Positions 1-26,912 of a stretch of DNA of 26,912 nt are shown here, piece after piece. The DNA comes from a virus. Numbering within the stretch: the stretch's first letter is position 1; each line of letters starts with the position of its first letter. The notes beneath the pieces are model-generated. The model was not told where the DNA came from, searched no databases, and was given only the letters and a program-made list of their open reading frames with translations. The stretch spans positions 1-26,912 of the IMG/VR virus record IMGVR_UViG_3300030061_003386. The stretch is one strand, 5' to 3'. A program made the position numbers and the translations under genes.

Positions 1-101
1 GGATAAGTTTTACCTGATTCTGTTTTATAAAAATGACCTTCTTCCGTATGTGCTGTTTCTACAAATGGTCTATCAATTTTATGTTTTACATGACTAAACA
101 T
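1..101 (-). CDS. 5' part of a minus-strand gene cut by the window edge; possible PD-(D/E)XK exonuclease
   Basis: An open frame reads leftward from an ATG at 101 and leaves the window, giving about 33 residues that begin MFSHVKHKIDRPFVET and end in a FYKTESGKTY stretch. A TATA-like ATATAAATAG lies about 28 nt upstream (near 125-134 on the plus strand), as expected for a leaderless archaeal gene. The pattern 'GxFYxTxxGKxYP' near the N-terminus is familiar from phage RecB/Cas4-family exonucleases, where a PSVTT motif usually follows, but the window ends before that point. The function is therefore only a suggestion. Its promoter overlaps that of the divergent gene starting at 132. Confidence 0.5.
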   Translation of the reverse strand, partial: MFSHVKHKIDRPFVETAHTEEGHFYKTESGKTY

Positions 102-131
102 TTATTTATTAGTAGAGGATCAACTATTTAT

Positions 132-284
132 ATGTTTAAGATTGTAGAAGATAAACTAGACACTATAAATGAAAATTTGATTAAAACAAATAAGTTACTG
201 GAACAAATAGAGGAAAACCTTAGAGTTCCTAACATGGTTGAATGGGCAGAATTTAGAAAACAACTAACAAAAATTAAAAAATAA
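132..284 (+). CDS. Small coiled-coil protein (50 aa)
   Basis: The protein is MFKIVEDKLDTINENLIKT... ending in a Lys-rich tail. It is almost entirely predicted helix with heptad-like Ile/Leu spacing (DKLDTINENLIKTNKLLEQIEENL), so a short homo-oligomeric coiled coil is likely. A longer open frame starts at 33, but its extra N-terminus has poor composition. A TATA-like TTTATTTATT at about 101-110 sits about 25 nt before the ATG at 132, which favours the shorter leaderless start. The stop codon lies 2 nt before the end of the convergent tail hub gene. Function unknown. Confidence 0.55.
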   Translation: MFKIVEDKLDTINENLIKTNKLLEQIEENLRVPNMVEWAEFRKQLTKIKK

Positions 285-286
285 AA

Positions 287-2143
287 TTAATTCAGATTAG
301 CATCGGTAAGATTATCTGATGATTTTCCTATTTTTACCATATCTTCATAGAAATCAATATCATATTCTCCTACATTTATTGTAGTAGTTCCACTTGGATA
401 ATTCCATTTAACTTGAGTTACAATGATATTTTCATCCAAGTCTTTATCAGTTACACCTGACACATTAGAGTTATTGCCATTTCTACGTTTAACTTTTACT
501 TTGTGATTAAACCTAAGATGATGAATTGGTGCAGATGATTTTATTACATATTTTTGTTTTCCTTTACCTAATTTATCAGCTGATCCACCAAAACCACCTA
601 AATCTGTAAGAAATTTATATCCTAAATCTGTTATATCTATTTGATTATCAAGTTGTTTTACCACTTTTCTTAACGTTCTTCTTATTCCATCAGTAGGAGT
701 AATATTTCTTTTATCAGTTACATTTCCTCTACCCACAAGAATAACTTCATTAATTACTTTTGAGTCATCTACTTCACTAGTAGTTATATTGTAAGGATTT
801 GTTGTTGAATTTTGATCAAATGTAAAAAGATATTGATTACTTGCATTTAGATCCTTCAAATATCCTGTAGTATGACCTGCATTTGTTTCTATAATTACAT
901 TTTTTCTAGGTGTATAATACATTATACATTCACTAAACAACAATAAAATCTGCAAAAACTCAACAACTGAACCAATTTCATATATATAACCTTGTAATGC
1001 AGTTGAAGTTGGAACAGATATAAAGTTGTCTTTATTTCTAACAGTAAATGTTCCACTAGTGACACTTGAATTGTTAATTGCAGATTGGGCTATTGTTTTA
1101 AATGATGCTGATGATAAATCATGTTTTGTTAATGTTCCACTATATGAAGTACCCAATTTTGCTTTAGTTAGATTATATGAATTGCTTTCACATATAACTC
1201 TTTTAGCTGCCATTTTGTCAGTAACTTTTACAATTCTACCATTAAATTTCATATATTGAACTATTGGCTTTGTTACTCTTACTTTAGTTGCATCAACATC
1301 TGATAGAGTAGAACCACAATAGACTTTAACTTCATGGATTAGTCCTTTATATTCATCATCTGTTGAATCTTCAGTATCACCAAATACCATAGCAGTTCCA
1401 GATGGTTGTAGGTCTTGTGTTACAGTTTGGGATATATCTTCTACACCGTTGACAAATGCTTTTAATAAGTTATCTGAACCTCTTTTAACTCTTATATGAC
1501 ATGGTAAATTTCTTGTTGTAGATTGATCTGTTACTGTATTCATTATTAGTTCACTACTTCCTGTATATACATCTATTAGACTTCCTTTGTCTACTCTCAA
1601 AAATACTCTCCATGATGAGTTATTACCATTAGTACCTGCAATTCCTATATCAAGACCTACCCCGTTTCTAAATGACCATAAAATAGGCTCATCACTACCA
1701 TCTTGAAGTTGTGTTATATCTGGTGTAAACCATATATTAATATCAAATTGTTTTGAAAGATCTATCTTGTTTGTTTTAGCACTTGGAACTTCTACTTTCT
1801 GACCATCTGCGGTAAATTGAAGTGCATAATGTCCTTTGAATTTATCAATGTCTACTTTGACAAATCTAGACTCTGCGGGATCAGTTGGATCTTGATTATA
1901 TCCACCCTCATCTAAACATGATAATTGCATTGGATATACTGCTGATAAATATTCAGTATTCACTACATCCTGTATATATGAAATTTCATAATTTTCATCC
2001 ACTTCATTTTGTATTGGTAAAATTACTTCCAAAGTATCTGGTTTTTTAGTTCCCTGTTGTTTCATTATTGCAGATAAGGGATAATAAGTGTGGACAGGTG
2101 GACTAGAACCTGTTTCAGTTACAATGGTTTTGGCTAAAGGCAT
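287..2143 (-). CDS. Tail hub/baseplate-like protein with an inserted LamG/ConA-like domain (618 aa)
   Basis: This is the last gene of the minus-strand tail cluster. Residues 1-90 and about 290-618 are beta-rich and resemble a hub/baseplate scaffold (for example 'KVKRRNGNN', 'ENIIVTQVKWNYPSGTTTINVGEYD'). Between them, residues about 92-282 look like a concanavalin/LamG-type beta-sandwich: 'HYALQFTADG', then 'FDINIWFTPD', 'WRVFLRVDKG', 'HIRVKRGSDNLLKAFVNG' and a closing 'YKGLIHEVKVY'. Such domains often bind glycans, so this protein is a candidate for host recognition. It starts 13 nt after the FN3 gene. A GGAG sequence at plus-strand 2154-2157 lies about 10 nt before the ATG, an apparent Shine-Dalgarno site that fits an internal operon gene. 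The hub role is inferred from position and fold pattern. Confidence 0.6.
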   Translation of the reverse strand: MPLAKTIVTETGSSPPVHTYYPLSAIMKQQGTKKPDTLEVILPIQNEVDENYEISYIQDVVNTEYLSAVYPMQLSCLDEGGYNQDPTDPAESRFVKVDIDKFKGHYALQFTADGQKVEVPSAKTNKIDLSKQFDINIWFTPDITQLQDGSDEPILWSFRNGVGLDIGIAGTNGNNSSWRVFLRVDKGSLIDVYTGSSELIMNTVTDQSTTRNLPCHIRVKRGSDNLLKAFVNGVEDISQTVTQDLQPSGTAMVFGDTEDSTDDEYKGLIHEVKVYCGSTLSDVDATKVRVTKPIVQYMKFNGRIVKVTDKMAAKRVICESNSYNLTKAKLGTSYSGTLTKHDLSSASFKTIAQSAINNSSVTSGTFTVRNKDNFISVPTSTALQGYIYEIGSVVEFLQILLLFSECIMYYTPRKNVIIETNAGHTTGYLKDLNASNQYLFTFDQNSTTNPYNITTSEVDDSKVINEVILVGRGNVTDKRNITPTDGIRRTLRKVVKQLDNQIDITDLGYKFLTDLGGFGGSADKLGKGKQKYVIKSSAPIHHLRFNHKVKVKRRNGNNSNVSGVTDKDLDENIIVTQVKWNYPSGTTTINVGEYDIDFYEDMVKIGKSSDNLTDANLN

Positions 2144-2156
2144 TATTCAAATACTC

Positions 2157-2969
2157 CTAACTTACATTTATGTGTTCAGTAAATGATGGTCTACCAAGTC
2201 CTAATCCAGTAGTAAATGCTTCAACATAAACCTCATAAGTACCTGCTGGTAAATTAGTTGAACCTGATATATCACTTTTTGATGTTGTGTTACTTCCAAC
2301 ATTTGTAGTAGACCAATTCTGATTAGCGTTCCATTTTCTATAATATATCTTATAATCGGTGATCGAAGAAGCTCCGGGATCACTTGGAGCATCCCAATTA
2401 GTATCTATTCTTCCTGATGATGGACTAGTCAATGTCAAATTTCTTGGTGCAGAGGAAGTATCAACTTCATATAATGCGGCTACTGATCCTTCCATGAATT
2501 TTGCTGTTGCGTTAAATGTAAGTAAACTAGGTGAACTCATGTTAAAATTAAACCCTGAAAATGTGCCGGGAAATACTATGTCTTTACTTGGATCTGAATC
2601 ATCAAGTCTAATTATTAATTCATAAGCAGATGATACACTTGTAGGTCTAAATGAATCTTTAAAGAAACTAACTTGCTCTCTAATTGTAGAAGAAGGATAA
2701 TTAGTTACTGTTCCACCTGTACTTGTTTGTGTTACTGTACCTGAACTCTCATCTTTTATTACCCAATTAATTGTTAATGCTGAACTGTTACCCTCAATTT
2801 TTACAAGTATATTTTCAGATGCATCTTCTTCAGGCATTGGCATTGGAGATACAGGTGTGTTCATATCATAAGATAAACTTCTAAAATTAGGTAATGTATA
2901 TGTCCAATGAACAAGTGGAGTTACACCTGTTTCATTTTCCCAATATTTTTTAAATATTATAGTACCCAT
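2157..2969 (-). CDS. Tail protein with C-terminal fibronectin type III domain (270 aa)
   Basis: Residues 1-170 form a beta-rich domain ('ENILVKIEGNSSALTINWVIKD', 'DIVFPGTFSGFNFN') of the kind found in distal-tail or minor tail proteins. Residues about 173-270 form a clear fibronectin type III domain: 'SSAPRNLTLTSPSSGRIDTNWDAP', then 'ITDYKIYYRKW' and 'PAGTYEVYVEAFTTGLG'. FN3 domains are common on phage tail proteins and usually mediate surface contacts. The gene abuts the tape-measure gene with no gap and precedes the hub gene, the normal order for distal tail components. The precise role (distal tail versus adhesin) cannot be told from sequence alone. Confidence 0.65.
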   Translation of the reverse strand: MGTIIFKKYWENETGVTPLVHWTYTLPNFRSLSYDMNTPVSPMPMPEEDASENILVKIEGNSSALTINWVIKDESSGTVTQTSTGGTVTNYPSSTIREQVSFFKDSFRPTSVSSAYELIIRLDDSDPSKDIVFPGTFSGFNFNMSSPSLLTFNATAKFMEGSVAALYEVDTSSAPRNLTLTSPSSGRIDTNWDAPSDPGASSITDYKIYYRKWNANQNWSTTNVGSNTTSKSDISGSTNLPAGTYEVYVEAFTTGLGLGRPSFTEHINVS

Positions 2970-4034
2970 TTATTGAATACCCCAGCCTTTTAACATTTCA
3001 TTAATACCGCCTTGAATCCAATTTCCAAATGATGTAATTGGATCTTCTTCTGGTTGATTTTTATTAGTTTTATTAACTGCTTCATTCATTGAATCTGACC
3101 AATAAGGATTCATTACAGGTGTTGGTTCTGGTGTTGGTGTTGATTCTGCACCTGCTTCTGGAATCCACGGGAATATACTAGATATTAAATTCCATAAATC
3201 TTCAAATATTTTTCCAAACTTTGTTTCAAGTGTATCAAATATTTCACTAAAATCAAATTCTCCAATAGCACTTATAGCACTATCTATCTTAACTTGAATA
3301 TTATCTAGGTTAAGAGTTGGAAAATTATCTATCGATAAGTTATTTGCAACCCATGTATCTATGCCTGTAGTATCAAGAGGGGGAATTGTAAATCCATTTA
3401 TTGCAGTGAATGCACCTTTCAAAGCTGCTATTCCTTCTTTTGTATTTTCATATTGACTACCATCATCAAAAATTGAAAACATACTTCCTATGTTTAATAG
3501 ATATTTTTCTAAGTTTTTCATTCCATCTGAATGTGTAAATCCTTCTTCCCAAACTGCTTTACCGCCTATTGAATCTATTTCACTTTGTCTTTTCAAAAAG
3601 TCTACCCCAAGCCATGATCCTAGAGCTTGCATTACAGGTCGCATTTGTTTATACCAAGGTAATGCAACGCTTCTCAAAAAGTATATAACAATAGGTCTTA
3701 GGAAAAATCCAAAGAAGTCACCAATAGGTCTTAATATCAACATAATTGAATAATTTAATAATTTTAACATACCTTTTAACATTGGAGATGAGTCTACCAT
3801 CATTCCAGATATTTTTGAAACTAATCCTACAAGGCTTCCTACCCCGATAGCAATAACACCAAGTTTTGATATATTTTGCATTAACTTACCTTTGTCAGTA
3901 TTTCCTGTAGCTGCATCTTTAACTCCTGATAAACCAGCAGTTGTACCCCCCATAATTGCCATTAGGCGTTTTTCTAATTCTCTAATTTTACTGTCATCTA
4001 TGTCTATTTTTAATGTATATGTATTGCTACTCAT
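2970..4034 (-). CDS. Tail tape measure protein (354 aa)
   Basis: Identified by position directly after the frameshifted tail chaperones and by composition. The N-terminus is short and charged with a helical 'DSKIRELEKRLMAIMGG'. Hydrophobic segments follow at about 57-76 ('KLGVIAIGVGSLVGLVSKIS') and about 95-125 ('SIMLILRPIGDFFGFFLRPIVIYFL'), typical of tape measures that enter the host membrane. The C-terminal part is helical with a Pro-rich linker ('PTPEPTPVMNPYW'). The start codon ATG (4034) overlaps the TGA of the frameshifted chaperone product as ATGA, so translation is probably coupled. At the usual rule of about 0.15 nm per residue, the tail would be short, near 50 nm. Confidence 0.75.
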   Translation of the reverse strand: MSSNTYTLKIDIDDSKIRELEKRLMAIMGGTTAGLSGVKDAATGNTDKGKLMQNISKLGVIAIGVGSLVGLVSKISGMMVDSSPMLKGMLKLLNYSIMLILRPIGDFFGFFLRPIVIYFLRSVALPWYKQMRPVMQALGSWLGVDFLKRQSEIDSIGGKAVWEEGFTHSDGMKNLEKYLLNIGSMFSIFDDGSQYENTKEGIAALKGAFTAINGFTIPPLDTTGIDTWVANNLSIDNFPTLNLDNIQVKIDSAISAIGEFDFSEIFDTLETKFGKIFEDLWNLISSIFPWIPEAGAESTPTPEPTPVMNPYWSDSMNEAVNKTNKNQPEEDPITSFGNWIQGGINEMLKGWGIQ

Positions 4035-4527
4035 CTCATTCTAACACCACTCATAACATCCTTCATCATTTGCATACTTATAAATATTGTATCCATAACA
4101 TATTTTGCAGGTAGTTTATCTACCTGAAACTTATCCCACCCAAATACCAATGCACAATAACCGTATATTTTACCACTTATGTTTTGGGCGTGAGTTCCTG
4201 ACTCATGCCCAGATTGTTGAAATAGTTCTCTAAAGGGATAATTCTCATAATCTCTCCTAAGATAACACTAACTTCACTCATTGGTAAATTTTTCATTTTC
4301 ACCATGTTAGTTGGTGGAAATGGCAAACCAGATACTATGGTTTTTGTTAATAATATATCACAAAATGTATTAAATTGAAAATCTTTTGCACCTGTTTCTG
4401 TCATTGTTACTGATCTTGATAAAAGGTCTTGAGTTTCTCCCCAAGTCAAATCTGTCTTAATTTTTAAAGTTGTATCTTTACCCATAATTTTACAATCAAA
4501 ATCAACTGTGGATAAATCTTCTGACAT
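4031..4527 (-). CDS. Tail assembly chaperone, -1 frameshift form (gpGT-like, about 165 aa)
   Basis: A -1 slip at CCCTTTA (plus-strand 4237 to 4231) moves ribosomes into a frame with no usable start of its own. That frame runs 66 more codons to TGA at 4033-4031. The added part reads RELFQQSGHESGTHAQNISG..., then 'YGYCALVFGWDKFQVDKLP' and ends MSGVRMR. The new stop overlaps the tape-measure ATG as ATGA, which is hard to explain unless this frame is translated. The layout matches the G/GT chaperone pair of lambda-like phages: a short form plus a low-abundance extended form, followed directly by the tape measure. No experimental proof is available here. Confidence 0.7.
4177..4527 (-). CDS. Tail assembly chaperone, short form (gpG-like, 116 aa)
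   Basis: A small protein between the tail tube and tape-measure genes, where tailed viruses encode tail assembly chaperones that coat the tape measure before tube assembly. The sequence (MSEDLSTVDFDCKIMGKD...) contains 'TWGETQDLLSRSV', a pattern common in such chaperones. A slippery heptamer lies at codons 98-99, and the short form continues past it to TAA at 4177-4179. A TATA-like CTTATATAG lies about 25 nt upstream of the ATG (about 4549-4557), so this gene can start a transcript. The identity rests on position, size and the frameshift arrangement. Confidence 0.7.
   Translation of the reverse strand: MSEDLSTVDFDCKIMGKDTTLKIKTDLTWGETQDLLSRSVTMTETGAKDFQFNTFCDILLTKTIVSGLPFPPTNMVKMKNLPMSEVSVILGEIMRIIPLENYFNNLGMSQELTPKT
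4231..4237 (-). promoter_or_regulatory. Programmed -1 ribosomal frameshift site (CCCTTTA)
   Basis: On the minus strand the heptamer C CCT TTA fits X XXY YYZ exactly in the zero frame (codons CCT = Pro98 and TTA = Leu99 of the chaperone). After slippage the re-paired codons are CCC and TTT, followed by AGA in the -1 frame. No strong downstream pseudoknot was evident by eye. Confidence 0.7.
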
Positions 4528-4574
4528 AGTGTTATATATTTAACATATCTATATAAGCGTTTCTAGAATACTAT

Positions 4575-5549
4575 TTAACTTGGTAATGTACTTGCTTGGT
4601 TCTTTGCTACAACTGTAACGTGTTTACATTGGAAATCAACATCTTCCAAAAGCAATTCTCCGGGTTCCATTCCACTAACATTGTTTGCTGAAAAACTACA
4701 TCCAGTAAAAGTCATAACAATATTTCTTAATGCAGTTCCGGTTAATCCATTTGATAATGTAACAACTAAGTCATGTGCTGTACCTGATCTACTATAAACT
4801 TCTTCCAAAAATGCAGAGGATTTTAAAACTATTTGTACCTTACCTGTCATTTCTAAAATTTTTCTGTAAGCATCTGCACTACCAGCATCTCCCATTTGAT
4901 AAATTAATTCTGCATTTGAGTTAATATTCAAATCAAATGATTGAACTGTTGCAAGTGTACTTCCTGTAAGTGGGTTAGTGATACTTGCATGAACAAATGA
5001 ATATGGAATTGCACCTGCTAATGCAGTTCCTTGTGGATTTGAAAAAGTTTGATTTACTGTTTCTTCACCCCAAACTAATTCTTGAGTTGCTTTAACTGTA
5101 TCATTTAATGCCATTTTTAAAGATAGGGAAGGACAAACAACACCTACTGCTGTTCTTTTATAATCTGTTTCTACATCAAAACCAAGTTTTACTGCCATAG
5201 AATTTATATCTCTCATAGTTGAATCACTACTTGGACTACTGTTCCAAGTATGAGAATAAAGACTTCCTGATGAAACTGCTGATGCACAAGTACCTAAAAT
5301 TGATTCAAAGAACCACGGATTACTTACCACAAAATCAACGGAACATTTACCGTCATTTCTACCATACGCAAATGATTCTACTTCTGGTGAGTATAATTGA
5401 CCTAATGCCATCTGATTATTTTTAAATTCTAAACCTGTAACTTTAACTTCTTTTCCAAATTGTAGTGGTGTATTTGCACTTCCGCCACCCCCAAATGATG
5501 ATTCATAAGTATATTCTGCGTATGCACTAGAAGCACTAGAAGCTGCCAT
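4575..5549 (-). CDS. Major tail tube protein (324 aa)
   Basis: Placed between the tail terminator and tail chaperone genes. It is a beta-rich, Ser/Gly/Thr-rich protein of the size expected for a tail tube subunit. Features include a flexible N-terminus (MAASSASSAYAEYTYESSFGG), 'VKVTGLEFKNNQMALGQLYSPEVESFAYGRNDGKCSVDFVVSNPWFF', and a C-terminal 'AHDLVVTLSNGLTGTALRNIVMTFTGCSF'. Several of these resemble archaeal tailed-virus tube proteins as I recall them. A TATA-like ATTTAAATATG at about 5570-5580 lies about 25 nt upstream of the ATG, so this abundant protein has its own promoter. No contractile sheath gene follows, which favours a siphovirus-type tail. Confidence 0.7.
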   Translation of the reverse strand: MAASSASSAYAEYTYESSFGGGGSANTPLQFGKEVKVTGLEFKNNQMALGQLYSPEVESFAYGRNDGKCSVDFVVSNPWFFESILGTCASAVSSGSLYSHTWNSSPSSDSTMRDINSMAVKLGFDVETDYKRTAVGVVCPSLSLKMALNDTVKATQELVWGEETVNQTFSNPQGTALAGAIPYSFVHASITNPLTGSTLATVQSFDLNINSNAELIYQMGDAGSADAYRKILEMTGKVQIVLKSSAFLEEVYSRSGTAHDLVVTLSNGLTGTALRNIVMTFTGCSFSANNVSGMEPGELLLEDVDFQCKHVTVVAKNQASTLPS

Positions 5550-5584
5550 GTTTGAATATAAAAACCAACATATTTAAATATTCC

Positions 5585-6049
5585 TTACGGATTGAATCGC
5601 ATGGCATCTACATCTATATTATATCTAAATATATTCCTGAAATCTTCATTTAATGACACAACATTACCCGGCAAAATCTGTATATATTCACGATTATTTA
5701 TTGTAGTCACAACGTTATTTTTTAATATTTTAAGAATTTCATCTACTAATTGTAGAACTCTAGCCTCACTTACACTTGAATAAATATCTAAGGTAATTGA
5801 TACATCATGCAACCAATCATAATTAAATTTGCCATCTGAACCTATGTTTGTGATCATACTGTATATTTTAGGATCTTCTGTATCAAGTTCAACAATGACT
5901 TCATCATAGACTCTTGCACCTACACCTACTGCTTTCTTTTTCCATTTTGTAGTAAATATTGGTGCTTTTCCACCTGAACTTGTCCAGTTACTTTTAAGAT
6001 AATCTATAATATCATTTGCAAATGGGAGTCCTGCCATTCCATCTGTCAT
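5585..6049 (-). CDS. Tail terminator/tail completion-like protein (154 aa)
   Basis: Located directly before the tail tube gene, where tail terminator or completion proteins lie. The protein begins MTDGMAGLPFANDIIDYLKSNW and has an alpha/beta pattern. 'YDEVIVELDTEDPKIYSMITN' and 'YDWLHDVSITLDIYSSVSEARVLQLVDEILKILKNN' match the strand-helix-strand layout of this family. The start overlaps the stop of the upstream connector gene by 4 nt (ATGA), so the two are translated together. The role is inferred from position and fold pattern. Confidence 0.6.
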   Translation of the reverse strand: MTDGMAGLPFANDIIDYLKSNWTSSGGKAPIFTTKWKKKAVGVGARVYDEVIVELDTEDPKIYSMITNIGSDGKFNYDWLHDVSITLDIYSSVSEARVLQLVDEILKILKNNVVTTINNREYIQILPGNVVSLNEDFRNIFRYNIDVDAMRFNP

Positions 6050-6711
6050 TTATATTTCTCCATAGCATTTAATGATTTTACCCCGTATTTATTAATTTGT
6101 TTTAATCCTACTTTTATTTTTCTCATTTTGAATATTTTTTTAATTGTTCTTCTCATTTTCTTAATTACTTTTTTAGTATTTTTAACAAGGCTCATGAACT
6201 TTTTCATATATTTACCCATTTTTGTTTTACTTTTACGTTTGTATGTTCTCTTAGTACCTGCAATTCCATGTTTTCCAATAACCATTTTAATTGCCTTTTT
6301 AGCAAAATGAGTAGGATCTATACCTTCATTTTGTATTTTTTTCATTATTTTCCATGTTACATCTGCAAAATCTTTTTCATTTAAACCCACTCTAGCGGCT
6401 AATTTTACACTTACCCAATCATATAATGCATCATAATTAACCCATTTACCTGCTCTCATTCCCTTATCAACTAAGTTTGCATATAGATTACTAGTTGCAA
6501 CAGAAGTAGTACCAACATTAGGTTCAGTAGAAGATGTCATCATTACAATTTCAAATGAATTTGCAAGATCTTCTGTAAAATTAATATCTTTATCTCTTAA
6601 TACTTTTTTAATATTTTTAATTAAAGATACAGATAAATCTTTCTGCATACGAAATCTTTCATATTGGTTTTCTGTTGTAGATACAGTTGAAGTATTAGTT
6701 ACTGCTGACAT
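6046..6711 (-). CDS. HK97 gp10-like head-tail joining protein with Lys-rich C-terminus (221 aa)
   Basis: Residues about 20-150 resemble HK97 gp10-type neck proteins: a helical start ('LSVSLIKNIKKVLRDKDI'), then 'NSFEIVMMTSS', 'LVDKGMRAGKWVNYDALYDWVSVKLAARVG', and 'THFAKKAIKM'. In this family a '...G..M..' segment and a following helix sit in the neck ring. The last 65 or so residues are extraordinarily basic ('KRTYKRKSKTKMGKYMKKFM', then 'KKVIKKMRRTIKKIFKMRK'), which could contact packaged DNA. Gene order (adaptor, this gene, terminator, tube) supports the assignment. The Lys-rich tail is the unusual part. Confidence 0.55.
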   Translation of the reverse strand: MSAVTNTSTVSTTENQYERFRMQKDLSVSLIKNIKKVLRDKDINFTEDLANSFEIVMMTSSTEPNVGTTSVATSNLYANLVDKGMRAGKWVNYDALYDWVSVKLAARVGLNEKDFADVTWKIMKKIQNEGIDPTHFAKKAIKMVIGKHGIAGTKRTYKRKSKTKMGKYMKKFMSLVKNTKKVIKKMRRTIKKIFKMRKIKVGLKQINKYGVKSLNAMEKYK

Positions 6712-6712
6712 A

Positions 6713-7381
6713 TCACCATGTAGAAATTATTTCGCTTCTACTCCATATTATTTCATCAATTTCTTTTTGCCATCTGTCCATTACTTTCTGCTTATCAATA
6801 TTACCTTCCCCACCATAAGCAATTTGTGACATTTGGAAATCAGTTGACAATATATCAAGACAAGTCATTAATTTACAGGCTTTTTGAATATCTCTTGGTA
6901 TTGGTTCTGCAACGTCTTTAATACCCTCATTATCTCCCCCATATCTGTAAGTTACTCTAAATCTATTAGTTCTAAGTATTGTAAACAGGTATCCTCTCAA
7001 ATATATTATACCCTTAATTTCTTGAAAATATATAATTTGATCTTCATTTTCACCTGTACTTGTTGGTGTTTGATCTGACCATTGACCACCATCCCAAATC
7101 TCAAACTTATCCCCTTTTGTGGAATCAAATGTTTTAAGATTTCTTTTTCTTGGAAACAAAGGCATACCTCTACCCCAATCATATAATTTGTTTACACTAA
7201 ATTCCTCTGTTACTTGTTTTTCTGAAAGCCATGTATGACCTGTTAATCTGTCAATTCTATCCTCATTATCCATTATATATTCTTCTACCATTGAAGTATT
7301 TGGATCAGTATTAGGGTTAATAGGTATTCTAATCCAATCAGATATATTAGTAACTGTGCAATAGGTAGGTGTTCTAACCAT
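6713..7381 (-). CDS. Head-tail adaptor (connector) protein (222 aa)
   Basis: First of the connector genes after the capsid block. The N-terminus has 'SDWIRIPINPNTDPNTSMVEEYIMDNEDRIDRLTGHTW', the helix pair typical of head-tail adaptor proteins (HK97 gp6/SPP1 gp15-like), in which the first helices bind the portal. A later 'RVTYRYGGDNEGIKDVAEPIPRDIQKACKLMTCLDILSTD' matches the usual 'Y.YG....PP.dI..A...l' ending. The protein is longer than many adaptors because of a beta-rich insertion in the middle. A TATA-like TTTAAATAAC at about 7399-7408 sits about 25 nt before the ATG. Confidence 0.65.
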   Translation of the reverse strand: MVRTPTYCTVTNISDWIRIPINPNTDPNTSMVEEYIMDNEDRIDRLTGHTWLSEKQVTEEFSVNKLYDWGRGMPLFPRKRNLKTFDSTKGDKFEIWDGGQWSDQTPTSTGENEDQIIYFQEIKGIIYLRGYLFTILRTNRFRVTYRYGGDNEGIKDVAEPIPRDIQKACKLMTCLDILSTDFQMSQIAYGGEGNIDKQKVMDRWQKEIDEIIWSRSEIISTW

Positions 7382-7410
7382 ATATAAGCCTTGAGTTAAT
7401 GTTATTTAAA

Positions 7411-7662
7411 TTATTCGTAAAGCACATTAAGACTTAGAGTGCCTGTAACGTCAGCATAAAGTTTTGTAAAATTTAGGTCTAAATTAACATGAACCCCTGT
7501 TCCTGCTACAAGTCTATATATTTCTGGTGCAGAATTATTTGCACCATTATAAAATATAACGCTACCTGTTCCTGTTGTTGCTGGTATTACAGATTTTAAT
7601 TTACCTGCTCTATTTACTACTACGCCATCAGCAGTTACTAATTTACGAGCATTTCGTGCCAT
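7411..7662 (-). CDS. Small beta-rich virion-associated protein candidate (83 aa)
   Basis: Sequence MARNARKLVTADGVVVNRAGKLKS... with predicted strands throughout ('GSVIFYNGANNSAPEIYRLVAGTGVHVNLDLNF'). I do not recognise a family. It lies between the capsid and connector genes with a TATA-like CCTTATATAA at about 7681-7690 and a short leader. The position and beta-rich makeup suggest a capsid decoration or small structural protein, but that is inference. Confidence 0.5.
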   Translation of the reverse strand: MARNARKLVTADGVVVNRAGKLKSVIPATTGTGSVIFYNGANNSAPEIYRLVAGTGVHVNLDLNFTKLYADVTGTLSLNVLYE

Positions 7663-7699
7663 TGATTAGATATAAAAAAGGTGTTATATAAGGTTTCCC

Positions 7700-8059
7700 T
7701 TATACACCACGAATAATGACGGTCATAGTACAAGTAGTATTTGCAGCTACATTTGCACTTGTGGTTCTTACTCTACCATTGATTTTTGCAGTAGCGGCAT
7801 CTGATCCAGTTGCCTCTACGAACTGATAAGTATTCAATGCAAAGTCATTAGTTTGTTCAATAATACATGAATAAACTTGTCTAAAGCCTACTTGTGTAAA
7901 ATCACAAGTAACTAAACCACTTGCAAAGCTTCCTGTTCCAGTAATTGCAATATCACAAACCATCTCTTTTTCTACACCAACTCCACCCGGTTTAATGGTG
8001 TGGGATCTATCGGCATTTAAATGCTGATATTTGGCGTTTGTTGTAATAGTTACTGCCAT
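7700..8059 (-). CDS. Beta-rich protein downstream of capsid gene; decoration-protein candidate (119 aa)
   Basis: Sequence MAVTITTNAKYQHLNADRSHTIKPGG... ending VTMTVIIRGV-like (CTMTVIIRGV). It is rich in Thr, Ala and Val with alternating hydrophobic positions, so a beta-sandwich is plausible. It is the first gene after the major capsid protein and is separated from it by a T-run terminator. Its own TATA-like ATTTATATG lies at about 8083-8091. I see no catalytic motif. A capsid cement/decoration role fits the position but is unproven. Confidence 0.5.
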   Translation of the reverse strand: MAVTITTNAKYQHLNADRSHTIKPGGVGVEKEMVCDIAITGTGSFASGLVTCDFTQVGFRQVYSCIIEQTNDFALNTYQFVEATGSDAATAKINGRVRTTSANVAANTTCTMTVIIRGV

Positions 8060-8150
8060 ATTGTCATTTTTTTAAATTACTAACATATAAATATTATTAT
8101 ATATTGATATATAATTCTTATTCCATATAGAAAATTTTTTGAAATTAAAT

Positions 8151-8165
8151 AAAAAATAAAAAAAA
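8151..8165 (-). terminator. T-run terminator after the major capsid gene
   Basis: On the minus strand the sequence just after the capsid stop codon reads CCTTTTTTTTATTTTTT, a typical archaeal T-rich termination signal. It would allow the abundant capsid transcript to end before the next gene, which has its own promoter. Confidence 0.6.
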
Positions 8166-8180
8166 GGTTTGTTGTTTTAT

Positions 8181-9428
8181 CTAGATTCCTGAAGCAATAT
8201 CTCTAATCTTGGCTTGTGCTTTGAAGTTTCTACAAGTTGTTTCACCAAGCATATTATACAAAGCTCTATCTGTGAAAGCTTCGTTAATGAATGGATAACC
8301 TTGTTGTCGTTTTCCTGCTTCGTAATAAACAATTGGTTTGAGTATTTGCATACCTAACAATGGTTTGTTTGGAGCATTTTTATCTGCACTAGTGTTTAAG
8401 ATGAATAAGTCATCTACTGATCCCTCTGCTGATTGGGTGGTATCCTTTGAAGGAATGAATGGAAGTCCATATATTGTGGATATATGTAATCCTGCACCTG
8501 TTCCAGTAAAGGTATCAACACCGTTGACACCAACACTAAATTCTGTTCTTAAGTCGGCTGTGTTTTGGATACGGTAAGCGTTCATGTAGATTGATTGAAC
8601 TTCGGAGTATGTGTCCTGTCCACCAATCATTACAGTTGGCTCTTTTCCTGCGGCAATTCTAATATCTGCAAGTGTATCTCTCAATACTGCATCTGTTAAT
8701 ACATCTGCTGTACCGATTGTACCTGAAGGTGATTTTACCGTGGAATCCCAAGTACCTGCACCTGCATTTCTATCTACACCTGCACCGTTAGCACCCTTCC
8801 AAGGGTTATAAAGGTCGGTAAGATTTGCGTGTGCTTCGAATTGTTGTTCAGCGTGTGAAGCAACAATGACATCTAAAGATTCAAGATTTAATCTTTCAAG
8901 TGCGTTGGTTGCAACTACATCAGTAGGAATTGCAGTAAGCATTTGATTGACTCTTTCTTTGAATTGATCACTAGCATATACTCTTTGTTGTGCAAGAGAA
9001 CCGTAGTTATCATCTCTAGAATTGTCTACTAATTGTTCCAATAACTCAGAGGCTTCGAATACATATTGTAGAGTCTTTGGTTTTACAGTAATCTCTTGAA
9101 CTGCTGGTTTAATTGCACCAGCGATGGCTCCACCTTCAATAGTTCCACCTAATCCATCTCTTGCACCTGCGACAGATGCTAGATTTGGAGCTTTGGATTT
9201 GAAGATACGCCAACCAGAGAAATCCCAAACGTACTTTGGTAGAGCTGCGAATATGTTTGCTTCCATATTGAAGTTTGCCCATGCCATAGCACCGAATAGT
9301 GGGTTATAGTTGCCACCTGCACCGGGATCGGTTGTACTGAAACCTGCTTTTAAAATCTCGTCAGGAGTTCTGTTATAGGTATAATTGACAAGTTCATCAA
9401 TAGAACGTAGTCCTAGATAGGTAGACAT
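8181..9428 (-). CDS. HK97-fold major capsid protein (415 aa)
   Basis: Order (protease, scaffold candidate, this gene, connectors), size and content identify it. It begins MSTYLGLRSIDELVNYTYNR. The N-terminal arm is followed by an E-loop/P-domain-like region ('AIKPAVQEITVKPKTLQYVFEASELLEQLVDNSRDD'), then the spine-helix-like 'ASDQFKERVNQMLTAI'. An A-domain-like part ('TVMIGGQDTYSEVQSIYMNAYRI', 'ISTIYGLPFIPSKDT') comes before the C-terminus. Codon use is visibly less A+T-rich than in neighbouring genes, as expected for a highly expressed gene. It starts 1 nt after the stop of the scaffold candidate. The HK97 fold is inferred from pattern and context. Confidence 0.75.
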   Translation of the reverse strand: MSTYLGLRSIDELVNYTYNRTPDEILKAGFSTTDPGAGGNYNPLFGAMAWANFNMEANIFAALPKYVWDFSGWRIFKSKAPNLASVAGARDGLGGTIEGGAIAGAIKPAVQEITVKPKTLQYVFEASELLEQLVDNSRDDNYGSLAQQRVYASDQFKERVNQMLTAIPTDVVATNALERLNLESLDVIVASHAEQQFEAHANLTDLYNPWKGANGAGVDRNAGAGTWDSTVKSPSGTIGTADVLTDAVLRDTLADIRIAAGKEPTVMIGGQDTYSEVQSIYMNAYRIQNTADLRTEFSVGVNGVDTFTGTGAGLHISTIYGLPFIPSKDTTQSAEGSVDDLFILNTSADKNAPNKPLLGMQILKPIVYYEAGKRQQGYPFINEAFTDRALYNMLGETTCRNFKAQAKIRDIASGI

Positions 9429-9429
9429 T

Positions 9430-10095
9430 TTAGTATCCCCCCGGAAGTCCGTTACCGAACTCTCCTGATTCTAGTTTGTTATATGCTATAACTAATGCAT
9501 CTTCTGCACTTGAAGTTTTTCCATTCCAACCGCTAGAGATAGCTTTAAGGATTTGGTATCCTGTTGGAATTACTGCTTCTTCTTCCCCTCTTGATTTCAA
9601 AAGTGGTCTAACTGTCTTTACAATTTCGTATTCAGAACTTTCAGATTTTTTAACATCTTCTTTTTTGTCTTCATCGTGACCTTCTGTTTTCTCAACTTCC
9701 TCTTTATCTTCTTCTTTTTTGTCTTCACCATCGGCTTTACCCATAGTTAAACTAGGAGCATCGCTTTTTGGTTCTTCGCCTTTTTGTGGCTGGACAATAG
9801 AAGCTTGATCTTTTGGAGATGGTGCATAGGTATTTCCTAATTTGTCAGGATCACCGACATCGTTAGGACTTGATACAGCCGGAGCTTGAGTATCATCCTC
9901 TACACCTTGATCAACAGGATTCTTGTTGTGTTCTTTAATTAAAGCTTCAAGACCATCAAATCTTTTCTCAAAGGAATCGATTCTTGATTCTTGTGCTTTA
10001 ACTAATTGTGCAAGAATAGATGTGACAGAAGTGTCTTCATCTGCTTTTTGAACTTCAGAAACTTGTGTTTCTGTGGTTTGTTCTTCTGTAGTCAT
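9430..10095 (-). CDS. Acidic coiled-coil protein, scaffold candidate (221 aa)
   Basis: Sits between the prohead protease and the major capsid gene, the normal place for a scaffolding protein. The N-terminal third has a coiled coil ('ILAQLVKAQESRIDSFEKRFDGLEALIKEHN'). The middle is highly charged and low in complexity (Glu/Lys/Asp runs such as 'KKEEDKEEVEKTEGHDEDKKED'), and the C-terminus is more ordered ('VIPTGYQILKAISSG'). Scaffolds are typically helical, acidic and cleaved by the protease. A TATA-like ATTTATATAC at about 10118-10128 lies about 25 nt before the ATG. It could alternatively be a minor internal capsid protein. Confidence 0.55.
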   Translation of the reverse strand: MTTEEQTTETQVSEVQKADEDTSVTSILAQLVKAQESRIDSFEKRFDGLEALIKEHNKNPVDQGVEDDTQAPAVSSPNDVGDPDKLGNTYAPSPKDQASIVQPQKGEEPKSDAPSLTMGKADGEDKKEEDKEEVEKTEGHDEDKKEDVKKSESSEYEIVKTVRPLLKSRGEEEAVIPTGYQILKAISSGWNGKTSSAEDALVIAYNKLESGEFGNGLPGGY

Positions 10096-10162
10096 GTTGT
10101 AATTATTACAAATTTTTCATAGTATATAAATATAATTGTTAAAATTGAAAGGAATTATAAAC

Positions 10163-11443
10163 CTATTTTTTATATTTTTTATGTAATGATTTTAAATATT
10201 CTATAGTTTCTGCTTCTTCTAATGCTTCTTTTACATTTTTTACCCCAAATTTTAATATTAATTCAACAGGTGTATCAATTTTAGTAACATCTTTTACTCG
10301 TCTTTCACTTACCTCATGCACCATATTGCCTTCTACTTTTGATTGTTTTTTAGCACCTGCTAATGAACTTGGAGCTTCAAATTTATTTACATTGTCGTTT
10401 GAATCTGTCATTGTATTTGGTTTTTGTCTTGGTTGCATTGGGAACTCTCCTTTAGCGTTTATATCACCTATTGGTTGATCTTTTTCTATTTTCTTGTTTT
10501 TCTCTCTTGCTTCTTCTTCTACACTTTCAGGTGTGCTTGGTATATGGTCTTTTTTAACTTTAGCAGGTACTTTTGGAATACTGTTAATTAAATCATTTGT
10601 TTCTTTTGGACTTCCTGTGGCTTCCCCTACATTATCTGCTCTTGTTTCAGCAGCTCTATTAACTAAACTTTGATTGTTTAATTTTTCCACTTCTTCTGGT
10701 TTGTCAAATTGTTCTATTCCATGTTCTTCTTTAGATTTACCACATGATTTACATATATTTGAATCATCATCACAACTATACTGATGATTATCAATATCAA
10801 CATCTGTGTTAATATTTGATCCATTTGATTTATCCATAAACTGATCTACGTCAAATTTCTCAAATTTACAACCTAAACTAGTACATCTTATCTGTTCTCT
10901 GCCATTAAATTCTTTTACCATTTTTTCTATTCCATTTGCTTTAGCAAATTTGTTTACAGATTCTACTACTGCAAATGGGTTTGCTGGTGTATCACATAAT
11001 GCGATTTCATATAACTCTAATTTTCTTAATTCTAGTGCCATTTTGCCATCTTTTTGAATTGGTTCTCTTTCTTTACTTGCACCGCCCATAGATAGTCCTG
11101 AATATTCTCCTTTTACAACCTTATCCCAAACTTTGTCATATAATGTAATACCGTCTTTTTTATACACTTCGCCTGTAATTAGTACAGTTGCTACACCTTT
11201 GTATTCTGATTGTTCATAACTTAATACCTTACCTACCATTCTATTACTATGATAATCTGATATAACTGGATTTACTTCCATAAATGCTTCCATAATTTTC
11301 ATAACTTCTTTGACAAAAATAAACTCTTGTTGTCTATCTATGATTTCAGCAGTTATATGACCTTTGAATATTCTACGTTCATCTGCTGTATCAACTGTAA
11401 TTCCCTTTGTGATGAAATCAGGAAATTCAACATATTCTGTCAT
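10163..11443 (-). CDS. Prohead (capsid maturation) protease with long C-terminal extension (426 aa)
   Basis: Residues 1-160 match the HK97/herpes-type prohead serine protease. 'RIFKGHITAEIIDRQQEF' is the first strand pair. 'ISDYHSNRMVGKV' supplies the likely catalytic His65, 'YSGLSMGGAS' the likely nucleophile Ser118, and 'LRKLELYEIALCDTPANP' the family's closing strand motif. The remaining 260 or so residues are unusual. They contain Cys clusters at about 187-192 (CTSLGC) and in a 'YSCDDDSN-ICKSCGK' stretch, which may bind zinc, then charged disordered sequence and a C-terminal helix. The extension may act as a scaffold or targeting tail. A TATA-like TTTTTATATAC (about 11463-11473) precedes the start. 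Confidence 0.7.
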   Translation of the reverse strand: MTEYVEFPDFITKGITVDTADERRIFKGHITAEIIDRQQEFIFVKEVMKIMEAFMEVNPVISDYHSNRMVGKVLSYEQSEYKGVATVLITGEVYKKDGITLYDKVWDKVVKGEYSGLSMGGASKEREPIQKDGKMALELRKLELYEIALCDTPANPFAVVESVNKFAKANGIEKMVKEFNGREQIRCTSLGCKFEKFDVDQFMDKSNGSNINTDVDIDNHQYSCDDDSNICKSCGKSKEEHGIEQFDKPEEVEKLNNQSLVNRAAETRADNVGEATGSPKETNDLINSIPKVPAKVKKDHIPSTPESVEEEAREKNKKIEKDQPIGDINAKGEFPMQPRQKPNTMTDSNDNVNKFEAPSSLAGAKKQSKVEGNMVHEVSERRVKDVTKIDTPVELILKFGVKNVKEALEEAETIEYLKSLHKKYKK

Positions 11444-11485
11444 AGTATATAAAAAAAGTTAATAGTATATAAAAATTGGGTTGGT

Positions 11486-11728
11486 CTACGCCTGTGGTGT
11501 GGTAGTAGAACCGTTTTGTCCTGCACGAATACCTAAATATGTTAATGCTGAACCAATCAAAATACCAAATACAAAGGTAAAGATTGTTCCATATTGCTCG
11601 GCTGACATTTGAACTGATGCATCAAATACTAGTCCTTTTACTGCTCCCCATCCAACAAATACTATTGCTGATAACAGGGAAAGTGCAACTACTAATATTG
11701 CAACATCTTGTTTTGCTAACGTTGTCAT
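11486..11728 (-). CDS. Two-helix membrane protein, holin-like (80 aa)
   Basis: Sequence MTTLAKQDVAILVVALSLLS... with two hydrophobic segments at about 8-30 and 47-67, and a short polar C-terminus (GQNGSTTTPQA). Size and topology match class II holins, but no enzyme for cell lysis is next to it, and holins of archaeal viruses are poorly known. It shares a central TATA box with the divergent gene at 11779. The lysis role is inference; it could instead be a virion or host-envelope membrane protein. Confidence 0.55.
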   Translation of the reverse strand: MTTLAKQDVAILVVALSLLSAIVFVGWGAVKGLVFDASVQMSAEQYGTIFTFVFGILIGSALTYLGIRAGQNGSTTTPQA

Positions 11729-11749
11729 ATTAAAAGGGCAAAGAAACGA

Positions 11750-11757
11750 TTATATAA
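11750..11757. promoter_or_regulatory. Single palindromic TATA box serving two divergent genes
   Basis: TTATATAA is its own reverse complement. Its centre (11753.5) is 25.5 nt from both the ATG of the membrane protein (11728, minus strand) and the ATG of the plus-strand gene (11779). It is flanked by GA on one side and AGG on the other. The symmetry suggests one TBP site driving leaderless transcription both ways. Confidence 0.65.
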
Positions 11758-11778
11758 AGGTGTTGTTGTATATAAATA

Positions 11779-12345
11779 ATGGACTTTTATGTTTATGATA
11801 ATGTCTATACATTTAATAAAAGAAATCCATTTTCAGGCTCAATTAATAGTAGATTAGAGGTAAAATCAATAGATATACCCGAAAATCGTTCATTTTGGTT
11901 CTATACTGATATGCAATATATGCAAGATAATGTTAATTTACAGAAGCGTTATGTGCATATACATCCGGGAGTAGGCACTACAAACACTACTAGATTTAAA
12001 AAAGAACCAACTCATGTAACAAGAACTAACTTTTTTTACAACCCTAAAGATAAAAGAGTTGAGGTAAGAAAGTCAATATTACCGTGGAGTAAACCTGTAT
12101 TTGCTAAAAAATGCATATATTATGGAACAGAATTACCTGCAAAAAGAATGTCATTAATGGGTGAATGGTATTATGATTTTGGTAATAATACAATGCATTT
12201 AATCATAGATTATAACACACAAAAGATTAAATTTCATTGGGAAGACGGATATGATGAGCCATCAACTGCTGAACAATTAAATAGAATTGCAGAATTAGAG
12301 TTAGCAATAGAGCAAAAAGAAAAAGAATTAGCCCAATCTGAATGA
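11779..12345 (+). CDS. Unknown plus-strand protein inside the structural cluster (188 aa)
   Basis: Sequence MDFYVYDNVYTFNKRNPFSG... with many aromatic residues and a predicted mostly-beta body ('FWFYTDMQYMQDNVNLQKRYVHIHPG', 'GEWYYDFGNNTMHLIIDYNTQKIKFHWEDGYDEPS'). A short C-terminal coiled coil follows ('IAELELAIEQKEKELAQSE'). I do not recognise a family. It is the only larger gene on the plus strand between portal and tail, uses the bidirectional TATA box at 11750-11757, and its 3' end overlaps the convergent zinc protein by 18 nt. Its opposite orientation suggests a separate expression time from the structural genes. Confidence 0.65.
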   Translation: MDFYVYDNVYTFNKRNPFSGSINSRLEVKSIDIPENRSFWFYTDMQYMQDNVNLQKRYVHIHPGVGTTNTTRFKKEPTHVTRTNFFYNPKDKRVEVRKSILPWSKPVFAKKCIYYGTELPAKRMSLMGEWYYDFGNNTMHLIIDYNTQKIKFHWEDGYDEPSTAEQLNRIAELELAIEQKEKELAQSE

Positions 12346-12867
12346 TTGATCTCTAGTTTGATCTCTAGTTATTCCATTACCAATTTCTTCTCCGGGATTT
12401 CTTGCATAGTATTTTCTTTTCATAATCTCATCAGGTGCATTTTTTCTACCCCCTTTTTTACGATAAGCTTGATGTACTTTATGTAATCTTCTCATACAAG
12501 AGTCACACATTGAACAGTTGATCTGCCATACATCATCAAATTCCCATCCTGCGTGTATGTCACATAATTCATAATTATGTTTCTTTGTAAGCAAACACAT
12601 TAATCCCTCTGTTCCACGTTTTTCCATACATTCCCCGCACATATATATCAGAGTTGATATAACTTTGTCTACTTTACTACAACCATAACAATATCCCTCA
12701 CTATAATTATTAATTCTAGTATGTTCATCTTCCTGAACTCTTTCTCTTAGATTTTTTGTATGTTGATTTTCTTTACCTGCACGTTCTTTTAAATCATTTT
12801 TTTGTATTCTGTCTTTAGCATCTAAGCCATCTTTTACCCACCCAAATCGTTTATCTGAATCTCCCAT
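12328..12867 (-). CDS. Cysteine-rich zinc-binding protein (179 aa)
   Basis: After a charged helical N-terminus (residues 1-57), the protein has paired cysteines in the order 'YCYGC', 'MCGECM', 'LCDIHAGW' and 'NCSMCDSCMRRLHKVH', enough for two zinc sites. The His residues could complete one of them. The C-terminus is basic ('AYRKKGGRKN', 'KRKYYARNPGEE'). I do not recognise a named family. It lies just downstream of the portal gene, with a 49-aa gene between them and 1-nt spacing, so it probably belongs to the packaging/head operon. DNA or RNA binding is plausible but not shown. Confidence 0.6.
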   Translation of the reverse strand: MGDSDKRFGWVKDGLDAKDRIQKNDLKERAGKENQHTKNLRERVQEDEHTRINNYSEGYCYGCSKVDKVISTLIYMCGECMEKRGTEGLMCLLTKKHNYELCDIHAGWEFDDVWQINCSMCDSCMRRLHKVHQAYRKKGGRKNAPDEIMKRKYYARNPGEEIGNGITRDQTRDQSFRLG

Positions 12868-12868
12868 T

Positions 12869-13018
12869 TTAATTATTCAATTCTCTTAATATATATAAGA
12901 CTTTCTCAGGCGATACACCAAGAGATTCAAAATGTTTTACAATATCATAAGCGGTTAAATGAGGCATATTAGACATATACGATATAACATTTTTTGCTAA
13001 TTCACTATCTTCGTTCAT
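12869..13018 (-). CDS. Small helical protein, winged-helix-like fragment (49 aa)
   Basis: Starts MNEDSELAKNVISYMSNMP and continues with 'LTAYDIVKHFESLGVSPEKVLYILRELNN'. The helix-turn-helix-like arrangement resembles part of a small DNA-binding or adaptor fold. The ATG overlaps the portal stop as ATGA, and the stop lies 1 nt before the next start, so it is firmly embedded in the operon. Function unknown. Confidence 0.6.
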   Translation of the reverse strand: MNEDSELAKNVISYMSNMPHLTAYDIVKHFESLGVSPEKVLYILRELNN

Positions 13019-14889
13019 TCTTCTAAAGTTTTTAGAAACTTATCCCATTGTTTTTTAGTCATACCTTTGTTACTTAATGTTGTTCCCGTTCCACTTGCAG
13101 GGCTTCCATCACCCGTTCCACCTTCATCACTTGGTCTTGCAATCTTTGGCTCTCCGTCAAATTTCTGTGCTTCTCCTTCTGCTTTTGGTGCAGATGATTT
13201 AGTTTTATCATTATTTCCTTCTCCCTCATTTTGACCTACTCCGCCACCCATCATGGCTTGTTGTTTTTCAGGATTTGGGAATTGAGATATTATAATGTTG
13301 TTCTCACCGTCAAATGCTACATCAAAGCCCATTCCATATAATTTAACGGTGTTATCAATCTTCTGTCCTCTAACTTGTTCTTCTCTGAGTTCATCAATTT
13401 CTTCACTTGTTACTAATTCAATTTTCCAATCATATATTTCCATTATATCAGTAATCTCATTAAAGAAATTTTCATTCAAGAATCTTTGGAACCATTTGAT
13501 AGTTCTGTTTGTAAGTGTTACTTGAAGTGCCTCGTTTCCTAAACCTGCTTTAGCCTGTTCACCATAGAACAAAGGTTGAACACCATATACAGTTGAGATA
13601 ATCTGTCTTAATTCTTTTCTAAGATCGCTTAATTCTAACTCTTTAAAGTTTGGTGTAAGGTCAATATATTCAAGTGATTGACCTACGTTTTCCGTATTAA
13701 GAAGAATTGGTCTTGGCATATATGGATCTTGTCTTGCACCTTGACGTTGTTTTTCCATGAATGATTGTACTGATTCAGCATTTCTACTTCCCATTACAAG
13801 TAATGATTTTGGTGGTCTATCTTTGTCAAAGTATTTCCACATATATTCATCTTGGAACATAAGTGATAGAACTTTTTTCCATACTGATTGAATTGGAGAG
13901 TTTCCATATAATACATCTGGATAATATTTTCCCGGAATCCAAACTATTTCCTTTTGTGTATAATACATCTTTTTAGGACTACTAAGTGGAATACCGTAAG
14001 GAACACTATTGGTTTCTAAGAAAGCATTAAAGCATTTACAACCACATTTAGGACAAACAGGTGTTTCTAATATTTTATCTCTATGATCATATTGTGGGCA
14101 TATATATCGTGGTTTACCATCTGCACCGACTCCCAAAGTTGCTTCATCACTTGCAATTATACTGCATTGAATAGGGTGTATTCTGATAATTTCATCTATC
14201 TTACTTTCATTTATACTAGTAATTGCTTCTTTTGTTGCACCTGTTTCTGGATCAGGTGTTTGTAATGTCTTTATAGCCCATTGTCTTGACACTAAGATAT
14301 AACAACCATCTATAATATCTAAATCTCTTTCTGCCTGTCTTGCAACAATTTTAAGAGATTGCTGGTTGTTATTTACTCGTTTATCTAAAAGTGTTTGTAA
14401 TACCTGTCTATTTTTTGGATCTGGTTTTGCCCATTTACGAGGATTATCATTACCACAAGCACTACATTGTAACTTCTCTTTTTTACCTCTATTGGATAAT
14501 TCATTAATTGGAACATAGTCTTTTAATGGTTTTTGTTCATATTCTTTTAAACAAACAAGACATTTGTGTTCAAATCTTGGTAATACTTGCAAACCGTTTC
14601 TAAACATTTCTCTCTGTATAGTTTCAATAACTGCTCTTAAATCGCCTACATAATCTGCTAATTCATACATTCTATTTGGAGCCATACGCCACATTGGAAT
14701 TTTACTTCCATCAGGTGTATCTAGAAATGGATATGGTGTACTAGATCTAGAATTTGAGTGTAAATACTCATCATTTATGGCTTTTCTCATGTCATAATGG
14801 TCTTGTGTAACACGATTATAGTCGTCTTTTTCTACCACACGGTAGTTTCTTGGATCTATATTATCCCTAATTCTGCCAAAAAAGCCCAT
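13015..14889 (-). CDS. Portal protein with two zinc-ribbon-like insertions (624 aa)
   Basis: The portal forms the dodecameric DNA channel at one capsid vertex. Recognised by 'YELADYVGDLRAVIETIQREMFRNGLQV' near residues 75-102 and a wing/stem section 'GKYYPDVLYGNSPIQSVWKKVLSLMFQDEYMWKYF'. 'LRKELRQIISTVYGVQPLFYGEQAKAGLGNEALQVTL' and the long helix 'TIKWFQRFLNENFFNEI' also match portals. Two cysteine sets interrupt it: C110, C113, C142, C145, and C264, C279, C282 with C284/C286, each fitting a zinc ribbon. The last 90 or so residues are disordered and acidic before a helix ('MTKKQWDKFLKTLEE'). It overlaps the next gene by 4 nt. Confidence 0.8.
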   Translation of the reverse strand: MGFFGRIRDNIDPRNYRVVEKDDYNRVTQDHYDMRKAINDEYLHSNSRSSTPYPFLDTPDGSKIPMWRMAPNRMYELADYVGDLRAVIETIQREMFRNGLQVLPRFEHKCLVCLKEYEQKPLKDYVPINELSNRGKKEKLQCSACGNDNPRKWAKPDPKNRQVLQTLLDKRVNNNQQSLKIVARQAERDLDIIDGCYILVSRQWAIKTLQTPDPETGATKEAITSINESKIDEIIRIHPIQCSIIASDEATLGVGADGKPRYICPQYDHRDKILETPVCPKCGCKCFNAFLETNSVPYGIPLSSPKKMYYTQKEIVWIPGKYYPDVLYGNSPIQSVWKKVLSLMFQDEYMWKYFDKDRPPKSLLVMGSRNAESVQSFMEKQRQGARQDPYMPRPILLNTENVGQSLEYIDLTPNFKELELSDLRKELRQIISTVYGVQPLFYGEQAKAGLGNEALQVTLTNRTIKWFQRFLNENFFNEITDIMEIYDWKIELVTSEEIDELREEQVRGQKIDNTVKLYGMGFDVAFDGENNIIISQFPNPEKQQAMMGGGVGQNEGEGNNDKTKSSAPKAEGEAQKFDGEPKIARPSDEGGTGDGSPASGTGTTLSNKGMTKKQWDKFLKTLEE

Positions 14890-14923
14890 ATTGTACCAAA
14901 GTGTGTCAAACTATTTAAAGATT

Positions 14924-15034
14924 TTAAACATATTCTTCCTGACAATCTTCGTTACTACACACTAACAAATCTTTCCCTTCGTAGACATAATCAGTATGTA
15001 TTAGGTCACCTTTTTTACAAACTTCACATTTCAT
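14924..15034 (-). CDS. Micro zinc-ribbon protein (36 aa)
   Basis: Sequence starts MKCEVCKKGDLIHTDYVYEG and ends CSNEDCQEEYV, giving CxxC and CxxxxC pairs about 20 residues apart, enough for one zinc site. A TATA-like TTATATAAGG (about 15055-15064) lies about 25 nt before the ATG. It sits between radA and the portal gene. Function unknown. Confidence 0.6.
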   Translation of the reverse strand: MKCEVCKKGDLIHTDYVYEGKDLLVCSNEDCQEEYV

Positions 15035-15056
15035 TGTATATAATCTTTAGCATACC

Positions 15057-16088
15057 TTATATAACAGTTGCTTCTTTTTCTGATTCTTTTTCTGCTTTCT
15101 TTGCTTTTGCCTTATCTGCCTTACGTTTCTTTTCTAATTCCTCTGCAACTTCCTGATCAACTACACCTGCTTCACTTAGACCAAACATTACTTCAATTTG
15201 ACCATGTTTAGGACTATCTACCATTTTACCCATTCTGTATGCACCTGACTTTTTGAAATATACCCTGTATGTAGACTTGTGTGCAAGAACTGTTCCCCCG
15301 ATTGCTGTTACAGGGTCTCCATAGAAAACTCCGGGATTAATCATTACTTGATTAGTCCATATAATTGCTATATTATGAAAGTTAGCCATGTTGGAAGCCA
15401 TAGTCAAAAACTCATCCATATACTTTTGTCTTTCAGATAGCATACCTCTGCCACTAAAGTCCTGTCTAAACAAACCTGTTGCACTATCAATTACAATTAA
15501 TTTTATATCTTTATCTTCAACTAATAGTTTCTCAAGTTCTTGTAAAATTAAATATTGATCTGCTGAATTATATGCTTTTGCTCTTATTATATTTTCAAGT
15601 GTTTCAGTAGCATCTAATTCTAAAGACTCTGCAATAGTTTCTATTCTTGTTGGCTCAAATGTTCCCTCTGAATCTATCCAAACACATTTTCCATCAAGTC
15701 CGCCTTTGTCTTTTGGTAACTGAACTCTTACTGCCATAGTGTGGCAGAATTGTGTTTTGCCACAACCAAACTCTCCATAGATTTCAGTTGTAGCACCACA
15801 CTCTATTCCACCTGTAAATAATTTGTCCAATGCTTTTGTGCCAGTTGAAATTTTTTCCAAAACATCATCTTCTTTTTTAGCATCTAGACCTGATTGAAAT
15901 ACGGGTGAATCGTCATACTTATCTCTTGCTTTCTTAAATAATTCCATAGCAGAAGTATTATCTATACCTAACATTTCTGCAACTTTGGGTGGCGGAATAA
16001 CAAATAATTGTTCTACTGTAGTAATACCATGCTTTTCAAATTTTTTTGCTGTACCTTCTCCTATTCCTTTTAACTTTGTAATGTCCAC
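15057..16088 (-). CDS. radA: RadA, archaeal RecA/Rad51-family recombinase (343 aa)
   Basis: Catalyses ATP-dependent strand pairing in homologous recombination. Residues 1-58 hold a helix-hairpin-helix domain ('KLKGIGEGTAKKFEKHGITTVEQL'). The ATPase core has Walker A GEFGCGKT (105-112), 'DSEGTF' with the likely catalytic Glu141, and Walker B LIVID (197-201). Loop L2 residues around 'NQVMINPGVFYGDPVTAIGGTVLAH' (246-270) are intact. The length is normal for the family. The C-terminus is a Lys/Glu-rich helical tail. The start is GTG at 16088, about 25 nt after a TTAAATAGG TATA-like box (16107-16116). The key motifs are complete, so it is probably active. A virus-encoded copy would serve viral replication or repair. 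Confidence 0.95.
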   Translation of the reverse strand: MDITKLKGIGEGTAKKFEKHGITTVEQLFVIPPPKVAEMLGIDNTSAMELFKKARDKYDDSPVFQSGLDAKKEDDVLEKISTGTKALDKLFTGGIECGATTEIYGEFGCGKTQFCHTMAVRVQLPKDKGGLDGKCVWIDSEGTFEPTRIETIAESLELDATETLENIIRAKAYNSADQYLILQELEKLLVEDKDIKLIVIDSATGLFRQDFSGRGMLSERQKYMDEFLTMASNMANFHNIAIIWTNQVMINPGVFYGDPVTAIGGTVLAHKSTYRVYFKKSGAYRMGKMVDSPKHGQIEVMFGLSEAGVVDQEVAEELEKKRKADKAKAKKAEKESEKEATVI

Positions 16089-16121
16089 AATTCTTTAATA
16101 TCACAAACCCTATTTAACTCT

Positions 16122-16334
16122 ATGGCAACTGCTACTGTATATACAATTTCTGATGGAATAATAGTTGAACAATTTGATTGTGATTATAATTATGCCATTG
16201 GTGCATATCATGGAAAACGAAATATGAAAGGAACTTATTATATTGCAAGGAAAGGTGTTGCTATTCCTTTTCCTGAGAAGACTCGACCTCTGAAGAATGT
16301 GTTTCATCAGCCGGATCGAGAACAATCTTCCTAA
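16122..16334 (+). CDS. Unknown small protein (70 aa)
   Basis: Sequence MATATVYTISDGIIVEQFDC... with strand-like 'YNYAIGAYHGKRNMKGTYYIARKG'. A TTTAATATC box (about 16093-16101) lies about 25 nt upstream, interleaved with the divergent radA promoter. Its 3' quarter overlaps the convergent gene 16261-16611 by 74 nt. The reading frame has reasonable composition throughout. Function unknown. Confidence 0.5.
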   Translation: MATATVYTISDGIIVEQFDCDYNYAIGAYHGKRNMKGTYYIARKGVAIPFPEKTRPLKNVFHQPDREQSS

Positions 16335-16611
16335 TCTCAGAAATTAATTCTTCTTTTGTTAATGACTCATTTTCAATAATATCCTTAATATCTTCTTGAG
16401 ATTGTTTAATCACTTTAACTATAACCTGTTGTTTGTGTGTAAGTTCAGTAAACGCATTTGTTGTTACATATAATGCTCTAGCCAAGTCATGTGATTTCAT
16501 CTGACCTATTGGCATATCTACAATTACTGCTGATGCACTTTTGATTGAGTTGTAAGGTATTTTTTTTAAATCTTTTAACTGTTTTTTAATATGCGGGTTG
16601 ATTATTACCAT
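16261..16611 (-). CDS. Helical regulator-like protein (116 aa)
   Basis: Begins MVIINPHIKKQLKDLKKIPYN; the body is helical and charged ('GQMKSHDLARALYVTTNAFTELTHKQQVIVKVIKQSQEDIKDIIENESLTKEELISEIRKIVL') and the tail is acidic. The frame is open upstream to 16677, but that extension is only translated operator repeat (a His-Asp run). A TTTATAA box (minus strand, about 16634-16640) lies about 25 nt before the ATG at 16611, so the shorter leaderless start is preferred. The 22-bp palindrome lies just upstream of that box. It might be the protein that binds the palindromes, but no DNA-binding motif is certain. Confidence 0.6.
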   Translation of the reverse strand: MVIINPHIKKQLKDLKKIPYNSIKSASAVIVDMPIGQMKSHDLARALYVTTNAFTELTHKQQVIVKVIKQSQEDIKDIIENESLTKEELISEIRKIVLDPADETHSSEVESSQEKE

Positions 16612-16646
16612 GAAAATATTAAGATAGACTTTGTTATAAAGACTCC

Positions 16647-16668
16647 TATGATCATGATCATGATCATA
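16647..16668. promoter_or_regulatory. 22-bp perfect palindrome (three ATGATC units), operator candidate
   Basis: T followed by ATGATC three times and then ATA reads the same on both strands. It lies immediately upstream of the TATA box of the minus-strand gene starting at 16611, where a bound protein would block or recruit the transcription machinery. Confidence 0.6.
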
Positions 16669-16775
16669 TTTTATCACAAAAAGAGAAAAGTATCTACATA
16701 AGACTTATATTAGACGAATCGCTTAAAAAATTAATTTAATGAGCTAAATATTTTAAATTTTTTAAAATATGACTA

Positions 16776-16785
16776 TATGATCATA
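16776..16785. promoter_or_regulatory. TATGATCATA palindrome, operator candidate
   Basis: A perfect 10-bp palindrome with the same ATGATCAT core as the 22-bp site. The next copy starts 23 bp further on (16799), close to two helical turns. Confidence 0.55.
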
Positions 16786-16798
16786 CTTTATATGAGTA

Positions 16799-16808
16799 TA
16801 TGATCATA
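16799..16808. promoter_or_regulatory. TATGATCATA palindrome, second copy
   Basis: Identical to the copy at 16776-16785. Pairs with it and with the longer site at 16838-16853 in the divergent intergenic region. Confidence 0.55.
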
Positions 16809-16837
16809 GTTTTTAGGCTCATAGTATATAAGTATAG

Positions 16838-16853
16838 TATGATCATGATCATA
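16838..16853. promoter_or_regulatory. 16-bp ATGATC-repeat palindrome upstream of the plus-strand gene
   Basis: TATGATCATGATCATA is a perfect palindrome ending about 16 bp before the TTTAAAT box (about 16870-16876) of the gene starting at 16899. It mirrors the 22-bp site on the other side of the region. Confidence 0.55.
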
Positions 16854-16898
16854 GTCGTGAGTTATAATCTTTAAATTATTGTAAATCCTTTGTTTTTT

Positions 16899-17168
16899 AT
16901 GAAAAAATGGAAGCCGCAGAATTTCAGATTCATAAATCGGGAAGATTCTGACGAAAAGGGAGTATGTTATGAAGAATCTAGACAAACATGGGTAACATTA
17001 CATCATCATATTAGTGAAGATGATTTGATTAATACCTCTGTTGAAGAAAGTCTTCATCAAGCACTATCAATGTGTGGATTGAGTACAATATCAAATTTTG
17101 AACAGGAAGAATGGTTTGTTGAACAGGTGTTTTGGGTTTTAAATGATTGGGTTATTAACGATTCATAA
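16899..17168 (+). CDS. Acidic unknown protein (89 aa)
   Basis: Begins MKKWKPQNFRFINRED; acidic and aromatic ('EESRQTWVTLHHHISEDDLINTSVEESLHQALSMCG', ends 'EEWFVEQVFWVLNDWVIND'). A TTG at 16890 would add three residues, but the ATG at 16899 is about 25 nt from the TTTAAAT box and is preferred. It is controlled by the region carrying the ATGATCAT palindromes. It overlaps the convergent membrane protein by 14 nt. No family recognised; a small acidic inhibitor or regulator is possible. Confidence 0.6.
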   Translation: MKKWKPQNFRFINREDSDEKGVCYEESRQTWVTLHHHISEDDLINTSVEESLHQALSMCGLSTISNFEQEEWFVEQVFWVLNDWVINDS

Positions 17169-17433
17169 ATAATGTATATATTGTTAAAATTATTGGAACT
17201 ACACCGAAGACTATAGCAATTTTTTGCTTTTGTGACATTTTGGCTTTGGTCTTTATGTCCTTTATTGCATCTGAAACTGCCACATGACTATTGTATGAGG
17301 ATTTCAAATCATTGACTTCTTTCTTTAATTCTTCTATTTCTTCTGAAGTTTCAGTATGAAGTTTATTCATAACTCTAAATATATTGTTAATTTGTTCAGT
17401 TATTGAACGGTGAAATTCGTCATTTGAAATCAT
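17155..17433 (-). CDS. Coiled-coil, tail-anchored membrane protein (92 aa)
   Basis: Residues 1-68 are helical with a clear coiled coil ('ETSEEIEELKKEVNDLKSSY'). Residues about 71-90 form a single membrane helix ('KIAIVFGVVPIILTIYTLF'), and the protein ends MNR, so the N-terminal part would face the cytoplasm. A TTTAAATAC box at about 17457-17466 lies about 27 nt upstream of the ATG. Function unknown; a membrane-tethered spacer or assembly factor is possible. Confidence 0.65.
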   Translation of the reverse strand: MISNDEFHRSITEQINNIFRVMNKLHTETSEEIEELKKEVNDLKSSYNSHVAVSDAIKDIKTKAKMSQKQKIAIVFGVVPIILTIYTLFMNR

Positions 17434-17466
17434 GGTATCTTTATAAGTGTATCGGTGTATTTAAAT

Positions 17467-17601
17467 TTAGCAATATCTGTCTAATAATGCCCTACACGAT
17501 TCTGCTCGTCTATCATATATATCCCCTTTTGAAGTAGATTTTTGGGTATATAATTCAAACAGTTTTCTCCATTGATCTTCATGTGGATCTTTTAAAGCCA
17601 T
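17467..17601 (-). CDS. Small unknown protein (44 aa)
   Basis: Reads MALKDPHEDQWRKLFELYTQ and ends RAESCRALLDRYC; helical and charged. A TATTTAAAC-type box (about 17623-17631) is 25 nt or so upstream of the ATG at 17601. Another in-frame ATG at 17607 is possible but closer than usual to that box. The cysteines at the end are notable but not a recognisable motif. Confidence 0.5.
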   Translation of the reverse strand: MALKDPHEDQWRKLFELYTQKSTSKGDIYDRRAESCRALLDRYC

Positions 17602-17641
17602 AAACATTAATATGTAGGCAGATATTTAAACTTATCATAAT

Positions 17642-17728
17642 ATGACTAAACGACTAACCTGCCCAAAATGTAATGCAGATAATCATTTTGGAAATTTAAA
17701 GTGCAAAGAATGTCAGGTTGAACTATGA
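17642..17728 (+). CDS. Micro zinc-ribbon protein (28 aa), first of an overlapping trio
   Basis: MTKRLTCPKCNADNHF followed by 'LKCKECQVEL': a CPKC/CKEC zinc ribbon reduced to its metal-binding core. Its TGA overlaps the next ATG as ATGA. A possible TATA element lies near 17605-17613. Confidence 0.6.
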   Translation: MTKRLTCPKCNADNHFGNLKCKECQVEL

Positions 17729-17880
17729 ATTACTGTCCTTCATGTGGTTCATCAACTGAAAAAGCAGAATCTTCTGAAAGAGAAGATGAGGGATACCCTG
17801 ATGTATATTTCTTAGATATTGTTTTATTATGCACTAATTGTAATTTAGGCTGGAATTGTATAGGAACTAAAAAGAAATGA
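17725..17880 (+). CDS. Micro zinc-ribbon protein (51 aa), second of the trio
   Basis: MNYCPSCGSSTEKAESS, an acidic middle, then 'DIVLLCTNCNLGWNC': CPSC and CTNC pairs form a zinc ribbon. Start and stop overlap the neighbours as ATGA on both sides, so it is co-translated with them. Confidence 0.65.
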   Translation: MNYCPSCGSSTEKAESSEREDEGYPDVYFLDIVLLCTNCNLGWNCIGTKKK

Positions 17881-18137
17881 TAACTAGAGGCTGTATAAGT
17901 TGTAAGAAATTATTTGAGTATGAGGGGGAAATGGGTGTAGGTAGAGGAACAATGAGTAGAAAGTATTGTGATCAATGTAAATTATTAAAACGTAGAAATG
18001 AACATAGAATATATTCTTTAAAATATAGTGAAAAAAATAGAGAAGAAATTAGAAGAAAAGCACGTTTAAAATATAGAATTAAAAATCCAGTAGTAGTACG
18101 AAGAAGATATGAATATTTAAATAACACTATAAATTAG
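17877..18137 (+). CDS. Zinc-ribbon protein with basic helical tail (86 aa), third of the trio
   Basis: Residues 1-40 carry CISC and CDQC (zinc ribbon). From residue 41 on it is strongly basic and helical ('KRRNEHRIYSLKYSEKNREEIRRKARLKYRIKNP'), a pattern seen in DNA-binding helices attached to HNH and other viral endonucleases, though no HNH catalytic site is present. DNA or RNA binding is likely. The start overlaps the previous stop as ATGA. Confidence 0.65.
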   Translation: MITRGCISCKKLFEYEGEMGVGRGTMSRKYCDQCKLLKRRNEHRIYSLKYSEKNREEIRRKARLKYRIKNPVVVRRRYEYLNNTIN

Positions 18138-18144
18138 TTTATAT

Positions 18145-18399
18145 ATGGGATTAAGGAATACCATATTAGAAGACGGTTTACAAATGCTATTGGATCAATG
18201 TCCTTACATAGTATTAGACTCACGTTCAATTAAATTAATTATAGAGTCAGGAGATTTTAATCAGGTAATTTCTGAATATAATGCATCACCCCAATTAGAA
18301 GACGTAGGCATAGATGTTACAACAAGTGAGGGTAAATTAGATAAGATCAAAAAAATTACAAAGAGAAAGCCAAGAAAGAAAAAACAGGCAGAAGATTGA
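18145..18399 (+). CDS. Small protein with basic C-terminus (84 aa)
   Basis: Begins MGLRNTILEDGLQMLLDQCP, then 'IVLDSRSIKLIIESGDFNQVISEYNAS'; the last 15 residues are Lys/Arg-rich ('KKITKRKPRKKKQAED'), suggesting nucleic-acid contact. An ATATTTAAAT box at about 18113-18122 lies about 26 nt upstream, inside the end of the preceding gene. Family not recognised. Confidence 0.6.
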   Translation: MGLRNTILEDGLQMLLDQCPYIVLDSRSIKLIIESGDFNQVISEYNASPQLEDVGIDVTTSEGKLDKIKKITKRKPRKKKQAED

Positions 18400-18436
18400 T
18401 AATTTAGTTTATATACTATAATTTTAAACCACAAAT

Positions 18437-18619
18437 ATGAGTTATGTAGAATTTACTGCTAAGAACTTATCCCGTATGCTAAGTATAATGAGTGACTACT
18501 TTGGGAGTAAAGAAATGAGTGAAGATGATGTAGAATTACGAAAGAAATTAGAAGTAATGCATAAAGCCGAAATAGAATGGCAAAAGGAACAAGAGCAAGA
18601 AGAAAATAATGAAGATTAA
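18437..18619 (+). CDS. Small acidic helical protein (60 aa)
   Basis: MSYVEFTAKNLSRMLSIMSD followed by a charged helix ending 'EWQKEQEQEENNED'. A TTTATATAC box (about 18405-18413) lies about 27 nt before the ATG. Function unknown. Confidence 0.55.
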   Translation: MSYVEFTAKNLSRMLSIMSDYFGSKEMSEDDVELRKKLEVMHKAEIEWQKEQEQEENNED

Positions 18620-18622
18620 ATA

Positions 18623-18686
18623 GTGGCGTGAGAGCCACAAGTTATCCTGCCGGTTTTGGCGGAATTGGCGTATTTGCACACACCAC
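18623..18686 (+). other. G+C-rich, fold-prone segment; possible structured RNA or 3' UTR element
   Basis: Stands out as G+C-rich in an A+T-rich region. Closing arms GTGGCGTG (18623-18630) and CACACCAC (18679-18686) pair at 7 of 8 positions. Inside, CTGCC/GGCGG (18647-18651/18658-18662) forms a hairpin with a 6-nt loop. An alternative GTGGC/GCCAC hairpin uses 18623-18627 and 18634-18638. No promoter was obvious just upstream, so it may be the 3' end of the preceding mRNA. Confidence 0.35.
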
Positions 18687-18721
18687 AAAAATTTATATAT
18701 GATGAGAACTATATTAATATT

Positions 18722-18820
18722 ATGTCTTCTGCGGACACAAGCCCGTGTATCAACTGTGATACACTAGTTCATTTATGCAAACAATGTCCTACCTGTGGTA
18801 TCAACGATTGTTTTAGTTGA
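18722..18820 (+). CDS. Cysteine-rich microprotein (32 aa)
   Basis: MSSADTSPCINCDTLVHLCK followed by 'CPTCGINDCFS'. It has seven cysteines in 32 residues, including CINC and CPTC pairs, consistent with one or two zinc sites. A TTTATATATG box (18691-18700) is 26 nt or so before the ATG. Confidence 0.6.
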   Translation: MSSADTSPCINCDTLVHLCKQCPTCGINDCFS

Positions 18821-18876
18821 TTCCATTTTTTTCTTTTTTAGATAGATTTATATTACTAAAGATATATTAATGTAAT

Positions 18877-19533
18877 ATGAAACCCATAATAATCATATTA
18901 GCATTAGTACCTTTTGTATTAACTGCTTATGCCGAAGCACCAAGTCATGTTGATGTTTATGATTATCCCTTTAACATTACCTTGTTAGAGGGGGGTAATT
19001 TTACACTTTACAACACTAACGGAACATCAAACATTAACATGGTTAGTCATGGATGGTTTGATGCAGTAGCACCAGCAGGGGGATCAGTAACAGTTCAATT
19101 ACCAGCAGATAAATTCTTTGCAGATACTTACTATGTTCAAGATGTAATGAATGATAGTATTAGTACAATTACAATAGAAAAACCTACCCCCGTTTATGTA
19201 CCACCTACTCCTAGTTTTATTTCAATATCAAATGGAACAAGTGATACATTTGATCCAATAGTTCAACCAACTGCACCACCTGTTTATGCTGAAACTGTGG
19301 ATGAGCCAACTGACATGACAACTTACAATGATCTTATGGTAATACCACCACCAATTCCGTACTGTGACAATGATCCAGAATGGTGTGCAGAGTTGGAAAG
19401 ATTGGAACAGATTAATGCAACTTCAAATGAAACCACAGTTGTAATAGAATCAGATTCTAATATAGAGGTATTAAACCTAAGACTTCAGATACTCAAAGTC
19501 ATTGAGAATATATTCAAGATAGTATTGCAATAA
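18877..19533 (+). CDS. Secreted protein with degenerate cupredoxin-like domain (218 aa)
   Basis: Residues 1-19 are a signal peptide (MKPIIIILALVPFVLTAYA). Residues about 25-100 follow the plastocyanin-like strand order: 'FNITLLEGGNFTLYNTNG', 'NMVSHGWFDAVAPAGGSVTVQLPADKF', 'DTYYVQDVMNDSISTITI'. A His in 'VSH' aligns with the first copper ligand, but the C-terminal Cys-His-Met ligands are absent. A Pro/Thr-rich linker follows, then 'YCDNDPEWCAEL' and a hydrophobic helix at the C-terminus. At least seven N-x-S/T sites suggest glycosylation. A TTTATATTAC box (18846-18855) precedes it. It may act on the cell surface or virion, and copper binding is unlikely. Confidence 0.6.
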   Translation: MKPIIIILALVPFVLTAYAEAPSHVDVYDYPFNITLLEGGNFTLYNTNGTSNINMVSHGWFDAVAPAGGSVTVQLPADKFFADTYYVQDVMNDSISTITIEKPTPVYVPPTPSFISISNGTSDTFDPIVQPTAPPVYAETVDEPTDMTTYNDLMVIPPPIPYCDNDPEWCAELERLEQINATSNETTVVIESDSNIEVLNLRLQILKVIENIFKIVLQ

Positions 19534-19569
19534 TATATCATATAAAATATACCCACATATATATTTATA

Positions 19570-19690
19570 TAATATATCCCTCTTGATGTATTTCAACCAA
19601 GAGGGGAAATGTGTTAAAGAGTTTATATCTCCAACACGCATGAACTCTCTGACTCTCTAAAGGTCATTGAGAATTTAAAACAGTATGTTA
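19570..19690 (+). ncRNA. Candidate small structured RNA or leader region
   Basis: A TATAAAA box at about 19542-19548 is not followed by an ORF. Downstream, CCCTCTTG (19578-19585) and CAAGAGGG (19598-19605) form a perfect 8-bp hairpin. AGAGTT/AACTCT (19618-19623/19643-19648) and GTGTT/AACAC (19611-19615/19633-19637) can form alternative stems. The segment ends before the TATA box of the next gene. Expression is not proven. Confidence 0.35.
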
Positions 19691-19755
19691 TAAAGTTAAT
19701 TTTGGCAAAGTCTTTTTGCAAAGTTTATATTGTGTGAATCTGTTACTACTGTATT

Positions 19756-19854
19756 ATGGAATGTCCACAATGCGAAGATGGCGGAATGGTAGTTAATTCC
19801 GGTGGCTGTCACACTTGTATGAGTTGCTCTTGGAGTGCCTGTCCTTCAGGCTAA
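19756..19854 (+). CDS. Micro zinc ribbon resembling the C-terminus of ribonucleotide reductase (32 aa)
   Basis: MECPQCEDGGMVVNSGGCHT followed by 'CMSCSWSACPSG'. The spacing CPxC...GCxxCxxCxWSxC closely follows the C-terminal zinc ribbon of B12-dependent ribonucleotide reductases ('GC..C..CG.S.C'), here as a separate gene. In those enzymes the C-terminal Cys help shuttle reducing power. Whether this protein partners a reductase is unknown. A TTTATATTG box (19725-19733) lies about 27 nt upstream of the ATG. Confidence 0.6.
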   Translation: MECPQCEDGGMVVNSGGCHTCMSCSWSACPSG

Positions 19855-19950
19855 TAGATAGATTTATATAAATACTATATTTTTATTTTTTTTAATTCTT
19901 ACCCCTTTTTTGGGAAAGGTTTATAATACCAAAACATATCTCACTATCCA

Positions 19951-20901
19951 ATGACGACAAAAGCATTAGCATTAGTTGCATTTCTAGCAATAGGTGTAAC
20001 TTTTGCATACGCAGAAGAATCAACAGTTCAAGTGCCATTTGACTATCATGGTCAATCTTGTTGGCTAGAATCTGACACAATCTATCAATGTACTTGGGAA
20101 GGTGTAATCAACCCATTGACAGTTGAGGAACTTGAATTATTTCAAGATGTATTAACTGAGGAACAATATGAAGCAGAGTTAGAAAAACTCACAGCAGTTC
20201 CAGAAGTTGTTGAGTTTGTAGATAACAGAACTCCTGAAGAAAAATTAATTGAGAAACTTCAATTAAAATTATATCGGGGTGAAGCAGATGCAACAGAAGC
20301 AACACATCTTAGATTGTTAAAACAACTCTCTGAATGTCAACGTGGGCTTGGTAATAGTGCAGCTGTCCAAGACAGAACTTCATTTGTTATCTCTGAATTT
20401 ACTTACGGTAAATACAACAACATAGAGATTAAAGGACAAATAGGAGATCTTTTGATGGCTATCCAAGAATGTCAAGCACAAAATACATTGGAGCATTATG
20501 TGTTATCAGAAGCTGATGGCAACTTTGCTAGAGCAGATGCTATGGGCATAGGCAACATTGACCATCTCGCAGTATGGGAAGGACAACAAGCAATCGACTT
20601 TGAATTATATACAAAAAATTCAGATAGATATGACTTAGATCCAATATGTAATTCTCATTTGTTTGCTGACACACACAAAGTCCAAATGGGTTGTGAAGAT
20701 GTATATGAGTACGAGGGAAAGACCAATGTTAATCCTAAAGGCTACATAACATATTACTCAGATGCAAATACACAGTATCAAAAATACTTGCAAGAGAATT
20801 GGAGATATGCAACTGCTGAACACAAACAACTAGAGGAACAAATAGCACAACCTGTATTACAGGAAATGCTTGAAGAAAATAGTTGGTACAATAGGGAATA
20901 A
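19951..20901 (+). CDS. Secreted protein of unknown function (316 aa)
   Basis: Residues 1-21 are a signal peptide (MTTKALALVAFLAIGVTFAYA). The mature protein begins 'EESTVQVPFDYHGQSCWLESDTIYQCTWEGVINPLTVEELELFQDVLTEEQYEAEL', which I associate with secreted proteins of ammonia-oxidising archaea, from memory. The rest is helical with scattered Cys ('LSECQRGLGN', 'AIQECQAQ', 'DPICNSHLF', 'MGCEDVYEYEG'), so disulfides are likely outside the cell. A GGTTTATAATACC box (about 19918-19929) lies about 27 nt before the ATG, and a T-run terminator follows. A host-derived surface protein is a reasonable guess. Confidence 0.6.
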   Translation: MTTKALALVAFLAIGVTFAYAEESTVQVPFDYHGQSCWLESDTIYQCTWEGVINPLTVEELELFQDVLTEEQYEAELEKLTAVPEVVEFVDNRTPEEKLIEKLQLKLYRGEADATEATHLRLLKQLSECQRGLGNSAAVQDRTSFVISEFTYGKYNNIEIKGQIGDLLMAIQECQAQNTLEHYVLSEADGNFARADAMGIGNIDHLAVWEGQQAIDFELYTKNSDRYDLDPICNSHLFADTHKVQMGCEDVYEYEGKTNVNPKGYITYYSDANTQYQKYLQENWRYATAEHKQLEEQIAQPVLQEMLEENSWYNRE

Positions 20902-20905
20902 CCCC

Positions 20906-20919
20906 TTTTTTTCTTTTTT
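20906..20919 (+). terminator. T-run terminator after the secreted protein gene
   Basis: TTTTTTTCTTTTTT follows the stop codon within 5 nt, the usual form of an archaeal terminator. Confidence 0.6.
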
Positions 20920-20954
20920 GTTACATTTATATAACGTATTGACTTTGACATATC

Positions 20955-21089
20955 ATGGATGAAAACTGTAAGAGTTGTAGAGAAGTGGCGGGGTTACTTG
21001 TTAATTCCAGTACCGTAATCTATGCTCGGGAAAATAATAGTAAAATATTATGTAGAAAGAACCACGTTGTTTTCGATGGCTCTGATTAA
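20955..21089 (+). CDS. Micro zinc-binding protein (44 aa)
   Basis: MDENCKSCREVAGLLVNSST with CKSC, then 'KILCRKNHVVFDGSD'; a Cys and His about 25 residues later complete a likely C2-C-H site. A TTTATATAAC box (about 20926-20935) lies about 25 nt upstream. Function unknown. Confidence 0.6.
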   Translation: MDENCKSCREVAGLLVNSSTVIYARENNSKILCRKNHVVFDGSD

Positions 21090-21101
21090 AAAATAGTCTT
21101 C

Positions 21102-21135
21102 GGCTGGTATGACGTATCTACGTTCTTTACCAACC
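21102..21135 (+). terminator. Hairpin after the 44-aa gene
   Basis: GGCTGGTA (21102-21109) and TACCAACC (21128-21135) pair at 7 of 8 positions. Inside, ACGTA and TACGT form an inner stem. No T-run follows directly, so it may be an RNA 3'-end stabiliser rather than a terminator. Confidence 0.35.
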
Positions 21136-21227
21136 TATTCCGGAATGGTATATACCTATGATATATAATGATACCTAATATATAAAGGTTATGTAAACTC
21201 TATATACTATGTTCATAGATATTCATT

Positions 21228-21404
21228 ATGATTGAATCAATTCGAAATTTTATAGGCGGTCTTATAAAGTCCTTCAGCGGGAAAGACTACTTGAGGGAAA
21301 TCTACCAATGTGAAAAATGCGGAAGACCTTCGTTTACAAATGTGTGTCAGTTCTGTGAAACTACTGAGGCATACAGAAAATACTATGATAAGAAAAAGGA
21401 TTAA
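21228..21404 (+). CDS. Zinc-ribbon microprotein (58 aa)
   Basis: MIESIRNFIGGLIKSFSGKD, then 'YQCEKCGRPSFTNVCQFCETTEAYRKYYDKKKD'. CEKC and CQFC form one zinc ribbon after an amphipathic N-terminal helix that might contact a membrane or partner protein. A CTATATACTA box (21199-21208) lies about 24 nt before the ATG. Its 3' end overlaps the convergent zinc-ribbon gene by 4 nt. Confidence 0.65.
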   Translation: MIESIRNFIGGLIKSFSGKDYLREIYQCEKCGRPSFTNVCQFCETTEAYRKYYDKKKD

Positions 21405-21592
21405 TACCTACCTTGTTTTTCGGCAGAATAGTGTCTTTTGCCATGAGTCCTGAATCTAGAATGAGAACGTGTTATATGATTACAATCAGGACATCTGAGT
21501 GGCTTACCCTCTATCCAAATACTGCACTTATGACACCAATTATGTGTTTCATATTGCGATTGATCTCTTTTTTCGCCCTTGACTCCAGCCAT
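21401..21592 (-). CDS. Zinc-ribbon microprotein with basic C-terminus (63 aa)
   Basis: MAGVKGEKRDQSQYETHNW, then 'CHKCSIWIEGKPLRCPDCNH' and a basic tail ('RSHSRFRTHGKRHYSAEKQGRY'). CHKC/CPDC form a zinc ribbon, and the tail suggests nucleic-acid binding. The frame is open to an ATG at 21613, but a GTTATAAC box at about 21620-21628 fits the start at 21592 better than the start 11 nt away. It is convergent with the preceding gene. Confidence 0.6.
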   Translation of the reverse strand: MAGVKGEKRDQSQYETHNWCHKCSIWIEGKPLRCPDCNHITRSHSRFRTHGKRHYSAEKQGRY

Positions 21593-21673
21593 GCCTAACC
21601 AATAATACACCATGTTATAACTCTTTCGAGCCTGATTGAAACAGTTATATTACACTAGTAGTTTTATTATAAT

Positions 21674-22075
21674 ATGCCAATGGATGTTATGGATAAACAA
21701 CAGATGATGGAAAAATTATATGATGATTATTTTGAAAATAAAGAATGGTGGGTGTTTTTAACACCACATAATGCAAATAGTTTTATGGTAGATTTAGAGG
21801 ATAAATATTTTTCAGGTTCTAATGGTAAATATTTTCATGCAATAATATATCACCCATACGGAGCAATATATATGGCTAAAAAATCACATATAACTAGAAA
21901 ACAAATAAACCAAGTATTTCATAATACTTCTAAAAGTCCTGATGTACCTAATGCAAATACAGGGGATTGTTTTCTTATGACTATGGAAGACTCTGATAAA
22001 GAACGTGATGAAATGTTTTATGCAGATGTTATGTATGGATTACAGGATGTTTTACAAATAAGAAATGGAAAATAA
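21674..22075 (+). CDS. Unknown acidic protein (133 aa)
   Basis: Begins MPMDVMDKQQMMEKLYDDYF and continues 'NKEWWVFLTPHNANSFMVDLEDKYFSGSNGKYFHAIIYHPYGAIYMAKKSHITRKQINQVFHN'. The mixed alpha/beta pattern with several aromatic and His residues could be an enzyme or anti-host protein, but I see no known catalytic motif. An ATATTACAC box at about 21648-21656 lies roughly 22 nt upstream. In-frame ATGs at codons 3 and 6 are alternative starts. Function unknown. Confidence 0.6.
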   Translation: MPMDVMDKQQMMEKLYDDYFENKEWWVFLTPHNANSFMVDLEDKYFSGSNGKYFHAIIYHPYGAIYMAKKSHITRKQINQVFHNTSKSPDVPNANTGDCFLMTMEDSDKERDEMFYADVMYGLQDVLQIRNGK

Positions 22076-22107
22076 ACATTTATATATGGGGGTAAATTAA
22101 ATTAAGC

Positions 22108-22160
22108 AAGGGGTTGGTAGCACCTGTGCGATGCCAAGAGTATCTCAAAGTCTACCAAAA
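22108..22160 (+). ncRNA. Candidate compact structured RNA
   Basis: A TTTATATATG box (about 22079-22088) directly follows the preceding stop codon, but only a 10-codon frame comes after it. From the expected start near 22108, TTGGTAG (22114-22120) and CTACCAA (22152-22158) close a perfect 7-bp stem. Inside are CAC/GTG and GAG/CTC mini-stems, giving a three-way-junction shape. It lies between convergent genes. Expression is not proven. Confidence 0.4.
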
Positions 22161-22177
22161 TAAATTAAAGTCTTAAA

Positions 22178-22327
22178 TTACCAATAACTTCCTTTATCAG
22201 AACAATCTAAATGGCTACCACAATTCGGACAGATCATGTGACAGGCGGTAAACTTGTTCATGGTAGTTTCGCACCGTGGACATACTATTTCCTTACAATC
22301 GTCACAGGTGTGGTATATCTTAGTCAT
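22178..22327 (-). CDS. Cysteine-rich zinc protein (49 aa), third of a minus-strand trio
   Basis: MTKIYHTCDDCKEIVCPRCE, then 'NKFTACHMICPNCGSHLDCSDKGSYW'. CDDC, CPRC and CPNC pairs plus two more Cys suggest two zinc sites. Its start overlaps the end of the upstream gene by 8 nt, so it is co-translated with it. The longer plus-strand frame over this region is a shadow. Confidence 0.65.
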   Translation of the reverse strand: MTKIYHTCDDCKEIVCPRCETTMNKFTACHMICPNCGSHLDCSDKGSYW

Positions 22328-22439
22328 GTTTCAAGTCTTCGACCACCCTGCATTTTAGGCATAATGTTGCACCCTCAATTAGTTCAGTTTTGCAGTTTGA
22401 TTCATAACACTTGTGGCAAAGCCCGATAAATGTTGTCAT
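22320..22439 (-). CDS. Micro zinc-ribbon protein (39 aa), second of the trio
   Basis: MTTFIGLCHKCYESNCKTEL, then 'GATLCLKCRVVEDLKHD'. CHKC and CLKC form a zinc ribbon. The ATG overlaps the previous stop as TAATG. Confidence 0.6.
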   Translation of the reverse strand: MTTFIGLCHKCYESNCKTELIEGATLCLKCRVVEDLKHD

Positions 22440-22594
22440 TACTTATTGCTATGATACTGTACTATTAAAAGTATTAGTGTGAGAAACTGACACCTAGAAC
22501 AATCGTCATATTCATATACTGTTTTACAATGAGAAAAGATCTTCTCTGTTAATATACTAGGATCGAACTCCCTTTTAAATGGATTTTCGAACAT
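22439..22594 (-). CDS. Small protein with CxxC motif (51 aa), first of the trio
   Basis: MFENPFKREFDPSILTEKIF followed by 'SHCKTVYEYDDCSRCQFLTLILLIVQYHSNK'. It has a CSRC pair plus one upstream Cys, and a hydrophobic stretch near the end that could be a membrane or core helix. An AATAAATTAA element around 22608-22618 lies upstream of the ATG. It starts the operon that ends at 22178. Confidence 0.5.
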   Translation of the reverse strand: MFENPFKREFDPSILTEKIFSHCKTVYEYDDCSRCQFLTLILLIVQYHSNK

Positions 22595-23109
22595 TTTTTT
22601 GCTACGTTAATTTATTACTTAAACATTACCCCCAATAGATTTATATATAAGTTTACTAGAAAATTATAATTTTTCATATATATACATTGATTTATAAATC
22701 TATTTTCCTTATTCCTAATCGGATATATGTGGATCTGAATGGCACTTCAATATAAGTGTTGCTCGTGGAAATTTGCTCGATCGTGCCTAATTTTGGTGCG
22801 ATCAAATATTTTGAGCGTGATATATCGTAAATTTCATGCGATCAGGCTATGCTAGGCACGAAATATTGTGATCGCTATGTCGATCATTGTCATATAGGCA
22901 CGATCGCATGTCATATAATTTTGGGCATTTTACCGTTTTGTGCCTGATCGTATGGATATTTTTTTGGTGATCATAGGGCATTGGGCGTGATCCCATATTG
23001 AGGGCTTTAAATAGTATATATGCTATTTGAATATTTTTTTGCTGTTTTTGTTAAAGTCTACATTTTCAGGCACGAAATATGCAGATCGTAGCATTATGAA
23101 AATTTTTTC

Positions 23110-23171
23110 TTAGAACTAGTGATATATTTTAACACTAGATTTAGAACTAGTGATATATATTGGCACTAGAT
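23110..23171. repeat. 31-bp tandem duplication with internal inverted repeat
   Basis: Units 23110-23140 and 23141-23171 are identical at 28 of 31 positions. Each contains CTAGTG and CACTAG as an inverted pair about 11-12 nt apart, so each unit looks like a dimeric protein-binding site. Confidence 0.75.
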
Positions 23172-23593
23172 ATAATTTTTTTTGGGATTGTTTTTGCAAA
23201 AAATTTAGGGTTTAAATTACCCTTTAACATAACATTCCTATCAAATAGATTTTTTTAGAAATACAAAACATATTTATAATCATTTTTTGGCTGATCCTAG
23301 ATCGCATGGATTAGGCGTAACAGATTTTAGATTTACAAACCTTTATTAAGGGTGTATTTGCCCGATCCTAGAGGTAAATTTTGTTAAACCATTTTGTCAA
23401 TATTTTTGATATATTTTAGATCATGAGCTTTAATTTTATTATAAATCAACGGTTTATATTATGTATCATATTTCTATAATAGTTTATTCTAAATTTTTAT
23501 GTTTTTCTTAGTGGTATTTTATCAATTATTTTTACCCCAAAAATCAATTATAATCAATATATTGTATTATGATATATTTTACAAATAGAGATT

Positions 23594-23701
23594 ATGCAAA
23601 AATACACAAAAGCAGAAATTGCATTAATTGATCGTTTTACCTTTGATCAATATATGGATTTTTGCGAATATTTAGTAAAACAAATTGAGTCTAAAATTTA
23701 G
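23594..23701 (+). CDS. Microprotein inside the repeat region (35 aa)
   Basis: MQKYTKAEIALIDRFTFDQY followed by 'MDFCEYLVKQIESKI'; helical. A GATATATTTT box (23571-23580) is about 20 nt upstream of the ATG, and a T-rich terminator follows the stop. It is the only credible coding unit in the 1.6-kb region. Function unknown. Confidence 0.5.
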   Translation: MQKYTKAEIALIDRFTFDQYMDFCEYLVKQIESKI

Positions 23702-23704
23702 ACT

Positions 23705-23736
23705 TTATTTTTTCTTTTTTTCTTATCTTATTTTTT
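23705..23736 (+). terminator. T-rich terminator after the 35-aa gene
   Basis: Three T-runs separated by single C or A interruptions begin 4 nt after the stop codon. Confidence 0.55.
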
Positions 23737-24222
23737 GCAAAAATTCCCAAAAAATAATTATAAATCTGTAGGCGTGAAAATTTAGTCTCACTAAATGATT
23801 TATAATAAAATTAAGTAATACTACTTTTATTGAATTAAGCATGGTATTCATGGTTAAATTATGCTCTAAAAGCGATCAAATCCTTAAAAAAAATACAAAA
23901 GAATTATATATCAACAAAACAAGGGGTTAAAACTTCTAGGCACAAAATTTAAAAAATAATTATAATAAAATCAAAAAAATCGATAATCTGATCCATGCTT
24001 TGAAGATTTATAAATGGCTTTAACTTAACATTCCTAACAAAATTATATTATGAAATAGATCGCTTTTTTCTTTTGTGAACTTTAGAATTTTTAATTATAT
24101 GAAAATAATATAATTTTAAAATTATCCCCGAATTGGATCAAAAATTCACGCCTGATATATTTTATTTAGGCACAAAATGGATCTAAGAAATATATATTAA
24201 CTAGATATATAATTAATTTGAT

Positions 24223-25473
24223 ATGAGTCAATCACAAAACATACAAAAATTCAGTATGAAAAATGTTAGTGATTATTTAGTTTCTAAAGGTTACACACCA
24301 GAAACCAAAAAATCACAATACAGCGTTTTAGCTGAATTATATGATATGGTTGTTATTCGTGGAATTGAAGAAAATTTCAATACTATGATACAACGATTGA
24401 ATATAGGAAAATCTTTGAAAAATTGTCAAACTAGACAAAGTATTATCAAAAATTTTCTTATCTATCAAAGTGGATTATCCACAAACCCCGCCCAAATTTC
24501 CCAAAATGGCAGTAAATCTTTTGAGGATACAAAAAAAGAATTTTTAGAGAATTTGCTAAAATTCGTTAGACAACTACACAAAGAGCAAAAAATGAATAAC
24601 TGTAACAAGTTAGTTAGTTTTTACACTCGTGAAGGTAAACAATTAGCAGATTACTTTGGATACATTCCAGAAAAAACCCTTTTAGAAACGATTCCGGCAA
24701 GATTCAACAAAAAAGAATCTGATTCTAAATTCGTTTCAGAATTGGTAAAACAATTTTTCCCAAATCCAGAAAGCAAAAAAACATGGTTAGATCTACCACA
24801 AAAAGGAGAATTTTTGAACTTTGTTAAAAAGTCAAATCCAAACATGGTTTTAATGTCTAAAGCTGACATTTTAACACAATTCCCAGATATTGATCCAATT
24901 TGCTTAAATCCAGAATTGGCAATTCCAAAAAAGGATCCAAAATACACATGGCTAGAAGGTGAAAGAGATATGATCACTGCTTCAATGCTTTTGAATGAAT
25001 CTCTATTCATTACAGGCGTGGCAGGAATTGGCAAAAGTTCTATGTTAGCCCAATGGTGTTATGAAGAATCATGCCCCTATGTGAGAACTAGTTGTAATTA
25101 TTCAGCAGATCCGCAAGACAACTACTTTAAGCAAAGCTTCAACGGTCAAAAAGTCCAATACAAAATGATCAACATGGGATTAAGTTTCATGTTTGCAAAT
25201 ATGATCGGAATTGTTTTGAATAGTCAAGAAGAAATTAATTCTTCTAATGAAGCAACAATGATTTCAATGCATAGTGCCACGGATTCAATAAAATCTCTAG
25301 ATACTGAAATCGGCAATTTATCCCTTAATGAAGGTTGTAAAATGCTAATCGCAGGATCTGGAAATATTGGTTATGGTCAAGGGGATTTAACACCTGCTTT
25401 GCAAAGTCGATTAATGCCTTTTGACAAAAAAGAACCAAGCGATCGATTTATTTTAGAAAATATTTGGACTTAA
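24223..25473 (+). CDS. CobS/MoxR-like AAA+ ATPase with helical N-terminal domain (416 aa)
   Basis: Residues 250-416 form an AAA+ module of the CobS/MoxR type. Walker A is GVAGIGKS (265-272), followed by 'VRTSCNYSADPQDNYF', and sensor-1-like 'LIAGSGN' (375-381) and 'ALQSRLMPF' (392-400) with the likely Arg finger. The Walker B position is unusual: 'IGIVLNSQEEINS' (328-340) has Glu-Glu where Asp-Glu is normal. The protein ends soon after the Arg, so the C-terminal lid is missing or very short. Residues 10-85 are helical and vaguely like the core-binding domain of tyrosine recombinases. CobS-like ATPases occur in tailed viruses of marine Thaumarchaeota and in cyanophages. MoxR-type ATPases usually work with a VWA protein, and one follows at 25726. 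Confidence 0.7.
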   Translation: MSQSQNIQKFSMKNVSDYLVSKGYTPETKKSQYSVLAELYDMVVIRGIEENFNTMIQRLNIGKSLKNCQTRQSIIKNFLIYQSGLSTNPAQISQNGSKSFEDTKKEFLENLLKFVRQLHKEQKMNNCNKLVSFYTREGKQLADYFGYIPEKTLLETIPARFNKKESDSKFVSELVKQFFPNPESKKTWLDLPQKGEFLNFVKKSNPNMVLMSKADILTQFPDIDPICLNPELAIPKKDPKYTWLEGERDMITASMLLNESLFITGVAGIGKSSMLAQWCYEESCPYVRTSCNYSADPQDNYFKQSFNGQKVQYKMINMGLSFMFANMIGIVLNSQEEINSSNEATMISMHSATDSIKSLDTEIGNLSLNEGCKMLIAGSGNIGYGQGDLTPALQSRLMPFDKKEPSDRFILENIWT

Positions 25474-25495
25474 AAAATCCATATATTTTTTAAAA

Positions 25496-25520
25496 TATTT
25501 TTTTATTTTTTATTTTTTTC
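25496..25520 (+). terminator. T-rich terminator after the AAA+ gene
   Basis: Runs of T with single A interruptions begin about 22 nt after the stop codon, giving a typical archaeal termination zone before the next promoter. Confidence 0.5.
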
Positions 25521-25581
25521 AAGTTTTAATTTTTCATATAATTTTTTTCATATAATTTTTAAAAAATTCCCAAATTTGGGA

Positions 25582-25599
25582 GATAAAAAAGATTTATAA
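25582..25599 (+). promoter_or_regulatory. Promoter element, first of two identical 18-bp copies
   Basis: GATAAAAAAGATTTATAA here is repeated exactly at 25686-25703. The second copy lies 23 nt before the VWA gene start and is clearly its TATA region. This copy would start transcription near 25622, where no ORF begins. It follows the palindrome CCCAAATTTGGG at 25569-25580. Confidence 0.6.
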
Positions 25600-25620
25600 G
25601 TAGTAAAGATCCTCTATAAA

Positions 25621-25676
25621 GTTTGGTCAAAAATTCCGATCAAGGAAAATTGAAAAAAAAATTGCGTTTTTTTTCT
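25621..25676 (+). ncRNA. Candidate small RNA between the AAA+ and VWA genes
   Basis: It begins about 22 nt downstream of the promoter copy at 25582-25599 and ends in an 8-T run (25667-25674). TTGGTC (25623-25628) and GATCAA (25638-25643) can pair (one G-T) around a 9-nt loop. The unit has its own promoter and terminator but no reading frame of useful length. It may regulate the downstream VWA gene. Confidence 0.45.
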
Positions 25677-25685
25677 AAGTCCACG

Positions 25686-25703
25686 GATAAAAAAGATTTA
25701 TAA
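25686..25703 (+). promoter_or_regulatory. Promoter of the VWA gene (second 18-bp copy)
   Basis: GATAAAAAAGATTTATAA ends 22 nt before the ATG at 25726, placing the TATA box about 26 nt from the start codon and predicting a leaderless mRNA. Confidence 0.7.
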
Positions 25704-25725
25704 ACAAAGCATTGGTAATTCTAGC

Positions 25726-26595
25726 ATGGTAGAAATTCAAAATAACAAATCAGCATTAGGATCTTTTGATCGCTATGTGTTAAATGAAGTATCAGCTGAT
25801 TATGTTAGAAGATATGTTAATCCTGAAAATCGTTATGAAATTAACCAAAAAAGAATAAATGATTTTGATCAGGTTTTAGAGGAATTAAAAGGAGATCCTA
25901 AATTTTTAAGATCCAATGTTGGTGATCTTCATATTCCTCATGTTGTAGATTTTAAAGCAAATAAAACAAATTTGAAAGTTTTTAGAAAAACTTTGATTCA
26001 ACAAAGCGGTTTAGTTATTTTATTAATTGACGTTAGCGGATCAATGAACGGTTTTAAAATTGATACTGTTAGAAATTTAGTTGCTGATTTAATGACTAGT
26101 GCTGAAAATATCCCAAAAATAGAATTAAGGGTTTTCTGCTATGCGGGTGATTGTTATTATGATTATGATAACTTAAAAGACAATGGAGATCCTACAACGG
26201 AAGATCTTTTATTAATTCATGAGATCGAAAAAGTCGAGGATTGTGATTTAATTACTCCTTTAGGAACTACACCTACTGACAAAGCTATTCACTATTTGAT
26301 TAACAAATTTGAAGAATCCCATAAAAATAAAACTTTGTTGGTTTTAACTGATGGATCTCCTTCTAGTTATACAGTATCTTACCAAAGAGCATTATTAGAA
26401 GTTAAGAAAGTTTTGATAAAAGCAGAATCTGCAAAGTTTAATATTTTTGGTTGTGGTTTTTGTGTAAGTGATTATTTAGACAAAGCTATGGAAAATTCAT
26501 TTAGAGGAAATTATATCAACTTGTGGACTAGTCAAGATATTGAAAAATATTTATTTTCAGCATTAGAGGACTTTGTAAGGAGTATTAAAAATTGA
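25726..26595 (+). CDS. von Willebrand factor A (VWA) domain protein with intact MIDAS (289 aa)
   Basis: The VWA domain (about 94-285) binds a divalent metal through MIDAS: D102-x-S104-x-S106 in 'LIDVSGSMNG', a Thr in 'PLGTTPTDKA' (about 181-182), and D209 in 'VLTDGSPSS'. All key residues are present. Residues 1-90 are helical and charged and probably bind a partner. In MoxR/CobS-type systems the VWA protein presents the substrate to the AAA+ ring, and the ATPase gene lies just upstream here. CobT joins an acidic segment to its VWA domain. Here the acidic Ser-Glu protein is a separate gene that starts at a TTG overlapping this stop codon (TTGA). The target of the system is unknown. Confidence 0.75.
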   Translation: MVEIQNNKSALGSFDRYVLNEVSADYVRRYVNPENRYEINQKRINDFDQVLEELKGDPKFLRSNVGDLHIPHVVDFKANKTNLKVFRKTLIQQSGLVILLIDVSGSMNGFKIDTVRNLVADLMTSAENIPKIELRVFCYAGDCYYDYDNLKDNGDPTTEDLLLIHEIEKVEDCDLITPLGTTPTDKAIHYLINKFEESHKNKTLLVLTDGSPSSYTVSYQRALLEVKKVLIKAESAKFNIFGCGFCVSDYLDKAMENSFRGNYINLWTSQDIEKYLFSALEDFVRSIKN

Positions 26596-26912
26596 CAGAA
26601 AACATACCACAAGGATTCACAAAAGAAAGTTTAGAAGAACTTAAACAAACTGATCCTGAATTTTATAATATACTTATGCAAGATTTTAAAACAGAAAATT
26701 CAGGATCTGGAAAATCTGATATTAAAGGCGATCTTGATATTGCAGAAAATATATCAGAAAATATATCAGAATCAGAATCAGAATCAGAATCAGAATTATA
26801 TGAATCTGAAATATATGAAGTATCTGAATCAGAATCAGAATCAGAATCAGAATCAGAATCAGAATCAGAATCAGAATCAGAATCAGAATCAGAATCAGAA
26901 TCAGAATCAGAA
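26592..26912 (+). CDS. Acidic Ser-Glu repeat protein, 5' part only (at least 107 aa)
   Basis: The frame opens after an in-frame TAA at 26586, and the first possible start is TTG at 26592, overlapping the VWA stop (TTGA). The N-terminus reads MTENIPQGFTKESLEELKQT if the TTG is read as Met; a charged stretch follows, then Ser-Glu repeats encoded by TCAGAA units. The frame is still open at the window edge, so its length and C-terminus are unknown. It is co-translated with the VWA gene and may be its acidic partner or extension. Confidence 0.6.
   Translation, partial: MTENIPQGFTKESLEELKQTDPEFYNILMQDFKTENSGSGKSDIKGDLDIAENISENISESESESESELYESEIYEVSESESESESESESESESESESESESESESE
26766..26795 (+). repeat. 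Tandem hexanucleotide TCAGAA, 5 copies
   Basis: Five exact copies encoding Ser-Glu, separated from the longer tract by a short non-repeat stretch encoding LYESEIYEV. Confidence 0.85.
26829..26912 (+). repeat. Tandem hexanucleotide TCAGAA, at least 14 copies, reaching the window edge
   Basis: Fourteen exact copies in frame with the Ser-Glu coding sequence, continuing to the last base. Such tracts change length by slippage and also break short-read assemblies, which may be why the sequence ends here. Confidence 0.9.

Follow-up and report, generated by a model that had tools for sequence, protein, structure and literature searches.

The replication origin of a marine archaeal virus could be built from repeated copies of one half of the origin recognition box (ORB) of its host, as our analysis suggests. 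The window, i.e. the whole stretch of DNA analysed here, is an IMG/VR virus record of 26,912 bases. Based on sequence comparisons, we give about an even chance (roughly 0.5) to the reading that a tailed virus of marine Thaumarchaeota starts its replication in the 1.8-kb intergenic region of Table 1, with its half-ORB sites drawing the host Orc1/Cdc6 or some other host origin protein. The original prediction had proposed a candidate origin here, possibly of a new type. The proposal gains from the recurrence of the cluster in related viruses and from the word it has in common with the host origin, but the GC skew gives no start signal. The suggestion of a new type has to be modified, as the virus shares the word with the chromosomal origin of its host, in which word and ORB are fused.

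The region is highly enriched in one short word. Seven AGGCAC and three AGGCGT motifs lie irregularly spaced between 22,783 and 24,173, seven of them on the plus and three on the minus strand, in agreement with the roughly ten copies in both orientations that had been predicted. We counted 10 occurrences of YAGGCRY in 22,430-24,222, whereas 500 dinucleotide shuffles averaged 0.60 and never exceeded 4. The extended pattern YAGGC(AC/GT/AT)RA is found 10 times inside the region and only once in the remaining 25.1 kb (P about 1e-18), and its R at +7 and A at +8 are positions that were not used in choosing the word.

Table 1. Features of the candidate origin region and its surroundings in the window.
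Feature	Position	Strand
Candidate origin region, 1.8-kb intergenic, small early genes on one side and the AAA+ gene on the other	22430..24222	
Outlying site TAGGCATAA, just left of the region	22356..22364	+
Half-ORB-like site TAGGCAC(GATCG)	22783..22789	-
Half-ORB-like site TAGGCAC(GAAAT)	22853..22859	+
Half-ORB-like site TAGGCAC(GATCGC)	22895..22901	+
Half-ORB-like site CAGGCAC(AAAAC)	22940..22946	-
Half-ORB-like site CAGGCAC(GAAAT)	23067..23073	+
Two 31-bp tandem copies, 90% identical, each with a CTAGTG...CACTAG dyad (read by eye)	23110..23171	
Element of ~58 bp, matching three tandem copies (~82%) in the relative G007 (L022)	23247..23304	
Half-ORB-like site TAGGCGT(AACAG)	23312..23318	+
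A+T-richest stretch of the window, candidate unwinding zone	23376..23750	
Micro-ORF of 35 codons, MQKYTKAEIALIDRFTFDQYMDFCEYLVKQIESKI; counterpart at the same place in G007	23594..23701	+
Half-ORB-like site TAGGCGT(GAAAA); TAGGCGTGAA is the host ORB half	23769..23775	+
Half-ORB-like site TAGGCAC(AAAAT)	23937..23943	+
Half-ORB-like site CAGGCGT(GAATT); CAGGCGTGAA is the host ORB half	24148..24154	-
Half-ORB-like site TAGGCAC(AAAAT); TATA-like stretch ~22 bp on, upstream of the AAA+ gene	24167..24173	+
Neighbouring small AAA+ protein, weak match to the CobS-like phrog_249; G007 counterpart is AAA_5	24223..25473	+
Neighbouring VWA-domain protein (PF00092)	25726..26595	+

The A+T-rich body and the tandem repeats with dyad symmetry, both part of the original prediction, are found in the region: GC content drops to 19.3%, its lowest value in the window, in the 300 bp that start at 23,401, inside the cluster, and a 31-bp unit occurs twice at 23,110-23,171. 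The region had also been called almost gene-free, which is right for ORFs of at least 60 aa and wrong for a conserved ORF of 35 codons at 23,594-23,701, so the region is not wholly devoid of genes. The counterpart of this micro-ORF in G007 (L022 2,411-2,515, minus strand; 34-35 aa) has with it the common motif FDQYM...QIExKI, and the differences between the two viruses by codon position are 16/10/20 over 35 codons, a pattern that may be taken as a weak sign of coding. No counterpart was seen in other distinct viruses, whose loci were scanned with one regular expression. Small zinc-ribbon genes ending in CGSxLDCSDKGxxW, as read by eye, border the region at 22,184-22,327 (minus strand) in the window, at ~4,783-4,910 in L022 and at 110-246 in L016.

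The window probably represents a tailed virus of marine ammonia-oxidising archaea (Nitrosopumilales), with the host inferred from the sequence. It has matches to a portal, a prohead protease, a major head protein and a tail protein, and the portal is closest to those of haloarchaeal tailed viruses of the HCTV-1/HVTV-1 type (21-26% identity). A viral RadA (PF08423) is also encoded. We scanned one genome per bacterial or archaeal species with two peptide patterns from the alignment of this RadA and those of its viral relatives, and all 44 of the 44 confirmed loci have titles of Thaumarchaeota or Nitrosopumilales type. The restriction of these matches to Thaumarchaeota is the reason for the host assignment. 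A serine-glutamate repeat gene lies at 26,670-26,912 of the window and at 15,760-15,887 of L038, and both the window and the contig G008 stop there; this stop is probably an assembly break, and the two contigs are complementary.

The cluster recurs in divergent relatives of the window. The portal scan gave 23 loci, and the contigs spanning the place are the window (plus the near-identical G001), G005, G006 and G007, with the more distant RadA contigs L055-L058 left out. All four of these divergent viruses have the cluster. The numbers of YAGGCRY copies within 1.2-1.8 kb are 10, 15, 13 and 10 for the window, G005, G006 and G007, respectively, while 0.5-0.9 are expected from the rest of each contig. 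For YAGGC(AC/GT/AT)RA the counts inside and outside the region are 10 and 1, 10 and 1, 7 and 12, and 8 and 7 in the same order, with P between 1e-8 and 1e-18. The position of the cluster is kept as well, 8-13 kb from the portal on the RadA side, and the downstream genes vary, being AAA+ and VWA genes in the window and G007, and genes for a 130-aa protein and a GATase-like protein in G006. The 55.9-kb contig G008 has no cluster. We rejected it as a counter-example, because it does not include this segment: one of its ends is the serine-glutamate repeat of the window and the other stops before the region.

The individual viruses differ in the details of the region. G006 has an iteron-like array of eight TAGGCGTTATATAAG-like units, spaced by 20-23 bp as judged by eye, where TRF reports a period of 65 and 2.8 copies. 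The cluster contains the GC minimum of the window; in G006 a second place reaches the same value, and in G005 and G007 the minimum is not in the cluster. G007 has two copies of a module of ~200 bp that contains sites and a TATA-like GATTTATATTA, one ahead of the AAA+ gene and one ahead of the VWA gene; these promoter-like copies are at ~160-420 and 1,970-2,240 of L022 (minus strand). A second word, GATCGC/TGATCGC, is enriched in all four viral regions. It may be a second origin element common to host and virus, but the host CGATCA lies mostly near the cdc6 start and away from the ORBs.

A motif-only scan added one more, distantly related virus. We searched 2.9 million viral contigs of IMG/VR for three TAGGCRYRA words with short gaps, a stricter pattern which the window itself fails, and 94 stretches matched. 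These and L257, which is G006 itself, were screened for a portal (95 loci), and L178 was the only one besides L257 to have it, at 38% identity to the portal of the window. L178 has five sites and eight of its nine GATCGC copies in ~250 bp, 2 kb upstream of its portal, the eight GATCGC copies lying within 201-392. The search of related contigs, suggested with the original prediction as a check, has hence come out in its favour, with enrichment in four of the four spanning viruses and in one more that was retrieved through the motif and nothing else. A handful of the other contigs of the scan were viewed, and these were coding repeats, simple repeats or unrelated arrays. A search with the G006-type pattern matched G006 itself only, and none of 201 genomes of the host order has the dense triple pattern. 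Another virus has an array of TAGGCATGATTGTCTTTTAT units at L211 7,629-7,900, with similar ones in L199 and L237; this array is a separate iteron-like case. L199 also encodes a zinc-finger primase-like protein, as read by eye.

In its 3' half, the ORB of Nitrosopumilales is identical to the viral word TAGGCRYRA. We sought Orc1/Cdc6 (TIGR02928) in ten host genomes, eight of which scored above the cut-off, and examined the loci L113-L120. Upstream of cdc6 in the Nitrosopumilales loci we found ACCCCTTTATTTCCASTC-YAGGCGTGAA, i.e. TAGGCGTGAA fused to the ORB, so that the host box has a TTTCCASTC half with a C-run and a AGGCGTGAA half. Its first part reads GASTGGAAAT..AAGGGGT on the opposite strand, and the ORB patterns printed in PMC4164010 resemble it. 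The 51 viral sites give the consensus TAGGC(A/G)(C/T)(G/A)A. Although neither +7 nor +8 had been selected for, 56% of the sites have G and 25% have A at +7, and 84% have A at +8. Eleven of the 15 ORB cores near cdc6 in the eight loci continue into YAGGCRT, an unselected count from which three further regular-expression matches away from ORBs were dropped; neither of the two cores of L119 does so. We found 30 matches of the combined pattern TTTCCANTCYAGGCRT, which are spread over 21 of 38 genomes with no more than two in any one; the reversed control gave none. AGGCGTG also occurs without an ORB core in the third conserved element of several host origins. Several host origins have a further element, CAGGCGTGGGCTAGGCAGTCAATGTTAACAA, ~65 bp away and likewise without an ORB core.

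An unbiased ranking of 6-mers points the same way, with 6 of the top 20 common to host origins and viral regions, and the P value of 1e-8 for this overlap is too small, as 6-mers overlap and the hosts are related. The word is not specific to origins in the hosts. Each of 10 genomes has 15-33 copies of YAGGCRTRAA; each of eight has 1-8 copies of YAGGCGTGAA, and in four of these eight it is found at the cdc6 origin. Nothing is conserved upstream of the 51 aligned viral sites, where the host consensus ACCCC..TTTCCACTC is absent. Since the viral sites miss the canonical ORB half, i.e. the TTTCCASTC core with its C-run, binding by Orc1/Cdc6 is not assured.

The viruses seem to rely on a host protein for starting replication. 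TIGR02928 has no match in any of the seven related viral records to which that search was confined, the window, a fragment, being outside it. The neighbouring AAA+ and VWA proteins do not match any initiator family, the former has no Pfam match, and no dedicated Rep is nearby; the original prediction was correct in stating that no known initiator adjoins the region. The adjacent AAA+ protein was considered as an initiator, and this role is neither supported nor excluded by its weak CobS-like PHROG match and its AlphaFold model with a mean pLDDT of 33.9. G006 carries the cluster without an AAA+ gene at that place. As the word is common to the virus and the host chromosomal origin, the factor acting in trans is likely to be a host protein.

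A fused PrimPol-MCM is encoded in G006 (23,473-25,911) and G007 (8,614-11,037), with an aligned homologue in G008 (40,643-43,075). According to PMC12141716, Orc1-1 with bound ATP needs no other protein to bring MCM to the origin DNA of Sulfolobus, which makes a short series of steps the simplest model for the virus. The host Orc1/Cdc6, or another host protein reading this ORB half, would bind the repeated viral sites; the A+T-rich body would then open; and the opened site would be passed to the viral PrimPol-MCM helicase-primase, which would load and start replication. A passage in PMC6563490 describes integrated elements of Thaumarchaeota that carry MCM or Orc1 homologues and presumably recruit the cellular replisome. 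We dropped the argument that a winged-helix tail on the viral MCM contacts Orc1, as the phmmer matches of its last 88 residues were all EF-hand-like and due to chance. The cumulative GC skew, originally proposed as a check, has its turns at switches in gene direction and none at the cluster, in the window as in G006 and G007. It tracks the gene direction in G008 as in these three, and hence we rejected it as an uninformative origin signal.

It is possible, though rather doubtful, that the viruses practise origin mimicry in full. A lineage without an initiator gene would have an origin of 10-15 half-ORB copies that outcompetes the two ORBs of the host, would start with its own PrimPol-MCM, and might even starve the host origin. 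If the origin reading is true, we would know where uncultured viruses of the ammonia oxidisers that abound in the sea have an origin, and a virus could recruit the origin machinery of an archaeal host by copying half of its recognition box. The finding also highlights the conserved half of the Nitrosopumilales ORB, and which protein reads that half is directly testable. We found no description of such a viral region in a search of the open-access literature, and a prior description is possible.

The sites may have functions other than starting replication. They could be operators, with YAGGCRYRA bound by a regulator, of the virus or of the host, that activates the operon downstream, in a region which is no origin. 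The duplicated G007 module argues for such a role in transcription, the sites in G005 and G006 often run into TATATAAG, and in both the window and G006 the next gene is preceded by a TATA-like stretch that has one site ~22 bp ahead of it, as judged by eye. We consider control of transcription without an origin unlikely, however, as the motif is nearly confined to one region (10 of 11 in the window and 10 of 11 in G005) rather than spread over promoters, the cluster stays while the genes downstream of it vary between viruses, at least 10 sites over 1-1.8 kb are many for one promoter, and the match with the host ORB is left unexplained. Use as an origin and use as a promoter are compatible and can coexist.

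The same excess of sites, 10-15 copies of the half-ORB word per viral region versus at most two matches of the ORB pattern per host genome, would also suit a titration of the host initiator that halts host replication while the virus starts elsewhere, e.g. by recombination through the RadA it encodes itself. Such a sink would have no need for an A+T-rich body, a kept position or an iteron-like array, and it is compatible with an origin; we regard it as improbable. Dense short noncoding repeats are also typical of packaging (pac) and partition sites, and a pac or centromere-like site read by a viral protein would account for them. We give very little credit to this idea, as no ParA/ParB-like or terminase match was found among the neighbouring proteins tested and it gives no reason for the identity with the host ORB half. 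The reading as an origin, with host protein bound to the half-ORB sites, is the one we prefer.

The candidate origin resembles several known systems in part. Iteron origins of plasmids and viruses consist of clustered short direct and inverted repeats beside A+T-rich DNA. The viral regions likewise have clustered short repeats beyond chance, with the G006 array spaced at 20-23 bp, but differ in having no adjacent Rep, a word common to the host origin and, in the window, an irregular spacing. Marine thaumarchaeal tailed viruses and the Druskaviridae of haloarchaea are also comparable, as the portal of the window matches portals of the HCTV-1/HVTV-1 type and its AAA+/VWA pair resembles the CobS/CobT pair of PMC8651126, whereas here the host is inferred to be Nitrosopumilales and the 6.9-kb right end of the window matches no phage record. 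Passages of PMC12141716 also describe the ucm of Sulfolobus origins, which is bound by UBP, a recent acquisition of Desulfurococcales and Sulfolobales. Like the word studied here, the ucm described there is short, conserved and found at origins in addition to the core that the initiator binds; it lies between the ORBs, whereas our word forms one piece with the ORB in the host and occurs by itself in the virus.

The closest comparison is with the archaeal Orc1/Cdc6-ORB origins. The virus differs from them in having no canonical ORB half, in its 10-15 sites instead of two or three, and in that no orc1/cdc6 was found, while an Orc1/Cdc6-ORB origin has the orc1/cdc6 gene in the replicon and usually adjacent. 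As in these origins, the sites of the window recur in either orientation about an A+T-rich zone, and the viral word is the 3' half of the ORB.

Follow-up and report, generated by a model that had tools for sequence, protein, structure and literature searches.

A diverged AAA+ ATPase–VWA gene pair and an adjoining charged-repeat gene in a probable archaeal tailed virus

Genes for an AAA+ ATPase, a VWA-domain protein and a Ser-Glu repeat protein stand in a row at the end of a viral contig, raising the question of whether they represent a cobalamin-related CobS-CobT machine, a known kind of MoxR-VWA pair, or a new module. We analyzed the whole contig, IMG/VR record IMGVR_UViG_3300030061_003386 (26,912 bp, "the window"). 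The three ORFs of the original prediction were recovered (Table 1), the ATPase through viral family phrog_249, the VWA protein through PF00092, and the third ORF (ORF3) through its repeat array. The Ser-Glu repeat is real, but the ORF carrying it is incomplete, being cut by the contig end inside the repeat.

Table 1. Coordinates of the features discussed, in window positions
Feature	Position	Strand	Description
Motif cluster AGGC(A/G)(C/T)(A/G)AA(A/T)	22854..24177	.	7/7 window copies; AT-rich, mostly non-coding
35-aa ORF	23594..23701	+	similar ORF at the same place in G033
Predicted AAA+ ATPase, viral CobS-like/MoxR (CbbQ/NorQ/CobS) group	24223..25473	+	416 aa; C-terminal ATPase core, no lid domain
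Walker A GVAGIGKS	25015..25038	+	from the sequence itself; aligns with GQQGTGKT of G033
Walker B-like IVLNSQEEIN	25210..25239	+	E for D; longer by two residues than in G033 and HCTV-1 (profile alignment)
AT-rich spacer ATPase-VWA	25474..25725	.	252 nt; first 99 nt align to G033 spacer (71%)
TATA-like TTTATAAA	25697-25704		about 22 nt upstream of VWA start
VWA-domain protein, like C-terminal half of viral CobT	25726..26595	+	289 aa; complete MIDAS: DVSGS 26029-26043, GTTPT, LTDG
Coupling region (putative)	26577..26595	+	ribosome-binding-like AAGGAG, then ORF3 TTG start overlapping VWA TGA stop
ORF3 repeat protein, incomplete	26592..26912	+	107 aa or more, running off the contig end; an N-terminal part without repeats leads into (Ser-Glu)n
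(TCAGAA)n tandem array, 6-bp unit, encoding (SE)n	26765..26912	+	24 copies, far beyond chance; an assembled minimum, as contigs, the relatives' included, break here

The virus and its relatives

The head and tail genes of the window lie on the minus strand. The GenBank phage matches of its portal and MCP were solely Druskaviridae (HCTV-1, HCTV-5, HVTV-1, and kin), and the best phage matches of RadA were in the same family; the window therefore most likely derives from an archaeal tailed (head-tail) virus. RadA was not decisive for the host, its best cellular matches (36-39%) being scattered among archaea and the search patterns biased. An MCP scan of 84,980 species genomes returned no proviruses. 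We tentatively take the virus to be marine on the strength of IMG sample numbers. The label also leans on a clade described in PMC8651126.

Relatives were gathered through the MCP, giving 47 contigs, few of which reach the module locus. Contig 3300030202_003266 is 99.9% identical to the window and stops in the same ORF3 repeat. In the complete-looking relative G033 (IMG/VR 3300025889_000117, 63,203 bp), both ends (1-126; 63,078-63,203) fall within a single repeat of 15-bp units that encodes (EAEKQ)n, with in-frame coding sequence on both sides, so the genome is circularly mapped with the repeat in the middle of ORF3. G011, which shares 86% nucleotide identity with the window over 18 kb, ends in the reverse complement of the window repeat. 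These genomes are circularly mapped and about 63 kb long, their IMG/VR assemblies are split at the ORF3 repeat, and the window is a fragment of such a genome.

The ATPase and VWA proteins compared with CobS-CobT

The window ATPase matched nothing in Pfam above cut-off: AAA_16 covered the P-loop only (E 0.013), and AAA_5 gave no match. It did match phrog_249 ('porphyrin biosynthesis', E 1.3e-4), which also takes the G033 ATPase (453 aa, E 1.7e-18), HCTV-1 gp57 (2.3e-50), and HHTV-2 gp10 (1.4e-30). The G033 protein is a clear AAA_5 member (E 3.2e-16) with complete motifs. Of the AAA_5 core motifs (Walker A, Walker B, sensor 1, arginine finger), the window ATPase has Walker A and the Arg, and its Walker B is altered (LNSQEEIN versus LLDEGN in G033). 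The C-terminal alpha-helical lid, about 90 aa in G033, is absent: the window protein ends where the lid should begin, as it does in the near-identical contig. A two-sequence ATPase profile matched the solved structures of CbbQ (6e-15), CobS (8e-7), and NorQ (3e-5); by sequence comparison, the ATPase probably falls in the viral CobS-like/MoxR group, closer to CbbQ than to CobS. AlphaFold models were too poor to use (pLDDT 33 for the ATPase and 41 for the VWA protein).

The window VWA protein matched PF00092 over residues 97-250 (E 2.5e-9; 38 bits, with the cut-off at 23.8). The G033 VWA protein (297 aa) lacks the stretch holding the MIDAS threonine, which the window protein has. Judged by these motifs, the two viruses appear to deviate from the textbook pair at different points, the window in its ATPase and G033 in its VWA protein. 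The VWA profile aligned to the C-terminal halves of viral CobT from HCTV-1, HHTV-2, Kvothe, UBSmoodge, and Cantare with an hhalign probability of 97%, and the alignment takes in the stretch before the VWA domain while covering that half only. Viral CobT consists of an N-terminal domain, an acidic linker, and a VWA domain; the window protein corresponds to the last part alone. ATPase precedes CobT in HCTV-1; Gordonia phage Kvothe has this order too, but there three small genes separate the two.

Could the pair then be a viral CobST helper that borrows host CobN to raise the B12 supply, as proposed for haloarchaeal Druskaviridae and Saparoviridae (PMC8651126)? Its ATPase falls in the same viral family as annotated CobS, and its VWA protein has the CobT likeness described above. 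The profile scores, however, lie hundreds of bits below the cut-offs for CobS (TIGR01650: G033 19 bits against 558, window none), CobT (TIGR01651: G033 12 bits against 759, window none), and the CobT/ChlD-like models in general (12-14 bits against 759 and 779). The CobT N-terminal domain and acidic linker are absent, and the solved structure of CbbQ is a better match to the ATPase than that of CobS. Furthermore, neither CobN (PF02514) nor the ribonucleotide reductase large subunit (PF02867) was found in G000, G033, G046, and G011, of which G000 and G011 are fragments. Because CobN and the reductase were not detected and the CobS/CobT scores are poor, a remodelling role is likelier here, and a B12 helper strikes us as improbable. 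With neither gene found in these records, the B12 benefit argued for Druskaviridae is not applicable in the same way. The expectation that the pair would be CobS/CobT- or MoxR-VWA-like, and no true cobaltochelatase, was thus supported, the CobN search covering four records.

Several known systems resemble the pair. Among cellular ones, CbbQ-CbbO, NorQ-NorD, and RavA-ViaA have a VWA partner as adaptor, and CbbQ and NorQ are among the nearest solved ATPases; these systems act on host enzymes, unlike the window pair, and the VWA partner is much longer in CbbO, NorD, and ViaA. Viral cobST of Druskaviridae (HCTV-1 gp57/gp56, HVTV-1) and Saparoviridae (HHTV-2) shares the ATPase PHROG and a VWA homologous to the window protein through the CobT C-terminal half. 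HCTV-1 also has the ATPase-then-VWA order, and in Druskaviridae the capsid, portal, and RadA genes are related as well. In contrast to viral cobST, where CobT has its N-terminal domain and acidic linker, the window has a separate VWA gene, preceded by the gene for a lid-less ATPase and a 252-nt spacer and followed by a probably coupled repeat gene.

In Acidianus two-tailed virus (ATV), the MoxR protein p618 binds the VWA protein p892 and the filament-forming p800 (PMC4124505); here too an archaeal virus has an ATPase, a VWA protein without a peptidase-like domain, and a third protein, which in ATV binds the ATPase. Unlike the window virus, ATV is a spindle-shaped virus of a hyperthermophile; the likeness does not come from sequence comparison, and PMC4124505 does not describe p800 as a protein of simple repeats whose gene is coupled to that of the VWA protein. 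The jumbo-phage MoxR-vWA pairs (group 2.2), proposed to act in virion assembly (PMC7824862), are likewise AAA+ and VWA gene pairs, but in these the vWA has a metallopeptidase domain fused at its N-terminus. Neighbouring AAA and VWA genes of haloviruses have been read as chaperone and adaptor (PMC7911831). The module had been predicted to be new; with viral MoxR/CobS-VWA pairs already published (PMC8651126, PMC4124505, PMC7824862, PMC7911831), it is not new in kind.

ORF3 and its repeat

In the window, the VWA and ORF3 genes share 4 nt. In G033, the ORF3 ATG lies 2 nt past the VWA stop, with an AGGAG site. This arrangement suggests that the two genes are probably translationally coupled. The repeat is mixed in charge in G033, (EAEKQ)n, versus (SE)n in the window, and the ORF3 termini show no visible match between the two viruses. 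In relatives, ORF3 goes on beyond the repeat for about 50-70 aa to its C-terminus; in G011 this part reads ENENEKLYEFNNFFKTKIAKAVKKNIKVAFAFDSYIENKNEENYNKVLGMI, then a stop. By extrapolation from two related viruses rather than from one read, the window ORF3 would continue as in G011. A 150-aa ORF past the repeat is common to G011 and G033 (54%). Elsewhere in G033, a linker rich in EAEK, IEAEKMAKIEAEKLAQ, is found in the ATPase (L061 5203-6564) and resembles the EAEKQ repeat of ORF3 in composition; a coiled-coil contact with ORF3 is possible.

The original prediction held that the acidic part of CobT had moved into ORF3. In that case, ATPase, VWA, and ORF3 would rebuild a three-piece CobST machine. 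Composition speaks for a split-off linker, as the HCTV-1 gp56 linker has 38 net acidic residues per 60 and the window ORF3 reaches 26, and HHTV-2 CobT is already split over two ORFs (PMC8651126). Position and context do not: the CobT linker lies 5' of the VWA domain and ORF3 3' of it, the G033 repeat is of mixed charge, and ORF3 has non-repetitive ends of its own. No CobT N-terminal domain was found adjacent to the window VWA or ORF3, and the acidic tract occurs only in ORF3. Low-complexity sequence is no basis for testing homology. A CobT-linker origin is not supported beyond composition; we consider it unproven and give it little credence.

Conservation of the locus and its flanking DNA

The three-gene order was found in only two independent viruses, the window and G033. 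In G033, the ATPase, VWA, and repeat genes follow the window order between collinear flanking genes, and this is the sole independent relative with the pair. The predicted order was therefore recovered in viral contigs, but it is absent from G046 (59,854 bp, nearly a whole circle), which gave no AAA_5 or VWA match. In the module region (reverse complement 22469-24322), G046 has a GATase_6 gene next to a 246-aa ORF with no Pfam hit; the GIELEGNF motif of this ORF is reminiscent of amidoligases. G049 has neither VWA nor AAA_5 within the stretch covered. The module is thus accessory. IMG/VR scans with the ATPase and VWA proteins of the window and of G033, the two-sequence VWA profile, and the post-repeat ORF yielded no further lineages; tblastn against GenBank phages gave no match for the window ATPase, the window VWA, or the G033 VWA, and PADLOC gave no defence match for the window proteins.

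Between the window and G033, amino-acid identity is 82% for MCP, 78% for RadA, and 71% for the portal, against 21% for the ATPase (over some 170 residues) and 24% for the VWA protein. The locus looks to have been inherited in place while its proteins changed fast. The same divergence would fit a swap site for decaying or fast-turnover accessory genes, at which the window ATPase, with its missing lid and altered Walker B, is already a non-functional remnant. The GATase_6 pair occupying the region in G046 also agrees with such turnover, as does the absence of VWA and AAA_5 from G046 and the covered stretch of G049. However, ORFs of 416 and 289 aa remain open, the window VWA retains its full MIDAS, gene order and the tight VWA/ORF3 junction are kept in both viruses, and the spacer past the ATPase stop is conserved. 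We judge decay to be unlikely. The spacer alignment after the ATPase stop (99 nt, 71%) scored 50 bits, versus a mean of 22 and a maximum of 43.7 in 60 dinucleotide shuffles.

Other features of the non-coding DNA were observed. AAAAAAGATTTATAA, which is TATA-like, occurs twice in the spacer (25585-25599; 25689-25703), the second copy directly before the VWA start. The regions upstream of the G033 ATPase and VWA genes are alike, with GTGCCT 16-17 nt before TTGATTTATATTA. The counterpart of window 23247-23304 occurs three times in G033 non-coding DNA (59459-59624), upstream of the ATPase. The motif AGGC(A/G)(C/T)(A/G)AA(A/T) is nearly absent outside one region, which holds all seven window copies, eight of nine in G033 (59039-62004), and eight of nine in G046 (21429-27243 in window orientation). 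These copies are candidate origin iterons or regulator sites. The suggestion of a nearby origin accordingly fits this iterated motif as an origin or regulatory region, but the motif is also kept in G046, which has no module. The adjacent small RNA that had been predicted found no Rfam match over window 22000-26912.

A possible role for the module

Gene order, family-level homology, divergence, and patchy presence are established for this module. On balance, we somewhat favor reading it as a diverged accessory form of the AAA+ (MoxR/CobS-like)-VWA pair found in many tailed viruses, together with a probably coupled third gene for a small protein with a charged-repeat middle. The G033 gene order with its collinear flanks, and the VWA and ORF3 genes that overlap or abut at AGGAG-like sites, speak for this reading. 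On the sequence evidence, four points appear to count against it: the lid that AAA+ rings normally need is missing in the window, the G033 VWA is without its MIDAS threonine stretch, the order is known from two independent viruses only, and the ORF3 termini do not visibly match.

For this accessory pair we infer, timing included, a mechanism in which the ATPase would form a ring, the VWA protein would dock on it, and the two would remodel or load a dedicated client in the course of infection, in the manner of cellular MoxR-VWA pairs. By analogy, p618 and p892 are thought to act so in Acidianus two-tailed virus. ORF3, presumably made in step with the VWA protein, would be the best candidate for a client or tether by virtue of its position and coupling. 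Because its core is altered (no lid, an odd Walker B), the window ATPase may turn over little ATP and serve as a scaffold; the G033 ATPase looks intact. More tentatively, the three genes might form one remodelling module, the AAA+-VWA pair acting on the co-translated, repeat-bearing ORF3 as its own client or tether. Since the ORF3 repeat is swapped between species while its place and coupling are kept, the pair would then have a linked, rapidly evolving partner.

The pair itself is known; what is new is a VWA protein stripped to the CobT C-terminal half and a probably coupled repeat protein that holds its place while its repeat changes. Viral AAA+-VWA pairs occur widely and are commonly labelled as cobalamin genes, yet Acidianus two-tailed virus is almost the only case in which something is known of their client. 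With its minimal VWA protein, its probably coupled partner, and neither CobN nor ribonucleotide reductase detected, this lineage offers a small protein set for finding that client, and it speaks against reading every AAA+-VWA pair as vitamin B12 metabolism.
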